Source: Cytophagales bacterium (lineage in GTDB: Bacteria > Bacteroidota > Bacteroidia > Cytophagales > Thermoflexibacteraceae). From it: 64,000 nucleotides of DNA. The notes below the pieces were generated by a model, which saw nothing but the letters and a program-made list of their open reading frames with translations, did no database searches and was not told the origin of the DNA. Positions 1 through 64,000 of the stretch are shown here, piece after piece. The stretch covers positions 123,394 to 187,393 of the forward strand of contig JAAFKA010000003.1 of assembly GCA_013299115.1 (NCBI GenBank), read 5' to 3'. Numbering within the stretch: the stretch's first letter is position 1; each line of letters starts with the position of its first letter. A program made the translations under genes and the position numbers.

Positions 1-158
1 CACAGGACTTAAATGTGCGGACTAAAGTCCACACAGGACTTAAATGTGCGGACTAAAGTCCACACAGGACTTAAATGTGCGGACTAAAGTCCACACAGGA
101 CTTAAATGTGCGGACTAAAGTCCACACAGGACTTAAATGTGCGGACTAAAGTCCACAC
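1..158. repeat. Tandem array of a 31-bp unit carrying a palindromic core
   Basis: Five consecutive copies of a 31-bp unit start at 1, 32, 63, 94 and 125. The first may continue beyond the window edge. Each unit contains GTGCGGACTAAAGTCCACAC, a near-perfect palindrome, plus a short linker. The copies are identical by eye. A sister array with a different linker lies at 11611-11766, and single copies lie near 26912 and 27840-27924. There are no unique spacers, so this is not a CRISPR array. It sits immediately downstream of the lipoprotein gene, where it could fold into serial hairpins in the transcript. Confidence 0.9.
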
Positions 159-169
159 TACAAACCTTC

Positions 170-697
170 TTACGAATTTGCACCTTTTATTGTCATTACT
201 TTGTCCCAGAAGTTGCCTTTTTTCTTCCAATAATAACGGTCGGCTTTGTTTACCCTTCTGATGATGATGTCATTTAGTTTAAACCCAACTTTGGTGGTGT
301 CGGTCATGGTTTGTGGTTTTGTCCAGCTAAATTTGTAGTCTAAGAGCAAAGAATCGGGGCTGTCTTGGCGTGCTGCCTTCACTGTCCAAATCATTACGTA
401 ATCCGACATCATAAAAATACTGTCTTTGGGAATATCTTTTAAGGTATAGTAAATTTCCATGCCCGCCAAAGGGTCTTTCACTATAGCAGCACTACGGTTG
501 CGGTTAAAAGAATTTTCGACATAATTTTGGTTAATCATTGCCTTAAATTGGGCTTTGTCTGTCCAGTCGGGTTTTGCTACCAAAGCTGAGTCTATGATTT
601 TTGCCTCCTCTTCGGCTGTTTTTTTGGTTTCACTGTTGCAAGCTGCCAACGAAGCACCAAACAAGAGGATAAACAAAAACAAATAATTTTTTTTCAT
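170..697 (-). CDS. Predicted lipoprotein of unknown function
   Basis: The 175-residue product starts with a lysine pair, a hydrophobic stretch and a lipobox L-A-A-C with the cysteine at residue 20, so it is predicted to be exported and lipidated. The mature part is about 155 residues with no motif I recognise; it is rich in Asp, Lys and Thr and contains several Trp-Lys pairs. It is transcribed away from uvrB, and the 29-bp palindrome at 725-753 lies in the shared upstream region. Its 3' end runs into the tandem palindrome array. Export is well supported; the function is unknown. Confidence 0.8.
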   Translation of the reverse strand: MKKNYLFLFILLFGASLAACNSETKKTAEEEAKIIDSALVAKPDWTDKAQFKAMINQNYVENSFNRNRSAAIVKDPLAGMEIYYTLKDIPKDSIFMMSDYVMIWTVKAARQDSPDSLLLDYKFSWTKPQTMTDTTKVGFKLNDIIIRRVNKADRYYWKKKGNFWDKVMTIKGANS

Positions 698-724
698 TTT
701 TTTAGTTTTTAAGTAATATCAAAT

Positions 725-753
725 TTATCGGACACTTTTAAAGTGTCCGATAA
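725..753. repeat. 29-bp palindrome (13-bp stem, 3-nt loop)
   Basis: The left arm TTATCGGACACTT, the loop TTA and the exact reverse complement form a perfect hairpin between the divergent lipoprotein and uvrB genes. A variant with the same arm and loop lengths (arm TTGTCAGACACCT) occurs inside the coding sequence of the ROCO gene at 47045-47073. Two members with compensatory changes point to an interspersed repeat family. Its position also allows a regulatory or terminator role for the divergent promoters, but the repeat reading is preferred. Confidence 0.75.
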
Positions 754-776
754 TTGTTTTTTTAGTTTTTATTTTT

Positions 777-808
777 TTTGCAAAGGTAGCATTTATGAAT
801 TAAATTTG
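777..808 (+). promoter_or_regulatory. Bacteroidota-type promoter for uvrB
   Basis: TTTG at 777-780, a 20-nt spacer and TAAATTTG at 801-808 match the -33 TTTG / -7 TAnnTTTG consensus known for the primary sigma factor of Bacteroidota. The ATG of uvrB follows 25 nt after the -7 element. Confidence 0.7.
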
Positions 809-833
809 TAAACAAAACAAATTGATTTTTTCT

Positions 834-2888
834 ATGTCATTTGCAATTACTTCTCACTACCAACCTGCGGGAGACCAACCCTTAGCCATACAACAATTAG
901 TCAAAGGTATAAAAGATGGCGAAAAATTCCAAAATTTATTGGGTGTAACAGGCTCAGGCAAGACTTTTACCATTGCCAACGTGATACAAGCCGTACAAAA
1001 ACCTACTTTGGTATTGAGCCACAACAAAACTTTGGCAGCCCAATTATATGGAGAATTGAAACAATTTTTTCCTGATAATGCAGTAGAATATTTTATTTCT
1101 TATTACGACTATTACCAACCCGAAGCCTACATACCCACCACAGGCACGTATATAGAAAAAGATTTGTCTATAAACGAGGAGATAGAAAAATTGCGACTAA
1201 GTGCCACCTCTGCCCTGATGTCGGGTCGGCGAGATGTTATCGTAGTGGCTTCGGTTTCGTGCATTTACGGCATTGGCAATCCCGAAGAATTTGGCAACAG
1301 CATTATTCATTTGGAAAAAGGGCAAGTAATTAGTCGCAACCAACTGCTGTTTCGTTTTGTGGAGATTTTATACAGCCGTACCGAAGTGCAGTTTAAACGA
1401 GGCAATTTTAGAGTAAAAGGAGATACGGTAGATATTTTTCCTGCATACGCCGAATTTGCCTACCGAATTACGTTTTGGGGTGATGAAATTGAAAGTTTGC
1501 AACGCATAGACCCCGAAACAGGTTTTAAACAGGCAGATGAAACGCAAATTTCAGTGTTCCCCGCCAATTTGTTTGTGGCTGGAAAAGATGCTCAACAACA
1601 GGCAATTTACCAAATTCAAGATGATTTGGTAGCCCAAATCAAGTTTTTTGAGGGAGAACAACGATTTGTAGAAGCCCAACGGATAAAAGAAAGAACAGAA
1701 TTTGACTTAGAAATGATAAGAGAAATGGGCTTTTGTTCGGGCATAGAAAATTATTCGCGATATTTTGACCGCAGAGAAGCAGGGTCAAGACCTTTCTGTT
1801 TGTTAGATTATTTTCCCAACGACTACCTCATGGTGATAGACGAAAGCCATGTAACTATACCGCAAGTAAGGGCAATGTGGGGTGGCGACAGGTCGAGGAA
1901 AGTAAGTTTAGTGGATTATGGTTTTCGGTTGCCCTCCGCCTTAGATAACAGACCTTTGAAATATGAGGAGTTTGAAGGATTGATTAACCAAATTATTTTT
2001 GTCAGTGCCACGCCTGCCGACTATGAACTGCAACTTACGCAAGGCATTGTAACAGAGCAGATTATCAGACCCACAGGCTTGCTCGACCCCCTCATAGAAG
2101 TACGCCCAACGCTAAACCAAATAGACGACTTAATGGAGGAAATAGACAAAACTATTCAGGCAGGCGACAGGGTTTTAATCACCACACTCACCAAAAGAAT
2201 GGCAGAAGAACTCGATAGTTTTCTTCGGAGAGCAAATATCAAGGCAAGTTACATACACTCCGAAGTCAAGACTTTGGACAGGGTGGAGATTTTGCGAAAC
2301 CTCCGCTTGGGCGTCATAGATGTGCTGGTGGGCGTAAACCTCTTGCGTGAGGGCTTAGATTTGCCCGAAGTTTCCTTAGTTGCCATCATGGACGCAGACA
2401 AAGAGGGTTTTCTCCGCAATACGAGGTCTTTAATCCAAACCATAGGCAGGGCTGCCCGAAACGAAAAAGGCAGAGTCATTCTCTATGCCGACACCATAAC
2501 GGACTCTATGCAAACGGCAATGGACGAAACCAAACGCAGACGGACTTTGCAGGCAGATTTTAACCAAACTCACCAAATTACGCCCAAAACTATACACAAA
2601 TCGAAGGAGGCTATTCTCAACCAAACTTCGGTGGCAGACAGCAAAAAAGGCAATGCTAATACCTCGCCTCACTCTTACCCTACGCCGCAGTTTTACACTG
2701 AACCTGAAGAACTATCTTTGGCAGCAGACCCCGTAGTGAAATATCTTACTTCCAAAGATTTGGATAGAATGATAGAGCAAACGCAAAAACAAATGGAAAA
2801 AGCAGCCAAAGAACTCAACTTTATGGAAGCTGCCAAATTGCGTGATGAATGGTTGGCGTTGAAAAAAACGAAGGAGGAAAAGTTTTAG
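834..2888 (+). CDS. uvrB: Excinuclease ABC subunit B (UvrB)
   Basis: UvrB is the damage-verifying helicase-like subunit of nucleotide excision repair. It is loaded on DNA by UvrA and then recruits UvrC. The sequence shows Walker A GVTGSGKT near residues 37-44, the beta-hairpin motif YYDYYQPEAYIP near 93-104, the Walker B box DESH near 336, helicase motifs including VSATP, and a C-terminal UVR helix pair that binds UvrC near 640-675. Length (684) is normal. The reading frame can be extended four codons to a TTG at 822, but the ATG at 834 fits the family N-terminus (MSFAITSHYQP). It is a single gene behind its own promoter. Confidence 0.97.
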   Translation: MSFAITSHYQPAGDQPLAIQQLVKGIKDGEKFQNLLGVTGSGKTFTIANVIQAVQKPTLVLSHNKTLAAQLYGELKQFFPDNAVEYFISYYDYYQPEAYIPTTGTYIEKDLSINEEIEKLRLSATSALMSGRRDVIVVASVSCIYGIGNPEEFGNSIIHLEKGQVISRNQLLFRFVEILYSRTEVQFKRGNFRVKGDTVDIFPAYAEFAYRITFWGDEIESLQRIDPETGFKQADETQISVFPANLFVAGKDAQQQAIYQIQDDLVAQIKFFEGEQRFVEAQRIKERTEFDLEMIREMGFCSGIENYSRYFDRREAGSRPFCLLDYFPNDYLMVIDESHVTIPQVRAMWGGDRSRKVSLVDYGFRLPSALDNRPLKYEEFEGLINQIIFVSATPADYELQLTQGIVTEQIIRPTGLLDPLIEVRPTLNQIDDLMEEIDKTIQAGDRVLITTLTKRMAEELDSFLRRANIKASYIHSEVKTLDRVEILRNLRLGVIDVLVGVNLLREGLDLPEVSLVAIMDADKEGFLRNTRSLIQTIGRAARNEKGRVILYADTITDSMQTAMDETKRRRTLQADFNQTHQITPKTIHKSKEAILNQTSVADSKKGNANTSPHSYPTPQFYTEPEELSLAADPVVKYLTSKDLDRMIEQTQKQMEKAAKELNFMEAAKLRDEWLALKKTKEEKF

Positions 2889-2979
2889 AAAGAAATAGCT
2901 TGCAAGCTGGTATTAGCGAAAGTACACTTGGGTGCATTCTACTTCTTAAATAGAGATTCTACAATTTATAAAATTTACC

Positions 2980-3498
2980 TTACTGCTCTTTTTCCACTAA
3001 CAACCACGCCACCGCAGCCAACACAACCAACAAAAACAAGCCCATCAGTTCGAAAGCTACGGTTTGTGTGCCAAACAAGGTAATGCCTATGGTGCGAATG
3101 GTCTGAATAGGTTGCGTACTACTTGTTTCTGCGGGCAAAATGGTGGGGTGCAGAGTTTGAAAATTGACCTCGTTGAAAATACCAAACAAAACAAAAGTAC
3201 CAATGCAAATGGTCAGCAAACCCGCCACAAGTTTCCAATAGGGTAGGGGAGGGGCTTTTTGGTGAGTGGACGCAGAAAATAGCAAACTAAACACCAATAA
3301 AATTAAAATTCCGCCAACATAAACCATAATTTGCGAAGCAGCCACAAAATCTGCCCGCAACAACACAAAAAGTGCTGCCACAGCCAACAAAACCAAAAGC
3401 AGAGCAAAGGCTTTGTAAAGTAGGCGTTGAGCAAGAAAAATACCCAAACCTCCGCCTATTAAGGAAGTGGCAAAAAGAAAGAAAACGAATTTTTCCAA
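2980..3498 (-). CDS. nuoJ: NADH-quinone oxidoreductase subunit J-like membrane protein
   Basis: The 172-residue protein has about five hydrophobic segments, and the stretch QIMVYVGGILILLVFSLL is typical of NuoJ, the ND6-like membrane subunit of proton-pumping complex I. No other nuo gene is in this window: neighbours are uvrB and cheR on the other strand, so the gene is detached from a nuo cluster. The start appears to be TTG at 3496-3498, because the next in-frame codons upstream reach a stop with no ATG and the first internal ATG lies deep in the membrane domain. The family call is good; partnership with a complex I encoded elsewhere is inferred. Confidence 0.82.
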   Translation of the reverse strand: MEKFVFFLFATSLIGGGLGIFLAQRLLYKAFALLLVLLAVAALFVLLRADFVAASQIMVYVGGILILLVFSLLFSASTHQKAPPLPYWKLVAGLLTICIGTFVLFGIFNEVNFQTLHPTILPAETSSTQPIQTIRTIGITLFGTQTVAFELMGLFLLVVLAAVAWLLVEKEQ

Positions 3499-3615
3499 TA
3501 TGTTTTGTTTATCTCAAATGAATTTGCATATTGCAAAACTATACTATTTTACACAAAGAAATAGCAATAGCTATCCTATTTATCGAAACATTTTTAGTAA
3601 AAGTCTGAACAAGCA

Positions 3616-4476
3616 ATGAATTTACCTCCTAACCCATTTGGCAACGATAGTGGCAACGACATTGACATAGCCGATTTACGCAAATTAACCGACTTAATCA
3701 AATCGAAGTATAACTACGACTTCAAAGATTATGCTATGTCGTCTTTCAAACGCCGTATCAAAAGACTTTTGGACATTTACAAATTCAAAAATGTCGATAA
3801 ATTGATTAGTGTTTTAGAAACCAATCCCGATTTTTTTGAGGAATTTATCTCCGAAATCACTGTCAATGTTACGGAGATGTTTCGCGACCCTTTGTTTTGG
3901 AAAATTCTCAAAGAGCAAATCCTGCCCAATATTTTACTCCAACACGAAACCATAAACATCTGGCACGCAGGCTGCTCATCGGGCGAAGAAGTATTTTCGA
4001 TGGCAATCGTCTTGCAAGAAATGGGAATTTTGGGAAAAGCCAAGTTGGTTGCCTCAGATTTGGACACAGCCATTATTAAAAAAGCACAAGGAGGTACTTA
4101 CTCGATGAAAAGTATGGACTTAAATCGAAAAAATTACCAACGCTATGGCGGAGTCCACTCCTTAGACAATTATTTTAAAGAAATGGGTGGCGAGGCTATT
4201 ATGGACAAAAGCCTGATGCAAAATGTATCTTTTCGCCGACACGACTTAGTACAGGGGGCGGTGTTCTCTAAGTTTGACCTCATTTTGTGTAGAAATGTAA
4301 TGATTTATTTTAATCAAACCCTCCAAAATACAGTATTGGGTCGTTTGCACGAAAGCCTGTTTAAATATGGCTATTTGGCTATTGGGTCAAAAGAATCGTT
4401 GATTTGGTGCGAGATTGCCAACAAATTTATTGTGGTCAATAACGAAGAAAAAATTTACAAAAAAGTAAAGGAATAA
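3616..4476 (+). CDS. cheR: CheR-type protein-glutamate methyltransferase
   Basis: This is a S-adenosylmethionine-dependent methyltransferase of the chemoreceptor family, 286 residues. An N-terminal helical CheR_N domain (about 20-75) precedes the catalytic domain. The SAM-binding loop reads HAGCSSGEE near 116-124, the acidic motif SDLD follows near 145, and LCRNVMIYF near 224 is the family signature. In chemotaxis-like systems CheR methylates receptor glutamates. The start follows a short leader after position 3600. A cheB-like gene begins 30 nt downstream, so the two opposing enzymes are probably co-transcribed. No receptor, CheA or CheW gene is nearby, so the target is unknown. Confidence 0.95.
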   Translation: MNLPPNPFGNDSGNDIDIADLRKLTDLIKSKYNYDFKDYAMSSFKRRIKRLLDIYKFKNVDKLISVLETNPDFFEEFISEITVNVTEMFRDPLFWKILKEQILPNILLQHETINIWHAGCSSGEEVFSMAIVLQEMGILGKAKLVASDLDTAIIKKAQGGTYSMKSMDLNRKNYQRYGGVHSLDNYFKEMGGEAIMDKSLMQNVSFRRHDLVQGAVFSKFDLILCRNVMIYFNQTLQNTVLGRLHESLFKYGYLAIGSKESLIWCEIANKFIVVNNEEKIYKKVKE

Positions 4477-4505
4477 TAAATTAAATCGGCGTATTGTAAA
4501 CCACA

Positions 4506-5108
4506 ATGAGTAAATTCAACTTACCAGAAAACAAATACAGAGCAGTAGTAATTGGTGGCTCGGCGGGCAGTTTCCAACTGATAACCCGTATCTTGTCCTC
4601 AGTTTCTAAGGACTTCTCTCTGCCTATGTTTTTGTGTTTACACCGCTTAAAGCACGTCAGAAACGGATTTGTCGAAGCCTTGTCTATCAAAAGCAACAAG
4701 ATAGTGGCAGAACCCATAGACAAAGAAATCATAAAAAAAGGTGCGGTGTATCTTGCCCCTGCCAACTATCACCTCTGCATAGAGTTGGGCAACAGCATAG
4801 CCCTTTCTACCGAAGAGTTGGTAAACAATTCCAGACCTGCCATAGACCTCACTTTCGAAACAGCTGCCTATAGCTACAAAGACAAATTGATTGGTATTTT
4901 GCTTTCAGGAGCAAATAAAGACGGGGCTTACGGAATGAAAAAAATCAAAGAATATGGCGGACTAACCATTGTGCAAGACCCTGCGGATAGTCTTATCAAC
5001 GCCATGCCTCTCTCTGCCATTGCTGCCACGCAAATAGACCACATTTTGACCATTGATGGCATTGTAGATTTTCTTTTGGAATTGGAAAAATCATATAAAC
5101 TGACATAG
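4506..5108 (+). CDS. cheB: CheB-type methylesterase, catalytic domain only
   Basis: The 200-residue product matches only the catalytic half of CheB (protein-glutamate methylesterase/deamidase). The nucleophile loop reads VIGGSAGS near 15-22, the catalytic His lies in CLHRLKH near 44-50, and the catalytic Asp in LSGANKDGAYGM near 137-148. The usual N-terminal response-regulator domain is absent, so activity would not be gated by phosphorylation in cis. It follows cheR by 30 nt. The pair forms a minimal methylation/demethylation module with no chemoreceptor genes adjacent, similar to CheR/CheB pairs near hybrid kinases in other bacteria; a histidine kinase lies at 8667 but with unrelated genes between. 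Confidence 0.93.
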   Translation: MSKFNLPENKYRAVVIGGSAGSFQLITRILSSVSKDFSLPMFLCLHRLKHVRNGFVEALSIKSNKIVAEPIDKEIIKKGAVYLAPANYHLCIELGNSIALSTEELVNNSRPAIDLTFETAAYSYKDKLIGILLSGANKDGAYGMKKIKEYGGLTIVQDPADSLINAMPLSAIAATQIDHILTIDGIVDFLLELEKSYKLT

Positions 5109-5212
5109 AGAAACATCAGAATTTGATAGTCCAATACAAAATTTAACCAAAAATAAAATTGCATTTCAAAGTTGAATCTGCGTTTGGAAACTAACAAACC
5201 CAATACTTTCAA

Positions 5213-5791
5213 CTAAATCCCAACCCCATTTTTGGCTTTTTCGGCTTTTTGTAAGGCTTGCAACTGCTGGGTGAGCAAATCTAAACGCAACTGCAAATTT
5301 TGGATTAAAGCACTGACCACAGCCTCCTGATTGCCACTTGTATAAAACTCTTTTTTGAGTTCTGTATAAGTTTTGTCCAAATTTTCGAGTTCTTTCATTG
5401 CCTCTTGGTCTATTTTCAGGTCTTGATTGCCCGAATTGGCTTGATATTTTTTCAGAGCTACCTGCGTTTGGCTGATTTGCATAGCATAAAATTTCTCTGC
5501 TTCGCCCAACTCTGGTACTAACTGCTCTACCGTAGGCGGCGTCTGCAAAGCAGCCAACTGACCTTGTTGTTTGCTAAAATATGACCACTGCAAAGCCAAA
5601 CCCACCACCATTAGGGCTGCAAAACCTGCTGCTATTTGCCATACGCTACGCACAGGCATCATCTGCACGATAGGTGCAGTTTTTCGAGTAGGCACCGCCA
5701 ACTCCTCTGCTATTTTGTTCCACAGCGTTGCAGGTGGCTCCTCGTCAAAAGCATTGCGGTTTTGTTTGATAAAATTTTCCAAGTTGTCCAT
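5213..5791 (-). CDS. Probable anti-sigma factor-like membrane protein
   Basis: The 192-residue protein has an N-terminal region (1-45) with the pattern LWNKIAEEL seen in many short anti-sigma domains of Bacteroidota, one transmembrane segment near residues 50-68, and a long C-terminal part that is almost entirely helical and Gln/Leu/Lys rich, suggesting a periplasmic coiled coil. It starts only 5 nt after the stop codon of the ECF sigma gene and is read on the same strand. That arrangement, with one membrane helix, is the classic layout of an ECF sigma factor with its membrane anti-sigma partner. The sequence alone does not prove the function. Confidence 0.65.
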   Translation of the reverse strand: MDNLENFIKQNRNAFDEEPPATLWNKIAEELAVPTRKTAPIVQMMPVRSVWQIAAGFAALMVVGLALQWSYFSKQQGQLAALQTPPTVEQLVPELGEAEKFYAMQISQTQVALKKYQANSGNQDLKIDQEAMKELENLDKTYTELKKEFYTSGNQEAVVSALIQNLQLRLDLLTQQLQALQKAEKAKNGVGI

Positions 5792-5796
5792 GTTTT

Positions 5797-6405
5797 TTAA
5801 TTCAAAATTTCCCTTAACCTTACTTTTGCTCTGTTGTATTGCGACTTAGAAGTAGATTCGCTGATTCCCAAAATTTCGGCAATTTCGGCGTGGTCGTAGC
5901 CTTCTAAAAGGTATAAAGACAGCACCACTCGAAAACCATCGGGCAGTTGGCGAATAGCTGCTTTCACTTGTTCTATTTGGTAACTTTCCGCCTCTATTGC
6001 CCCTCTTTCTTGTGCAGTTTCGTCTTGCAGCCCTCGTGCATTGTCCATTGGCACTAATTCCATACGCCTTTTTCGCACATAATTAATAGCCGTATTAACT
6101 ACTATTCTTTTGAGCCAAGCCCCAAAAGTAGCCTCGTTTCTAAACTCCTCCAACTTGCGAAAAGCCATAATAAAAGCCTCTTGCAAAATATCTTCGGCTT
6201 CGGTTTCGTGGTTGCTTATCCGCAAACAGATGCCGTACATAGCTTTGGCATATTGCTTGTAGAGTTCAAATTGGGCTTTGCTATCACCTGCTTTGCATTT
6301 TGCCACCAAAGCTGCTGTTGCGTCAGTAGGTACAACAGCTTTGGTTTGCAAAGCAACGGCTTGTTTTCCGCCCAATAAATGGTTTAAGGTGATGGCTATT
6401 CCCAT
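5797..6405 (-). CDS. ECF-family RNA polymerase sigma factor
   Basis: The 202-residue protein has sigma-70 region 2 (core binding and -10 recognition) around the motif AEDILQEAFIMAFRKL near residues 70-85 and region 4 (-35 recognition helix-turn-helix) around YDHAEIAEILGISESTSK near 170-187, joined by a short linker and lacking regions 1 and 3, as in extracytoplasmic-function sigma factors. A 30-40 residue N-terminal extension precedes region 2. The start is ATG at 6405. It is the first gene of a two-gene unit with the putative anti-sigma membrane protein downstream. The regulon cannot be inferred here. Confidence 0.93.
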   Translation of the reverse strand: MGIAITLNHLLGGKQAVALQTKAVVPTDATAALVAKCKAGDSKAQFELYKQYAKAMYGICLRISNHETEAEDILQEAFIMAFRKLEEFRNEATFGAWLKRIVVNTAINYVRKRRMELVPMDNARGLQDETAQERGAIEAESYQIEQVKAAIRQLPDGFRVVLSLYLLEGYDHAEIAEILGISESTSKSQYNRAKVRLREILN

Positions 6406-6605
6406 TGTATAAAATATTATTTTTGCAACTAACTGATTATCAATTAATTGAAAATACTAACTACCAGCTACTCCAGCTTTGCTACTAATCCTTTCAAAAT
6501 AAAGACAACTCAAGATACAAAAGGTTGCAAAAAGTAGAAAAAATTTTGATAGAAAGTTTTAATTTTTATCCTTACTTTTGTTGCTGAAAAAATAGACTAA
6601 ATAAA

Positions 6606-7544
6606 ATGACAAAAGAAACAACCAACTGCCTTGTCATAGGTGCGGGACCTGCGGGCTACACCGCAGCCGTTTACGCTGCAAGAGCAGGCTTAAAACCCAT
6701 GATGTACCAAGGTCCTCAACCCGGCGGGCAACTGACCATAACCAACGAAGTAGAAAACTACCCTGGTTATCCTGAAGGGATTAAGGGACCAGACATGATG
6801 ATGGACTTTGAGAAACAAGCCCGCCGTTTTGGTACAGACATTCGTTATGGCATTGCCACTTCGGTAGATTTTTCTTCCTATCCGCACAAAGTAGTGATAG
6901 ACGAAAGCCACGAGATTACGGCAAATGCTGTTATCATTGCCACAGGTGCATCGGCACGTTGGTTGGGCTTAGAATCAGAGCAAAAATTCAACAACGCTGG
7001 CGTGTCAGCTTGTGCTGTTTGCGATGGCTATTATTACAGAGGAATGGACGTGGCAGTGGTGGGTGGCGGCGATACGGCTTGCGAGGAAGCAAGTTATTTG
7101 TCTAAACTCTGCAAAAAAGTTTATTTATTGGTGCGAACAGACAAAATGCGTGCTTCCAAAATTATGCAAGAAAGGGTGAAAAACACCGCCAATATCGAAA
7201 TTTTGTGGAACACGCAAACAGACGAAATTTTGGGCAATGCAGAAGTGGAGGCAATGCGAGTGAAAAGCACCTTGACTGGCGAACTCAAAGAAATAGCTAT
7301 CAGAGGGTTTTTTGTAGCCATTGGACACAAACCAAACACCGATATTTTCAAAGGTTTCTTAAATTTAGATACCAACGGCTATATTTTGACCGAAAAAGGC
7401 AGCACACGCACCAACATCGAAGGAGTATTTGCAGCAGGTGACGCCCAAGATTTCACATACAGGCAGGCTGTTACGGCAGCAGGTACAGGTTGTATGGCAG
7501 CCTTAGATGCCGAAAGATATTTGGCTGCAAAGGGAATACATTAA
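6606..7544 (+). CDS. trxB: Thioredoxin-disulfide reductase
   Basis: This NADPH- and FAD-dependent enzyme reduces thioredoxin in the cytoplasm. The N-terminal FAD loop reads GAGPAGYTAAVYAARAG from residue 11. The redox-active site is CAVC near 136-139 in the NADPH domain, followed by the NADPH-binding GGGDTA near 155, and the C-terminal FAD motif GVFAAGDA near 276. Length (312) is normal for the low-molecular-weight class. It stands alone between divergent ECF sigma and rfbA genes; no thioredoxin gene is adjacent. Confidence 0.97.
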   Translation: MTKETTNCLVIGAGPAGYTAAVYAARAGLKPMMYQGPQPGGQLTITNEVENYPGYPEGIKGPDMMMDFEKQARRFGTDIRYGIATSVDFSSYPHKVVIDESHEITANAVIIATGASARWLGLESEQKFNNAGVSACAVCDGYYYRGMDVAVVGGGDTACEEASYLSKLCKKVYLLVRTDKMRASKIMQERVKNTANIEILWNTQTDEILGNAEVEAMRVKSTLTGELKEIAIRGFFVAIGHKPNTDIFKGFLNLDTNGYILTEKGSTRTNIEGVFAAGDAQDFTYRQAVTAAGTGCMAALDAERYLAAKGIH

Positions 7545-7563
7545 GGATTAAATATGAAACATT

Positions 7564-7678
7564 AGAGGTTATTACGATTTGTACCGTACCCTTTGGCGGG
7601 GGGTGCCTCCAACAGCGGGGCAATTAGTTGAAAATCAAGAAGTTGTTTTTCTATACAAAAATTATCGCAATAACCTCT
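7564..7678. repeat. Inverted-repeat element between trxB and rfbA
   Basis: AGAGGTTATTACGAT at 7564-7578 is matched by its reverse complement with one mismatch at 7664-7678, enclosing about 85 nt that include a G-rich run near 7598-7620. The element sits in the 173-bp gap after trxB. It may be a small non-autonomous repeat or a long-range hairpin acting as terminator. I see no further copy in the window. Confidence 0.5.
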
Positions 7679-7717
7679 ATTGAAAAATGAAAGTTGAAAA
7701 CATTTAGAATTTAACAC

Positions 7718-8581
7718 ATGAAAGGAATCATTTTAGCAGGAGGCTCTGGCACACGACTGCACCCACTGACTTTGGCTATGAGCAAACAACTCTTGCCCGT
7801 TTACGACAAACCCATGATTTATTATCCCTTGTCTATCTTGCTTTTGGCGGGCATAAGGGAAGTATTGATTATTTCTACTCCACAAGATTTGCCACATTTT
7901 CGCCGTTTATTGGGTGCTGGTACGCAGATAGGTTGCCAATTTAGCTATGCAGAGCAAGCCGTACCAAATGGTTTGGCACAGGCTTTTGTGATAGGCAAAG
8001 AGTTTATTGGTCAGGACAAAGTTGCTTTGATTTTGGGAGATAATATTTTTTATGGGGCAGGCATAAGCCAACTTTTGCAGCAATGCAACAATCCAATAGG
8101 CGGAATAGTATTTGCTTATCATGTGCATGACCCTGAAAGATATGGCGTGGTGGAGTTTGACTCTGCCATGAGAGCCTTGTCTATTGAGGAAAAACCAAAA
8201 AATCCTAAATCCAATTATGCCGTACCTGGGTTGTATTTTTATGACAATTTAGTCGTAGAAATTGCCTCTACTATTAAGCCTTCGGCAAGAGGAGAGTACG
8301 AAATTACAGATGTTAATCAAGTTTATTTGTCGCAGGGCAAACTGCGTGTGAGTGTTTTACAAAGAGGCACCGCTTGGTTAGATACAGGTACTTTTGCTTC
8401 GCTGATGCAGGCAGGTCAGTTTGTGCAGGTTATAGAAGAACGACAAGGGTTGAAAATTGGCTGTATAGAGGAAGTAGCTTACCGTATGAAATTTATAGAT
8501 GCCGAACAGTTAGAAAAAATAGCAATGCCTTTGGTTAAAAGTGGCTATGGCAGCTATTTGTTACAGGTTATAAAAAAATAA
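7718..8581 (+). CDS. rfbA: Glucose-1-phosphate thymidylyltransferase
   Basis: RfbA/RmlA joins dTTP and glucose 1-phosphate to dTDP-glucose, the first step to dTDP-rhamnose and other deoxysugars of surface polysaccharides. The nucleotide-binding signature [11 protein letters not shown] begins at residue 8, followed by [16 protein letters not shown]; further family stretches are ILGDNIFYG near 107 and [12 protein letters not shown] near 220. Length (287) is normal. The other dTDP-rhamnose genes (rfbB, rfbC, rfbD) are not adjacent, so the final sugar is not indicated by context. Confidence 0.96.
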
Positions 8582-8666
8582 TAATTTAAGTATCACTTGG
8601 CGAAATTCTTTGTTTTATTGTTAAATAAATTTATAATTTCTTGATGATTAATAATATATTCTTTTA

Positions 8667-10310
8667 ATGGCAAATAGTCCTGTTCATATTACCCTGTCGT
8701 TGCAAGAATTTCAACAACTCTTAGAAGCCAAAGAGTCTGCCGAACAAGCCTTAGCAGTGAAAAAAATGTTTCTGGCTAACATGAGCCACGAAATAAGGAC
8801 TCCCATGAACGGAATTATTGGGATGATGGACTTGCTCCACCAAACGCCACTTTCCGAAGAACAACGCAACTACGTTACCACCATTCGGAGGTCTGCCGAC
8901 ACCTTGCTCAAAATCTTGAATGATATGCTGGACATGGCACGCATAGAAGCAAGCAAAATTGTTTTAAAACCTTCGCCTATTGCTTCGGAAGTTCTTGTTA
9001 ATGAACTACATAGCCTTTTTGTGCAGCAGGCAGCAGCCAAAAATATCAAGTTTGTTTATAAAATTTCGCACAAAGTTCCCCCTTATTTTAAGGCAGACGA
9101 AACCCGTTTGCTGCAAATTTTGTCTAATTTGGTTGCCAATGCAATCAAATTTACAGAAAAAGGTATCATTCGGCTCTTGGTCAGCTTAGATTCGACAGAT
9201 GAGCAGAACTACACCATTAAGTTTCAAATCATAGACACAGGCATTGGTATTTCTGAACAACATCAGGCTTTTCTGTTCGAAAGTTTTACCCAACTCGATG
9301 CCTCCACCACCAAATCGTATAGTGGCGTAGGCTTAGGGCTGGCTATTTCCAAAGAGCTTTGCGACCTCATGGGCGGAGAAATGGGCGTAGAGTCTGCCGT
9401 AGGCGAAGGTAGTAATTTTTGGTTTACTGCTGTTGTGCAGCCCTGCACCGCAGCCGAAATCAGAACTTTGCCCTCTTACAAAGAGCCTACACAGCCCAAT
9501 CTCAACGGCAACGGCAACACCAACGGGGCAGAGTTGCCTCACTTTTCTCTCCAACCTTATGTGTTGGTGGTGGACGACACCCAAGCCAATTTGCAGGTGG
9601 CTACAGCTATGTTGCAAAAGGCTGGTTGCAAAACCGCCACCGCCACTTCGGGCAAACAAGCCCTTGCCCTTGCCCCAGAACAAGGTTTTGACTTGATTCT
9701 GATGGATATTCAGATGCCCGAAATGGACGGCGTAGCCACGATGCAGCAGCTACGTCAGACTCTCAAACAAATGCCTCCCATTATAGCCATGACAGCCTAT
9801 TCGTTGGCAGAGGAGCAGGAAAGTTTTTTGCAATTAGGTTTTAACGACTGCATAGCCAAACCTGTAAAAGCACAATTTTTATTGGCAAAGGTGCAGGAGT
9901 GGCTTAAAGGCAAAGGGCAAACTCCCAAAATCTTAGAAAAAGAGTCGGAAATAGCAAAAAATTGGCAGCAACTCCCCATTATAGAGCCTGATACGTTGAA
10001 ACATTTAAAACAATATTTAGACCTCGATAGTTTGCAAGTTACTTACCAAGAGTTTGAAACAGAAACTTCTACTTTTTTTGTAGATGCCGAACAAGCCCTG
10101 AAAAGCAAAGATTTTGGCACTATTCGCAGCATTTTGCACACCATAAAAGGCAATGCAGGCACGTTGGGCGTAGAAAAATTGTATAAATTTGTGAGCCACG
10201 CCGAAGGGCAACTCAAAAAAAATGACTATTCACAGGTTGCCGAAAATTTGCAAGAGGCACATATTTTGTTTTGCGAATACTGTGAGTCTTACAAACAGCT
10301 ATTATATTAA
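8667..10310 (+). CDS. Hybrid histidine kinase with receiver and Hpt domains
   Basis: The 547-residue cytosolic sensor kinase has no transmembrane segment and only a short N-terminal helix. In order: HisKA with the phospho-acceptor box [15 protein letters not shown] (His near residue 41), HATPase_c with the N and G boxes (ANAIKF near 158 and GVGLGLAI near 220), a receiver domain with the phospho-Asp in [13 protein letters not shown] near 347, and a C-terminal Hpt domain with [11 protein letters not shown] near 491. One chain thus holds a full His-Asp-His relay, but no DNA-binding output. A TPR membrane protein gene starts 5 nt downstream and is probably co-transcribed. Confidence 0.95.
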
Positions 10311-10315
10311 TTTCT

Positions 10316-11599
10316 ATGCTCGACGAGGAGGAATATATTGCCAAACCCCAAATAGACCTCACCAAAAAAGAGGTCAGTCCACCGCCAACCGCAAAACTAA
10401 GTTGGAGGCAAGGCAGTTGGTTGAAAACCAAGCAACTATGGAGTTTCTTATTTGGTAGTGTGTTGTGGTTGCAAATCATTCGTTTCGAAAGACGAATGAC
10501 TGCTTTCTTGCGTATTGTGGTTGCCTTTGCCACTATTTTCGTTACATTTTGGATTTTTCATTTTATCTACAAAGAACTCAAAAGCAATGATTTTTTGATA
10601 ACCAACTTCGATGTACCCGAAGAATTTGAAAAACAGGGCTACAAAGGTCATGTGTTGGTCAATAAAATTTCTATTCACTTAGACGCAATGAAAAAAATGA
10701 CGAGGTCGTCTTATGCCGAAAATCGCAAGTATAACGACAAGGAGGCAGGCTCGACAGTCAGCGTAGAGGTAGTGGGTATGGGCATCACCTTGCAATCTAT
10801 CATAGAACAACTACGCCAAAGTTTGGGCATAGAAAGAAAAACAATTAAAGGTTATGTTACGGTTCACGACAAAAAGTTACAACTTACTGTTACGATTAGC
10901 AAAAGAGGGGCGGAGGTTTTTGAGGAGAACTTAGACAGCCTCAACCAATATGATGCCTTAGAAAAAGTATTGGCTCAGGCAAGTGAATTGATTTTGCAAA
11001 ATACAGACCCTATTGTGATGATGAACTACTACTTTCAGACCAAAAAGAAGGGCAAAAATGTAGAATTAGCCAAATATTTGTTAGTTCACGAACCGCAATA
11101 CTCACAATGGGCTTACCTTTCGTGGGCATCAGGCTTGCGTTTAGAGAATGACAACGACGGGGCAATAGAAATGTTGAAAAGGTCTTTGGAGGTCGACTCT
11201 ACCTTGTCCGATTCTTGGAACAGTTGGGGGTCTATTCTACGCAACCAAAAAAAATATGACGAGGCAATCGTGAAATACCAAAAAGCAATAGCTTGCAATC
11301 CCGAATATTTGTTGCCTTATAACAATTTGGCTTTTGTGCATTTTCTCAAAGGCGAATACGACATTTCCATTGCCAAAGCAAAGGAAATTGTAGCAAAAAA
11401 TGAGGAATTTGGCTATCCTTACAGTATTTTGGCACAGTGCTATGCCAAACAAAATAAGGAAGAACTATTTTACAAAAACCTCGAAATTGCCCTGAAATAC
11501 AAAGTACCTGTTTGGACTTGGCTCAAAACCGACCCTTGGAATAAGTACGTGGGGCAAGAAAGGTTTGATAAGTTGATACAAAAATATAGGTTGGACTAA
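10316..11599 (+). CDS. TPR-repeat protein with one transmembrane segment
   Basis: The 427-residue protein has a charged N-terminus (about 60 residues), one strong membrane helix near residues 62-85, a central domain with no motif I know (about 90-210), and C-terminal tetratricopeptide repeats near 255-390, visible as the spaced W-x-x-W-G / Y-x-x-A-I-x-x-Y-x-K-A-I pattern. TPR domains act as protein-interaction scaffolds. The gene begins 5 nt after the hybrid kinase stop, so coupling to that signalling protein is likely but unproven. The palindrome array starts 12 nt after its stop codon. Confidence 0.8.
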   Translation: MLDEEEYIAKPQIDLTKKEVSPPPTAKLSWRQGSWLKTKQLWSFLFGSVLWLQIIRFERRMTAFLRIVVAFATIFVTFWIFHFIYKELKSNDFLITNFDVPEEFEKQGYKGHVLVNKISIHLDAMKKMTRSSYAENRKYNDKEAGSTVSVEVVGMGITLQSIIEQLRQSLGIERKTIKGYVTVHDKKLQLTVTISKRGAEVFEENLDSLNQYDALEKVLAQASELILQNTDPIVMMNYYFQTKKKGKNVELAKYLLVHEPQYSQWAYLSWASGLRLENDNDGAIEMLKRSLEVDSTLSDSWNSWGSILRNQKKYDEAIVKYQKAIACNPEYLLPYNNLAFVHFLKGEYDISIAKAKEIVAKNEEFGYPYSILAQCYAKQNKEELFYKNLEIALKYKVPVWTWLKTDPWNKYVGQERFDKLIQKYRLD

Positions 11600-11610
11600 A
11601 AGATTATGTA

Positions 11611-11766
11611 GTGTGGACTAAAGTCCACACATAAAGTGATAAGTGTGTGGACTAAAGTCCACACATAAAGTGATAAGTGTGTGGACTAAAGTCCACACAT
11701 AAAGTGATAAGTGTGTGGACTAAAGTCCACACATAAAGTGATAAGTGTGTGGACTAAAGTCCACAC
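11611..11766. repeat. Tandem array of a 34-bp unit with a 20-bp palindrome
   Basis: Five copies of the near-perfect palindrome GTGTGGACTAAAGTCCACAC start at 11611, 11645, 11679, 11713 and 11747, a constant 34-bp period, separated by an identical 14-bp linker. The palindrome is shared, with one base change, with the array at 1-158, but the linker differs, so the two arrays expanded independently. It fills the gap between the TPR gene and the ABC permease gene and can form five hairpins in RNA. Confidence 0.92.
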
Positions 11767-11778
11767 TACAACAAATAT

Positions 11779-12945
11779 ATGCTGCGAATTTTTGAATATG
11801 CCTTAGTAGCACTTGCCCGCAAGTGGCAAAAACACAGTGCAATGGTGTTGGTGTATGCCTTGTTGGTGGGTTTTTATGCTTCCATCGTGCTGCTCACCAC
11901 AGGTTTGCGACAAGAAGCCCAAATCATGTTGGCAGACGTACCTTCGCTTTGGGTGCAACGCATCGTGGGCGGAAGGTTGCAAGCTATTGATACGCAGTTG
12001 ATAGATTCGCTAAAAAATATGCGTGGCGTGGCTACTGTTTATCCTCGAATTTGGGGCTATTTGCCCGAATCTACCACAGGAGCAGTGCTGACGGTCATAG
12101 GCACAGACCAACCTTTTGCCAATTTGCCTTTTATTCAACAAACTAATAACTCCTTACAAATCAATAATTTACAAGCTGATGAAGTGTTAGTAGGGACAGG
12201 TTTGTTGCAATTACGCAATTTGCAAGTAGGAGATTATTTTAGCATAGCCGAAATTGGAGATAGTATCCAAAACTTCAAAATTGTTGGGGCTTTCGATGCA
12301 GAAGTAGATTTACTCACCAAAGATTTGCTGGTATTTTCGCCACCAACAGCCCGAAAACTAATAGGTTTAGCCCCCAACGAGGCTACGGATTTGGCTTTGG
12401 AAGTGAAAAATGAAATAGAAACCGACAACATTGGTCGCAAAATAGATTTTCGTTTCCCTGCCTTGCGTGTGGTAAGCAAAAAACAGTTGGCTGCCACTTA
12501 CGAAACTCTTTTTGGCTGGCGAGGAGGGCTGTTGGTTTTTGGCTCTTTTTCGGCTTTTTTGGCTTTCATTCTCTTAGTTTGGGACAAGGCAAGTGGCTTA
12601 AACCGCCAAGAACAACGAGAATTGGGTATTTTAAAAAGTGTAGGTTGGAGTATTGGCAATGTGCTATGGCTCAAAATGTCAGAAGGTTTGCTCATTTCTT
12701 TTATGGCTACCTTGTTGGGTATTTTGGGTGCGTGGGTGCATTTGGTCGTATTCGATGCCACTTTGCTTAAACCTTTTCTGGCGGGCTGGTCGGTGCTTTA
12801 TCCTTCTTTTCAGTTGCCTGTGAGCATAGATGCCACCAATTTGTTGCTCATCATGCTCCTTTCAGTTGTGCCTTATTTGGCTACTATTCTCATTCCTGCA
12901 TGGTTGGCAGCCATTACAGACCCTGCGGAGGAAATAGGAATTTGA
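11779..12945 (+). CDS. FtsX/MacB-type ABC transporter permease
   Basis: The 388-residue protein has an N-terminal membrane helix near residues 20-42, a large extracytoplasmic domain (about 45-245), and three C-terminal membrane helices near 255-275, 295-325 and 350-370. This is the topology of the FtsX/MacB/LolE family, which couples ATPase movement to periplasmic work such as lipoprotein release or efflux rather than transport through a channel. No ATPase gene is adjacent, so the partner must be encoded elsewhere. The start lies just after the palindrome array. Confidence 0.85.
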   Translation: MLRIFEYALVALARKWQKHSAMVLVYALLVGFYASIVLLTTGLRQEAQIMLADVPSLWVQRIVGGRLQAIDTQLIDSLKNMRGVATVYPRIWGYLPESTTGAVLTVIGTDQPFANLPFIQQTNNSLQINNLQADEVLVGTGLLQLRNLQVGDYFSIAEIGDSIQNFKIVGAFDAEVDLLTKDLLVFSPPTARKLIGLAPNEATDLALEVKNEIETDNIGRKIDFRFPALRVVSKKQLAATYETLFGWRGGLLVFGSFSAFLAFILLVWDKASGLNRQEQRELGILKSVGWSIGNVLWLKMSEGLLISFMATLLGILGAWVHLVVFDATLLKPFLAGWSVLYPSFQLPVSIDATNLLLIMLLSVVPYLATILIPAWLAAITDPAEEIGI

Positions 12946-13029
12946 AAACCAGTCTGCCCAAGCTAAATAAATTGTTACGGTAAAATAAAATATCTCTTTC
13001 TACTACTTTTGATTGTGAAGATATAAAAT

Positions 13030-13064
13030 AACAAAAGCAAGTCAAAAAAAGACCTGCTTTTGTT
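13030..13064. terminator. Bidirectional rho-independent terminator
   Basis: ACAAAAGCA and TGCTTTTGT form a stem, extended inward by GTC/GAC after one mismatch, around an A-rich loop, with T-rich sequence on both sides. It lies between the convergent ABC permease and adk genes and can serve both. Confidence 0.75.
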
Positions 13065-13096
13065 TGGTTTGAGATTTAAAGGTATAGCTAATTTTT

Positions 13097-13675
13097 TTAC
13101 TGTGGCAATTTGTCCACTACTTTGCAAATATTCGTAAAAATTTCCTCTATTTCACCTATTCCGTTGATAGAAGTAAATTTCTTTTGTGTAGTATAAAAGT
13201 CAGCAACAGGTTTGGTTTTGGTATTGTACTCACTTACCCTTTTCTTTACCAAACTTTCGTCTTGGTCGTCTGCTCTGCCCGAAGTTTGTCCACGTAATAA
13301 AATACGTTGAGTAAGTTCTGCTTCATCCACTTCTAAGGCTACCATACCTGAAATAGGAATTTTATTATCGTTCAGCATTTTGTCCAATGCCTCTGCTTGG
13401 GCTACTGTACGAGGAAAACCGTCAAAAATAAAGCCTTTGGCTGCTGGATTGCCCTTTATTTTGTCAGCAATCATACCAATCACTACGGCATCAGGCACTA
13501 ATTCGCCTTTGTTCATATATTCTTGTGCCTTCAAACCTAATTCAGTCTTGTCAGCAATTTGAGAACGTAGCAAATCACCCGTAGAGAGGTGAATTAGCTG
13601 GTATTTGTCTATTAGTTTTTGGCTTTGTGTACCTTTTCCTGCACCAGGAGGACCAAAAAGAACAAGGTTTAGCAT
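13097..13675 (-). CDS. adk: Adenylate kinase
   Basis: Adk interconverts ATP plus AMP and two ADP in the cytosol. The P-loop GPPGAGKGTQSQKL begins at residue 8; the AMP-binding segment FDGFPRTVAQAEALD lies near 83-97; the LID arginines appear in RILLRGQTSGRADD near 125. At 192 residues it is the short form with a small LID and no zinc-binding cysteines, usual for Bacteroidota. Convergent with the ABC permease gene across a shared terminator. Confidence 0.96.
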   Translation of the reverse strand: MLNLVLFGPPGAGKGTQSQKLIDKYQLIHLSTGDLLRSQIADKTELGLKAQEYMNKGELVPDAVVIGMIADKIKGNPAAKGFIFDGFPRTVAQAEALDKMLNDNKIPISGMVALEVDEAELTQRILLRGQTSGRADDQDESLVKKRVSEYNTKTKPVADFYTTQKKFTSINGIGEIEEIFTNICKVVDKLPQ

Positions 13676-13836
13676 CTTATTATGTAGTTCTAAGTTTTTA
13701 ATTGTGAGTTGTAAATAGTAGTTAGCATTTAGTAGTTAGGAGATAGTGTTTAAACTATCAGAAACTAATAAAATAATTTTCTCAAAAGTAAATAATTGTG
13801 CGAAAAAGTCAAGTTTTTTTTATTAAACATTAAAAA

Positions 13837-15786
13837 TTAAAGTCTAAATCCGATTACCATTTGGTCGTCTGTTTGTGGTCTGGTGCCTCTCCACGATTGG
13901 ATTTCTCTCCGCAAAATGGTTTCTTGTACCGAAGGTTCGAGGTGAGATATTTTGCCCAAAAATTCTCTAAATCTTTTGGACATATATTTTCTACCTTCGC
14001 TGCCACCAAATTGGTCTTGGTAGCCGTCTGAGTAGAGATAAAACATATCTCCTTCGGTGTAAGGAATTAGCAATTCTTTGTAGTCTTTTTGCTCAAATTG
14101 GAAACCGCCAATAGGAAAACTGCTGCCCTTGATGTGTTCTACTACGCCTTCGTGTATTTTGCATAGAGATTGGTTGGCTGCCGAAAATGCAAGTTGCTTT
14201 TTGCTTTCGTCTATGATACAAATTGCCATGTCCATGCCATCGTGCATTTTGCGTTTGCCATCAATCTGTTGGGAGTTCATATTTTCTTGCACACCTTTGT
14301 CCATTGCCAATAAAACATCACGAGTATTGATAATTTTTTTCTCCAATACAATATTATTGAGCAAGGTGCTTGCCATAACAGTCATAAAAGCCCCTGGCAC
14401 GCCATGCCCTGTGCAGTCGATGGAAGCTATAATTTTGAGGTGGTCGTGGGTTGTAAACCAATAAAAATCTCCGCTTAATTCATCTTTGGGGTTAAAATAA
14501 ATGAAAGAGTTGGGCAAAGCACCAAATAAAATGTTTTTGTTAGGCAAAATAGCCTCCTGAATACGGCGAGCATAGCGTATACTGTCCGTAACACTTTCAT
14601 AGAGTTTCTCTAATTTTGCTCTTTGCAGGTCGTTTTCTTTCTGCTGCACTGCCAATACTTCGGCTTGGCGGATAATTTCTTCGTTTTTATCTACTAATTG
14701 GCTATTGATTTTGGCAAGCACCAAATTGGCTTTGCGTTTGCTCATAAAACGCCAAAAGAAAATAGAGGCAACAGTCAAAACAGCAAAAATACCACCAATC
14801 AAAATTAATTTGTCTTTTTGGTTGGCTATTTCTTGGTCTTTCAGGCGCAGTTGTTTAATGGCATTTTCCTTTTCCAAAATCACAATATCGTTGCCCTCAG
14901 AGCTTCGGGTTTCGCCTGTTTGCGCACTTTCGAGTTCGGTTACAAATTCGCTAATGTCTGCACCTAAATATTTTTTGGTTATCAAATTGACACTATCCTT
15001 AAAATGAATATTGTTAAAAAACTCTTTCAGTGGCTCGTCCCATGCAGTTTTGGCGGGCAACACAAAACCATAGCCTGTTTCGTTGCTCTGCACAAACAAT
15101 TTTTGTCGTTTGATTTTGTCCCCATTTTTCAAGGCAAGCAAATAAGAAGGCAGTTGCATATAGCCAAAGGTATTGGAGGAATTGACGATGGCAGCAATAA
15201 TTTCGTCATTGTTGCGAACATAACGGGTTTTCATATTGGGCAAGATGATTTTTTGCAACTGTGCCAAATAGGTATCATAAAAAGAATGCTGAATAGATAT
15301 AGCTTCCATTTTGCCAAAAACAGCCCTAAAATCCTCCATTCCTGCACAATTTTTCACTTGCTCGTTGCTCACAATGACCGACATATCCGACATATAAGGC
15401 GGACTGTATTTGAAGTGGTGCTTTTTGTCGTCTGTGATGGTAACAGCCCCTACGCCTATGCTGCCCCTGTCGCCTCTGCCTACGGCTTCGTAAAAAGCAT
15501 CAGTGGTTTCGGCTCTTTTCCACACCAATTTGATTTGTACGTTGTGTTTTTGTTTCAAATAATTTTTGAATTGTACCAACAAATCATATTCTACACCCAC
15601 TAATTGGTCGTCTTCATTGGTATAAATAAAAGGCTTGTTTTCGTAATAATACACAATTAATACGCCTTCGGTTTTCATAAAACGAACAGCCTCCCAGCCA
15701 TTGCCCCTCACATATTCGTCTTCTTGGGCATAAGTTGGTATAGACAAAGCCAATAAACTCCAAAAAAGGAGTATAAATTTTTTCAT
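13837..15786 (-). CDS. Periplasmic solute-sensor SpoIIE-type phosphatase
   Basis: The 649-residue protein starts with a signal peptide (MKKFILLFWSLLALSIPTYA). Residues about 30-290 resemble a family 3 extracellular solute-binding domain (amino-acid-binding type), followed by a membrane helix near 330-350, a coiled coil near 355-420, and a C-terminal PP2C-like SpoIIE domain with DFYWF, DCTGHGVPGAFM and YSDGYQDQFGG. By family knowledge it would dephosphorylate a Ser/Thr on an anti-sigma-antagonist type target in response to a periplasmic ligand. The ATG at 15786 gives the signal peptide; an upstream in-frame ATG at 15822 would add 12 residues before it and lies in a palindromic repeat. Confidence 0.88.
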   Translation of the reverse strand: MKKFILLFWSLLALSIPTYAQEDEYVRGNGWEAVRFMKTEGVLIVYYYENKPFIYTNEDDQLVGVEYDLLVQFKNYLKQKHNVQIKLVWKRAETTDAFYEAVGRGDRGSIGVGAVTITDDKKHHFKYSPPYMSDMSVIVSNEQVKNCAGMEDFRAVFGKMEAISIQHSFYDTYLAQLQKIILPNMKTRYVRNNDEIIAAIVNSSNTFGYMQLPSYLLALKNGDKIKRQKLFVQSNETGYGFVLPAKTAWDEPLKEFFNNIHFKDSVNLITKKYLGADISEFVTELESAQTGETRSSEGNDIVILEKENAIKQLRLKDQEIANQKDKLILIGGIFAVLTVASIFFWRFMSKRKANLVLAKINSQLVDKNEEIIRQAEVLAVQQKENDLQRAKLEKLYESVTDSIRYARRIQEAILPNKNILFGALPNSFIYFNPKDELSGDFYWFTTHDHLKIIASIDCTGHGVPGAFMTVMASTLLNNIVLEKKIINTRDVLLAMDKGVQENMNSQQIDGKRKMHDGMDMAICIIDESKKQLAFSAANQSLCKIHEGVVEHIKGSSFPIGGFQFEQKDYKELLIPYTEGDMFYLYSDGYQDQFGGSEGRKYMSKRFREFLGKISHLEPSVQETILRREIQSWRGTRPQTDDQMVIGFRL

Positions 15787-15811
15787 TGAGTTAGTTGTTG
15801 GTACATTTAAT

Positions 15812-15855
15812 AGAACTAACATTTCTCTAAGAAATCTCTAAGAAATGTTAGTTCT
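15812..15855. repeat. Palindromic repeat, family B
   Basis: AGAACTAACATTTCT at 15812-15826 is followed after 14 nt by its exact reverse complement at 15841-15855. The same arm occurs as an inverted pair at 54508-54540 between the permease-hydrolase and nuclease genes, where it is embedded in a longer element with GTGCCAC ends. Here it lies just upstream of the SpoIIE sensor gene. Confidence 0.7.
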
Positions 15856-15907
15856 GTGCATTACATTTGTAGCACTACTTTTATTCCAACGGCAAAAATA
15901 GTGCTTA

Positions 15908-16324
15908 TTATTTGATTTCTTTCAAATTTTTATCCTCCATTACAAAAGGTTTTTTTTCTTTGCTCCCCGCCATTTTATCTTGATACAAAATATCGTCTTC
16001 CACAAACCGCAAACCCTTGTCGGTTTGGAGCATGAGGTCGTAGTGTCCTTTGCCCAGATGCAGGTCTATCACTTCACCCACGTCAAACAAACTATCTTGG
16101 TCACCATCATCTGCACAAGAAGTAAGGCAGTGGTCTGTGCCGTCGTCTTCAAACTCGTCATCTGCATCGCCGTCTTCGCTGGGGATAATGTAGAGATGTT
16201 TGAAGGTGTAGGAAGTATTGTTTTTTATCCAAAAAATGCTTTTAGGGCTTTGTTTCGGGGGTGCAATGGCAGCAATTCCAATTACTAACAGAAGGGCTAC
16301 GCCAACAAGAGGTAAAATTTTCAT
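15908..16324 (-). CDS. Small exported acidic protein of unknown function
   Basis: From the ATG at 16324 the product is 138 residues with an N-terminal hydrophobic segment (about 5-20) that may be a signal peptide or anchor. The mature part has an unusually acidic stretch near 50-85, rich in Asp and Glu with two cysteines (CLTSC), which could bind divalent cations. The frame extends 15 codons upstream to a TTG, but that part adds a second hydrophobic run and is less likely to be translated. I recognise no family. Confidence 0.65.
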   Translation of the reverse strand: MKILPLVGVALLLVIGIAAIAPPKQSPKSIFWIKNNTSYTFKHLYIIPSEDGDADDEFEDDGTDHCLTSCADDGDQDSLFDVGEVIDLHLGKGHYDLMLQTDKGLRFVEDDILYQDKMAGSKEKKPFVMEDKNLKEIK

Positions 16325-16443
16325 ACTGTTTTTTATAGAAATAGCAATTATTGCGATTTTGTTTTGCAAATAAACAAAGAAGTTTTTAATTATCCGTAAA
16401 AATCAGCGTAATCTGTGTCATCTGTGTTCCAAATAAATTATGA

Positions 16444-16574
16444 GTTTCGTTGCCCTCCGTTCAACCATTGGCAAGGTCTGAAAAAGACCATTGCCAAGGT
16501 TTCACTAAAAGTTTCGTTGCCCTCCGTTCAACCATTGGCAAGGTCTTGCGACCACTGCCGAGGTTTCACTAAAA
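16444..16574. repeat. Two direct copies of a 67-bp hairpin repeat
   Basis: The unit begins GTTTCGTTGCCCTCCGTTCA and ends in CACTAAAA; copies start at 16444 and 16511. Each contains an inverted core around CATTGGCAAGGTCT and its near-complement. Two almost identical copies of the whole unit lie at 21067-21206. They occur at both borders of the 16.4-21.2 kb accessory island. Confidence 0.85.
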
Positions 16575-16583
16575 ATTAAAACA

Positions 16584-16907
16584 ATGTTGGAACAAGAAAA
16601 AATATCGCCAGACGACTTGCAAATCTATTCTTTGGAAGAAACCAAAGACATAGTGCTTGGCAGACGTGGCGTACTCACTCGTGAAGTATATGAGGCAGAA
16701 CTCAAATTGGAGTTGGTAGCCGAAAAAATACGCACACTCCGCAAACAACGAAACCTTAGTCAATCGGAGTTGGGCGAATTGATTGGGGTTAAAAAATCGC
16801 AAATATCAAAAATAGAAAAAGGTACGCAAAATATTACGATTGAAACCTTGTTAAAGGTCTTTGAGGCTTTGCAAGCCAATATAAGTTTGAAAATTGAAGT
16901 GTATTAG
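16584..16907 (+). CDS. XRE-family helix-turn-helix protein, antitoxin-like
   Basis: The 107-residue protein carries a C-terminal XRE helix-turn-helix (about 52-100) with the pattern LRKQRNLSQSELGELIG and SQISKIEKG, preceded by about 45 residues without a clear motif. The architecture, an N-terminal tail plus a C-terminal HTH, matches HigA-type antitoxins encoded in type II toxin-antitoxin modules. No RelE/HigB-like toxin frame is adjacent on either side: the flanks are palindromic repeats. It could be a solitary regulator or an orphan antitoxin whose toxin has been lost. Confidence 0.82.
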   Translation: MLEQEKISPDDLQIYSLEETKDIVLGRRGVLTREVYEAELKLELVAEKIRTLRKQRNLSQSELGELIGVKKSQISKIEKGTQNITIETLLKVFEALQANISLKIEVY

Positions 16908-16912
16908 GGGTT

Positions 16913-17090
16913 ACGATTGGCAAGGGTCTATTTTACGTTGGCAAGGGTCGAAGACCTTGACAATCGTAAAAAATATCGAGTGCATAAAAAACTACGCTTG
17001 TCAAGGTCTGCGACCATTGCCAACGTAGTTTTTTACGTTTTTTCAACCTCGGCAGTGGTTGCAAACCCTGCCGATGGTTGAAAGAACGTA
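16913..17090. repeat. Cluster of three hairpin repeats
   Basis: This stretch, most of the 324-bp gap after the XRE gene, holds no gene. It carries three inverted repeats: around 16917-16970 (GTTGGCAAGGGTC ... GACCTTGACAATCG), around 16990-17035 (CTTGTCAAGGTC ... GACCATTGCCAACG), and around 17041-17085 (TTCAACCTCGGCAGTGG ... CCTGCCGATGGTTGAA). The same core words recur at 17630-17680, 20940-21206 and 40905-40993. Confidence 0.8.
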
Positions 17091-17112
17091 AAAACTACCC
17101 AAATTTCTTAAT

Positions 17113-17146
17113 CTAATTTTCAAAGGTGGGGACAGGCAGGGTGTAG
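17113..17146. repeat. 34-bp direct repeat, left copy
   Basis: TAATTTTCAAAG followed by GTGGGGACAGGCAGGGTGTAG; the right copy at 17560-17593 differs by one base. The pair flanks the small gene at 17232-17471, as expected for a duplicated or inserted cassette. Confidence 0.75.
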
Positions 17147-17231
17147 TTTTTATTTTATTGACGATTTTTGGAATACTTACTATTTGATTTTTGCTTTAAA
17201 TTTTTGTATCTTTGGGCAAAAGATGATAACT

Positions 17232-17471
17232 ATGCAAGAAAATCTATTATTACGAAATATAGCTTTTGAACTCCAATATGTGCCTTCTGAATATCTGAAA
17301 GCACTATTTGAGATAATTCATGCTTTTAGGCTTAATTTGCCGCAAGTTGTGCCTGCAAACCAACCACAAAATGTGGTAGATTGGGATTTGTTGCTCGATG
17401 AAATCATGCAAAATAGGCAACAAAATAATCAAAAAATGTTTGACAAGGTAGATTATTTGCACAAACAATGA
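17232..17471 (+). CDS. Small protein of unknown function flanked by direct repeats
   Basis: From the ATG at 17232 the product is 79 residues: MQENLLLRNIAFELQYVP and so on, mostly helical, with a Trp-Asp-Leu-Leu-Leu-Asp-Glu segment and a Gln/Asn-rich lysine-containing tail. The frame opens 16 codons earlier at 17184, but that part looks untranslated. The fold resembles the short helical antitoxin-like proteins (DUF2281 type) often found in Bacteroidota, but I cannot assign a family. It lies alone between 34-bp direct repeats and hairpin repeats. Confidence 0.55.
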   Translation: MQENLLLRNIAFELQYVPSEYLKALFEIIHAFRLNLPQVVPANQPQNVVDWDLLLDEIMQNRQQNNQKMFDKVDYLHKQ

Positions 17472-17559
17472 AAAAGATTACGAAAATATTATAGGTTTGT
17501 CATTAGAAAATTGGACAAGAGAGTAAAACTTTATTTTTCTCTTATCCAAATTTATTAAG

Positions 17560-17593
17560 CTAATTTTCAAAGATGGGGACAGGCAGGGTGTAG
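17560..17593. repeat. 34-bp direct repeat, right copy
   Basis: Right partner of the repeat at 17113-17146, with a single A/G difference in the middle. Distance between copies is 447 bp and includes one small gene. Confidence 0.75.
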
Positions 17594-17624
17594 CTGTTTT
17601 CGGCTTTGGAGATAAAAATGTATT

Positions 17625-17690
17625 TGCCAACGTAGTTTTTTACGTTGGCAAGGGTCTTTTTAGACCTTGACAATCGTAAAAAAAACCATT
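17625..17690. repeat. Hairpin repeat of the ACGTTGGCAAGG family
   Basis: ACGTTGGCAAGGGTCT and AGACCTTGACAATCGT form an imperfect hairpin followed by an A-run. It sits in the 293-bp gap between the small protein gene and the convergent secreted coiled-coil protein gene and may act as a terminator for both. Confidence 0.7.
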
Positions 17691-17764
17691 GCTTATTTTA
17701 CCCTCACAAATAACTTACTGAAATTAGTTACTTTTATTGGGGTGTTAGTTATTTTAAGTTAGTA

Positions 17765-19216
17765 TCATTTTTGCTCAAGAAGTATTACATAGGGTAAATC
17801 TTTTGACACTTTTCCCTCGTAGTGTTGGTCATTAATAATGATTTCTACGCCACAATCAGGGTAGCCTTTTGCGTCTAAAAGATAAATATGTAAATAATTT
17901 TTCTGCGAATTGATTACAAAATTATAATCTAATACTTGATAGTCTTTGGAAAGCACGAAATTAGGAAAAATATCATTGCCATTAAAAGCAATTTTTATAA
18001 TGTCCTGATTTTTACTACCTTCTTTGTCCTTTATTTGAATTTTTATGGTTTCTGTTAGAGATTTAAAACTATACTTACCAGTATAAGGTATAGTTTCAAT
18101 ATTATTAGAGAGTTTACAAACCTCTTTCAAATATTGATATTCACTACCTGGTTTTGTTAAATCGTTAATAGGCAGAGTTGTCCCTTTGAGATTATAATTA
18201 TACAGAACTATGAAAAATTTATCATTTTTATCAAAAAAAGTTTGAAAGTCTACGCTTTTATGAGCTTTAAAAGTATATCTTATAATTGTTTTATCATTTG
18301 GGTCTTGATGTCGGTAAGTAGTAAAAACAACAAACTTTTCTCCTTCTGTATCTATTATAGGGTCTTCTGCAAGTGTAGAGCCTTGCTTATTTACACGCAT
18401 TAGTTTCATTTTTAATTCATAGTTTTCTTTTGTAAATTCATTTTTTTCTGTATTATAAATTTTGAAAGAAAATGTCAAGGTATTATTCTTAGAATCAAAA
18501 CCTTCACAGTGAATATCTCTTACTTCTATATAAACATTATCCACAACATCACCCAATGCTTTAGCTGCATCTCTTTTGTACTCTTCAAATTGTTTTTTTA
18601 ATTCATCTCGCATTTGTTCAACTGATTTCATTTTTGCATTAAAAAGTTTTTCTGTTAATTCTTTCTCTGCTTTATACTTGACAATAGTATCTGATGCAAT
18701 TTCATATTTTTTTTCAAATTCATCAGCTTTCTGTTTGAGTTTTTTATTCTCTTTTCCTTTTATTTTTAACTCGTGAGTTACTGCATCGTAATCTTTTTTT
18801 AGTTCTTTATTTTTATTTATTTCTATTTCCAACATTCCTTGAAAATATGTATTATCCACGGCATTAGTCTTCTTTTTTACTTTAATAATTGTTATACCAC
18901 CCTTTTCTAAACTTGTACAAGTACCTGTTAATACATCTAAAACATCATATAAATGTTCTGATTTTGTGGTTGTATATGCAACAACACTCGTGACTCCTTT
19001 TTTTAAGGGAAGATAATGTATAACTCCATCTTTATCTGTCGTGAGGGTGTTACAATTTGCTAAATCATTACAAGGACAAATTTTAAATTCAGTACCAGCA
19101 GTAATAGGCTGTTTAGTGTCCTTATCTACAAATTGGATTTTTTTATGTTGTGCTACTACTTGCAAACAAATAAAAGTAGCAAAGGCTGTAACGAATGTGA
19201 AAATAGTATTTCTCAT
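17765..19216 (-). CDS. Secreted coiled-coil protein of unknown function
   Basis: From the ATG at 19216 the product is 483 residues: a signal peptide (MRNTIFTFVTAFATFICLQV, ending near VAQ), a short beta-rich region with paired cysteines (CPCNDLANC) near 40-50, a long charged coiled coil near 130-225, and a beta-rich C-terminal half. The frame runs 30 codons further upstream, but that would bury the signal peptide. The preceding gene, 7 nt upstream on the same strand, encodes the transmembrane segment made by the predicted frameshift. Both share a Thr-rich, beta-type exterior domain that may form one cell-envelope apparatus. No known family recognised. Confidence 0.7.
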   Translation of the reverse strand: MRNTIFTFVTAFATFICLQVVAQHKKIQFVDKDTKQPITAGTEFKICPCNDLANCNTLTTDKDGVIHYLPLKKGVTSVVAYTTTKSEHLYDVLDVLTGTCTSLEKGGITIIKVKKKTNAVDNTYFQGMLEIEINKNKELKKDYDAVTHELKIKGKENKKLKQKADEFEKKYEIASDTIVKYKAEKELTEKLFNAKMKSVEQMRDELKKQFEEYKRDAAKALGDVVDNVYIEVRDIHCEGFDSKNNTLTFSFKIYNTEKNEFTKENYELKMKLMRVNKQGSTLAEDPIIDTEGEKFVVFTTYRHQDPNDKTIIRYTFKAHKSVDFQTFFDKNDKFFIVLYNYNLKGTTLPINDLTKPGSEYQYLKEVCKLSNNIETIPYTGKYSFKSLTETIKIQIKDKEGSKNQDIIKIAFNGNDIFPNFVLSKDYQVLDYNFVINSQKNYLHIYLLDAKGYPDCGVEIIINDQHYEGKVSKDLPYVILLEQK

Positions 19217-19223
19217 AGGATTA

Positions 19224-19622
19224 TTAAAAGTTAAATGGAATTGTGGGGGTAACAGGAATTGTATCTTTTTGCAAAAGAAGAGGCTCACTAATTGAAATTT
19301 TAACACTCTCTTTTAATCCTTTATACTCTATATGCAAAGAATCTTCATAAATTGCACAGTCGTAATTGAAATCACGAATAGCATAATATTTCCAATATGG
19401 AAGATTTAACTCGTAATACCCAACACCACTACTATCAGTTGTAAATAATTCCCTTTTCTCATTATTATAAACTTTTGCATACTTTAATGTAATATTGTCT
19501 GGCAGCGACATTGCAAAACGCAAAATGATTAACTTAGAGGAAAAGAATAGATGGAAAGCAGAATAAAGAACAAAAACAACAATGCCACCCCATAGAAGAT
19601 ATTTACCTATGGAGCTATCTAC
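19224..19622 (-). CDS. -1 frame extension: transmembrane segment plus exterior domain
   Basis: This 132-codon frame continues the upstream 281-residue gene in the -1 frame. It has no ATG ahead of its hydrophobic stretch; the first candidate starts are a TTG at 19523 and an ATG four codons later, both after the membrane helix (about residues 8-27: LLWGGIVVFVLYSAFHLFF). The rest is a beta-rich domain of about 95 residues resembling carboxypeptidase-regulatory-like or Big-type folds. Reading it requires a slip on the A AAA AAG heptamer at 19622-19628, giving a 413-residue fusion. The alternative is independent initiation inside the frame, which would lose the membrane anchor. Confidence 0.7.
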   Translation of the reverse strand, partial: VDSSIGKYLLWGGIVVFVLYSAFHLFFSSKLIILRFAMSLPDNITLKYAKVYNNEKRELFTTDSSGVGYYELNLPYWKYYAIRDFNYDCAIYEDSLHIEYKGLKESVKISISEPLLLQKDTIPVTPTIPFNF

Positions 19623-19628
19623 TTTTTT
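19588..19628 (-). promoter_or_regulatory. Candidate programmed -1 ribosomal frameshift signal
   Basis: On the minus strand the last codons are CTA AAA AAG TAG, so the heptamer A AAA AAG (19628 to 19622) is in the correct phase for tandem slippage, as in E. coli dnaX. It is followed by a 7-nt spacer (TAGATAG) and a stem-loop: CTCCATAG (19614-19607) pairs with CTATGGGG (19595-19588) over 8 bp, one of them G-T, with an 11-nt loop. Heptamer, spacer length and downstream stem all fit known stimulators; the stop codon is directly after the slip site. Confidence 0.75.
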
Positions 19629-20464
19629 AGGTTATTAACCCACACCTTGCATTTATCGTGATAGTGTATTGACTTATTATCACTCCTCAAGAGTTCTTTT
19701 TCTAAAAGAGAAAATTCAAGGAGGTCAAATTTTATTTTTTTGTAGGCTTTTAATTGTCCTGCTTCCTTAAAAAAGTTAGCAAATTTAGACAACTCAACTA
19801 AAGAAATAAGATATTTTTTCATTTCACGTAAATTATCTACAACCAAACTTTCTATAAAATCTGTAAGTTGAGTTTTTTGCTTTTCATCTATTTCCTCTAC
19901 TGCCTCAAAAAACTCAGCATATTTTTTATCTGCCATTAATTGAGTGAGATTGACTTTTATTTCCTCAAATTTATCCACAGTTGCATCAGTTTCAGGTTGA
20001 ACAATAATTTTTGGACTATTTACTCCCTCCACAGGGGGAGTTTTTGGGTTGGTTGGTATTACACTGTCTTCTTCCTTTGGTTTCATGTTGTTAGTGTTTA
20101 GGTCAGTTTCTTTAATAAATTCTTGCCAATAGAAATTAGGATTAGCTTGATACTTTTTATCAACTTCCTTTTTTTCTTCTTCGTTTTTTGCTCTCACATA
20201 AAATAAAGCAGTAGCCAATTTTCTATATACCAACTTTTTATTAGCCTTTAATGTTTCTTTTTCCTTGCCTGTAAGTTTTATATAAGCATTAAAAGTACGC
20301 AAATCTGATTCTTTTGTATCAAATTTAATCATCACTTCTCTTATGTTTGCTCTAAAATTAGATTGTATGACCTTTTCACTATCTGCTGGGCGTGGTGTTT
20401 GTTGCAGAATCAAATGAAGTTCGTCTAAAATTTCTTTGATATAGTATTGTGTGGTGTATTGCAT
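19619..20464 (-). CDS. Cytosolic helical protein with EAD-like segment, ends on a slippery site
   Basis: The zero-frame product is 281 residues. Residues about 1-115 are helical; a Pro/Thr-rich linker follows (about 125-160); a helical module near 165-245 (TQLMADKKYAEFFEAVEEID and onwards) resembles the effector-associated domains of bacterial conflict proteins, and a similar stretch occurs in the ROCO protein at 45646-50418. The gene ends ...Lys-Lys-stop on a dnaX-type slippery heptamer. Two products are expected: this short soluble form and a 413-residue form with a membrane helix. It starts after a run of GGAAGT repeats and is the first gene of an operon with the secreted protein. The domain assignment is inferred by eye. 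Confidence 0.7.
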   Translation of the reverse strand: MQYTTQYYIKEILDELHLILQQTPRPADSEKVIQSNFRANIREVMIKFDTKESDLRTFNAYIKLTGKEKETLKANKKLVYRKLATALFYVRAKNEEEKKEVDKKYQANPNFYWQEFIKETDLNTNNMKPKEEDSVIPTNPKTPPVEGVNSPKIIVQPETDATVDKFEEIKVNLTQLMADKKYAEFFEAVEEIDEKQKTQLTDFIESLVVDNLREMKKYLISLVELSKFANFFKEAGQLKAYKKIKFDLLEFSLLEKELLRSDNKSIHYHDKCKVWVNNLKK

Positions 20465-20469
20465 AGATT

Positions 20470-20570
20470 ACTTCCGTTTACTTCCTTTTTAGTTTTCTGT
20501 ACTTCCGTTTAGGTTATGTTTATTTTCATTTTAGCTTCCTGTACTTCCATTTTTACTTCCCTTTACTTCC
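20470..20570. repeat. Cluster of ACTTCC hexamers (GGAAGT on the minus strand)
   Basis: Six exact ACTTCC hexamers start at 20470, 20480, 20501, 20543, 20555 and 20565, plus a GCTTCC at 20534, in only 101 bp. They lie immediately upstream of the gene starting at 20464 on the minus strand. Spacings of 10, 10, 12 and 21 suggest an operator or protein-binding iteron; on the minus strand the words GGAAGT also resemble repeated ribosome-binding signals. Confidence 0.6.
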
Positions 20571-20628
20571 TTTTTATATTTAATGACCTTTGTAATGTAA
20601 ATAAAACGAATTATTTACACTAAACACA

Positions 20629-20886
20629 ATGGTTATGAAAATGCTAAATAATAAAATTTTGGAAACAAAAACAAGTGTAGCGCAACAAAATGTTCCACTT
20701 GACGAGGCAGCAGACAACAAAGCTGCATTCGAAATCTCTATCAGCAAAGAAGGTTTTAGTTCCAAACTTTCTTTTGAAGGAATAGCCACTCAAGCAATAA
20801 ACGAAATATTATCCGAAATGTTTAGGTGGTCTGTCGTCATTGTTATTATCAGAGAAGTTTCTGAAATTTTGTGTAAGTTGTTGTAA
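20629..20886 (+). CDS. Small hypothetical protein divergent from the frameshift operon
   Basis: The 85-residue product begins MVMKMLNNKI, has a polar N-terminal half, then a beta-like stretch (FEISISKEGFSSKLSFEG) and a hydrophobic C-terminal helix near 67-84 (VVIVIIREVSEILCKLL) that may associate with membrane or with a partner. It is read away from the operon at 17765-20464 across a 164-bp gap containing the hexamer cluster, so shared regulation is plausible. I recognise no family; coding status is supported only by length, ATG and composition. Confidence 0.5.
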   Translation: MVMKMLNNKILETKTSVAQQNVPLDEAADNKAAFEISISKEGFSSKLSFEGIATQAINEILSEMFRWSVVIVIIREVSEILCKLL

Positions 20887-20936
20887 ACAAGACAAGTAAC
20901 TGAATGAATGTTAGTAATAACATTCATTCAAGAAAT

Positions 20937-21206
20937 GTCAAAAAATGATGTTTTTTACGTTGGCAATGGTCTTTTTCAGACCTTGACAATCGTAAAAATA
21001 CCGAGTGCATAAAAAACTACGTTGGCAATGGTGCTTTTCGCACCTTGACAAGCGTAGTTTTTTTACGTTTCGTTGCCCTCCGTTCAACCATTGGCAAGGT
21101 CTGAAAAAGACCATTGCCAAGGTTTCACTAAAAGTTTCGTTGCCCTCCGTTCAACCATTGGCAAGGTCTGAAAAAGACCATTGCCAAGGTTTCACTAAAA
21201 GTTTCA
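20937..21206. repeat. Hairpin-repeat block in a 389-bp gene-free gap
   Basis: The gap between the small gene and gpx holds no gene. It contains two ACGTTGGCAATGG hairpins (20953-20996 and 21020-21056) and two copies of the 67-bp unit seen at 16444-16574 (starting near 21067 and 21134). The block closes the accessory island on its right side. Confidence 0.85.
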
Positions 21207-21275
21207 CTTTGTGGTTGTATCCAGACAAAATAACCCATTTAATACTGTAATATAAAACTAATTTGCTACAAACTG

Positions 21276-21875
21276 TTATTGCACTAATCTTACTAATTCC
21301 TCATCAAAAGGTTTAACAGAAGACCCAAAATATTTGAGTAATTCTCCATTCTCATTGATTATGTACTTACAAAAATTCCATTTGGGTGCTTGGTCATTCC
21401 AACCATTTGCTTCTTTACTACTCAACCATTGGTATAGTGGGTGTTGGTCTTCCCCTGCTACCGAAATTTTTGAGAATAGCTGAAAACTTACGCCATAATT
21501 TTTCTTACAAAAAGTAGCAATTTGTTCATCATTACCAGGCTCCTGTCCGCCAAAATTATTGGCAGGAAAGCCTAAAACTACTATTTTGTCGCCATATTTT
21601 TCATGAAATTTTTGTAACGCCTCATATTGTGGAGTATAGCCGCATTCAGATGCTGTATTGACAAGCAGAAGTTTTTTGCCTTTGTACTGTGAAAGGCTTA
21701 TCTCTTTGCCATCTATTCCTTTGAGAGTAAAATTGTAAATAGATTGTTTAGTCATGGTTTTATTAGAAATTAAAGTATTTTCCTTAACTGTTTGATTATC
21801 AGGTTTTGACCTGCGGTCAGTAGCTCCTATGCAACTACACAAGCATAAGCAAAAAAAGATGCTGTATTTAAACAT
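21276..21875 (-). CDS. gpx: Glutathione peroxidase-family lipoprotein
   Basis: From the ATG at 21875 the product is 199 residues with a lipoprotein signal (hydrophobic run ending in a Cys-Ser-Cys cluster near residues 11-15). The catalytic core has the peroxidatic Cys in VNTASECGYTPQYEALQ near 69-85, the Gln in PANNFGGQEPG near 106-116, and the Trp-Asn of the active-site tetrad in KWNFCKYI near 162-169. It reduces peroxides, in Cys-type enzymes usually with thioredoxin. The export signal implies a cell-envelope location, which is less common than the cytosolic form. The frame extends upstream to 21986, but that would mask the signal. Confidence 0.88.
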   Translation of the reverse strand: MFKYSIFFCLCLCSCIGATDRRSKPDNQTVKENTLISNKTMTKQSIYNFTLKGIDGKEISLSQYKGKKLLLVNTASECGYTPQYEALQKFHEKYGDKIVVLGFPANNFGGQEPGNDEQIATFCKKNYGVSFQLFSKISVAGEDQHPLYQWLSSKEANGWNDQAPKWNFCKYIINENGELLKYFGSSVKPFDEELVRLVQ

Positions 21876-22022
21876 AAATTGATTGAGTTTTTTACCAGAA
21901 TAAAAATATTGTTTCGATAACCACAAAACCAAGTTGTTTGTTCCTATTTTTTTACAAAACAAATTAAAATCAAAAATCATTGACAATCATATAAAAAACT
22001 ATGCTATTCAAAAGTCCCCATC

Positions 22023-24659
22023 TCACTTCACCAAATTTTTCAATTCATTCAGTTTCAGCAACGCCTCTACGGGAGAAATGGTGTTAATGTCTAAGTTTTT
22101 TAGCAATTCTTTGACCTTGATAGCCTGCGTGTCGGCTGCCTCAAACAAATTGATTTGATACGATTTAGGCAATTCTTTGATTTTAGTTTGGTTTTTCTCC
22201 TTCACCTTGTCTTTTTCCAAATGCTCCATAATTTCGTTTGCCCGCAACACAATTTGGTTGGGCATACCTGCCATTTGTGCCACGTGAATACCAAAACTAT
22301 GCTCACTGCCCCCTTCTTTGAGTTTTCGCATAAAAAGCACCTTGTTGTTTAGTTCTTTCACTGCCACATTGTAGTTTTTCACACGCAAAAAATCCTTTGC
22401 CAATTCGTTTAGTTCGTGGTAGTGGGTGGCAAACAAAGTTTTCGCCTTGTATTTGGGGTGGTTGTGCAGATACTCCACAATAGCCCACGCAATAGAAATG
22501 CCATCGTAAGTGCTTGTTCCCCTGCCAATTTCGTCCATTAGTACCAAACTTCTTTCACTCAAATTGTTCAGAATACTTGCCGTTTCGTTCATCTCCACCA
22601 TAAACGTAGATTCGCCACGTGCCAAGTTGTCCGAAGCACCCACTCTGGTAAAAACCTTGTCCACCAAGCCCAACGTAGCTGCCTGTGCAGGCACAAAACT
22701 GCCCATCTGTGCCATTAAAACTATCAAAGCCGTTTGTCGCAACAAGGCGGACTTGCCCGCCATATTGGGACCTGTAATAATCATAACTTGCTGGTTTTCA
22801 GTGTCTAACAGCACATCATTAGGCACATATTCCTCGCCCAACGGAAGTTGTTTTTCTATGACGGGGTGTCTGCCTGCCGTAATTTCTATGGCGGTGCTTT
22901 CGTCTATCACAGGCTGACAATAGGCGTTGCGTTTTGCCACCATTGCAAAACTCAACAGGCAATCAATTTGGGCTAATACTTTGGCATTCAGTTGAATAGG
23001 TGCAATAAATTCTTTTGCTGTTTCTACTAATTGGTTAAAAATAGTCTGTTCTATTTGATTAATTCGACTTTCGGCATTCAATATTTTTTCCTCATAGACT
23101 TTCAATTCTTCGGTAATATACCTTTCTGCATTTGCCAAAGTTTGTTTGCGAATCCACTCTTTTGGCACTTTGTCTTTGTGCGTATTGCGAACTTCCAAAT
23201 AATACCCAAATACGTTGTTGTAACTAATTTTCAACGAGCTAATCCCTGTTTGCATTGCCTCTTTCTGTTGGATTTTTTCCAAATAATCTTTGCCCGAAAA
23301 AGCAATAGTCCGCAATTCGTCGAGTTCGGCATCTATTCCCGTGCAAATTAATCCGCCTTGATTAGCCACCAAAGGCACTTCTTCTTGGAGTTCTTGTTCT
23401 ATTTTTTGCAACAAAAATTCGCAAGGATTGAGTTGCGAAGCCAATTTTTGAAGGTCTGCATTTGCTTTTTTCAAGGACTCTGCCACAGGCAAAGTATTTC
23501 GCAAAGCTTTTTTGAGTTGGTTTACCTCACGCGGATTGATACGCCCTGCTGCCACTTTGGAAATCAACCTTTCTAAGTCGCCAATTTGTTTGAGGTGTTT
23601 CAATAAACCTTCTATCATCTCCTCATTTTCAACCAAATAACTCACAATTTGATGACGTTCTACAATAGGTTTTACTGTTTTTAGGGGCAAAACCACCCAT
23701 TTTCTCAACAATCGACTGCCCATAGGCGTAACAGTTTCGTCCAGAATAGCCAACAAAGGCACACCGTTTTCGTGTTGGGGAGTTACCAATTCGAGGTTGC
23801 GAATAGTGAACTTGTCGAGCCACACATAACGGTCTTCCTCTATACGGCTTATGCTGGTAATGTGCTGAATTTCAAGGTGTTCGGTATTTTCCAAATAAAA
23901 CAAAATAGCCCCCGCCGCCGTAATGCTGTCGGTCATTTCGTCTATTCCAAAACCTTTGAGGTTAATGGTTTGGAAGTGTTTTATCAATTTTTCGTGAGCA
24001 TAGTCATATTGATACACCCAATCGTCAATCGTAAACAGATTAAATTGTTCTCCCAAAAGTTGTTCGCAGTCGTGGCGTTTTGCCTTGCTATAAATCAACT
24101 CCGCAGGTTGCAAACCTTGCAACAATTTTTCTATGTAGGCAAAAGAGCCTTGTGTAGTCAAAAATTCTCCTGTCGAAATATCGAGCAGAGCCAAACCAAA
24201 CACCTCGTTTTTGCCGAAGTGCAGCGAAGCCAAATAGTTGTTTCTTTTCACGTCAAGTACAGTATCGTTGTAAGAAACCCCTGGCGTAACCAATTCTGTA
24301 ATTCCTCTTTTAACTATTCCTTTCGCAAATTTAGGGTCTTCCAACTGGTCGCAAATAGCCACTCTTTCGCCTGCCCTGACCAATTTCGGCAAATAATTGT
24401 CCAAAGAATGGTGAGGAAAACCTGCCAGCTCGATGAAAGTACCTACGCCATTGCCCCTGCGTGTGAGGACAATACCCAAAATTTTGCTTGCCTTGATAGC
24501 ATCTTCGCCAAAAGTTTCATAAAAATCGCCAACCCTGAACAGCAACAAAGCCTGTGGATGCTTTGCTTTAAAGGCGTTGTACTGTTTCATTAGCGGAGTT
24601 TCGGCTATTTCTCTGCCTTTGGGCTGCTCTTTTGGTTCGGAGGCTTCAAAAAGTTTCAT
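22023..24659 (-). CDS. mutS: DNA mismatch repair protein MutS
   Basis: MutS recognises mismatches and small loops and starts repair with MutL. The 878-residue protein has the N-terminal mismatch-binding motif [10 protein letters not shown] near residues 41-50 (the Phe-x-Glu wedge), the connector, core and clamp regions, and the ATPase with Walker [16 protein letters not shown] near 627-641, Walker [17 protein letters not shown] near 700-715, and a C-terminal helix-turn-helix segment. Length is normal. It stands alone; the gpx gene on the same strand follows after 147 nt. Confidence 0.97.
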
Positions 24660-24707
24660 ATTTTATTTTTGTTGCATTTTTTGTAAAGTTATTCCCCTCT
24701 ATTATTT

Positions 24708-25493
24708 TTATTCTCTCGATGGGTACTCATTTTTACGGAGCAAAGTAGCCAATTCACTTAATACAGAGAGTTTTCCTCCATAAGTTTCATGTAGAAGTTC
24801 GGCAGTAAAAACATCTTCTGTTTTGCCACTTGCTACCAGATGTAAATTCAAAAAAACTATCCAATCAAAATATTCTTTAGCTGTTTGTAAGTCGTGATGA
24901 ACTACAATTACGGTTTTGCCTTGCTCTTTTATTTCTCGCAACAGCTCGACAATGGCGTTTTCTGTTGCAGCATCTACACCAGTAAAAGGTTCGTCCATAA
25001 AATAGAGGTCAGCCTTTTGAGCTAAAGCACGTGCCAAAAACACCCTCTGCTGTTGTCCGCCTGAAAGTTGAGAAATTTGGCGATTTTGAAAGCCTTCCAT
25101 ACCTACTTTTCTCAGCGAATCGAGGGCTATTTCTTTATCTGATTGTCGAGGACGCTGAAAAAGTCCTAATTTGCCGTATCTACCCATCAGCACTACATCA
25201 AAAACGGAAACAGGAAAATCCCAATCTACACTTTCACGTTGAGGTACATAACTTACCCGACTACGAACCTGGTTGAGGTCTTGGTCAAATAGCTTAACAA
25301 AGCCACTTTGCAAGGGCAACAAACCCATAATAGCCTTAATTAAGGTTGATTTGCCTGCTCCATTGGGACCCATTACCCCCACCAAAGCACCTTGAGGCAG
25401 GGTTAAATCCACACCCCATAAAACAGGTTTTCGATGGTAACTCACTGTCAAGTCATGTACCTCTACAATGGGTTGGGCTATTTGTGTTATCAT
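24708..25493 (-). CDS. Metal-ion ABC transporter ATP-binding protein
   Basis: The 261-residue ATPase has Walker A VMGPNGAGKSTLIKA near 37-51, the signature LSGGQQQR near 141-148, Walker B DLYFMDEPFTG near 160-170 and the switch His near 196. The stretch ESVDWDFPVSVFDVVLMGRYG between Walker A and signature is characteristic of manganese/zinc/iron chelate importers (MntB, SitB, TroB type). The ATG at 25493 is preferred over an upstream in-frame start at 25544. No permease or substrate-binding protein is adjacent. The region upstream carries a relic of a different ABC ATPase gene. Confidence 0.9.
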   Translation of the reverse strand: MITQIAQPIVEVHDLTVSYHRKPVLWGVDLTLPQGALVGVMGPNGAGKSTLIKAIMGLLPLQSGFVKLFDQDLNQVRSRVSYVPQRESVDWDFPVSVFDVVLMGRYGKLGLFQRPRQSDKEIALDSLRKVGMEGFQNRQISQLSGGQQQRVFLARALAQKADLYFMDEPFTGVDAATENAIVELLREIKEQGKTVIVVHHDLQTAKEYFDWIVFLNLHLVASGKTEDVFTAELLHETYGGKLSVLSELATLLRKNEYPSRE

Positions 25494-25560
25494 GTTTTTG
25501 CAAATAGTTTGCGAGTAAATGCTGTTGCATACTTGTACCCGCAATGTTATTATTTTTTTT

Positions 25561-25647
25561 CGGGGACAGTCAAATCTATGTTAGCCAAAATTTGTTGTTG
25601 GTGTCAAAATGGTGTGTAAGATTTATAAGCTGAATAGCGTAGGTCAT
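25561..25647 (-). pseudogene. Relic of the 5' end of an ABC ATPase gene
   Basis: About 87 bp match the first codons of the ABC ATPase at 58002-58907 (58820-58907), including the ATG and codons for M-T-Y-A...LTNLTHHFD, with scattered substitutions and a one-base deletion that breaks the frame into a TAG. Nothing of the rest of the gene remains here. It shows that a paralogue, or a copy of the locus at 51.8-58.9 kb, once stood at this place. Confidence 0.75.
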
Positions 25648-25698
25648 GGGAGTTGGTTTAAGAAAAGACTTGAAATTTTAAATTATTTCACATCAAAT

Positions 25699-25768
25699 TG
25701 TTGCTTTCGCCATTTCGTTCAAGCATCGGCAGGGTGCGAAAAGCACCACAGCCGAGATTCCATTATAC
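25699..25768. repeat. Diverged hairpin repeat
   Basis: A diverged member of the 67-bp hairpin family (TTTCGTTCAAGCATCGGCAG, then GCGAAAAGCACC), located between the ABC ATPase relic and the TPR gene. Similarity to the copies at 16444 and 21067 is partial. Confidence 0.45.
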
Positions 25769-25793
25769 ATTTTTTTACTAAATTCACAATTTC

Positions 25794-26732
25794 TTACTCA
25801 TCTTTTTTCTTGTTAGGTGTTTTCTTTTTGGGTTTTTCCTCCTCTCCTTTGTCCTTATCGGGGTCATTTTCGGGAGTTTTGTTTTCGACTTTTGTTTTGC
25901 TGTTTGCTTTCTTTTTGGGTTTTCCCTCCTCTACTTTTGGCTCGTCTGTGGTTGCTGCGTTGTTCTCCACTGCGTTGTTTTCGGCAATTGGCTCTACTAT
26001 GGCATCGGCTTTGGCAAGCACAGTTTCGTTTTTGTTGTGGAGAATGTCCGCATTATTGGGGTCTAACTGCAAAGCCAAATCGTAGTCGGCTATGGCTTTG
26101 TCAAATTCACGTATCACCAAATAACACATGGCACGCATACAATAAATTTCGGTACTAACCCAGCCAATTTGCAACAGATTATCGCAATCTTTGATAGCCA
26201 ATTCTATCTGGCGGAGGTTATAGAAACATTTTGAACGGTGATACAGTGCCTCGCCTGACCTTTCGGCTTTCATACCAATCACGTGGTTGAAGTCTTGAGC
26301 AGCTTCTGCATAGCCGCCTAAGTTCATCAGAGCATAGCCACGCAAGAGATAACCTTCCGAAAAATCGGGGGCAAGCATGACAGTCTGCACAAAATCCATG
26401 ACAGCACTTTTGTAGTCTTTAAATTGGTAATACAGCATACCCCGCCAATACCATGCGGCATACACATCGGGTTTCATCTGGATAACCGTATTAAAGTCGC
26501 GAAAAGCACCTGCTGTAAGTCCCAAATTGCTTTTCAACCTTGCCCTTGTGAACAAAGCAGGTATGCTGCGAGGTACTAATTTAACGGCTTGCTCTATGGC
26601 ACGCAAAGCTACTTGGTAGTGTTCTTTAGAGGCTTCTCTTTCGTCCAACACACTATTGCCCAAATCTACCAATACCGTTGGATTGTTGAGATTTCGGCTG
26701 ATTAAATTATTAAAATGTTCTACGCTTAACAC
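25794..26732 (-). CDS. TPR-repeat protein with lysine-rich tail
   Basis: The 312-residue protein consists of about six tetratricopeptide repeats from residue 30 to 235 (alternating A-x-x-D-F/Y and G-x-A-x-x-x-L patterns), with no signal peptide, followed by an Ala/Glu linker and a low-complexity, Lys/Glu/Pro-rich tail of about 60 residues (KKKANSKTKVENK ... KKKTPNKKKDE). TPR arrays bind partner proteins; the basic tail may contact nucleic acid or membrane. It is monocistronic with a terminator downstream of its upstream neighbour, the tRNA gene. Confidence 0.8.
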   Translation of the reverse strand: MLSVEHFNNLISRNLNNPTVLVDLGNSVLDEREASKEHYQVALRAIEQAVKLVPRSIPALFTRARLKSNLGLTAGAFRDFNTVIQMKPDVYAAWYWRGMLYYQFKDYKSAVMDFVQTVMLAPDFSEGYLLRGYALMNLGGYAEAAQDFNHVIGMKAERSGEALYHRSKCFYNLRQIELAIKDCDNLLQIGWVSTEIYCMRAMCYLVIREFDKAIADYDLALQLDPNNADILHNKNETVLAKADAIVEPIAENNAVENNAATTDEPKVEEGKPKKKANSKTKVENKTPENDPDKDKGEEEKPKKKTPNKKKDE

Positions 26733-26864
26733 GTTGATTTTTTGTTAAAAGTAAACGAATATTATTGATTTTTCTTGCAAGTTTTTTTCTTGGGGCAAAT
26801 ATACCAAAATTCTATTTAAATCAAAACCTGAAATATTACGAATGCCTACTGGAAGTAAAACAAA

Positions 26865-26903
26865 AATAAAACCTACAATTAACGACTAATTGTAGGTTTT
26901 ATT
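26865..26903. terminator. Terminator downstream of tRNA-Pro
   Basis: AATAAAACCTACAATT pairs exactly with AATTGTAGGTTTTATT (16 bp, 7-nt loop). On the minus strand it is followed by a T-rich run, so it terminates transcription coming from the tRNA gene. Confidence 0.85.
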
Positions 26904-26911
26904 ACCTTGTT

Positions 26912-26937
26912 GTAGTGTGGACTTCAGACCACACATA
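26912..26937. repeat. Single copy of the GTGTGGACT palindrome family
   Basis: TAGTGTGGACTTCAGACCAC followed by ACATA: the same imperfect palindrome as in the arrays at 1-158 and 11611-11766, here single, between the terminator and tRNA-Pro. Confidence 0.7.
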
Positions 26938-26962
26938 GTATAGTTAGCAAGGCTTTTAATAG

Positions 26963-27036
26963 TCGGAGTGGCGGGATTTGAACCCACGACCACTTGCACC
27001 CCATACAAGTACGCTACCGGACTGCGCTACACCCCG
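26963..27036 (-). tRNA. tRNA-Pro (anticodon GGG)
   Basis: The 74-nt transcript folds as a full cloverleaf: acceptor CGGGGTG/CACTCCG with the C1-G72 pair typical of tRNA-Pro, D arm with GTCCGGTA, anticodon stem CTTGT/GCAAG around the loop ATGGGGT (anticodon GGG at 34-36), and T arm GTGGG-TTCAAAT-CCCGC. The discriminator is A, and CCA is not encoded. A terminator lies downstream at 26865-26903. Confidence 0.95.
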
Positions 27037-27122
27037 AATTGGATTGCAAAAGTGGAGTATTTTTTCGATATTTCAAAATTTTTTCAAAAATTTGTTGTAC
27101 ATTTGTAGCAAATTATAAGCTA

Positions 27123-27716
27123 ATGATAACTTCATTGACTCAATTAGATTTTACACAACGCTATTCTTATGCCGACTATCTCACGTGGCAGTTTACGGAA
27201 AGAATAGAACTATTGAAGGGCTACATTCGCCAAATGGCTGCCCCCAATACCAAACACCAACGAGTTTCTATTCGTTTGGAAAAAATATGGGGCAATTTTT
27301 TGGAAGGCAAAAAGTGTGAAATTTATCACGCACCTTTTGATGTGAGATTGTATAATCGCAAAAAATCTTTGTTGCAAAACAAAGAAGTTTTTACTGTGGT
27401 GCAACCCGATATTTGTATTATTTGCGATACGTCTAAGATAGATGAAAGGGGTTGCAATGGGTCGCCAGAGTTGATTATAGAAATTTTGTCGCCCAGCAAT
27501 TCGGCTACTGATATTAAAGACAAATACGAATTATATGCCGAAGCAGGAGTTACAGAATATTGGATTGTGTATCCTTCGGAGGAGCATATTCAGCAGTATG
27601 TGCTTGATAATGAGGTATATAAACTGCACAATGTAGTTACAAAAATTGAAAGTATTACGCCTTATTTGTTCCCTGAATTGAGTATTGAATTGGAGAAGAT
27701 TTTTTTGGCAGGTTAA
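27123..27716 (+). CDS. Uma2-family PD-(D/E)XK endonuclease
   Basis: Starting at the ATG at 27123, the 197-residue protein shows the Uma2 (DUF820) pattern: an N-terminal region ending in the proline-aspartate box VQPDICIICD near 98-107, then the E-x-L-S-P-S motif PELIIEILSPSNSATD near 117-132, then DKYELYAEAGVTEYWIVYP with catalytic-type acidic and lysine residues near 135-155. The family has a restriction-endonuclease-like fold, is expanded in Cytophagales and cyanobacteria and may have a nuclease role; its biological function is not settled. A TACATTTG -7-like box lies at 27098-27105. The frame extends through the tRNA gene to 26994, which cannot be coding. Confidence 0.85.
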   Translation: MITSLTQLDFTQRYSYADYLTWQFTERIELLKGYIRQMAAPNTKHQRVSIRLEKIWGNFLEGKKCEIYHAPFDVRLYNRKKSLLQNKEVFTVVQPDICIICDTSKIDERGCNGSPELIIEILSPSNSATDIKDKYELYAEAGVTEYWIVYPSEEHIQQYVLDNEVYKLHNVVTKIESITPYLFPELSIELEKIFLAG

Positions 27717-27718
27717 TT

Positions 27719-27832
27719 TATACACAAAGGAAAGTGGTTTTGGGATATGAGAAGTAACAGTTCTTAGAGAACTGCTACTTCTATACTGTGTTTTTGAAAC
27801 TAAAATCCCAAAATCACTTTCCGATGTGTATA
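27719..27832. mobile_element. 114-bp MITE-like element with 28-bp inverted ends
   Basis: The left end (27719-27746, TATACACAAAGGAAAGTGG...) and the right end (27805-27832, ...CACTTTCCGATGTGTATA) are imperfect inverted repeats of 28 bp; the middle has its own hairpin around AGTTCTTAGAGAACT. It encodes nothing and begins three bases after the Uma2 stop codon. A further right-end copy stands alone at 59098-59125. Size and structure fit a miniature inverted-repeat element. Confidence 0.7.
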
Positions 27833-27839
27833 ACTTGTG

Positions 27840-27924
27840 TAGTGTGGATTTCAGTCGGGGACACCTCAGTCCACACTATTCAATAAGTGTATTAAGTTAT
27901 GTGTGGGCTGAAGCCCACACTACA
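27840..27924. repeat. Two copies of the GTGTGGACT palindrome family
   Basis: One copy (27840-27878) reads AGTGTGGATTTCAGTC, a short insert, then CAGTCCACACT; a second (27901-27924) reads GTGTGGGCTGAAGCCCACAC. Both are imperfect palindromes related to the tandem arrays at 1-158 and 11611-11766. Confidence 0.7.
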
Positions 27925-27980
27925 GATATGCTACGATAATTTACGTTAGTTATCAAATTCGCCTAAAGGCAAATATACGA

Positions 27981-29366
27981 TTATTTCATCTCCAAAATAC
28001 TACCTGTGAGTGTGGCTAATTGCGTGTGCGAATCCAAGACCTGTTGCAGAGTATTGAAAGTAGTGGTAGCTGTGTTAAAGTAGTTTTCTTGTAAAATTCT
28101 GTACTCGAAAGTATTTATTTTGCCTGTTTTAAACTTTTCGTAGGCAAGATTCAGATTTTTAAACGCAAGCTGTTGGTTTTGGTAAGCCAACTGATACAAG
28201 TTTTTTCGAGTTTGGTATTGGTCTAAGGTTTGCCTTACCAAAAATTCGAGGCGAAATTTCAGTTGTTCGGTTTGCAACATTCCAATAGTTGCCTCCATTT
28301 TGGCTTCTTGCACGTTGCGTTTGAGCAAACCTCCGCCAAAAATTGGTACATTCAGCGTAAAACCTGCTGCATTGTTCTGCCCAATGATAGAGCCTGTTCG
28401 GTTGCCTGCACTGGTGCCGTCTATTTGGCGGGCATTGTCTAAGTTCTGAAAAGCCCAACTATACGTACTGGTTGCAGCCAAACTCAACGTGGGCGACAGC
28501 ATAGCTTTGGTGGCTGCTATGTTGTTTTGCAACAATTCTTGGGCAAGTAACTGGTTGCGGTAGGTTGGATTGTTGCTCAATAATTTGCTTTGCAAGTCCT
28601 CAAATTGATAAGTCGGAAAGTCGGTTTGCAAACTATCTGCAAATTGGTAGTTTTTTTCTATCTCTTTTTCTGCCATTACCCAATTCAAGTTGCGAACAGC
28701 ATTTCTCAACTGCACTTCTTGCGTGAGGAGAGCCACCGAGTCCGTAAGGTAGTTGCTTTGCTCTACCCAAACTTCATTGGCAGTAGCCCCACCTATTTGT
28801 TTTTTGAACTGCACATAGTCATATTTTTGCTTAGAAAGTTGCAAAACTTGCTTAGAAAGTTGCGTCTGTGCCTCCAAAACCTTGATTTGGTAGTAACCCA
28901 ACAACACGTTTTGAATGGTGTTTTGTATGGCAAGGGCTACGTTTCCTTGTGTTTGCTGCTCCAATAAAGCCAGTCTTTGTTTGGCTATGTGAATACCAAA
29001 ACCATTGAAAAGCACCCAATTCAGGTTGATACTTGGCACAATTCCGTTGTTGATAATGATGCCTTGCAACTGAAAAGGGGCAGGTTTGATGATGTTATTC
29101 AGCAAATTGTTTTGGGCAAGGGCAAAGTTTATGGTAGGATATTTGGCTGTATTCGCCCAATGGTTGTTGTAATTGGCAACTTTGGCTTGCTCCTGCACTA
29201 TCAATATTTCAAAATTTTGGGCAAGGGCTTTGTTTATTGCCGCTGCTATGGTCAGTTTTTCGCCAGTTTGTGTATTTTGGGCTTGCAAAAGCAACCCTTT
29301 TAGGTTGAAAAGGGCAAAAAATAAAGAAAAAATGAATAATTTCTTTTGTATAAAGTGTAATAGCAT
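27981..29366 (-). CDS. TolC-family outer membrane efflux protein
   Basis: The 461-residue protein has an N-terminal signal sequence (first about 30 residues ending LLLQAQ) and the two repeated OEP domains of TolC-like channels: long amphipathic helices rich in Asn, Gln and Leu separated by beta-barrel strands (for example WVLFNGFGI near 110-118 and FTLNVPIFGGGLLKR near 325-339). Such proteins form the trimeric outer-membrane tunnel of tripartite efflux or type I secretion systems. No periplasmic adaptor or pump gene is adjacent, so the partner is unknown. It is a single gene on this strand. Confidence 0.9.
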   Translation of the reverse strand: MLLHFIQKKLFIFSLFFALFNLKGLLLQAQNTQTGEKLTIAAAINKALAQNFEILIVQEQAKVANYNNHWANTAKYPTINFALAQNNLLNNIIKPAPFQLQGIIINNGIVPSINLNWVLFNGFGIHIAKQRLALLEQQTQGNVALAIQNTIQNVLLGYYQIKVLEAQTQLSKQVLQLSKQKYDYVQFKKQIGGATANEVWVEQSNYLTDSVALLTQEVQLRNAVRNLNWVMAEKEIEKNYQFADSLQTDFPTYQFEDLQSKLLSNNPTYRNQLLAQELLQNNIAATKAMLSPTLSLAATSTYSWAFQNLDNARQIDGTSAGNRTGSIIGQNNAAGFTLNVPIFGGGLLKRNVQEAKMEATIGMLQTEQLKFRLEFLVRQTLDQYQTRKNLYQLAYQNQQLAFKNLNLAYEKFKTGKINTFEYRILQENYFNTATTTFNTLQQVLDSHTQLATLTGSILEMK

Positions 29367-29465
29367 AGTTGTATTTTTATTGTAATTATTTAGGATAGTT
29401 GCCTTTAGACAACTAACTTCGTTATTTTTGACCTTATTGATACATAAGGTTCAAGCTTAGTAAAA

Positions 29466-30494
29466 TTAATACACATTTACTTCATTATGCAGAACAATAG
29501 TAAATAATTCGGCTACACTTTGTTGAATTTTGAGGGCTAACTCCCAAATTTCGCTACCTGTTCCGCCACCATAATTGACCAATATAAGGGCTTGGTCTTT
29601 GTGTACACCTACATTACCTATCCGTTTGCCCTTCCATCCAGCTTGTTCTATGAGCCAACCCGCAGGAATTTTGACTTCATCGGGGTGTTCGGCTGCAAAA
29701 GAAGGAATTTGTGGGTAATTTTTTTGCAACCCCTCAAAAGTGCTGCGAGGAATCTCAGGGTTTTTGAAAAAACTGCCTGCATTACCTATTTGCTCTGGAT
29801 TGGGTAGCTTGCTTTGCCTTATTTGAATAACAGTTTGGGCTATGCTTTGCAAGGTAGGCGGCGTTTGTGTACTTGCCAGCACCTGTGAAATAGCTCCATA
29901 AGAAGTGTTGAGTTGGTGATTTCTTTTTGTCAGTCGCAAAGTAACAGTAGTGATAACAACCTGATTTTTAAGGGCTTGCTTAAAAATACTTTGTCTATAA
30001 CCAAACTGACAAGCAGCATGGTCAAAAGTTAGTTCTTCGCCTGTATTTATTTTCACTGCCTCCAAACTGTGAAAACTTTGTTTCAATTCCACGCCATAAG
30101 CCCCGATGTTTTGCATAGGAGCAGCCCCTACTGAACCATAAATCAAAGCCAAATTTTCTATGCCCCCCCAATCATTTGCTATGGCATACAAAACAGTTTG
30201 ATGCCAATTTTCGCCTGCTCCTACCTGCAAATAGACAAATTCCTCTGTTTCTTGCACTATTTTCAGCCCCATCAGATTGATTTTAATAACCAAGCCCTCA
30301 AAATTTTTGGTAAACAAGGTATTGCTTCCTCCACCCATGACAAGTTTAGGCATGGTTTTCCAATCGGGGTGTTGCAAACAATACAACAGTTCTTCTTTGG
30401 AGTGAATAGTAGCAAAAAAATTGGCTTTTACAGCTATACCAAACGTATTGTAAGGCTGCAAAGTTACATTTTGTTGGATTTTTGGAGGTTGCAT
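29466..30494 (-). CDS. murB: UDP-N-acetylenolpyruvoylglucosamine reductase
   Basis: MurB reduces the enolpyruvyl ether to UDP-MurNAc in peptidoglycan synthesis, using NADPH and FAD. The FAD domain shows MGGGSNTLFT near 65-74 and YGSVGAAPMQNIGAYG near 116-131; the catalytic serine is in GNAGSFFKNPEI near 235-246, and the C-terminal end contains NEVNVY. The insertion pattern and the QNIGAYG form match type I (E. coli-like) MurB, length 342 as expected. Divergent from hemH. Confidence 0.95.
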   Translation of the reverse strand: MQPPKIQQNVTLQPYNTFGIAVKANFFATIHSKEELLYCLQHPDWKTMPKLVMGGGSNTLFTKNFEGLVIKINLMGLKIVQETEEFVYLQVGAGENWHQTVLYAIANDWGGIENLALIYGSVGAAPMQNIGAYGVELKQSFHSLEAVKINTGEELTFDHAACQFGYRQSIFKQALKNQVVITTVTLRLTKRNHQLNTSYGAISQVLASTQTPPTLQSIAQTVIQIRQSKLPNPEQIGNAGSFFKNPEIPRSTFEGLQKNYPQIPSFAAEHPDEVKIPAGWLIEQAGWKGKRIGNVGVHKDQALILVNYGGGTGSEIWELALKIQQSVAELFTIVLHNEVNVY

Positions 30495-30571
30495 TTGTAA
30501 ATAGTTGCCAATTTTTTAGTTGTGTTATTGCAAATTGTTTCTACTCACAAAGTTACTTAAATTTTGCATAT

Positions 30572-30604
30572 TTTGTAAACCAGTCAAATTATTTTCTACC
30601 TTTG
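30572..30604 (+). promoter_or_regulatory. Bacteroidota-type promoter for hemH
   Basis: TTTG at 30572-30575, a 21-nt spacer and TACCTTTG at 30597-30604. The hemH ATG follows at 30659, leaving a leader of about 50 nt. Confidence 0.7.
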
Positions 30605-30658
30605 TCTTTCGTAAAATAAAAAAATTACAATTTAAAACTTACAGCAAATTAGCAAATT

Positions 30659-31675
30659 ATGGCAATAGGTGTTTTAGTTGTCAATTTAGGCACTCCCGAT
30701 AGTCCAAACACAGGTGATGTACGCAAATACCTCCGACAGTTTTTGATGGATGGTAGAGTGATAGATATTCCATTCATTCCTCGTTGGTTGCTAGTCAACC
30801 TCATTATTGCGCCGTTTAGGGCACCCAAGTCTGCCAAAATCTACAAAGAACTTTGGACCTCCAAAGGTTCGCCGTTGCTTATTCATGGCTTAGGTGTGTA
30901 TAAGTTATTGCAAGAGGCATTAGGCAAAGATTATGTGGTAGATTTTGGTATGCGTTACCAAAGCCCAAGTATAGAATCTGCTTTGGAGAGGTTGCAAAAA
31001 CTGCACTTGCAAAAAATCATTGTTCTGCCTTTGTTTCCTCAATATGCCTCTGCCAGCACAGGTTCTGTACACGAGGAGGTAATGCGAATAGTGAGCCAAT
31101 GGCAACTGATACCCCAAATGGTGCTAATAGATAGCTATGCCGAGAATGCCAAAATGGTGAAAACTTACGCTGCGATTGGCAAAAAGTATATGGAAAAAGA
31201 CAAATTTGACCATTTTATTTTCACCTATCATGGCTTGCCTGAAAGACAAATTCGCAAAGGTGACTGTACAGGGCAGTGCTTGTCAGCTACCTGCTGCAAT
31301 ACCTTAGCAGATTGGAACAGACTCTGTTACCGAGGGCAATGCTTTGCGACTTCGCGTTTATTGGCAGAGGAATTGGGTATTGGTGAGCAAGATTATACGG
31401 TTTCTTTCCAATCTCGGTTAGGCTCTGACCCTTGGATAAAACCCTACACAGACCTTAAAATAGAGGAGTTGGTAAAGGCAGGCAAAAAAAGAATTTTGGC
31501 TTTTTCGCCTTCTTTTGTAGCAGATTGTTTGGAAACCACCATAGAAATTGGCGAAGAATACAAAGAAATTTTTGAAAAAGCAGGCGGAGAACATTGGCAG
31601 CTGGTAGAAAGTCTAAACACACACCCTTTGTGGATAGAAACTTTGCAGGAGATGGTGTTGAGCAGAGAGAGTTAA
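30659..31675 (+). CDS. hemH: Ferrochelatase
   Basis: HemH inserts Fe2+ into protoporphyrin IX, the last step of protoheme synthesis. The 338-residue protein starts with VNLGTPDSPNTGDVRKYLR, has the conserved catalytic His in TYHGLPERQIRKGD near 195-208, a cysteine group near 205-225 (DCTGQC, ATCCN), the segment FQSRLGSDPWIKPYT near 247-261, and the acidic metal-relay FSPSFVADCLETTIEI near 281-296. Four cysteines in this arrangement might bind an iron-sulfur cluster, as in some ferrochelatases; that is inference. holA follows in the same direction. Confidence 0.95.
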   Translation: MAIGVLVVNLGTPDSPNTGDVRKYLRQFLMDGRVIDIPFIPRWLLVNLIIAPFRAPKSAKIYKELWTSKGSPLLIHGLGVYKLLQEALGKDYVVDFGMRYQSPSIESALERLQKLHLQKIIVLPLFPQYASASTGSVHEEVMRIVSQWQLIPQMVLIDSYAENAKMVKTYAAIGKKYMEKDKFDHFIFTYHGLPERQIRKGDCTGQCLSATCCNTLADWNRLCYRGQCFATSRLLAEELGIGEQDYTVSFQSRLGSDPWIKPYTDLKIEELVKAGKKRILAFSPSFVADCLETTIEIGEEYKEIFEKAGGEHWQLVESLNTHPLWIETLQEMVLSRES

Positions 31676-31711
31676 AATAATCAGAATCAAATATTTAGAA
31701 ATTTTAAGAAG

Positions 31712-32734
31712 ATGCCACTCAGTCCTGACGCTGTTTTAAAAGATATAAAGGCAAAAAAATATGCGCCGCTGTACTTTTTGCATGGCGAAGAACCTTATTA
31801 CATAGACCAAATTTGCGATTGGATAGAATCTTCGGCTATTCCTGTGCCTGATAGGTCGTTTAATCAAACTGTTATTTACGGCAAAGATGCCAGCATGGGC
31901 GAAATTTTGGCAGCCGCCCGACGTTTTCCTATGATGGCAGATAGGCAACTGCTTATAGTCAAAGAAGCACAAGAAATTAAGGACATAGCCAAAGAAGATG
32001 GCAGAGAATTGCTAAAACAGTACGTGGACAAGCCTGTGCCGACTACTATTTTGGTTTTTGCCCACAAACACAAGAAATTAGACACCCGCACCTCATTGGG
32101 CAAGGAATTGGACAAGAAAGATTATTTGGTGGAGTCTAAGTCTATGTACGACAACCAATTACCTCGCTGGATTACGGAGTTGGTCAAGGAAAAAGGACAT
32201 AGCATTACTGAAAAAGCATCAGTTTTGGTGGCAGAGTATTTGGGCAACGACCTGAATAAGATAAGCAATGAAATAGACAAATTGCTGATAAATTTTAAGA
32301 CCAAAGTAGAGATAAATGAAGATACGGTTTCCAAATATATTGGTATCAGCAAAGAATACAATACATTTGAGTTGCAAAGTGCCATTGCCACCAAAAATGT
32401 ATTAAAGGCAAACCGCATAGTCAATTATTTTGAGGCTAACCCCAAAAGTAATCCGCTAATTCCTATCATTGCTTTGTTGTTTAGCTATTTTAGCAAGTTG
32501 GTGCTTGCCCACCAAACCAAAGACAAGACCAAACAAGGTATTGCTGCTGCCATAAAAGTAAGCCCTTTTTTTGTAGACGAATATTTAGTAGCAAGCAAAA
32601 ACTATCCTTTGGAAAAAGTTATCCGCATTATTGGCTTTTTGCGCGAGGCAGACCTCCAATCGAAAGGCGTGGGCAGCACCGCAGACGATGGGCAGATTTT
32701 AAGGGAACTGTTGTTTAAAATACTCCATGTGTGA
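31712..32734 (+). CDS. holA: DNA polymerase III subunit delta
   Basis: The delta subunit is part of the clamp loader that opens the sliding clamp. The 340-residue protein shows the N-terminal beta-clamp-wrench segment PLYFLHGEEPYYIDQICDWI near 18-37, the AAA+-like domain without functional ATP binding, and a C-terminal collar domain (about 215-340). Sequence is typical for Bacteroidota HolA. It follows hemH by 36 nt, and the tyrS reading frame begins near its end. Confidence 0.93.
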   Translation: MPLSPDAVLKDIKAKKYAPLYFLHGEEPYYIDQICDWIESSAIPVPDRSFNQTVIYGKDASMGEILAAARRFPMMADRQLLIVKEAQEIKDIAKEDGRELLKQYVDKPVPTTILVFAHKHKKLDTRTSLGKELDKKDYLVESKSMYDNQLPRWITELVKEKGHSITEKASVLVAEYLGNDLNKISNEIDKLLINFKTKVEINEDTVSKYIGISKEYNTFELQSAIATKNVLKANRIVNYFEANPKSNPLIPIIALLFSYFSKLVLAHQTKDKTKQGIAAAIKVSPFFVDEYLVASKNYPLEKVIRIIGFLREADLQSKGVGSTADDGQILRELLFKILHV

Positions 32735-32751
32735 AACAAAATTCTCAAAGT

Positions 32752-32784
32752 TTTGCCCTTTTCCAAAACAAATACTTATCTTTG
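32752..32784 (+). promoter_or_regulatory. Bacteroidota-type promoter for tyrS
   Basis: TTTG at 32752-32755, a 21-nt spacer and TATCTTTG at 32777-32784, just after the holA stop. The tyrS ATG is at 32796, only 12 nt downstream of the -7 element, so the leader is very short. Confidence 0.7.
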
Positions 32785-32795
32785 AAGAAAATTTT

Positions 32796-34067
32796 ATGAA
32801 AGCAGACCTACTAACAGAATTGCGGTGGCGTGGACTTTTGCACGACCTCATGCCCAACACCGACCAGCAACTGAACAAAGAAATGACCACGGGCTATGTA
32901 GGTTTCGACCCTACAGCTGCCTCTTTGCATATTGGCAATTTAGTACCTATCATGCTCCTCAAACATCTCCAACGGGCAGGACACAAACCCATCGCCTTAG
33001 TCGGCGGGGCTACGGGTATGATTGGCGACCCTTCGGGCAAGTCTGCTGAAAGGAATATGCTCGATGAAGAAACTTTGCAACGCAACATAGAGGGAGTGAA
33101 AAAACAACTTGCCAAATTTTTGGACTTTGATTGTGGGGCAAACTCTGCCGAATTACTAAATAATTACGATTGGTTTAAAGACTTCAACCTTTTGGAGTTT
33201 CTCCGCAGCGTGGGCAAGCACATTACCATCAGCTATATGATGGGCAAAGACTCTGTAAAAAACAGGTTGGAAACAGGTATTTCGTTTACAGAATTTTCTT
33301 ACCAACTTTTTCAGGGCTACGACTTTTATTGGCTCTACAAAAACAAGGGCTGCAAACTCCAAATGGGTGGCTCCGACCAATGGGGCAACATGACCACAGG
33401 CACAGAACTCATACGCCGAAAAGACGGAGGAGAAGCCTACGTACTCACTTCGCCTTTGCTTACCAAAGCTGATGGTACTAAATTTGGAAAATCAGAATCA
33501 GGCAATATTTGGCTCGATGCCACCATGACTTCGCCTTATAAATTTTACCAATTTTGGCTAAATACAGACGACAAAGATTTGCCTAAATTGCTAAGAACTT
33601 TTACTTTTTTTGACAAAGAACAAATAGAAAACCTCGAAAAAGAACACGCCACCAATCCGAATGCACTCAAACGGATTTTGGCAGAAGACATTACCAAAAC
33701 CGTACACAGTGAGGAGGCTTTGCTCAACGCACAAAAGGCTTCGGCTCTGCTTTTTGGCAAGGCTACTTTGGAGGATTTTGAGGCAACAGACGAGGCTACT
33801 TTGCAAGAAGTTTTTGATGGCATACCGCAAAAAACTTTTACCAAAGACGAATACCAAAGTTTGGCTACTACTTACGAATTGGTAGCTACTACGATTGGAA
33901 TTTCTAAAACTGAAACCAAAAAAGCTGTTCAGAACAACGGAATCAGTATCAACAAACAAAAAATTTCGACAGCACAAGGCGAAGGCAAACCAGTTTTTGA
34001 CTTCCTGAAAAACAAGTATTTGCTGCTGCAAAATGGCAAAAAATATTTTTTGGTAACAGTGCAATGA
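32796..34067 (+). CDS. tyrS: Tyrosyl-tRNA synthetase
   Basis: The class I aminoacyl-tRNA synthetase charges tRNA-Tyr. From the ATG at 32796 the product is 423 residues: the HIGH-type motif SLHIGNL near 46-52, the tyrosine-binding region, the KMSKS-type motif KFGKS near 229-233, and a C-terminal S4 RNA-binding domain near 350-415. Length and order match bacterial TyrRS. The frame opens earlier at 32727 inside holA, but the promoter and the standard N-terminus support the later start. Confidence 0.95.
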   Translation: MKADLLTELRWRGLLHDLMPNTDQQLNKEMTTGYVGFDPTAASLHIGNLVPIMLLKHLQRAGHKPIALVGGATGMIGDPSGKSAERNMLDEETLQRNIEGVKKQLAKFLDFDCGANSAELLNNYDWFKDFNLLEFLRSVGKHITISYMMGKDSVKNRLETGISFTEFSYQLFQGYDFYWLYKNKGCKLQMGGSDQWGNMTTGTELIRRKDGGEAYVLTSPLLTKADGTKFGKSESGNIWLDATMTSPYKFYQFWLNTDDKDLPKLLRTFTFFDKEQIENLEKEHATNPNALKRILAEDITKTVHSEEALLNAQKASALLFGKATLEDFEATDEATLQEVFDGIPQKTFTKDEYQSLATTYELVATTIGISKTETKKAVQNNGISINKQKISTAQGEGKPVFDFLKNKYLLLQNGKKYFLVTVQ

Positions 34068-34256
34068 AAATAAGGGTAGTGCCACAGATGTAATGTATAT
34101 TTTGCTACTAACTTTCCAAATCTAATCAAATGAAGTTTGCAAATCCATTTTTTATGCCTAACTTGCAGCCCAAAATTACAAACCTTGTCAGAATAATAAA
34201 CAATTCTAATCCTATACAAGTTTTATAGTTGGGTTATTTCTTGCTACCAAAATCTT

Positions 34257-35150
34257 ATGCAACATCTTACTACTACCACTTTTCCACTGAGCCGAGCAGC
34301 CAAAATCAAACAATTTGCTGTCATGCTCAAAGTTCGTTTGTCGTTATTGGTAGTTTTTTCTGGTGCTTTTGGCTTTTCTTTAGCCACCCCAACAGACCAA
34401 TCTATTGATTACCTCAAATTGTGGTGGCTCTGTGTAAGTAGTTTTATGATAACAGGCTCTGCAAATATTATCAACCAAATTATAGAAAAAGACTATGACA
34501 AACTAATGAAACGAACTGCTTTTCGTCCCCTACCTACTGGACTTATTTCGGTACAAGAAGCAGGAGTTTTTGCTTTTTTGTTAGGTATTATTGGGTTTGG
34601 TTTGCTATTTTTTCTTGTCAATCCATTGTCAGCAGCTTTGTCCCTTTTGTCCTTGATATTATACGCCTTTGTTTATACACCACTCAAAAGAATATCACCA
34701 ATTTGTGTGTTTGTTGGGGCATTTCCTGGTGCTTTGCCTCCCTTAATTGGTTGGGCAGCTCAGTCAGAACAGGTTGGTTTAGAGGCTTTTATTATTTTTG
34801 CTATCCAATTTATTTGGCAATTTCCACACTTTTGGGCTATTGCTTGGGTTGCCCATGAGGATTACACCAATGCAGGATTTAAAATGTTGCCCGGCGAAAA
34901 AAATGTAAATACAGCCTTTCAAATCATGATTTACACTTTGTTTCTTATTCCATTGGGCTTGCTTCCCAGTCAATTTGGAATAGCAGGGTTTACGTCTGCC
35001 ATCGTTGCCACTTGCTTGGGTGTATTATTTTTGGCACAAACTTTTTATCTCCTGCGTACAGGCACAAACAAGGCTGCTTTGCAAATGATGTTTGGTTCTT
35101 TTATTTATCTCCCAGTTGTGCAAATTGCTTACTTATTAGATAAAATGTAA
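34257..35150 (+). CDS. ctaB: Protoheme IX farnesyltransferase
   Basis: The polytopic UbiA-type prenyltransferase attaches farnesyl to protoheme IX to give heme O for heme-copper oxidases. The 297-residue protein has about eight hydrophobic segments, the first Asp-rich motif in NQIIEKDYDKLMKRT near 76-90 and the second in HEDYTNAGFKML near 200-211. Length is normal. It lies between tyrS and an ABC1 kinase gene; no cytochrome oxidase genes are adjacent. Confidence 0.94.
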   Translation: MQHLTTTTFPLSRAAKIKQFAVMLKVRLSLLVVFSGAFGFSLATPTDQSIDYLKLWWLCVSSFMITGSANIINQIIEKDYDKLMKRTAFRPLPTGLISVQEAGVFAFLLGIIGFGLLFFLVNPLSAALSLLSLILYAFVYTPLKRISPICVFVGAFPGALPPLIGWAAQSEQVGLEAFIIFAIQFIWQFPHFWAIAWVAHEDYTNAGFKMLPGEKNVNTAFQIMIYTLFLIPLGLLPSQFGIAGFTSAIVATCLGVLFLAQTFYLLRTGTNKAALQMMFGSFIYLPVVQIAYLLDKM

Positions 35151-35270
35151 TTTTGCAATATCTAAAATTATGTTATGACTTGTAAGTTTTTTTTATAAAA
35201 ATTTATCTAAAACAAACTAAACTATTCAAAATCAGGTTTACAAGGCAGACCAACTACACAAAAGGAAAAC

Positions 35271-36635
35271 ATGGCAGACGAGAAAGATGACCAGACCACA
35301 GCCAACCAAGACCACTTGCAAAGCAAAATACCAACAAGCAAAGTGCAACGTGCCACTGAATTTATGAAAACAGGGGTAAAAATTGGTGGCAATTACATTA
35401 AACACTATGCAAAGAAAACCCTCAATCCTGACCTCAACCGCAGCAGCTTAGACGAAGACAACGCCAAGGATATTTACGATTCGTTGAGCCAACTCAAAGG
35501 AAGTGCCTTAAAAGTAGCTCAAATGATGAGTATGGACAAAAGTATGCTACCCAAAGCCTATACCGACAAGTTCAGCATGGCACAATACACCGCCAAACCC
35601 CTCTCATACCCTCTCATTGTCAATACGTTTAAAAAATATTTTGCCAAATCTCCAACCGAAGTATTTGATACATTTAGCAAGGAAGCTGTCAATGCGGCTT
35701 CCATTGGGCAGGTGCATCGGGCTACCAAGGGCAACCAAACTTTTGCTGTAAAAGTGCAGTATCCTGGGGTGGCAGAAAGTGTGAGTGCAGACCTCAAAAT
35801 GGTCAGACCTTTTGCGGTGCAGCTCCTCAATCTTAGCAACAAAGACATAGACCTCTATATGAGTGAAGTGGAACAAATGTTGCTATCAGAAACAGACTAT
35901 GAAAACGAATTGCGACAATCGAAAGAAATTTCGACTGCTTGCCAACATATTCCCAACCTAAAATTTGCGAACTACTACCCTGAATGGTCGAGCAAAAAGG
36001 TCTTGACTATGGACTGGATAGAAGGACAGCACTTAGCAGAATTTTTGCAAACTAATCCTTCGCAGGAACTCCGAAACCAAATAGGGCAGGCTTTGTGGGA
36101 TTTTTACGACTACCAAATGCACGAACTCCTCTGCGTACACGCAGACCCTCACCCAGGTAATTTTTTGATGCAAGCTGACGGAAAATTAGCTATTTTGGAT
36201 TTTGGTTGTGTAAAAAAAATACCAAAAGATTATTATTATCACCATTTTCAGGTCATAGACCCCGAATTGTTTGCCAATGACGAAAAATTAAGCAAAGTAT
36301 TTCTTGCCTTGCTTTTTATCTATCCTGACGATACGGCAGAGGACAAGACTTATTTTTTCAACCTCTTTCGGTCTATGCTCGAAGTTACGATGCAGCCTTT
36401 TAGAAATGATGTGTTTGATTTTGGCAACGACGACTATTTCAAACAACTATACAGTTTTGGAGAGGAGCTAACCAAGTCTGAAAGAATGCGAAAATCCAAA
36501 AGACCTCGCGGGTCTAAGGATTCTTTGTATCTCAACCGTACTTATTTTGGGCTTTATACCATGCTCAACGACCTCAAAGCACAAGTAAATACCAACACGA
36601 CTTGGCGGAAAAAATATGAGGAAAGTAGAAGATAG
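35271..36635 (+). CDS. ABC1/AarF-family atypical kinase
   Basis: The 454-residue protein is a member of the UbiB/ABC1/COQ8 family of atypical ATPase kinases linked to isoprenoid-quinone synthesis or membrane-lipid homeostasis. Seen: the N-terminal KxGQ-like segment GSALKVAQMMSMD near 82-94, the Ala-rich nucleotide loop NAASIGQVHRA near 140-150, the catalytic HADPHPGNFLM near 290-300 and the metal-binding ILDFGCVKK near 308-316. No quinone-synthesis gene is next to it. The family call is firm; the substrate is unknown. Confidence 0.92.
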   Translation: MADEKDDQTTANQDHLQSKIPTSKVQRATEFMKTGVKIGGNYIKHYAKKTLNPDLNRSSLDEDNAKDIYDSLSQLKGSALKVAQMMSMDKSMLPKAYTDKFSMAQYTAKPLSYPLIVNTFKKYFAKSPTEVFDTFSKEAVNAASIGQVHRATKGNQTFAVKVQYPGVAESVSADLKMVRPFAVQLLNLSNKDIDLYMSEVEQMLLSETDYENELRQSKEISTACQHIPNLKFANYYPEWSSKKVLTMDWIEGQHLAEFLQTNPSQELRNQIGQALWDFYDYQMHELLCVHADPHPGNFLMQADGKLAILDFGCVKKIPKDYYYHHFQVIDPELFANDEKLSKVFLALLFIYPDDTAEDKTYFFNLFRSMLEVTMQPFRNDVFDFGNDDYFKQLYSFGEELTKSERMRKSKRPRGSKDSLYLNRTYFGLYTMLNDLKAQVNTNTTWRKKYEESRR

Positions 36636-36897
36636 TATGTTATAGCACACTAAAAACCCAATACAAAATTGGCAATTTAAGTCCAAGTTGATAAATTAAT
36701 TTTAACAAATTGATAATAAATTTGCAATTTTATTATCAATATCATAAATTTTAAAAATATTTGTTGAAAAATTTGCAAAATAAAATCAAACCTCTTAATA
36801 TTGTAATATCAAACAGAGAGGAAAGTACAAGTATTGTACAAGTATTGTTGGTTTCTCAAAACAAAAACAATCTTGAAAGAGGTTTGATAAATCATAA

Positions 36898-37060
36898 TGT
36901 AGGGTGATGAAACTGGCAGCCATACCCGCCGTTCTCGCGGGTGAGGAACACAGGATAAACTTTGCCCCAAGCAGTTAAATTGCAAGCAACTTAAAAACCT
37001 TGCCATTTAGCTGCTTGACAAAGCTAACTGCCTTGTGAAGGTTCGACTCCTTCCCCTACA
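36898..37060 (+). ncRNA. tRNA-like structured RNA of unknown function
   Basis: The ends form a perfect 7-bp acceptor-like helix, TGTAGGG with CCCTACA. A D-arm-like hairpin (ATGAAACTGGCAGCCAT) follows the 5' half, and a canonical T-arm-like hairpin GAAGG-TTCGACT-CCTTC precedes the 3' half. The second arm is ACCCGC-CGTTCTC-GCGGGT: the 7-nt loop has TTC in the anticodon position but G, not U, at position 33. The variable region is about 100 nt and folds into a long multi-part helix: CACAGG/CCTTGTG, CTTTG/CAAAG, AAGCAGTTAAAT/ATTTAGCTGCTT, GCAAG/CTTGC. A strong terminator follows, and no encoded CCA is seen. It matches no tRNA, tmRNA, RNase P or SRP RNA that I recognise. Confidence 0.65.
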
Positions 37061-37066
37061 GCTTTT

Positions 37067-37102
37067 AAATCCCTTGTTGGTTGAAACCAGCAAGGGATTT
37101 TG
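37067..37102 (+). terminator. Rho-independent terminator of the tRNA-like RNA
   Basis: AAATCCCTTGTTGG pairs over 14 bp with CCAGCAAGGGATTT around the loop TTGAAA, followed by T residues. It starts 6 nt after the acceptor-like end of the structured RNA, as for many stable-RNA genes. Confidence 0.85.
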
Positions 37103-37120
37103 TATAAGTCTTGACTTGGT

Positions 37121-37411
37121 TTATACCACAGAAAGGACTTGTTTACGGATATTCTCCTCCAAATCATTGGGGCAAGGTGTGGTACAATTTTTCTTCTTCA
37201 GCAGTTCAACCAATTTGTCTTCTGACTCCACGTATTGTGTACATTGCTCGCACTCACATATACACATAGCAGGATAATGTTCATCGCTAAACATTTTCTC
37301 ATACGGACATGGCTGGTCGGAGATGGCATTTTTTTGGCAATAGTCCATAATAAACTGCATAAAGCAATCTGTTCTTTTGCAAGGTTGGACTTGTGGTTTG
37401 TTCGAACTCAT
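37121..37411 (-). CDS. Small cysteine-rich protein of unknown function
   Basis: The 96-residue product has about ten cysteines arranged as C-x4-C, then a central group (CICECEQC) and a late pair (CTTPC), plus a single His. The pattern suggests metal (zinc or iron-sulfur) binding or structural disulfides. There is no signal peptide, so a cytosolic metal-binding role is more likely. It converges on the tRNA-like RNA across its terminator; the next gene on the same strand (DUF2911) is upstream. I recognise no named family. Confidence 0.65.
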   Translation of the reverse strand: MSSNKPQVQPCKRTDCFMQFIMDYCQKNAISDQPCPYEKMFSDEHYPAMCICECEQCTQYVESEDKLVELLKKKNCTTPCPNDLEENIRKQVLSVV

Positions 37412-37489
37412 ATCCCTTAAAGTATAGCTTAATAGTTAAAGTATGTTAAATGCCAAAAAGTTCCTAAACTATTAAAAATATCCTTAGTT

Positions 37490-38020
37490 CTACTGTATAG
37501 GCAAAGCCACCTCTATTTTGTCCCACACCATGAGTAGTTGTACCGTTGCGGAGGAGTCCGTTTCTTGGAAAGAAATTGTAAACTTTTCTACAACGTCATT
37601 GCGTTGTTTTACAGGTACTTGTACGGCAAGGGCATTGTTTTTTTCCTCATAATTGAAGTGTCCCCAAGTGCCTAATTTGGTGTTGAATAGTACAGCCCAC
37701 TCTGTCGCATTGGGAATGGTGTAGAGGGTGTATTTACCAGCTTTGAGAGCCTTGCCCGCAATAGTAACTTCTCTATTAAACTCTATTTCTGTAGATTCGT
37801 TAGCCCCTGTTCGCCATATTTTGCCGAAAGGCACTAATTCGCCAAAAACATTTCGGTTATTTTTGGAGGGTTGGCAATAAAATACATGAATTTTTAACCC
37901 ATTTTTGTCGTAGTTGGCGTGCATTTCAGGGCTTGCCATTTTGGTATAGAACCGAAAGCCATAAAAACCAATGAACCCAATAAGTAAAATTCCGCCTAAA
38001 ATTGTGAATAGTTTTTTCAT
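37490..38020 (-). CDS. DUF2911-family exported protein
   Basis: The 176-residue protein has an N-terminal hydrophobic anchor (about 5-25) and a beta-rich domain with the family hallmarks PFGKIWRTGANESTEIEF near 63-80 and LKAGKYTLYTIPNATEWAVLF near 92-112. The family is common in Bacteroidota and of unknown biochemical function; it is thought to be periplasmic. It is divergent from proA by 67 nt. Confidence 0.88.
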   Translation of the reverse strand: MKKLFTILGGILLIGFIGFYGFRFYTKMASPEMHANYDKNGLKIHVFYCQPSKNNRNVFGELVPFGKIWRTGANESTEIEFNREVTIAGKALKAGKYTLYTIPNATEWAVLFNTKLGTWGHFNYEEKNNALAVQVPVKQRNDVVEKFTISFQETDSSATVQLLMVWDKIEVALPIQ

Positions 38021-38087
38021 TTTTTGATTGCAATTACTACAAAGCTATGAAATTTAATATAAATTGCAAAGCAAAAAGACTAAAAAC

Positions 38088-39329
38088 ATGGAACAACTTT
38101 TCAAAAACACTCAAGCTGCTTCGCGTCAGCTTACTATCATACCTATTGCCACTATCAATGAAACTTTGCTCGAATTAGCAAACCTTATTCCAATTCATAC
38201 AGCCACTATTTTGGAGGCAAACGCAAAGGATTTGGCTCGCATGGAGAGAGGAAATCCCAAATATGATAGGCTGTTACTGACCGAAGAAAGGCTGCTTTCC
38301 ATTGCCGAAGACTTGCGAAAAGTGGCAGCGTTGCCTTCGCCTTTAGGCAAAACAAGGGAAGAAAAAACCTTGCCCAATGGCTTGCACCTCCGCAAAGTGG
38401 CTGTGCCTTTGGGTGTAGTGGGCATAGTCTATGAGGCAAGACCCAATGTTACGTTTGATGTAGTTGCTCTCTGCCTAAAAACAGGCAATGCTTGCTTGCT
38501 CAAAGGGGGTACTGATGCCGAAGAGTCTAATTTGGCTATTGTGGCAGTTATCAAACAGGCTTTGCAAAAATTCAATGTCCCTACTGATGCCGTTTGCCTG
38601 TTGCCTTCTCACCGAACAGCTACCGAAGCTCTGCTCAATGCCGTAGGTTATGTAGATGTCATTATTCCAAGAGGTAGCCAACAGTTGATAGACTATGTTC
38701 GCCAGCACGCCAAAGTGCCTGTGATAGAAACAGGGGCAGGAATTGTGCATCTTTATGTGGACAAAAGTGCAGATTTTATTCAAGCCCAAGAGGTAATTTT
38801 TAATTCCAAAACTCGCAAGGTCAGTGTTTGCAATGCCTTAGATTGTCTGCTGGTGCATAGAGATTGGTTGGAACAGTTACCAAAATTACTAAGAGATTTT
38901 AAGGGCATGAAAGTAGAATTGTATGCAGACGACAGAGCCTATCATGCCTTACAAAACGAATATCCACCTCAATATCTTTTTCATGCCCGAGAATCGGATT
39001 ATGGGACAGAGTTTTTGGCTTACAAAATGGCTGTTAAAGTGGTAAGTAACATAGACCAAGCCCTCGACCACATAGCAAAATATAGTTCTAAACACAGTGA
39101 GGCTATTATGGCAAAAGATGAGGTAGCAATTCAACGATTTTTTAACGAAGTAGATGCTGCCGTAGTCTATGCCAATGCCTCCACTGCCTTTACCGATGGC
39201 GGACAATTTGGTATGGGTGCAGAAATTGGTATTAGCACCCAAAAACTTCATGCCCGAGGTCCTATGGCTTTGGACGAAATGACAAGTTACAAATGGCTGG
39301 TAACAGGTAATGGTCAAATTAGGAGATAA
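38088..39329 (+). CDS. proA: Glutamate-5-semialdehyde dehydrogenase (gamma-glutamyl phosphate reductase)
   Basis: ProA reduces gamma-glutamyl phosphate to glutamate semialdehyde, the second step of proline synthesis. From the ATG at 38088 the product is 413 residues with the NADP-binding aldehyde dehydrogenase fold: IVYEARPNVTFDV near 112-124, KGGTDAEESN near 137, and the catalytic Cys in KVSVCNALDCLL near 244-255. The frame can be extended to a TTG at 38064. ProB (the kinase) is not adjacent, so the pathway is split. Confidence 0.95.
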   Translation: MEQLFKNTQAASRQLTIIPIATINETLLELANLIPIHTATILEANAKDLARMERGNPKYDRLLLTEERLLSIAEDLRKVAALPSPLGKTREEKTLPNGLHLRKVAVPLGVVGIVYEARPNVTFDVVALCLKTGNACLLKGGTDAEESNLAIVAVIKQALQKFNVPTDAVCLLPSHRTATEALLNAVGYVDVIIPRGSQQLIDYVRQHAKVPVIETGAGIVHLYVDKSADFIQAQEVIFNSKTRKVSVCNALDCLLVHRDWLEQLPKLLRDFKGMKVELYADDRAYHALQNEYPPQYLFHARESDYGTEFLAYKMAVKVVSNIDQALDHIAKYSSKHSEAIMAKDEVAIQRFFNEVDAAVVYANASTAFTDGGQFGMGAEIGISTQKLHARGPMALDEMTSYKWLVTGNGQIRR

Positions 39330-39337
39330 ATCTTTAT

Positions 39338-40864
39338 CTACTTTTTGACCAACCCACCTTTATTGGTTTTGAGTACCAAAATATCGGTATTTTTCGACTC
39401 TGCGTCTTCGTGGTAGCCCGCCATGATAAAACTTCCATCTTTGGTAGGTTTTACGGCATAGACCCGTTGGTTGCCCAAGCCGCCTATGTTGCGTTGCCAA
39501 ATGTCATCTCCTTGTGGCGAAATTTTGAGTAGGAAAATGTCGTTGCCATCTTTGCTGCTGTTGTTGCCGTTGAGAGGAATGTAAACGTCTGTATAACCTG
39601 CTGCAATGATACTGCCATCTGCCAATTCGACTACGCTAAATATTTCGTCTGAACTGCCACCGCCAAAGGTGTTTTCCCAGACCAATTCGCCTTCTTTGTC
39701 CACTTTTACCACCCAGGCATCATGGCTACCTGTTTTGGCGTAAGAGTAAGAGTAACCACCAAAGACAAAACCGCCATCTTTGGTTTGTACTATGGCGTTT
39801 GCCATGTCGTCATCGCCGCCTCCGTAGGCTTTTGTCCATAGCTTATTGCCGTCTTTGTCTATTTTAATGATGCAAGCATCCCACCGTTTTTTCTCTACTT
39901 CCATTCTGCCCACCACCACGTAACCATCTTTTACGGCTATAATTTCACTTGCTTCGTCGTTGCCAATTTCTTTGTACTCTTTTTTCCAAATTTCTTTGCC
40001 ATCGGCAGATACTTTTACCAAAATCACATCACTAATATTGCCGGGATTAATGGGAATGGTGTTGCCAGCCACCATAAACGTACCATCTTCGTGTTCTATG
40101 ACCGAAACAGCCTCGTCTATTGCCTCGTTGGTAATAAATACTTTGTCCCATACTTTTTTGCCTTCTTTATCTACTTTAAGCAACCAAAGGTCTTTCATAC
40201 CAGAGCCACCACCATAAGAGTCGGAGTAACCTACTGTCAAAATTCCACCGTCTTTACATTCTATCACCGCCCAAGGTTCTTCGGTTTCGTCTGCTCCGTA
40301 GTGGTTGTTCCATAGCACATTGCCGCTGGCATCGAGGCGGATAATGTTCATGTTCATGTCACCACCTGTATTGTGCGAATCTGACCTGCCCACGACTACA
40401 ATACCGCCATCAGATAAAGTAAGCACTGCATTTGCCCCGTCATAATTTTTGCCTTCCAATATTTTGTAAAATGAATTGCCTAAGTTAGTATAGGCTTTTT
40501 CTTGCAAGGCTTTGATTTCAGGTTTTTCGGGTTGCAAAAGACAAGCCGAGTCGTACAGCGAAGCCACTTGGTCTGCGTTGCCACTTTTTGCCATTTTTTC
40601 GGCATCTTTCATAAACTTTTCAGCAACCGAAAGTAGCTTTTTGTTACATTCTTCTATCCGTTGGGTCAGCGGCTTATCTCCTTGCTTGTTGAGCAAAGCC
40701 ATATCGTAAAAACGGCGTGCAGTTTTGTATTCTTTTTTGTCAAAAAGACGGTCTGCCATGTCTTTAAACTTCTTGTATTTGCCCTCATCTCCTTTGGAAA
40801 CTTGCCCATACAATAAATTGGAACTACCCAATAAAAAGGCTGCAACGAATGTGTAAAATTTCAT
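39338..40864 (-). CDS. Secreted beta-propeller repeat protein with TPR-like N-terminus
   Basis: The 508-residue protein begins with a signal peptide (MKFYTFVAAFLLGSSNLLYG), followed by a helical TPR-like region near 25-130 and then about seven blades of a repeat of the form D-G-G-x-x-x-x-G-x-S/T ... D-x-W-x-x-K-x-D-x-x-G-x-x-x-W (residues about 145-500). This is the pattern of exported delta-60-like or quinoprotein-like beta-propellers. Such proteins usually sit on the cell surface and bind or sense ligands. Convergent with proA; only 8 nt separate the two stop codons. Confidence 0.8.
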   Translation of the reverse strand: MKFYTFVAAFLLGSSNLLYGQVSKGDEGKYKKFKDMADRLFDKKEYKTARRFYDMALLNKQGDKPLTQRIEECNKKLLSVAEKFMKDAEKMAKSGNADQVASLYDSACLLQPEKPEIKALQEKAYTNLGNSFYKILEGKNYDGANAVLTLSDGGIVVVGRSDSHNTGGDMNMNIIRLDASGNVLWNNHYGADETEEPWAVIECKDGGILTVGYSDSYGGGSGMKDLWLLKVDKEGKKVWDKVFITNEAIDEAVSVIEHEDGTFMVAGNTIPINPGNISDVILVKVSADGKEIWKKEYKEIGNDEASEIIAVKDGYVVVGRMEVEKKRWDACIIKIDKDGNKLWTKAYGGGDDDMANAIVQTKDGGFVFGGYSYSYAKTGSHDAWVVKVDKEGELVWENTFGGGSSDEIFSVVELADGSIIAAGYTDVYIPLNGNNSSKDGNDIFLLKISPQGDDIWQRNIGGLGNQRVYAVKPTKDGSFIMAGYHEDAESKNTDILVLKTNKGGLVKK

Positions 40865-40904
40865 AAATTTTTAATGCTTAATTTTTAATTGTAAGTTGTA
40901 AAGG

Positions 40905-40993
40905 TACGTTGGCAATGGTGCTTTTCGCACCTTGACAATCGTACTTCGCTTTCATACGATTGTCAAGGTGCGAAAAGCACCATTGCCAACGTA
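40905..40993. repeat. Perfect 39-bp inverted repeat of the ACGTTGGCAA family
   Basis: The 39-bp arm at 40905-40943 (beginning TACGTTGGCAATGG) is matched exactly, in reverse complement, at 40955-40993, with an 11-nt centre. Each arm is itself a hairpin, CAATGGTGC with GCACCTTG. It lies between two minus-strand genes and looks like a head-to-head pair of the hairpin repeat found at 16.4-21.2 kb. Confidence 0.9.
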
Positions 40994-41013
40994 TAAAAGC
41001 TACATAAAAATGA

Positions 41014-41628
41014 CTAAAAATCTCCTTCTACTGCTCCTTTGCTTTTAGGTTTTGGTTGTTTTACACCAACTACCAAAGAGCTAAATTCCAATACTTTCCA
41101 AATTCCTTTATCATTTTTGACCAGCGTAACAGGTCTGTCTGAATCTGCACCTGTGCATTGCAAAAAAACTTTTAGTCTGCCTTCTGCTACATTGCCACTG
41201 TACGGATTAGTAGAACAAGCTATGGAATAAGGCGTTGCAGGCAAAGTATATTGGTTTTCTGTTTTTGTCCCTTGCACATAACTGTTCGGCACATATTGTT
41301 TTGAGTCTAATTGCTTAATCAAAAAATCTGAATTTTGACCGAAATCAAAGCCCATGTAACCTTTTGGAGAAGTGGTAAGCAAAGACTTATCCGAAGCTAT
41401 AATTAAGCACTGTCTGCCCAAAGTCGGGTTGCGAGCATACAAAATAGCTGCTACTACCCAAACTGCTGCACCACCTTCGGGTGTGGTGGCTATTTTATCT
41501 CGAAGACTGATAAATTCTTCTGTACTTTGGGGCAGACTTTCTATTTTTACTACGGGCAAAGCTGTTTTTTGGGCAAAAGCCACAGAAAATAAACAACAAA
41601 AGATGCCCAATAAGATAAGTTTTTTCAT
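41014..41628 (-). CDS. Exported protein of unknown function
   Basis: From the ATG at 41628 the product is 204 residues with a signal peptide (MKKLILLGIFCCLFSVAFA) and a mature region of mixed composition with several Cys and a Lys-rich end. It has no motif I recognise. It lies downstream, on the same strand, of the flippase-like gene, separated by 150 nt. The frame can be extended to 41670, which would add 14 residues before the signal peptide. Confidence 0.7.
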   Translation of the reverse strand: MKKLILLGIFCCLFSVAFAQKTALPVVKIESLPQSTEEFISLRDKIATTPEGGAAVWVVAAILYARNPTLGRQCLIIASDKSLLTTSPKGYMGFDFGQNSDFLIKQLDSKQYVPNSYVQGTKTENQYTLPATPYSIACSTNPYSGNVAEGRLKVFLQCTGADSDRPVTLVKNDKGIWKVLEFSSLVVGVKQPKPKSKGAVEGDF

Positions 41629-41779
41629 GGTCGTAGAAAAAATAAAGTTTTGTGATAAGCATTTACGCAAATTTGTTTGTTATATAATCTATAACTAAAT
41701 AAGTAAGAAGGCTTCCAACTTATTGGGTATTTCATAAACAAAAGACAGCTAAATAACCTCTGCTATTACCTTACATTCA

Positions 41780-42787
41780 CTATTTTTTTGTCATCACCAA
41801 ACAGCCTACCAACGCCAGCCCTCCCGACACCATAATAAACAAAGTTTGAGTGGTGTGCATCAAAAACGCCAATTCCATACCTTGTTTCGAATCGACGCCG
41901 TACAAAACTACCGTTGTGCTGATAAAATAATGATAAACTCCTGCCGACCCCGCAGGTGCAGGAATGATAACACTCACCGCACTCATTACCAAGACTGCTA
42001 AGGCACAATCTAAACCTAAAACCGAAGTTTCGGGCAAGGTAAAAAACAGGCAATAGGAAGTCAAGCAATAGCAAACCCAAATCAATAGGCTATGAAATGC
42101 AAAAAGCAACCGACTGCGAAAATCTAATTGCAAGACACTCAACAAGCCATTTTTTAAACCGAGCAAGAAGTTAAGCACTTTGTCGTAAAAAGGCAAGGTT
42201 TGTATTTTTTTTCTTAGCAACCATAGCAAAACTAACCCACCAAAACCTATTGCAAATACAATACCTAAAATAAGCCATTTGTTTTGAGAATTTTCAGGGT
42301 TTGCATTTTTTTGGTTGAGTCCTTGCAAAATAAAATCACCAATTTTGTCGAACTCCAAGAAAAAAATAGCAACTGTAATCACTATCATCATGAGCATATC
42401 TATCACTCTTTCTGCCACCACTGCCCCAAAAGACACATTGACAGGAATATTGGCGGTGCGAAGCAGCATAGCACACCGCGTAACTTCGCCCATGCGAGGG
42501 ACAGCCAAATTTGCCAGATAGCCAACCATAACAGCCAAAAAAGTTCGCAAACCGCCAGCCTCATAGCCCACAGGTTTGAGCATCATATCCCAACGGACAC
42601 CTCTGCTGTAATGACTAAGCAAATAAATGACGCCTGCCAACAACACCCATCCGTAATTGATTTGCGAAAACTTAGCCAACATTTCGCCCACAGGCTGGTT
42701 GCGGTAGAGATACCAACAAAGCCCAACAGCTAAGGCAGTGGAAAGAAGGTATTTGAGAATGGCAAAAAATTGTTTTTTTTGTAACAT
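41780..42787 (-). CDS. UPF0104-type membrane protein (lysylphosphatidylglycerol synthase TM domain family)
   Basis: The 335-residue protein has about eight transmembrane helices and the family stretches YLLSHYSRGVRWDMMLKPVG near 56-75 and GYLANLAVPRMGEVTRCAML near 88-107, with the C-terminal P-A-P-A-G-S-A-G-V near 278-286. Members resemble the membrane half of MprF and of other UPF0104 proteins, thought to move lipids across membranes. No aminoacyl-transfer domain follows, so lipid aminoacylation by this protein is unlikely. Confidence 0.87.
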   Translation of the reverse strand: MLQKKQFFAILKYLLSTALAVGLCWYLYRNQPVGEMLAKFSQINYGWVLLAGVIYLLSHYSRGVRWDMMLKPVGYEAGGLRTFLAVMVGYLANLAVPRMGEVTRCAMLLRTANIPVNVSFGAVVAERVIDMLMMIVITVAIFFLEFDKIGDFILQGLNQKNANPENSQNKWLILGIVFAIGFGGLVLLWLLRKKIQTLPFYDKVLNFLLGLKNGLLSVLQLDFRSRLLFAFHSLLIWVCYCLTSYCLFFTLPETSVLGLDCALAVLVMSAVSVIIPAPAGSAGVYHYFISTTVVLYGVDSKQGMELAFLMHTTQTLFIMVSGGLALVGCLVMTKK

Positions 42788-42985
42788 AGCAAATGCTATT
42801 AAGAATTTGTCTCCTTATGTGTACTAAACTTGAAAGAGTCAAAAGTTAGGCAAAAGTAGTGCAAAAGATTTACTTTTGATAAACTTTTACTATTTGTTTC
42901 ACTAATATTATAAAAACTTGTAGCTGTTGATAATTACAAAAACTTTTTCTATCTGATAGTCAAGATTTGGTAGGGCATAAACAGA

Positions 42986-43474
42986 CTAAAATAAGAAGAC
43001 ACCTGTAGGTTCTCCATTTATCCAAGTTACATTAATATGTTCTTTGAGAGTTGTGGAAAGGGCGTAGCCTACATAATTTGCCTTGATAGGAAATAGCCTG
43101 TGTTCACGTTTGATGAGAACAGCCGTTTGTATTTTTTTGACAGGAATATCGAGCAAAGGCTTTAGACTATAAATCAAGGTTTTACCTGTGTGTAGTACGT
43201 CATCTACTACAATTACAGTCTTGTCTTGCAGTGAAACTTGGGTAGCTCCGTACAATGTAGGTTGTTGGTTCTCATCGGGCTTAATTTCCAATAAAAATAC
43301 CTCAACTGGCATAATAGCTTGCAATTCTTGGCGTAATAAGGTGGCAAAAGCCAAACCATTTGGATAGATAGCTGCCAAAACCAGTGAAGTTTCCTCCAAA
43401 TTATTTTCGTATAGTTCGTAAGCTATACGCCTGATTTTTTGCTTAGTTTGCTGGGCATTTAATATTTCGGTCAT
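42986..43474 (-). CDS. pyrR: PyrR-like phosphoribosyltransferase
   Basis: From the ATG at 43474 the product is 162 residues with the phosphoribosyltransferase PRPP loop VIVVDDVLHTGKTL near 86-99. Length and the N-terminal stretch LNAQQTKQKIRRIAYELYE match PyrR, the uracil phosphoribosyltransferase and pyrimidine regulator; it could also be a generic PRTase acting on another base. No pyrimidine operon is next to it. The frame extends 20 codons further upstream without support. Confidence 0.8.
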   Translation of the reverse strand: MTEILNAQQTKQKIRRIAYELYENNLEETSLVLAAIYPNGLAFATLLRQELQAIMPVEVFLLEIKPDENQQPTLYGATQVSLQDKTVIVVDDVLHTGKTLIYSLKPLLDIPVKKIQTAVLIKREHRLFPIKANYVGYALSTTLKEHINVTWINGEPTGVFLF

Positions 43475-43554
43475 GTTGTAGTGTGCTTGATTATAATTTT
43501 TTTTACTTATCTGATTCGGTTTGCCAATAATCATGTCTGCCCGATTTATCCAAA

Positions 43555-43688
43555 ACTACCTCCTCGTAATTATCATTTGCCCGTTGTGCTTGCCCGCAAC
43601 GCCTTTTACTTTCTGCTTTTCATCTAAGACAAAAGTATAAATGCCGCCATCGGGCAAGAAAAAGTCGGTGTCGGACAAGAAACGCAAA
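43555..43688 (-). pseudogene. Relic of the 3' end of a permease/serine-hydrolase gene
   Basis: About 130 bp match the 3' end of the gene at 51784-54417, coding for R-F-L-S-D-T-D-F-F-L-P-D-G-G and the final G-K-H-N-G-Q stretch up to the stop, with a few substitutions. No other part of the gene is present. It is joined directly to a copy of the ROCO gene tail at 43689-43727. Confidence 0.8.
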
Positions 43689-43727
43689 TTAGGAAGATAT
43701 AAAACCTATTCTCCCTTTATTGCCTTA
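43689..43727 (-). repeat. Third copy of the ROCO gene tail (last codons plus 3' flank)
   Basis: On the minus strand this reads the last six codons of the ROCO gene with its TAG stop (AAGGCAATAAAGGGAGAATA, then G) followed by the 3'-flank sequence GTTTTATATCTTCCTAA. It matches 45630-45668 and 44228-44266 with one or two changes. It separates the aspartic protease gene from the hydrolase relic. Confidence 0.8.
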
Positions 43728-43745
43728 CAAAGTCAAGATGCTTTT

Positions 43746-44180
43746 TTACACCCTAAACACGGGAATATTTGGGTGTTCGGGATTTACAGTTAGTTTTTGC
43801 AATTTTGGGTGAATAAGTACGTCCATTGCCTCCATTGGAATAGCCCCTAACAGTACTTCATTTCCAAGCACCAACACATCTACCGTGGCTTTGCGGTTTT
43901 CAAAATGAATTTCAACAGGTTCTGCTATGGCTACTTTTTCTTGTTGTCCGTTGGCTAATTCACTCAATTCGTAGCCAATAATCTCTAAACCTAATTGCAA
44001 CCTCACTTTTTCGGGTATTACCAACATATACGCCCCCGAATCCACCAAAGCTGAAAGTTTTATCTTGCGAACTTCCTCCTCGCTAATTTTTTTTCTCCTC
44101 TGCAATGCCACATCCATTGCATTACAAAGTTCTATTGTTGCGTGTACTAATCCCATAGTTTTTTGATTAAGTTCTGTCAA
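43746..44180 (-). CDS. Retropepsin-like (clan AA) aspartic protease
   Basis: The 144-residue protein has the single D-S-G-A active-site motif in LSALVDSGAYMLVIP near 47-61 and the downstream hydrophobic segment VLVLGNEVLLGAIPMEAMDV near 101-120 that completes one lobe of the pepsin-like fold. Like other bacterial single-lobe members it would need to dimerise. Its substrate is unknown. It is cargo of the second repeat-flanked cassette downstream of the ROCO gene: a 3' copy of the ROCO tail lies 60 nt upstream of its start and another just after its stop. Confidence 0.8.
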   Translation of the reverse strand: MTELNQKTMGLVHATIELCNAMDVALQRRKKISEEEVRKIKLSALVDSGAYMLVIPEKVRLQLGLEIIGYELSELANGQQEKVAIAEPVEIHFENRKATVDVLVLGNEVLLGAIPMEAMDVLIHPKLQKLTVNPEHPNIPVFRV

Positions 44181-44187
44181 ATATAAA

Positions 44188-44541
44188 AAAACTTTCCAAG
44201 TTTCTTAAACTCATAGCAAAACTATTAGGAAGATATAAAACCTAAGCCCCCTTTATTGCCTTAATCACCTTCGGCACATTGTCAAGAAAATTATAACCTG
44301 CAATGTCTATACACAAACGGCTGCGGAGTTCGCCAATGATTTTGGGGAGGTTGTGGCGGAGGTCTTGCTGGCGGCTTAGTTCATCACTCAAATCCTCGAT
44401 GCCCATGTTGATAGTAAATCTTTCTTGGATTTCTTTCTGAATGTTGTCTATCCGCAGGGCTACGGTTTCGGCACTGCTGCGGACAAATGCCAAATCAAAA
44501 AACTTGTCTGTGATGTAGCACGCAATAAACTGTTTTTTTGC
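44188..44541 (-). pseudogene. Duplicated 3' end of the ROCO gene
   Basis: Positions 44188-44541 repeat 45590-45945 at near identity: about 100 C-terminal codons of the ROCO/TIR gene (QFIACYITDKFFD to the stop) plus about 55 bp of downstream flank. It has no start codon from the parent gene; a chance ATG upstream at 44562 could make a 106-residue fragment. The copy follows the PIN gene directly. Confidence 0.85.
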
Positions 44542-44545
44542 AAAA

Positions 44546-44989
44546 TTAGTTAGATGCAACATACTGCACCTTTAGAAAAACACCGTTTAAATGATTAAAG
44601 TCCTTGTCCATAGTAATCAAATCTGCGTAAATATAGGTGGCAGTGGCAGCAATCCATATATCGTGTTTACCCATTTTTATAGCTGAGGTGGGAAGTTGTT
44701 TTGTCGGGTGTTTTCCATTGCTATACGCATCTATTTCTATGTAGTTTTGCAACAAACTATCGTTGATACCTAAAATAATTAATTGTTGCATAATTTGCTC
44801 TAACTGCTGCATTTTTCTTTCTCCCCAACTATTTTTTAGCCCAAACGCAAATAATTCTACTTTGGTAACAAAGGAAATAAAGAGTTGATTTTCAGGGTTT
44901 AACAAATCAAATTGCAAACTAATTTGTTGCCAACTAACAGAGTTTCTGATGGCGTGAACGAGGACATTGGTATCTAAAACGTACCTCAT
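44546..44989 (-). CDS. PIN-domain (VapC-like) ribonuclease
   Basis: From the ATG at 44989 the product is 147 residues: the first acidic residue in RYVLDTNVLVHAIR near 2-15, then Glu in FVTKVELFAFG near 44-54, Asp in MGKHDIWIAATA near 111-122 and Asp in DLITMDKDFNHL near 128-139, the four-acid cluster of PIN nucleases. VapC toxins cleave RNA and are usually partnered by a small antitoxin encoded just upstream. Here the upstream gene, one base away, encodes a 183-residue protein with a membrane helix, not a classic antitoxin. Its ATG lies right after that gene's stop. Confidence 0.87.
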   Translation of the reverse strand: MRYVLDTNVLVHAIRNSVSWQQISLQFDLLNPENQLFISFVTKVELFAFGLKNSWGERKMQQLEQIMQQLIILGINDSLLQNYIEIDAYSNGKHPTKQLPTSAIKMGKHDIWIAATATYIYADLITMDKDFNHLNGVFLKVQYVASN

Positions 44990-44990
44990 T

Positions 44991-45542
44991 TTATTTGGTA
45001 ATTTGGCTAATAATATCTTCGGCAGTTTCGGCAACCTCCAGACGACCTACAAGTAAGTGAGGATTGAAATGATAGTTGGGTACAATTATTAGCTGTTGAT
45101 TGGCTTGTAACAAGTCTGCTATTCGGTTAGTTGCTTCATGGTCTGCTATTAACAAAGCACTATCTATTTTTTGTTTATAGAGTTGAGTAAAGCCTATTAA
45201 ATTTTCAATTTCGTTCAACAATTTTTTAATCAACCACTGCTGCCATGCAGGTAAATCGTGAATATTGTTTGCAGTTGATAATTGCGGCTCTTTTAACAAC
45301 TCTTGGATTTTTTGCTGTTTTTTCTTAAAATACGTATAGTTGGTAGCTTTTATAATAATTTCTTGTTGCAAATTTTTGCGTATATCTATCATTATTAACC
45401 TGAAAAGTACATAAAAAGTCACCCACAAGAAGAACAACACAAGACCTGATTGTGCTGTTGCTAAGACTTCTCGCAGAGAAACTCCCAACGCCAATAATTT
45501 GCTACTGGCTTCATCTTGTTCTATGGTTAAAACTGTGTTCAT
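44991..45542 (-). CDS. Membrane-anchored partner of the PIN protein, unknown family
   Basis: The 183-residue protein has one strong membrane helix near 33-52 (LVLFFLWVTFYVLFRLIMI), a Lys/Gln-rich helical cytosolic part near 55-130, and a C-terminal tail (VGRLEVAETAEDIISQITK). Its stop lies one base before the start of the PIN gene, so they are translationally coupled. In position it takes the role of an antitoxin; the fold does not match VapB, AbrB or RHH antitoxins that I know. A TACATTTG promoter-like box lies at 45560-45567 on the minus strand. Confidence 0.65.
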   Translation of the reverse strand: MNTVLTIEQDEASSKLLALGVSLREVLATAQSGLVLFFLWVTFYVLFRLIMIDIRKNLQQEIIIKATNYTYFKKKQQKIQELLKEPQLSTANNIHDLPAWQQWLIKKLLNEIENLIGFTQLYKQKIDSALLIADHEATNRIADLLQANQQLIIVPNYHFNPHLLVGRLEVAETAEDIISQITK

Positions 45543-45645
45543 TTGTGCAAAGATACCTGCAAATGTAGTGAAAATTTATTAAAATGTTTAAAAAACTTTC
45601 CAAGTTTCTTAAACTCATAGCAAAACTATTAGGAAGATATAAAAC

Positions 45646-48600
45646 CTATTCCCCCTTTATTGCCTTAATCACCTTCGGCACATTGTCCAGAAAATTATAA
45701 CCTGCAATGTCTATACACAAACGGCTGCGGAGTTCGCCAATAATTTTGGGGAGGTTGTGGCGGAGGTCTTGCTGGCGGCTTAGTTCATCACTCAAATCCT
45801 CGATGCCCATGTTGATAGTAAATCTTTCTTGGATTTCTTTCTGAATATTGTCTATCCGCAGGGCTACGGTTTCGGCACTGCTGCGGACAAATGCCAAATC
45901 AAAAAACTTGTCGGTGATGTAGCACGCAATAAACTGTTTTTGGTTGTGCAAGGTCAAGATACTTTCCATTGCCACCCATGCAGAGAGCAAACTTTTTTCG
46001 GATACAATAGAAACTGTGATGTCTGTTTCCTGAATACTTTTGCGAATAAAATCTGATATTTTGCTGCCTGCTGCCATTGCCTCTGAGTCGATGGTAACTT
46101 CTATGCCCTCTTTGACTAAGGCATTTTTGAGATGGCGGGCTGCGTCTTTGTCGCCATGGTTGTAGGAAATGAAAACTTTTTTGGGCATGGCTGGGTTTTT
46201 AGTTAGGTTGTTATTGCTATTTGCGTTGCTATTTGTGCCATTATTGACGTTGATTGTAACATTGCTATTACTATCTACACCTTGTACGTTTATGTTTCCG
46301 TTGCCGTTGGTGGTGATGCTGTTATTTTTTTGCATAGCAATAGCTTCTTTGAAACTACCTAAATTTTCTTTTACCACTTTGCCATTCAAAAACACCAACA
46401 GCCCTTGCAACTGGGCAGGCGTAGGTGAATTATTGTTATTGAGTTGGTGCAAAATATTTTGTTTCAAGGTGCTATATTGATAATCTGAATGTTTATCAAA
46501 ATAAGTATCCAAGATTTCAAATAATTCTGCAAACTTGGCGGTGTTGGCAAGGTTTCTTAGGTGGTCGGTGGTCATATTTACGTTAATTTCGTCAAAAATA
46601 GGGTTTAAACCTGTCAATCCAAACTTTTCTGTTGGATTTTCTTCTCTGCCTTCCCTCCCTCTAAATTTACCTTTATTGGCTATTTCAGCTAATTCTTCCT
46701 TGATTTTATTTGCTAAATAGTTAGCTGCATCTTGTAAGGAATTAGATAAATTTGGCAGCACAGCAATCATAATTTTTTGTTGCCCTTTTTCATAGCAAGC
46801 CTCCACAAGTGCCTCGCCTTGCGTGGTTTTAAGCAAAAGTCCTTTTTGCCACATCAGCCGAACCTCTGAAAAACGGTGGGCTTTCACTATCAACCGTTGA
46901 ATAAATACTTTGGGCAAAAAACTGTACGATATTTCTATTGGCTGCAAATGGGTTGCATTTTTTTGCTCCCAATATTTTACATCTTGCGGTTTTTCCAAAG
47001 ACAAACAAGAAGAAATTACAAAAGTACGGTTTTCTAATTTCCACTTGTCAGACACCTTTGAGGTGTCTGACAAATTGATAGTTTCAAAAGCCAACTCTGC
47101 ACTCAACATAAAATCTATAAACAATTCTCTTTCTTGGTCTGTATGGTCTGCCCAAATTTCGCACAATAATTCATAATCCAATTTGCCTTTTTCATGTCGC
47201 AAGACTTCAAAATGCTCACTTTCTCTGTTTAGAATTTTGTAAATAGCCTGAATAGCCCAATCTTGGTTTAAGATAATTTGATTGTTAAAATAACCTTGAC
47301 GATAATAAAATACGCCCGTATCGTGCAAATAATCTAAAATGGTGGTAGTAGATTTTTTGCAATCATGGGCTTGGCAAATGGCAGCAAACTCCTCATTAGT
47401 TAGGGTTTTATGACTAAGTTGGGTTTGCAAATGGCGAATTTCCTGCCTCACAGCTACCCAGTTGGTAGGCAAAGGCGGTGTTTTGAAAGTGTCATTTTCT
47501 TGAAAGACTTTTTTCATTGCTCTTTCCAATACCTTAAAACCTTCCCCTGTTTTGGCACTAGCGGGCAAAAAATCTATAATAGGATAATCAGCTTTTAGTT
47601 GGTCTTTATATTCAAAATATAGGTCTTCTATGTGTGCATCTACCTTGTTTTGCAGCACCAAAATAGGGCTTTCAGGAGCAAAACACTTAGCGTATTCCAA
47701 CCAGTAACGCAGCTTTTCGTTTTCGTATTGTTTGTTCTGCCAAATGTGAAAATCCTGTGTTTCGTTCTCAAAATCCCAAACCAAAACCAACAAAGCCCTT
47801 GTTTGCATAAATAAACGGTGGGTAGCATGGTAAATATCTTGCCCTGCAAAATCCCAACAGTTTAATTCAAAGCCTGCCAACTCTCTACGCAACAGGGCTA
47901 TGGCGTGGGTAGATTGGTGTTCAGTAGCAAAAATAAAGTTTTCTTGCTCGCAAAGTCGTTTAGCTACTTGTGTTTTGCCTACACTGCCATTGCCTATAAA
48001 AATAAGTTTGATTTCTTTGTTGGCTGTTTTGCCTTTTTCAAGGTCTTCAAGGTAGTTGCGGACAGGTTCTAAACAATCATATATACTATAACTACTTCCT
48101 CTCCCAAAAATTTCTCGTGGAATATTTTTAATAGGGTTGCCAAGCAATTTAAGTATCTCTAAGTTTGGAAAATGGTTAAGGAAAGCTAATTCTATACTAG
48201 AAATATTATTACTTCTTAAATCTAAACTCTGCAAATTAATTAAGCCTTTTAAAAAGGAAATATCGGAAATTTTACTGTAATCTAAAACTAAGTCTTTTAA
48301 ATTAACTAAACTCTGTAAGATGGAATAATCCCAAATAACATTACCACCCAAATTTAAATTAGTTAAGCAAAATAAACCTTTTAAGAAAGAAATATCTGAA
48401 ATACCATTATAATTTTCTAAATTTAGACTTTGTAACTTAATTAAATTTTGCAAGACAGAATAATCTATAATTTCGTTCCGACCTACATTCAAATTGCTCA
48501 GATTAGTTAAGTTTTGTAAAACAGAAATATCTGAAATTTGATTACTTGCTAAACTCAAATTACTTAAATCAGTTAAGTTTCGTAAAAAAGAAATATCGTA

Positions 48601-50418
48601 AACTCTATTTTTTGCTAAATTTAGTTCTCTCAAATTAGTTAGGTCTTGTAAAAAGGAAATATCATAAATGTAATTATTACTTAAATCTAAATTAGTCAAA
48701 TTAGCTAAATCTTGTAGGTATATGTATTGTAATTGAAGATGACTTAACTGTAATTTTTCAATACTATCAAAGTTTAATAAGCTAATGACTTGTAAAGGGT
48801 TGCCCGATACATTTAGGTTTATTAGTTTTGAAAAGCCTGATAAGCAAATTGTTGTAATTTGATTATTGGATAGACTTAGAGAGGTTAAATTAGTGAGATT
48901 TTGCAAAGCAGAAATATCTGAGATTTTTCCTTTTGTATGAAAATCTCCACTTAAATTCAAGCTTACTAAATTTGTCAAACTTTCCAAAGGAGAAATATCT
49001 GAAATTTGATTATTTTCTAAATTTAGATTAGTCAAATTAATTAAGTTTTGCAAAGCAGAAATATCTGAAATTTGATTACGTTCTAAATTTAAATTAGTCA
49101 AATTAGGTAAATTCCGCAAAAAAGAAATATTTGAAATTTGATTGCCTCTTAAATCTAAATTAGTCAAATTAGGGAAACTCTGCAAAAAGGAAATATCTGC
49201 AATTTGATTATGTTCTAAATCTAAATTAGTCAAATTAGGTAAACCCTGCAAAGAAGAAATATCTGCAATTTGATTAAAACTTAAATCTAAATTAGTCAAA
49301 TGAGGTAAGTTTTGCAAAGCAGAAATATTTGAAATTTGATTACCTTTTAAATCTAAATTAGTCAAATGAGGTAAGTTTTGCAAAAAATAAATATCTGAAA
49401 TTTGATTGCCTCTTAAATCTAAATTAGTCAAATTAGGTAAGTTTTGCAAAAAATAAATATCTGAAATTTGATTGCCTCTTAAATCTAAATTAGTCAAATT
49501 AGGTAAACCCTGCAAAAAGGAAATATCTGAAATTTGATTATGTTCTAAATTTAGATTAGTCAAATTAGGTAAACCCTGCAAAAAGGAAATATCTGAAATT
49601 TTATTATGTTCTAAATTTAGGTTTGTCAAATTAGGTAAACCCTGCAAAAAGGAAATATCTGAAATTTTATTATGTTCTAAATTTAGGTTTGTCAAATTAG
49701 GTAAACTTTGTAAAAAAGAATAATCCAAAATTTCATTCTTACCTAAATTTAGGTTTGTCAAATTAGGTAAACTTTGTAAAAAAGAGTAATCTAAAATATT
49801 ATTATTACTTACATTTAGGTTTGTCAAGTTGGATAAGTTATGCAAAAAAGAAATCTCTGAAATTTTGTTAGAGCTTAAATTTAGGTTTGTCAAATTAGGT
49901 AAACTTTGTAAAAAAGAGTAATCCAAAATTTTATTACCACTTAAACTTAAATTGGTTAAGTCAGTTAAACTTCGCAAGAAAGAAATATCCGAAATTTTAT
50001 TAAAACGTAAATCTAAACTTGTCAAATTAGGTAAATTTTGTAAAAAAGAGTAATCCAAAATTTTATTACCACCTAAATGTAAATTAGTTAAGCCAGTTAA
50101 ATCTCGCAAGAAAGAACTATCCGAAATTTTATTAGAACCTAAATCTAAACTTACTAAATTAGGCAAACTTTGTAAAAAGGAATAATCCAAAATTTCGTTC
50201 TTACTTAAATTTAAAGTAGTTAAATGGGATAAACTCTGCAAAAAGGAGATATTTTTTAATTTACAACCAAATAAATTCAATACAATGACACTTTGCTCGT
50301 CATTGAGTTGGTAGGTTTTATTGGTTTCCCAGTAAAATATATCATCAGGATTTTTCGTTTCTGTCAATTCAAACCCCAAATGCTTTTCCAACTCTAAAAT
50401 TTCCTTTGGTTTTTCCAT
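45646..50418 (-). CDS. LRR-Roc-COR-TIR protein (bacterial ROCO / NLR-like)
   Basis: The 1590-residue protein has about 33 leucine-rich repeats of the 22-residue SDS22-like type from residue 45 to about 780, then a Roc GTPase (P-loop GNGSVGKTQ near 808-816, DFAGQ near 856, NKVD near 924), a COR dimerisation region (about 985-1240), a helical effector-associated-domain-like segment (about 1280-1326), a Gly/Asn-rich linker with the GNGNINVQGV pattern (about 1367), and a C-terminal TIR domain (KKVFISYNHGD near 1411; catalytic Glu in WVAMES near 1481). TIR domains of this type often hydrolyse NAD+ to kill an infected cell. The C-terminal end is duplicated downstream. Function as an antiphage sensor is inferred. 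Confidence 0.9.
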   Translation of the reverse strand: MEKPKEILELEKHLGFELTETKNPDDIFYWETNKTYQLNDEQSVIVLNLFGCKLKNISFLQSLSHLTTLNLSKNEILDYSFLQSLPNLVSLDLGSNKISDSSFLRDLTGLTNLHLGGNKILDYSFLQNLPNLTSLDLRFNKISDISFLRSLTDLTNLSLSGNKILDYSFLQSLPNLTNLNLSSNKISEISFLHNLSNLTNLNVSNNNILDYSFLQSLPNLTNLNLGKNEILDYSFLQSLPNLTNLNLEHNKISDISFLQGLPNLTNLNLEHNKISDISFLQGLPNLTNLNLEHNQISDISFLQGLPNLTNLDLRGNQISDIYFLQNLPNLTNLDLRGNQISDIYFLQNLPHLTNLDLKGNQISNISALQNLPHLTNLDLSFNQIADISSLQGLPNLTNLDLEHNQIADISFLQSFPNLTNLDLRGNQISNISFLRNLPNLTNLNLERNQISDISALQNLINLTNLNLENNQISDISPLESLTNLVSLNLSGDFHTKGKISDISALQNLTNLTSLSLSNNQITTICLSGFSKLINLNVSGNPLQVISLLNFDSIEKLQLSHLQLQYIYLQDLANLTNLDLSNNYIYDISFLQDLTNLRELNLAKNRVYDISFLRNLTDLSNLSLASNQISDISVLQNLTNLSNLNVGRNEIIDYSVLQNLIKLQSLNLENYNGISDISFLKGLFCLTNLNLGGNVIWDYSILQSLVNLKDLVLDYSKISDISFLKGLINLQSLDLRSNNISSIELAFLNHFPNLEILKLLGNPIKNIPREIFGRGSSYSIYDCLEPVRNYLEDLEKGKTANKEIKLIFIGNGSVGKTQVAKRLCEQENFIFATEHQSTHAIALLRRELAGFELNCWDFAGQDIYHATHRLFMQTRALLVLVWDFENETQDFHIWQNKQYENEKLRYWLEYAKCFAPESPILVLQNKVDAHIEDLYFEYKDQLKADYPIIDFLPASAKTGEGFKVLERAMKKVFQENDTFKTPPLPTNWVAVRQEIRHLQTQLSHKTLTNEEFAAICQAHDCKKSTTTILDYLHDTGVFYYRQGYFNNQIILNQDWAIQAIYKILNRESEHFEVLRHEKGKLDYELLCEIWADHTDQERELFIDFMLSAELAFETINLSDTSKVSDKWKLENRTFVISSCLSLEKPQDVKYWEQKNATHLQPIEISYSFLPKVFIQRLIVKAHRFSEVRLMWQKGLLLKTTQGEALVEACYEKGQQKIMIAVLPNLSNSLQDAANYLANKIKEELAEIANKGKFRGREGREENPTEKFGLTGLNPIFDEINVNMTTDHLRNLANTAKFAELFEILDTYFDKHSDYQYSTLKQNILHQLNNNNSPTPAQLQGLLVFLNGKVVKENLGSFKEAIAMQKNNSITTNGNGNINVQGVDSNSNVTINVNNGTNSNANSNNNLTKNPAMPKKVFISYNHGDKDAARHLKNALVKEGIEVTIDSEAMAAGSKISDFIRKSIQETDITVSIVSEKSLLSAWVAMESILTLHNQKQFIACYITDKFFDLAFVRSSAETVALRIDNIQKEIQERFTINMGIEDLSDELSRQQDLRHNLPKIIGELRSRLCIDIAGYNFLDNVPKVIKAIKGE
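47045..47073. repeat. 29-bp palindrome inside the ROCO coding sequence
   Basis: TTGTCAGACACCT-TTG-AGGTGTCTGACAA: a 13-bp perfect stem with a 3-nt loop inside the COR part of the ROCO gene (codons near 1115-1125, reading S-D-T-S-K-V-S-D-K). The same architecture and length occur at 725-753 with changed but still complementary bases. Confidence 0.7.
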
Positions 50419-50612
50419 AGTTTTTTATTTTTATCTCCCAAATTATATTTTTTCGTTTTGCTTTGCAAAAAAATCTTACAAAATTTGGATAACCTGATAA
50501 TTTTGCACTTTTCGTACCCTAAAAAATAATCATATTCGTATGTCTAAGATTTGCAGTTAGTTATCCCCCAAGAAAAGTTATTTTTATTTTTTTATGCCTT
50601 CCTAATTTTCAT

Positions 50613-50620
50613 TAACTTTG
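50613..50620 (+). promoter_or_regulatory. TAnnTTTG -7 element before the membrane protein gene
   Basis: TAACTTTG 25 nt before the ATG at 50645; no clear TTTG -33 partner is visible at the usual spacing, so the promoter assignment is partial. Confidence 0.45.
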
Positions 50621-50644
50621 TGAGATGAAAAATTGATAAAATTT

Positions 50645-51667
50645 ATGGAAATTACAGCCGCTAAACTTCACAAACCTAATTGGTTTTTTGCAATGGGCTT
50701 ACCTTTGGTGGTAGCCGTAGCAAGTTTTTTGATAACACTTACGCCACAGTTCAAACTAAAAAGTTGGTTAATTTCCAATGCCATTGTGGTAGATATTTTG
50801 GTAGTTGCCCCTTTGTTGTATTATTTGGTTATTCGCAAGAGCAATGTAGCCAAATTGACAGTTTTAAGAGTTTTTGTATTGGGCTTGTTCTTTCTTGGTT
50901 TCATTTTAGATGCCCAGCAACTTCCTTTGTTGTATTATATCAAAACTTTTTGCTACCCAATTATTGAAGTAGTTTTGGTTTTTGCTATCATCAGAAGTTT
51001 TTATTTGGCAAATAAAAGAGCCAAGCAAGAAAACAAAACTACTGATTTTCTATCATTTTGCAGAAATGTAATGGGGCAAGTCATGGGCAACGAAAAAATA
51101 GGCAATTTCTTTGCTGCCGAAATTGCTATGGTTTATTATGCTTTCTTTTTTGGTAAAAGTCCAACCATAGACAACAAAAAAAGTTTTTCTCTCCACAAAG
51201 AAAGTGGCATCATTGCCCTTCTTGCTACTCTGTTGTTTGTCTTAGTAATAGAAACTGGTGTTACACATTTATTGTTGGGTTTGTGGAATGAAGTAGGGGC
51301 TTGGGTGGCAACAGGGCTGAGTCTTTATACTTGTTTGCAATTATTTGCCCATATCAGGGCTATTTCGCTGCGACCTATTCAAATCAAAGACAATACAATT
51401 ACCATTTGCAATGGATTGGCAGCCGAAGCAAGCATTGATTTTGATAACATAGAAAAATTTGAATTGACTACCAAACCTCCACAAGATACGAAGGCAATAA
51501 AAATAGCCCTGCTAAAAGGTTTGGAGGAGCATAATGTAGTTTTGTATCTGAAAGAACCAATACAAGTTACTTTGTTGTTTGGTATCAAAAAAACTGCAAC
51601 TACCATTCTTTTCTATGCTGACCATGCCCAAGATTTTTCTCAATTATTAGGAGAAAAAATTAGGTAA
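50645..51667 (+). CDS. Polytopic membrane protein of unknown function
   Basis: From the ATG at 50645 the product is 340 residues with about seven hydrophobic segments in the first 240 residues (for example 15-35, 45-60, 70-90, 100-115, 180-235) and a soluble, beta-rich C-terminal domain of about 100 residues with a PH-like composition. I recognise no family with confidence. It is divergent from the ROCO gene across a 226-bp gap and is followed by a 52-bp relic of the ROCO/TIR gene and the convergent permease-hydrolase gene. Confidence 0.7.
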   Translation: MEITAAKLHKPNWFFAMGLPLVVAVASFLITLTPQFKLKSWLISNAIVVDILVVAPLLYYLVIRKSNVAKLTVLRVFVLGLFFLGFILDAQQLPLLYYIKTFCYPIIEVVLVFAIIRSFYLANKRAKQENKTTDFLSFCRNVMGQVMGNEKIGNFFAAEIAMVYYAFFFGKSPTIDNKKSFSLHKESGIIALLATLLFVLVIETGVTHLLLGLWNEVGAWVATGLSLYTCLQLFAHIRAISLRPIQIKDNTITICNGLAAEASIDFDNIEKFELTTKPPQDTKAIKIALLKGLEEHNVVLYLKEPIQVTLLFGIKKTATTILFYADHAQDFSQLLGEKIR

Positions 51668-51696
51668 CTCATCAGCGTACAGAGAGTTTTTGGTAG

Positions 51697-51748
51697 TGCC
51701 AAATCAAAAAAAACTTGTCTGTGATGTGGCACACAATAAACTGTTTTT
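51697..51748 (-). pseudogene. 52-bp relic of the ROCO/TIR gene
   Basis: On the minus strand the sequence corresponds to codons for KQFIACYITDKFF..., matching 44490-44541 and 45890-45945, with a few changes and one extra A-run base. It is too short to code. It marks another point where the ROCO gene tail was copied, between the membrane protein and the permease-hydrolase genes. Confidence 0.75.
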
Positions 51749-51783
51749 AGAACATTGCCAAGGCATAAAATAAGTCCTAAAAA

Positions 51784-54417
51784 CTATTTTCTCGTAATGA
51801 TTAGCTGCCCATTGTGCTTGCCCGCAACGCCTTTTACTTTTTGTTTTTCATCTAAGACAAAAGTATAAATGCCGCCATCGGGCAAGAAAAAGTCGGTGTC
51901 GGACAAGAAACGCAAAGGTGTATCGTGAATAGCATTTTCCATATAAATCCACAATTCTTTGCCTTTCACATAAATACTGTCAATTTCTCCGCCACTTTCC
52001 ACATAAAAACCTTTGTATTTTTCAAACAAGGCTGTTGATAATTCGTGCAAAGTTAGTTTTTGGGCTGTTCGGCTTTTGTCGTCTGTCCAGATTTCGTAGC
52101 CCGAAATTTTGCCTTCTGCATTGCGAACAAACTGCTTTTCGGTGTTGCCCTCAATATTTACAAACCTGTCGGGACTGATAAAGTGCATTTGCCATTCGTT
52201 GCCCAAAGCTGTGTAATAGAGTTGGTTATTTTTTTCTGTAATGCTCGTAACATTGTTTCGGTCTTTGTAGTAGCCTATGTATTCGGCATATTTTTCGGGG
52301 GCAACTGCAAAACTGCTCTTGCTGACAATGTTTTTGGGCTTTTCAAAACCTTCCCACTCATAAGCCATTGCCACTGCATTGATAATTTCCTCAAACAGTG
52401 CGGGGTCGTCATCGGAGTTTACAAACACCACCACGCCTTTGCCTCCTTCAAAACTACCTATGTATTTGCCCGAAAAACCAGGATTGCCTGCCCCATGCTG
52501 AAAATATTTTACACCATTGATGTCGTCTATAAAAAATCCCATACTTGCTTTTTCGTCATGGTAAGGTGTCATGGCAATTTCGGCAGTTTGTTTGTTTAGC
52601 AACGTGCCTGCATCTCCTCGCAAGGCTTTTTGGAGGTTGATAATCAGGTTGGCAATGTCCGTAGGTGTAGTCCAAAGTCCTGCTGCTGCTTGTTCGGGCT
52701 GCACCGTAAAGTTGCCTTCTATGGCTTGGTCTTGGCGTATGGTGGTGTAGCCTGTTGCCAACAAAGGCAGTTTTTCATCGGGAGGAGGTTGGGCAAAAAA
52801 ACTGCTTTTCATACCCAAAGGCTGCAAAATTTGCTTGGTCATGTAGGCGTTGTAGTCTTGTTGGGTGAAATCCATCAGCACTTGTTGGCTCAACATGGTG
52901 CCACCACCCGAATATTTAAACCGAAGTCCTGGCTCAAACAGCGAAGTGATAGGGGGCAAAGCTGCGGGTTTTTCGCCTTTCAAAATTTGCAACACCGTAG
53001 GAATTTGCTCATTTCTTTTGTAACCATAAATCCCAAAACCATGTGTGTTTAGCCCTGCCGAATGACTTAACAGTTGGGCTAAGGTAATTTTTCTGCCTTT
53101 GGTTTTGTCATTGTAGGGAAATTTCCACGAGGTAAGGTAATTGTTGATGTCGCAAAATAAATTGATTTTCTTTTCTTGGTGGAGTTGCAACAAAGCAAGG
53201 GCATGAACCGACTTGCTAATAGAACCTGGTTGAAAAATTGTTTCAGGTGTAACAGGGCGTTGTGTTGCCACATCTACCCAGCCATAGCCTTTTGCCCACT
53301 CAATTTTGTAGTCGTTGATGACTGCAATGCTCAATCCTTTGACGTTGTAATGCTTCATTCTCTCCTCCAAAAAAGTCAATTTTTTGTCTGCAATTTGGTA
53401 TTTTACCAAACTTACCTGTTGTTCCACTTCTTGAATACGTTGCAAAATTTCGGCTTTTGACTGACCTAATTGCTTGGATGCTGGCACAAAAGAGTAGAAA
53501 ATTGCAACCACACCCGCAGCCAAAATCAAAGACAAAGGAATGGAAACAGCCTTATTTTTTCGCATTTTATAGATAAAATTTGAAAAAGCATTTTGGGTTT
53601 GGTTCAAAAATAGCAAATAATTGAGCAAGGTAAAAAAGGTGAAATAAGCCAAAGCCCACAATCGAATATTGGCAGCAGGATTGGTTTTGTTGTCCATAGT
53701 CAAATATTGCAAAGAACTGTAACAATAAGGAAATAGGTAGCCATAAGACGAACTAAGGGCAATCAACGAAGCCAAGAGCAGGGCAAAACCGACTGCAATC
53801 GGGATAATAAAATTTTTGATATGCAAACTCAAAAAATATTGGATAGCCAAAATGGGCAAACTGTTGATAAAAAATTTGAGGTTTGCCTCCAAAAACTCCC
53901 CAAACGGATAGGCAACAGCAGGAAAAGCCACCTCCGAATAGACCAAAGCAGGCAACATCACGACCAGATAAATCCCGATATTGAACAGCACAAAAAACTG
54001 AATGAGCCTCACCAACACCACCACCATTTTTGCCCAAAAAATGACCGACAAACTCTGTGGCGTAACAAAAAGTTGCTTCCACGTATTGTTTCTGTACTCA
54101 ATTTGGGCTATCAGGCTGGCAGCCAACGTGATGCCCAAAGGCAGCAAAAACATAGCCATATATTGCCAGCATTGGTTAAAAGCCTGTTGCCAAACAATAT
54201 CTGTGGTGTGGGCAAGGACGGTTTTGCTTTTTTGCAGCAGCCGCGCCGCCAGCATAATAACAGGTATGAAAAAACCGCCAATCAGCGTAAGCCAATCTAC
54301 GGCACTCCGCCGAGTTTTCAGCCACTCACTTTGGATACTGTGGAGGAAGTGTAGCTGGAGTGTGGATTGTAGTCCCCCCTTTTTTCTTGTTGTTGATTTG
54401 TGTTTTTCATTTGGCAA
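51784..54417 (-). CDS. ABC-2 permease fused to a beta-lactamase-family serine hydrolase
   Basis: The 877-residue chain joins two unrelated parts. Residues about 20-325 have six hydrophobic segments and the start SIQSEWLKTRRSAVDWLTL typical of ABC-2 exporter permeases. After a coiled linker, residues about 350-700 are a class C beta-lactamase/penicillin-binding-protein-like domain: the S-x-x-K nucleophile in QPGSISKSVHAL near 400-411, the Tyr motif RFKYSGGGTMLS near 500, and the H-x-G motif QHGAGNPGF near 634. A C-terminal beta domain follows. A matching ABC ATPase lies upstream at 58002, with a restriction-modification cassette in between. I know no such standard fusion, so it may be a peptide exporter with a processing domain. 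Confidence 0.85.
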   Translation of the reverse strand: MPNEKHKSTTRKKGGLQSTLQLHFLHSIQSEWLKTRRSAVDWLTLIGGFFIPVIMLAARLLQKSKTVLAHTTDIVWQQAFNQCWQYMAMFLLPLGITLAASLIAQIEYRNNTWKQLFVTPQSLSVIFWAKMVVVLVRLIQFFVLFNIGIYLVVMLPALVYSEVAFPAVAYPFGEFLEANLKFFINSLPILAIQYFLSLHIKNFIIPIAVGFALLLASLIALSSSYGYLFPYCYSSLQYLTMDNKTNPAANIRLWALAYFTFFTLLNYLLFLNQTQNAFSNFIYKMRKNKAVSIPLSLILAAGVVAIFYSFVPASKQLGQSKAEILQRIQEVEQQVSLVKYQIADKKLTFLEERMKHYNVKGLSIAVINDYKIEWAKGYGWVDVATQRPVTPETIFQPGSISKSVHALALLQLHQEKKINLFCDINNYLTSWKFPYNDKTKGRKITLAQLLSHSAGLNTHGFGIYGYKRNEQIPTVLQILKGEKPAALPPITSLFEPGLRFKYSGGGTMLSQQVLMDFTQQDYNAYMTKQILQPLGMKSSFFAQPPPDEKLPLLATGYTTIRQDQAIEGNFTVQPEQAAAGLWTTPTDIANLIINLQKALRGDAGTLLNKQTAEIAMTPYHDEKASMGFFIDDINGVKYFQHGAGNPGFSGKYIGSFEGGKGVVVFVNSDDDPALFEEIINAVAMAYEWEGFEKPKNIVSKSSFAVAPEKYAEYIGYYKDRNNVTSITEKNNQLYYTALGNEWQMHFISPDRFVNIEGNTEKQFVRNAEGKISGYEIWTDDKSRTAQKLTLHELSTALFEKYKGFYVESGGEIDSIYVKGKELWIYMENAIHDTPLRFLSDTDFFLPDGGIYTFVLDEKQKVKGVAGKHNGQLIITRK

Positions 54418-54473
54418 GTATTTTTTTAGTTCTATTTTTTTTGTAATTTTGTTGTAAAATTACTATTTTAGGT

Positions 54474-54560
54474 AGTGCCACACGAGTAATGCTGCAACCC
54501 CATTAGAACTAACATTTTTCAAAGAAATGTTAGTTCTGAGCATTATAGCTGTGGCACTCC
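54474..54560. repeat. Palindromic repeat, family B, longer form
   Basis: TAGTGCCACACGAGTAATGC at the left is paired with GCATTATAGCTGTGGCACT at the right, enclosing the inner inverted pair AGAACTAACATTT / AAATGTTAGTTCT. The inner arm also occurs at 15812-15855, and the GTGCCACAG end recurs near 34079 and 51694. It lies between the nuclease gene and the permease-hydrolase gene and may be a terminator. Confidence 0.7.
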
Positions 54561-54569
54561 CCTATTTTC

Positions 54570-55958
54570 TTAGCCCCAAAAATCCAGTAAATTCTTCATT
54601 GCTTCCTGAAACAATTTTGGTGCTTTGATACCTAAAATTAATTCGCCATTTCCGTTCAATAAAAAACCAATTTCAATTTCTATCAATTCTTTTTCTTGAC
54701 TTCCATACAATACGACAGTTCTAAGGAGTTGAAAATCAGGGTAATATTTTAGGATATAATTTTGTTCTATGAAATCGTAATTTGCCAATTCTGCAATGCC
54801 CTCTTTGCGAAATTTGTACTTTTTACCCTCAATGTTTATCACTTCATTTCGCCCAAAATCAATTAAAATCAAATCAGGAATGTGTATAATTTGGTCTTTG
54901 TCGCCACTTTTGTACTTTGCTTTGTCCTTGTATTTTGCCAAAGGAATTGCCTCTCCTGCTTTGGTAATAAAATAGCCTTTTTCACTTCCTGCGTGGTTTT
55001 CAAAAATAGAGTAACCTGCTGTAAAATTTTCAACTACCAAATGGACGAAAATTGTCCCTAACTTTTCGCCTTCTGTGTCGTATTTCCAATAATTTATGTT
55101 TAGTTCTACTTTCGGGATTTCCAAATTTTGTAAAGAAATAGCTAATTTATTGGCAATTTGTATGAATTTATTGGTTTTTCCTATGTGTTTTTGTTGCAAA
55201 CCATGTTGTGTTATTTCTAATTTTTTTGCCCAGCCTAATTTTCGTAAAACTGCACAAATAATACTCAAAGCACCAATATTTGGGTCGTGAGAAAGTCCGC
55301 CACTTTTGAAAAGTCTGCCCGAAATCTCTATTTTGTCAGCAAATTTTGTTAGCAAAATACCTACATTTCCTTTGGGTGCTTTTCGCATTTTTGCCTTGCA
55401 CTCAATAATTTCGTCAATAGTCGTAAAAGGTATAAAAATAGTATCGTCTAATTTTTTGCCCAAAATCTCCACGCCTAAAGTCAATAAAAGCCTTGTTCCA
55501 AAAATATACGTTTCTGTTGGCTTTGCTTTTTGCTCTACTTGCAAATTGTAAAGCATTATTTTTTTGATATTAGGATAGTAATTTTCAATGAAAACAAACT
55601 TACTACAACGCTGGTATACGCCTGTATTTCGGCTTTCTTTGTCGTCTGTTTTCGTTTCTTCTATCGCATAAATGGGCGTATCTGTTTGTATAGGCTCTTT
55701 TTCTTGATAAAAAACCAAAAAATCTGTAAAACTCGAATTACCTGAAACAGTTTTTACAAAAACCTTATCAACTTTATTGCAACGAAAGCCTGTAACTTCA
55801 TAAGTGAAAGTAAATTTTTCTTTGTCAAGAATAGGGAAAATTCGCAAACTGTCTATAAAAACTGCAAAACCGTAATCTTTCGCAAACTTTTGAAAAATAG
55901 TTGCCAAAACTTCTTTTTTAGGTCTTTCTTCTGTGAGCAACCAGATGTTATTTTTCAT
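54570..55958 (-). CDS. Probable type II restriction endonuclease
   Basis: The 462-residue protein lies at the end of a three-gene operon with two adenine methyltransferases, with 4 nt between it and the second. Two regions look like PD-(D/E)XK nuclease cores: FTDFLVFYQ ... YAIEETKTDD near 76-104 and IPDLILIDFG ... VINIEGKKY near 350-370. Either could be catalytic. The context makes it the restriction partner; the recognition sequence cannot be predicted. Codon use and A+T content seem slightly higher than in the core genes. Confidence 0.75.
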   Translation of the reverse strand: MKNNIWLLTEERPKKEVLATIFQKFAKDYGFAVFIDSLRIFPILDKEKFTFTYEVTGFRCNKVDKVFVKTVSGNSSFTDFLVFYQEKEPIQTDTPIYAIEETKTDDKESRNTGVYQRCSKFVFIENYYPNIKKIMLYNLQVEQKAKPTETYIFGTRLLLTLGVEILGKKLDDTIFIPFTTIDEIIECKAKMRKAPKGNVGILLTKFADKIEISGRLFKSGGLSHDPNIGALSIICAVLRKLGWAKKLEITQHGLQQKHIGKTNKFIQIANKLAISLQNLEIPKVELNINYWKYDTEGEKLGTIFVHLVVENFTAGYSIFENHAGSEKGYFITKAGEAIPLAKYKDKAKYKSGDKDQIIHIPDLILIDFGRNEVINIEGKKYKFRKEGIAELANYDFIEQNYILKYYPDFQLLRTVVLYGSQEKELIEIEIGFLLNGNGELILGIKAPKLFQEAMKNLLDFWG

Positions 55959-55962
55959 AGAT

Positions 55963-57024
55963 TTATTTTTTCCTTAAAATATAAAGTTGTTCTTTAATTA
56001 CTTTCTTTGTTTTACTTTCCCCATTAGAATTTGATTTAAATCGCAAATAATCAAATTCTACCAATTCCACTTTGCCAAATTGTGCCAAAATAGCTAAAAT
56101 TTTGCTTTCTGGCATAATTCCTTCATTGTTATAGCTCATTACCAAATACTTATAATTTGCATTTTTGGCAATTTGATACAAAGCAACTAAGGCTGTTTCT
56201 GAATTACAAAACTCAGATTTTTGATTTTCATAATTTCGCATACCTGAAACACCTTTTATAATTGGGTTGTCATATTTGGCAATAGTTTCTAATAAATGAT
56301 AATTTGGTGCATATTGTCTTTGGTTATACGGTGGGTCTAAATACAAAATATCTGTCTGAATTTCTGAAATTAATTCAACCGAATTTTGATTAAAAACCTT
56401 GTTTTCTTTGTCATTTGCAATAGTTTCAATAGGTCGCAAAATCATTTTTTTGACTGCCCTTGCATCCCAAATTTTCTGAAAAGCTGCATAAACTCCCGAA
56501 ATATTGGCATAAAATGGTACGGTTTCTATCAAACAAGCCAACAAAATATAATATTCGTTTGCTATCAATAAATTTTCTTGTTTCCAATTTTCAATTTGTA
56601 TTCTTATGCTATCAATAATTTTTCCGTTTTCGTTGCTAAAATACATTCTCGGAATTTCTAAACCTTCCGTTCCTTTTGGCGTGTAATTTTGGAATATAAA
56701 ACCCTCTTTTGGTTCTATACTATTCAAATAATCAATAACTAAATTTAGTGGTTTTGCAAATAGCAAAGTATTTTGAATAGGAAGTTTTGGCAATAATTTT
56801 TCAAAACTTGGAATTTCATTATTTTCAATATATGCTTTTTGCAAAACGTAGGAAAAATACAACAAATCAGAAGAAAAAACTTGATAGCTTTTTTTCTTAA
56901 AAAATTGTCCTACGTTACTTGTCCCTGCAAAAACATCAAAAAAAGACTTACCTACAACACCCTTTGATTGCAAGATTTGATAAATTTTTTCTACCAAATT
57001 TTCTTTATTTCCTATAAAACGCAT
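55963..57024 (-). CDS. D12-class DNA adenine methyltransferase, first
   Basis: The 353-residue enzyme would put a methyl on N6 of adenine. The SAM-binding region reads FFDVFAGTSNVGQFFKK near 24-40, and the catalytic motif IV is LDPPYNQRQYAPNYH near 230-244, of the D-P-P-Y type. The order (SAM motif first, then D-P-P-Y) is the alpha/D12 order of Dam-like enzymes. It follows the other methyltransferase gene by 5 nt and precedes the nuclease by 4 nt. The presence of two methyltransferases suggests an asymmetric recognition site, each strand methylated by one enzyme. Confidence 0.88.
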   Translation of the reverse strand: MRFIGNKENLVEKIYQILQSKGVVGKSFFDVFAGTSNVGQFFKKKSYQVFSSDLLYFSYVLQKAYIENNEIPSFEKLLPKLPIQNTLLFAKPLNLVIDYLNSIEPKEGFIFQNYTPKGTEGLEIPRMYFSNENGKIIDSIRIQIENWKQENLLIANEYYILLACLIETVPFYANISGVYAAFQKIWDARAVKKMILRPIETIANDKENKVFNQNSVELISEIQTDILYLDPPYNQRQYAPNYHLLETIAKYDNPIIKGVSGMRNYENQKSEFCNSETALVALYQIAKNANYKYLVMSYNNEGIMPESKILAILAQFGKVELVEFDYLRFKSNSNGESKTKKVIKEQLYILRKK

Positions 57025-57029
57025 AAATT

Positions 57030-57959
57030 TTATTCAAATAATGTAGGTGTTTTGTAAATTTTTTCAGGTTCATAATTTGTTACCAAAACCTCCACACTTG
57101 CGTCTTTATCTCTTACAAGTGTTTGATAATTCGAGTTTGCATAGTTGGTTTGTATATAATTGATAGTCAAATAGTTATGTTTGGCTATCCAATTTTGCAA
57201 AATTTCATTTTCTTTTCCTTTGTGTACCAAAACATTTGACAAAGCAAATTTTATATTTTTTTGGTGCAAAGTATCCAAAATTTGTAATAATTTATGCTCT
57301 TGTGTTTCATTCCAACCTGTAAAACCACGTTTGCCGTCATTATACGTGCCTGTTGTAATCAAATAAGGTGGGTCGCAATATACCAAATCATTGGAAGTTA
57401 AACCCAACAAATCAAATTTATCGAAATCAGAACAAGTAAATTCTATTGTAGAATTTTGAATTTTGCGGATAAAATGAATTAAATTGGCTTGCATCGTGTC
57501 ATTAAAACTGCTTCTTTCACGACCAAAAGGATTGTTAAACTCGTGAGAATTGTTAAAACGGATTTGATGATTAAAAGAGTAAGCAACTAACACAAATAAA
57601 TCTAATGGGTTTTTATGTTGGTTGTAATGTTCACGAAATTGTTTGTAACCTTCTTCATTTGTCAAAGACAATGCAAACACGTTTATTTGATTTTCAATAT
57701 GTTGTAAAATTTCAGTTAAATTATTTTGTTGAAAACATTGGTACATTTCCACCAAAAACTTCAAATTATCATTGCAAATTATTTTCTCTGCCTTCACATT
57801 CAAACCCACATTGCAACCACCTGCAAACAAATCGACAAAAGTGCTTATATATTTGGGAAATAAGGGCAAAAGTTGGGCTAATAATTTAGACTTTCCACCA
57901 ATATAGTTTAGAGGTGATTTTACTGTTCGTAGGTTTTGCTTTTCTGCTAATGCCTGCAT
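57030..57959 (-). CDS. D12-class DNA adenine methyltransferase, second (Dam-like)
   Basis: From the ATG at 57959 the product is 309 residues. It has the Dam-type motif I in PLNYIGGKSKLLAQLL and VDLFAGGCNVGLNV (near 16-31 and 42-55) and the catalytic CDPPYLITTGTYNDG near 196-210, with the alpha order. It is the first gene of the cassette. The upstream region, between it and the ABC ATPase, holds a TATCTTTG -7 box on the minus strand near 57975, so the cassette has its own promoter. An in-frame GTG at 57995 would add 12 residues. Confidence 0.9.
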   Translation of the reverse strand: MQALAEKQNLRTVKSPLNYIGGKSKLLAQLLPLFPKYISTFVDLFAGGCNVGLNVKAEKIICNDNLKFLVEMYQCFQQNNLTEILQHIENQINVFALSLTNEEGYKQFREHYNQHKNPLDLFVLVAYSFNHQIRFNNSHEFNNPFGRERSSFNDTMQANLIHFIRKIQNSTIEFTCSDFDKFDLLGLTSNDLVYCDPPYLITTGTYNDGKRGFTGWNETQEHKLLQILDTLHQKNIKFALSNVLVHKGKENEILQNWIAKHNYLTINYIQTNYANSNYQTLVRDKDASVEVLVTNYEPEKIYKTPTLFE

Positions 57960-58001
57960 TTTCCTTTGTTTTTTGCAAAGATAAATATTTTTCACAAATA
58001 C

Positions 58002-58907
58002 CTACGCAATCAAATTCATAAAAACACTTTCCAAATCACTATTTTGTGGGCTAACCTCATGGATTTCAACGCCTTGCAGCACCAATGCTTTTACCAATTT
58101 TGCGGTTTGTTCGGCATTTTGCACCTGCACCCAAAGGCTATTTTCCACCATCTTGTGCAAGTAATTAGCGTTGGTCAGGTGGGTAGCAACAGTTTGGTCT
58201 TGATTAGTAGTCAATTTGAGCCAATGCGTAGCCTGTTTTTGTTGCAACAACGAAGGCAGAGAACCCTGAAAAATCCGTTTCCCTTTGTGAATAATGCCCA
58301 CATCTGTTACCAATTTCTCTATTTCAGCCAAAATATGGCTGGAAATCATTATCGTAATTCCCCTTTCTTGGTTAATTTGTTTAATCAATTCACGCATTTC
58401 CACCATTCCATTGGGGTCTAAACCATTGGTGGGTTCGTCTAAAATCAATAGTTTGGGTTGGTGAAGCAAGGCAATGGCAATGCCCAGCCTTTGTTTCATG
58501 CCCAACGAAAAATTGCGTGCAGTTTTGCTGCCTGTGTGTGCCAAACCCACCAAATCAAGCACCTCCGCAATGTTTTTGGTAGGACATTGATAGATTTTCT
58601 GCCAAACCAACAAGTTTTCCGTAGCTGTGAGGTGTTCGTACAGCGAAGGACTTTCTATCACTGCCCCGACTTTACTCAAAATTTCTACCCTGTTTTTGGC
58701 TATGGACTGCCCAAAGAGAATAATGTCGCCTGTTTGCTTTTTCAACAAACCCAAAATTAGTTTCAAGGTTGTGGATTTTCCTGCACCGTTTGCTCCCAAA
58801 AAACCATAAATGCTGCCTTCGGGAACAGCCAAGTCTATGTTAGCCAAAACTTGTTGTCGATTGTCGAAATGGTGGGTAAGGTTAGTAAGCCGAACAGCGT
58901 AAGTCAT
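58002..58907 (-). CDS. ABC-2-type exporter ATP-binding protein
   Basis: The 301-residue ATPase has Walker A FLGANGAGKSTTLKLI near 36-51, the signature NFSLGMKQRLG near 133-143, Walker B LLILDEPTNGLDPNG near 153-167 and the switch His near 190, with a C-terminal extension, the layout of BcrA/NatA/drug-exporter ATPases that pair with ABC-2 permeases. Its natural partner is the ABC-2 domain of the gene at 51784-54417, on the same strand, but the restriction-modification cassette separates them. The first codons are copied as a relic at 25561-25647. Confidence 0.93.
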   Translation of the reverse strand: MTYAVRLTNLTHHFDNRQQVLANIDLAVPEGSIYGFLGANGAGKSTTLKLILGLLKKQTGDIILFGQSIAKNRVEILSKVGAVIESPSLYEHLTATENLLVWQKIYQCPTKNIAEVLDLVGLAHTGSKTARNFSLGMKQRLGIAIALLHQPKLLILDEPTNGLDPNGMVEMRELIKQINQERGITIMISSHILAEIEKLVTDVGIIHKGKRIFQGSLPSLLQQKQATHWLKLTTNQDQTVATHLTNANYLHKMVENSLWVQVQNAEQTAKLVKALVLQGVEIHEVSPQNSDLESVFMNLIA

Positions 58908-59097
58908 TGGAGTTTTTTATGGTTTGACTGGGAGTAAATTACAAAAGTTGCACAAATTAAGTAATATATTGATAATCAATTAGTTGTATAAAAAATAAAA
59001 TAAAAAAATGTTCGAAAATGGGCAATGATTGTACATTTTTGAACTAAATGTATCAAATGATTAACGCAACTTATGTTTATTAATGTTATTTCTCCTA

Positions 59098-59125
59098 ATT
59101 CCAAAACTACCTTCCGATGTGTATA
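59098..59125. repeat. Isolated end of the 114-bp MITE-like element
   Basis: ATTCCAAAACTACCTTCCGA followed by TGTGTATA: matches the right end of the element at 27719-27832 (27805-27832) with four changes. No left end is visible within 200 bp, so it is a remnant. Confidence 0.6.
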
Positions 59126-59168
59126 TGGTTCACTATTTGATGAAAGTTGTTACCAAATTGTAAAGTTT

Positions 59169-61736
59169 TTACTTTCCTATTTTTACCCCCATCAACAACA
59201 CATCATCTAATTGTTTTTTGGTTTCGCTAATCCAATCTTCGAAGAAAGTGTTGAGTATAGTTCGTTGATTATCAACACTTTGCTCGTGGTGCTGCATGAG
59301 AAGTTTTTTCAGCCCTTTCGACATCAATTTTTTCCTTTCTGCACCGCCTATTTGGTCTAAGTAGCCATCAGAAAAGAGGTAAATATGCAGAGGTTGGTTT
59401 ACTGCAAAAGATTTGAGTGTATAGTTTTCTTGTATATGTTTTTGTGCCAATACTCTACCACCAATAGACCTTTTGTCGCCTTTAATTTCGGTAAGTTGCC
59501 AGCCATTTTCGGGTGCTATTACGTTTACACCTTCGGGCAGTTGGTCGTTAGTAAAAATTAAGAGGTCTTGTGTTAGCACATACACAGGATTGTTTGCCCC
59601 TGCAAAATGAATAACTTGCTGTTGTTGGTCGTGGACTATAATAGATGCGTCCATACCATCTTTGTTTTCACTGTTTTCTGTCCGTTGGTCTAACATTTCC
59701 TCCACTCCTTTGTGCAGCAGGTCTAATATTTTGTTAGGTTGGTGAACTTCCTTGTCATGAACTATTTGGTTGAGCAAAGAACTGCCCAACATAGACATAA
59801 AAGCCCCAGGTACGCCATGCCCTGTGCAGTCGACTGCCACCAAAATATGTTCGTGTCCTTTGCTACCAAACCAATAAAAGTCGCCACTAATCACATCTCT
59901 TGGGCGAAACAGCACAAAACTTTCGGGGTAAACAGCCTGAATCTCCGCCAAACGTGGCAACATAGCCGTTTGGATACGGCGTGCATAATTGATACTGTCG
60001 GCTATGTTTTTGTTTTTAACAGCCAACAAATCGTACTGTACTTTTAGCTGCTCTTGGGTGGTACTTAGTTCCTCCAAATTTTGTTTCAGTTCCTCCTCGC
60101 TAGCACGTATCTCCTCGTTGCTTTCCATAATTTCGGCTGCCTGCGTTTTCAGTTTTTCATTGTCCTTGCGTTTTTGAATAAAACTCCACGCCACCAACGC
60201 CAAAATTAAGAGTAAGGACAAACTAATGCCAATACCCGAAAAGATAATAAAATTAGCACGTTGCTGCTCTTGTTCTCTTTCTTGTGCTGCCAATTTGTTA
60301 GCCGTTTCAGATTTTGTCCGTTGCAGTTCGGCTTCGTCTGCCTTGCGTTTTTGCTGCTCTAAGGCTAAGGCTTGCAAAGCCTGCTCTTTTTGCAAAGCCA
60401 CCACGCGTTGTTCTTGCTGCTCTGCCACCAACTTTTGGCGAGATAATTCCAAATCTTGCTGCACTCTTCTGTTTTCGGCTATGCGTCTTTCGGCTTCTGC
60501 TTCTTGTATTTTTTTGTCTTTTTCCAAAGACGCTAACTGTTGTTTGTTCAGCTCTAATTCTTTTTCTTTCTTATCTGCCTCCAATTTGAGTTGTTGCAAC
60601 AACAATTCTTGCTTTTGTTTTTCTGCCAAAACCAAACGGTATTCACTTTCTTGTCTTTCGGCTGCAATTTGTTTTTGCTGAAAATTTTGGCTGTTTTTGT
60701 CTTTGCGTGCTGCCAAACTGTCTTGGGCTGCTTCTCTCAACCGCAAATATTCATCGGCTTTTTTATAATCTCCTGTTTTGCGATAAATATCAGACAAGAT
60801 TTTGTAACTATCCACCAAATTTTTATAGTCATTTTTTGCTCTTGCCACCTGAATAGCTTGCAAAACTTCTTCTTCGGCTTTTTCATAATACTCCTCTACC
60901 AAATGATATTTGGCTATGTAATTATAGGTTTCGGCTATCTTGGCTGCATTGCCCTGCTCCTTGCGAATGGCGAGGGCATCGTAAAATGATTTATTTGCAT
61001 TTTTGTCGTCTGCCAAATTGGTATAAATGACCCCTATATTTTGCAAAATAACAGCCCTGCTTTCGCCTACACTGTTTTTTGCTAATCTTTGATTTAGCAC
61101 CAATGCTTTTTGAAAATACTCATTTGCTTTGCTTGTTTCGTTTTGCTCTCTATACAAAAAACCTAAATTATTGAGCATATTAGATGTAGCAAAAGTATCT
61201 TTCAGGCTTTCATACAAAGCAAGGCTTTCGTTGGCATGATTGGCTGCCACTTCGTATTGCTTGTTTGCTTGCGAAATAAAAAACAACTTATTTAGTATAT
61301 CTGCCGTAGTTTTGTTATCTTTTTGTTGTTTTGCCAAAGCCAAACCTTCTTGGTAATATTTGGTTGCATTGGGCAAATTGTTTACCAAATAATAGCCCAT
61401 ACCTACTTGTTGCAAATTGCGGACAAGCATAGCAGGCGGATTGTTTTGTTTTTGCCTAATTTTGTAGGCATTCAAATAATAGTCTAACGATTTTTGGTAA
61501 ACCTGTTTGTTTTGGTAAAGATTGGCAATAGACTCGTAGGTAGCTGCCAAATTAGCCTCGTCATTGGCGTTTTCTTGAATAAAAGCCACACGAAAATAGC
61601 TGTTCAGCGCCTGTTGGTAGTTGCCTTTACTTTTTTCTTGCTCTGCCAATTTTGCATAGTAAGTCAAACTGTCTTTTTGGGCAAAAGCAAGCAAAGGAAA
61701 AAATAACAGAAAAAATAAGATTTGGACACGAACCAT
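59169..61736 (-). CDS. TPR sensor protein with SpoIIE-type phosphatase domain
   Basis: The 855-residue protein has a signal peptide (first about 20 residues, MVRVQILFFLLFFPLLAFA), seven or so TPR repeats near 30-350, a long coiled coil (about 350-500), a membrane helix near 505-525, a second coiled segment, and a C-terminal PP2C-like SpoIIE domain (about 590-850) with SGDFYWF, VAVDCTGHGVPGAFMS and FSDGYLDQIGG. It mirrors the sensor phosphatase at 13837-15786, with TPRs in place of the solute-binding domain. Such proteins likely control anti-sigma/STAS switches. Confidence 0.9.
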   Translation of the reverse strand: MVRVQILFFLLFFPLLAFAQKDSLTYYAKLAEQEKSKGNYQQALNSYFRVAFIQENANDEANLAATYESIANLYQNKQVYQKSLDYYLNAYKIRQKQNNPPAMLVRNLQQVGMGYYLVNNLPNATKYYQEGLALAKQQKDNKTTADILNKLFFISQANKQYEVAANHANESLALYESLKDTFATSNMLNNLGFLYREQNETSKANEYFQKALVLNQRLAKNSVGESRAVILQNIGVIYTNLADDKNANKSFYDALAIRKEQGNAAKIAETYNYIAKYHLVEEYYEKAEEEVLQAIQVARAKNDYKNLVDSYKILSDIYRKTGDYKKADEYLRLREAAQDSLAARKDKNSQNFQQKQIAAERQESEYRLVLAEKQKQELLLQQLKLEADKKEKELELNKQQLASLEKDKKIQEAEAERRIAENRRVQQDLELSRQKLVAEQQEQRVVALQKEQALQALALEQQKRKADEAELQRTKSETANKLAAQEREQEQQRANFIIFSGIGISLSLLLILALVAWSFIQKRKDNEKLKTQAAEIMESNEEIRASEEELKQNLEELSTTQEQLKVQYDLLAVKNKNIADSINYARRIQTAMLPRLAEIQAVYPESFVLFRPRDVISGDFYWFGSKGHEHILVAVDCTGHGVPGAFMSMLGSSLLNQIVHDKEVHQPNKILDLLHKGVEEMLDQRTENSENKDGMDASIIVHDQQQQVIHFAGANNPVYVLTQDLLIFTNDQLPEGVNVIAPENGWQLTEIKGDKRSIGGRVLAQKHIQENYTLKSFAVNQPLHIYLFSDGYLDQIGGAERKKLMSKGLKKLLMQHHEQSVDNQRTILNTFFEDWISETKKQLDDVLLMGVKIGK

Positions 61737-61797
61737 ACTTAAAAGTAGTTGTAAGTTGTAAGTTGCAAATTTGGTATATCGAGTAAGTTGTTAAGAC

Positions 61798-61856
61798 ATT
61801 CTCACACGCTAAAGTGTATGTTACATTGCTCACACGCTAAAGCGTATGTTACAATT
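61798..61856. repeat. Two direct copies of a 28-bp hairpin repeat
   Basis: Two copies of CTCACACGCTAAAGTGTATG-type sequence (28-bp period, with GTTACATTG) start near 61800 and 61828. Each has the inner palindrome ACACGCTAAAGTGT or CGCTAAAGCG. They lie just upstream of the SpoIIE gene start. Confidence 0.65.
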
Positions 61857-62035
61857 ATACCAAAATCCTACCAATAAACAAAATCATCTGTAAAGTTGCA
61901 AATTTTTTTTCACTTTGCAAACTTGTGATAAGGCTTATTGGAATAAAAGGAAAATTTTAAGAATTTCTTGCTTTTTTAGCAACAATTTGCCTACTTAGTA
62001 TCTAACCTTACCGTAGATAACTTATCGTACCAAGA

Positions 62036-62278
62036 ATGAAGAAAATAGCCAAGTACAAACCCAAAGACAGGCAAGATTATGAGGACAGCCTAAAACACTA
62101 CCGAGATATGGAAAACTCATTGGAGGTGCAGCACAAGGCAGGGCGGAAAGAAAGAGAAAACGAAATTGCGTTGAAACTGATAAGTTTAGGCGTTGCGAAT
62201 GACCTTATAATGAATGCGACAGGCTTAGAAATAGAACAAATAGAGAAACTGAGAAACAAAGAAAAGAAAAATAAATAA
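62036..62278 (+). pseudogene. C-terminal remnant of a PD-(D/E)XK transposon-type nuclease
   Basis: The 80-residue frame (YEDSLKHYRDMENSLE near 15-30, then a charged linker and LISLGVANDLIMNATGLE near 48-65) matches the C-terminal tail of the Rpn/PDDEXK_2 family of transposon nucleases common in Bacteroidota. The catalytic part is missing and no upstream frame supplies it. It may still be translated as a small protein, but is best read as a decayed mobile element. Confidence 0.6.
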
Positions 62279-62487
62279 TAATTTGGGTATAAACCCTGTT
62301 ACAGGTACAAATCTTGGTTGCTCCGATAGTGGCTACAAGATTAGAATTGCAATACTTGTTGTGGTGTATAAAAAGGTGGCAAAATGGTAGATAGAAAGTA
62401 AACTTAACAATTTCTTATTACTTTACGCAACTTATTTGTTTTCTTTTAGTTACTTTTGTAGCTGCAAAAAACTAAGTCTGTCAAATT

Positions 62488-64000
62488 ATGGAAATTGCTA
62501 ATCAAGACCTTACTACAAATACCACCAATGGCGTTGCGACACCAATACTCAACGCCAATCCATCGGATAATGCCCCTAAATACAACTTTTTTAACCGAGA
62601 AATGAGTTGGCTGGCTTTCAATCACCGCGTGTTGCAGGAGGCTATGGATACTTCTGTGCCTATTTATGAAAGAATTAAGTTTTTGGCTATCTATTCCAGC
62701 AATTTGGGTGAGTTTTTTCGTGTGCGGGTAGCCTCTGTGCGAGGTTTGTCGGTCTTGAAAAAGAAAATGAAAAAAAGATTGGATTTTAAACCCAAACAAA
62801 TCTTAAAGAAAATTCACAAAAAAATACAACAACACCGCACCGAATATAACCTCACTTTTCAGAAATTAGTCGAGGAATTGAAAAGTAACAACATCTTTTT
62901 GGTAAATGAAACCGAATTGAACCATTTGCAGAAAGAAATTTTGTACGATTATTTTCAAAAAGAAGTCATGCCCTTGCTCAACCCTACGTTTTTGCAAGAT
63001 GATGTAGGTCCTGTTTTTTTGCAAAATGACACCATTTATTTAGTAACAAGGTTCAAAGACAACGAAGGCGACTTTGTTTATTCGTTGATAGAAGTTCCCA
63101 GTGGCAGCTTGAGCAGATTTTTCTTGTTTCCCAAACAAGACGACAAGCACCATATCATTATGCTTGACGATATTATTCGATTGTATATAGAGGAGTTATT
63201 TCCAAAAACACACATAGAAGAAGTTTATTCGGTCAAAATTACCAGAGATGGCGAGTTGCATATTTATGACGAATATGTAGGCAATTTGGTGGACAAAATC
63301 AAAAAAAGTTTGGCAAAACGCAACATGGGAGTGCCTTCGCGTTTCTTGTACGACTCACGTATGCCCGAAGACTTTTTGCGTTACCTCAAAAAAGTTTTGG
63401 CTTTGTCCGAAGACGACTTGGTGCAGGGTGGCAGGTATCAAAACTTCAAGGATTTTATGAGTTTCCCCAATCCAATTAGCCCAAAATTGGAATACAAGCC
63501 ACAATATCCTCAAAAAATAGACGAGTTAGAGAAGTATCAATCGATGTTTGCAGCTTTGCAAGCCAAAGATTGGCTGTTTCACTATCCTTACCAAGATTAC
63601 GAATATTTTGACAGGTTTTTATGGGAGGCAGCTTATGACCCTCATGTTTCCAAAATCAGGATAACCATTTACAGGGTAGCTTCCAATTCACGCACAGTCA
63701 ATGCCCTCATTGCTGCTGCCCGCAATGGCAAGGAGGTCAATGTTTTTATGGAGGTAAAAGCACGTTTTGACGAAGAAAACAACCTTTATTGGTCTAACGA
63801 ACTCCTAAAAGCAGGGGCAAAAGTGCTTTACAGCTTACCAGGGATAAAAGTTCACTCCAAAATTTGTATGGTAAGCCGCAGAGAAGGCGAAAATCAAGTC
63901 CGTTATGGTTTTTTCAGTACAGGCAATTTTAATGAAAAAACGTCAAAAATTTACGGAGATGTGGCTTTGCTTACCAAAGACCAAAGCCTAACTACGGATT
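62488..64000 (+). CDS. ppk1: Polyphosphate kinase 1, 5' part (runs past the window)
   Basis: The frame from the ATG at 62488 is open to the window end (504 codons). The protein shows the PPK1 N-terminal domain (NREMSWLAFNHRVLQEA near 32-48; ERIKFLAIYSSNLGEFFRVR near 57-76), the middle domain, and the start of the phospholipase-D-like catalytic domains (FLWEAAYDP near 375-383, VNVFMEVKARFDEENNLYW near 417-435, LPGIKVHSKICMV near 450). PPK1 makes inorganic polyphosphate from ATP, a His being phosphorylated. A TACTTTTG -7 box lies just upstream (62452-62459). Confidence 0.95.
   Translation, partial: MEIANQDLTTNTTNGVATPILNANPSDNAPKYNFFNREMSWLAFNHRVLQEAMDTSVPIYERIKFLAIYSSNLGEFFRVRVASVRGLSVLKKKMKKRLDFKPKQILKKIHKKIQQHRTEYNLTFQKLVEELKSNNIFLVNETELNHLQKEILYDYFQKEVMPLLNPTFLQDDVGPVFLQNDTIYLVTRFKDNEGDFVYSLIEVPSGSLSRFFLFPKQDDKHHIIMLDDIIRLYIEELFPKTHIEEVYSVKITRDGELHIYDEYVGNLVDKIKKSLAKRNMGVPSRFLYDSRMPEDFLRYLKKVLALSEDDLVQGGRYQNFKDFMSFPNPISPKLEYKPQYPQKIDELEKYQSMFAALQAKDWLFHYPYQDYEYFDRFLWEAAYDPHVSKIRITIYRVASNSRTVNALIAAARNGKEVNVFMEVKARFDEENNLYWSNELLKAGAKVLYSLPGIKVHSKICMVSRREGENQVRYGFFSTGNFNEKTSKIYGDVALLTKDQSLTTD

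Follow-up and report, generated by a model that had tools for sequence, protein, structure and literature searches.

A tRNA-like RNA with an oversized variable arm and an aspartate-like anticodon loop in Bacteroidota and phages

The window, by which we mean the whole stretch of 64,000 nucleotides analysed from a Cytophagales bacterium, contains a complete gene for a tRNA-like RNA on its forward strand (Table 1). The body of the RNA is that of a class II tRNA, with U8, a 7-bp acceptor stem, a D arm made of a 3-bp stem and an 11-nt loop containing GG, an anticodon arm with a 5-bp stem, and a T arm adjoining the acceptor. The sequence-only reading of this DNA had named acceptor, D, anticodon and T arms, a giant variable arm and a strong terminator downstream, and every one of these elements is indeed present, the terminator as a hairpin and T run found by eye. 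It had also remarked that the anticodon-like hairpin lacks U33, and the loop, CGTTCTC, does have G33 in its place. Only the end of the RNA had to be moved, from 37060 to C74 at 37062, two bases farther. The variable arm is composed, in this order, of a covarying basal stem, a 3-bp helix, an asymmetric internal loop of approximately GAUAAA/CUAA, another stem and a hypervariable tip. Just upstream of the gene lies a perfect 12-bp inverted repeat (ATCAAACCTCTT/AAGAGGTTTGAT; 36785-36796/36877-36888, 80 nt apart), possibly a leader hairpin or the remnant of a small mobile element.

Table 1. Features of the RNA gene in the window, and copies of a second RNA type in a phage contig (last row, positions in L189)
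Feature	Position	Strand	Basis or remark
Complete tRNA-like RNA gene, T1 to C74, 165 nt	36898..37062	+	Sequence and fold; R1 match of 128.9 bits at L001:1509-1673
Acceptor 5' strand TGTAGGG; U1 and G2 invariant	36898..36904	+	Covarying helix; U1-A72 and G2-C71 in 155/155
D arm ATG-AAACTGGCAGC-CAT	36907..36923	+	100% paired in 29-sequence alignment
Anticodon arm CCCGC-CGTTCTC-GCGGG	36925..36941	+	C32, G33, U34, U35, C36, U37, C38
Oversized variable arm, 94 nt	36942..37035	+	Fold and alignment
Variable arm, basal stem TGAGG/CCTTG	36942-36946/37031-37035	+	
Variable arm, helix CAG/CTG	36951-36953/37028-37030	+	
Variable arm, internal loop GATAAA/CTAA	36954-36959/37024-37027	+	
Variable arm, stem CTTTG/CAAAG, then hypervariable apical hairpin	36960-36964/37019-37023	+	
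T arm GAAGG-TTCGACT-CCTTC	37037..37053	+	Sequence and alignment
Acceptor 3' strand CCCTACA (37054-37060), discriminator G73, encoded C74	37054..37062	+	
Intrinsic terminator hairpin, then T run	37068..37102	+	Read by eye
Second-type copies in phage contig L189	5129-5276, 6142-6262, 6477-6616, 7682-7830, 8136-8251	-	Also in L193, L220, L221, L227, L272 and others

Folded as a single sequence, the RNA reaches a minimum free energy of -61.1 kcal/mol, against -39.84 +/- 3.55 in 200 shuffles (z = -5.99; 0/200 as low). This fold forms the acceptor, the anticodon hairpin, the apical hairpin and the T arm; it has neither the D stem nor the basal stem of the variable arm, which both rest on comparison. 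For the comparison, 29 sequences were aligned out of 40 distinct matches in the loci of relatives, the omitted ones being close copies and one artefact that spans two copies (L011:1501-1770). Given the structure as written down, 96.1% of 869 pair cells are paired across the 29 homologues, and in 17 of the 30 pairs both partners change. Neither value was reached in any of 500 shuffles, the number of further pair types was matched in one of 500, and sliding the partners cuts pairing to 46-57%. The D stem (helix 2) is 100% paired. Pairing is weakest in the 3-bp helix (78.2%) and in the two pairs that open the stem after it (80.7%), partly because of alignment shifts; in the variable arm the basal stem covaries as GAGG/CCTT, GGGG/CCCC and AAAG/CTTT. 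RNAalifold, applied to 22 mixed bacterial and phage copies chosen for an apical motif described below, gave 35 pairs, 20 of them with kept double changes. It recovered the acceptor, anticodon, T and variable-arm helices, and it agrees with the cloverleaf of acceptor, D, anticodon and T arms seen in the 29-homologue alignment except for the D stem, in place of which columns 18-19 are paired with 25-26. Compensatory changes in homologues, which the sequence-only reading had proposed as a test, are abundant in both sets, and covariation shows the predicted cloverleaf and variable-arm structure.

A known Rfam class, which the same reading had set against its own case, was not found: Rfam 15 gives no match at gathering score on the RNA, and with relaxed thresholds nothing credible covers it. 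The single tRNA that ARAGORN finds in the window is tRNA-Pro at 26962-27036, and Rfam 15 also finds that one only. Moreover, ARAGORN calls none of the members at 13 loci, and RF00005 has no match at the RNA in six member loci. With class II tRNAs (tRNA-Leu, tRNA-Ser, RF00005) the RNA shares the cloverleaf, the T loop TTCGA, a variable arm and the N73-C74 end, and the D loop of the host tRNA-Leu, AAATTGGTAG, resembles its D loop, AAACTGGCAG. However, the variable arm has 94 nt here (39-131 nt among the rows listed) and stays clearly below 25 nt in tRNA-Leu and tRNA-Ser of the host, and unlike these tRNAs the RNA has an aspartate-like loop without A37 and a U1-A72 pair, and is missed by RF00005 and ARAGORN. 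A tmRNA uses tRNA pathways without decoding in the normal way; the likeness lies in the tRNA shape, but the RNA described here has a full anticodon arm and no tag frame between the tRNA halves, and neither ARAGORN nor Rfam reports a tmRNA in the window. RNase P RNA, SRP RNA and introns likewise receive no support from Rfam or ARAGORN. ROOL, GOLLD and other ornate phage RNAs are structured, much larger and often found near tRNA genes; occurrence in phages near tRNA genes is common to them and to the present RNA, but ROOL and GOLLD have no tRNA cloverleaf. Among the open-licence PMC articles listed by literature searches, PMC8040213, PMC2864571, PMC7162821, PMC7886860 and PMC9976931 included, we recognised none that describes the RNA. 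The huge-phage paper predicted tRNAs via tRNAscan-SE and tmRNAs via ARAGORN, and the term "tRNA-like" is absent from its main text (PMC7162821). Apparently, then, this is an undescribed, new family, though tRNA-like RNAs as such are known.

The family is large, and it is widespread in Bacteroidota and phages. The genome to which the window belongs has two copies, the second one, on contig C34, being 75% identical by BLAST, and a DNA-level match is present in 32 of 59 related genomes, several of which have tandem copies. A covariance model, R1, was built from the 29-sequence alignment. The window copy scores 128.9 bits with it, far above ordinary class II tRNAs, being itself part of the training set; ordinary class II tRNAs score at most 59.0 bits across 296 genomes of the phylum. 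Members of at least 92.9 bits, counted from the matches listed, occur in 31 of these genomes, and there is one intermediate at 73 bits in G023. Counting the latter as the 32nd, there are 32 carriers among the 296 genomes; a tally of 263 genomes with R1 matches includes ordinary tRNAs and is not a member count. The G023 form has only 77 nt (G023:C23:55337-55413, L062:1538-1614) and is seemingly a member that lost its large arm. In that survey family f26, which by eye is its largest family of the same class, has no genome with a member.

Within the order of the window, sampled at a requested genome completeness of at least 90%, 118 of 146 genomes have an R1 match at E <= 1e-15, with at most seven in any one genome. 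The match is weak in four of the 118 (G023, 1.6e-19; G415, 7.3e-19; G025, 7.7e-17; G422, 7.7e-16): the G025 copy is truncated by a contig end (L028), and the G422 match is near the best ordinary tRNA of the 296-genome survey (3.0e-15). Tandem arrays with six or seven R1 matches per genome were seen in L018 (G044), G380, G388 and G436, and in the L018 array the bodies are conserved while the apical hairpins differ between some copies. A scan of named genomes with a sequence pattern, which fixes positions 35, 36 and 38 and leaves 33 and 34 free, gave at least 119 stretches; all 80 loci fetched from it match R1, the weakest at 81 bits. By their record titles these belong to organisms which we take to be Cytophagales, Sphingobacteriales, Chitinophagales and Saprospirales, and the titles also include two Flavobacteriales MAGs and one Ignavibacteriales MAG. 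Dyadobacter (with D. fermentans), Chitinophaga (with C. pinensis), Hymenobacter, Mucilaginibacter and Pedobacter are among the carriers. A plasmid collection contained no match with the window copy or with L064. Distinct copies are 109-211 nt long in bacteria and 96-173 nt in phages.

There are several indications of how the RNA is made. Among 28 distinct host tRNAs, taken from 30 fetched (L235-L264) of 40 genome matches, 26 genes encode the discriminator and one C74 and then run into unrelated sequence without C75-A76, a curious half-encoded CCA; tRNA-Tyr and tRNA-Cys do encode CCA. The window RNA ends in the same way as these 26, at N73-C74 without an encoded CCA, and the end is G73-C74 in all 155 parsed copies of the set defined below and in all 48 parsed distinct phage copies. 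A promoter-like TTG-N17-23-TAnn(n)TTG is found upstream in 23% of 183 copies and in 1.7% of mononucleotide shuffles (highest 4.9%), and simple terminator-like hairpins occur within 60 nt downstream in 31 of 194 members and in 0 of 194 in one mononucleotide shuffle, related and tandem copies being included in both counts. By eye, no promoter of that type stands in the 70 nt that precede the window copy. The promoter-like spacing and the terminators point to an RNA that is its own gene, sometimes in an array. When 849 ORFs from 138 loci, each up to 8 kb long, were clustered, no gene recurred beside the RNA, so synteny offers no partner; such a lack of a recurrent neighbour suits a trans-acting RNA. 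The largest ORF cluster (89 loci) is on the opposite strand, overlaps the RNA itself in one example looked at (L090) and is probably an artefact, and the next largest (13 loci) is SufB-like by reading.

In IMG/VR the same pattern retrieved 53 contigs, all of which match R1 at 66 bits or more, the lowest-scoring match being cut by the end of its stretch. ARAGORN finds tRNA genes on 48 of these 53 phage stretches. The nearest one lies within 20 nt in 31 of the 53 copies and at exactly 4 nt in 19 of these, on either strand, and the adjoining tRNA is often tRNA-Ser. In L189, for example, the RNA at 3168-3319 stands between a tRNA-Gly that ends at 3159 and a tRNA-Ser that begins at 3324, the three sharing one strand. 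With gaps of a few nucleotides, separate transcription is implausible, and the implication is that tRNA-processing enzymes excise the RNA. Together with the 3' end, which follows the convention of the host tRNA genes, this would fit the earlier proposal of a stable RNA recognised by such enzymes. Within a phage collection, L214 matches the unannotated 636-kb record LR756504.1 at 75.5%, and neither the window copy nor L199 has a match there. The D loop of 21 of 48 distinct phage copies (L197:4948-5118, L202:2552-2723 and L226:8861-9033 are examples) carries an additional hairpin of about 20 nt ahead of its GG; this was seen in none of 157 bacterial copies.

The phage contigs also contain a second type of oversized tRNA-like RNA, with near-constant ends AGTCAGGTGGCGGAATTGGTAGACGC ... 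TACAGGTTCGAATCCTGTCCTGACTAC and middles that are completely different among most copies. A search in which the 3' end and the first bases were fixed gave 86 distinct matches, spread over 77 contigs with no more than six in each, a few of the matches covering two units. Of the copies within 4500-8700 of L189 one (6143-6262) reaches the Rfam tRNA cut-off. In this second type a tRNA seems to serve as the scaffold of variable RNAs.

The anticodon loop was judged only on copies found by similarity and R1, because the pattern scans had selected on positions 35, 36 and 38. This set has 156 distinct sequences, the cut-off copy L028 being left out, of which 155 were parsed; the remaining one, L415, visibly has the loop CTGTCTC. 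U35, C36, C38, G73, C74, U1-A72 and G2-C71 are present in 155 of 155, although R1 includes the loop, so that strongly changed loops would score lower and this invariance may be inflated. Position 34 is G in 126 copies, A in 14, U in 10 and C in 5; position 33 is U in 120, G in 15, C in 11 and A in 9; position 37 is U in 141, C in 10 and G in 4, and is never A. Hence G34 is absent in 29 and U33 in 35 of the 155, and both copies of this genome are among those that lack them. The commonest loop of the family is CTGTCTC (78/155), with U33 and a GUC anticodon, one base from CTGTCAC of the host tRNA-Asp, which also has G73. All 48 parsed distinct phage copies have G34 and 46 have U33, the pattern by which they were fetched having left both positions free. 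The sequence-only reading had called the loop non-decoding. For the window copy this is borne out, since CGTTCTC lacks the U33 and the purine 37 of a canonical 7-nt decoding loop with a readable anticodon. For the relatives it is too simple: 120 copies with U33 and 126 with G34, in an otherwise conserved, aspartate-like loop, indicate that the loop is under selection.

A review of tRNA identity (PMC9976931) gives G73, G34, U35, C36 and C38 as the strong aspartate determinants and ranks the 2-71 pair as minor. Of the five strong ones, four are found in 155 of 155 copies, and G34 is found in 126, the window copy not being among them. Of the pairs G1-C72 and G2-C71 that bacterial tRNA-Asp conserves according to the same review (PMC9976931), G2-C71 is present in all 155, but U1-A72 takes the place of G1-C72 in all of them. 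The RNA is thus like tRNA-Asp in U35, C36, C38, G73, G2-C71 and usually G34, and unlike it in having a class II instead of a class I body, U1-A72 and never A37.

The explanation that we rank first, tentatively, is that of a tRNA-processed, non-decoding RNA which is probably recognised by aspartyl-tRNA synthetase (AspRS), with the variable arm as its working domain. A free-standing gene would give a transcript that folds as a class II tRNA and would be matured by the tRNA machinery, that is by RNase P, 3' processing and CCA addition. The RNA would most likely not decode; AspRS would bind and probably aspartylate it; and the long variable arm, with its basal stem, conserved GAUAAA/CUAA internal loop and apical hairpin, may be an effector domain that docks the RNA on a partner. 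We propose AspRS binding because the anticodon loop and the acceptor end keep most aspartate identity elements, and we place it before the next alternative because four strong determinants are invariant and the fifth is usual. There are arguments against it as well. Class II synthetases approach their tRNA from the side of the variable loop, and the long arm might therefore clash with AspRS. Position 34 is U in the window copy and G34 is missing in 29 of 155, though anticodon determinants are described as the strongest in Bacteria in the review (PMC9976931). The constant U1-A72, set against G1-C72 of bacterial tRNA-Asp in the same review (PMC9976931), also speaks against AspRS.

It is possible instead, and this we rank second, that aminoacylation is irrelevant: the tRNA body would give stability and end processing only, and such a regulatory RNA would act through its anticodon-like loop or its apical hairpin, by base pairing or protein binding. 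The conservation of the loop as N-N-U-C-B-C regardless of positions 33 and 34, the hypervariable apical hairpin and the occurrence, on some of the same phage contigs, of the second type of tRNA-scaffolded RNA, whose middles are unrelated, all suit such a regulator, which by itself nevertheless leaves the fixed U35, C36, C38 and G73 and the conserved U1-A72 and G2-C71 without explanation. An RNA that accepts serine is unlikely. SerRS would recognise the long variable arm and G73, as with tRNA-Sec, and serine identity is described in the same review (PMC9976931) as lying mainly in the variable arm, without the anticodon; the class II fold, G73 and G2-C71 agree with this, but the invariant U35, C36 and C38 would be left unexplained, and the first pair is U1-A72 and not G1-C72. 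Still less do we expect a decoding tRNA-Asp isoacceptor with an odd arm. The U33 and GUC anticodon of the commonest loop (78/155) and the phage copies, with G34 in 48/48 and U33 in 46/48 under a pattern that left both free, would favour it, yet A37 is never found, U33 is missing in 35 and G34 in 29 of 155 copies, both copies of this genome included, which makes decoding unlikely, and the host genome has a normal tRNA-Asp.

Very improbable is an ordinary tRNA gene with an intron in its variable region, or a tRNA pseudogene. The wide variation in length (109-211 nt in bacteria, 96-173 nt in phages) could be taken in its favour, but the arm consists of covarying helices continuous with the cloverleaf, the anticodon loop is uninterrupted, no intron family matches in Rfam, a minimal member, L017, closes its arm with a GAAA-capped stem, and conservation across the order and in phages speaks against decay. 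Least credible of all is a Ro60-bound relative of the Y RNAs: Y RNAs with tRNA-like modules (YrlA) exist and mimicry of tRNA is common to both, but the Ro60 (TROVE) gene is present in just 2 of 32 carriers and in 17 of 264 other genomes (both surveys being taken as the same 296 genomes), no Rfam Y-RNA matches, and the present RNA has a real acceptor stem and a G73-C74 end.

Of the distinct copies, 51 of the 184 from bacteria and 45 of the 48 from phages have the motif GG-N(1-3)-GACCAC at the apex of the variable arm; it is absent from the window copy. We considered whether the anticodon loop pairs with the GAC of the GGGUNGACCAC motif, and rejected this, as G34 is found in all 51 motif-bearing bacterial copies but also in 106 of 133 without the motif, which is thus not needed. 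In phage copies the motif is followed by a palindrome of 6-12 nt that changes in sequence and keeps its self-complementarity: among 28 distinct phage segments of motif-bearing copies, 27 have a palindrome of at least 6 nt (shuffled mean 7.6) and 22 one of at least 8 nt (shuffled 2.05). The bacterial numbers, 15 of 62 at 6 nt or more (shuffled 13.3) and 7 of 62 at 8 nt or more (shuffled 3.3), do not clearly exceed chance at the shorter length. Given palindromes that are strong in phages and hardly so in bacteria, we keep dimerisation as an idea for phages only. In its boldest form, which we regard as speculative and rather improbable as a whole, our proposal would be a dedicated aspartyl-RNA common to Bacteroidota and large phages, charged by AspRS and non-decoding, that delivers aspartate or the synthetase to a partner held by the giant arm; in phages the self-complementary tips may serve to dimerise it.

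The annotation of tRNAs is often deemed a closed matter. Yet ARAGORN and Rfam miss a conserved RNA of tRNA shape that most of the sampled genomes of one order have, and that also occurs in tandem arrays and next to tRNA genes of phages. Its carriage by phages suggests that it matters in infection. If the RNA is charged, it would be one of the rare aminoacyl-RNAs that are dedicated to a role outside decoding; if it is not, the tRNA architecture would serve it as a chassis for another RNA domain.
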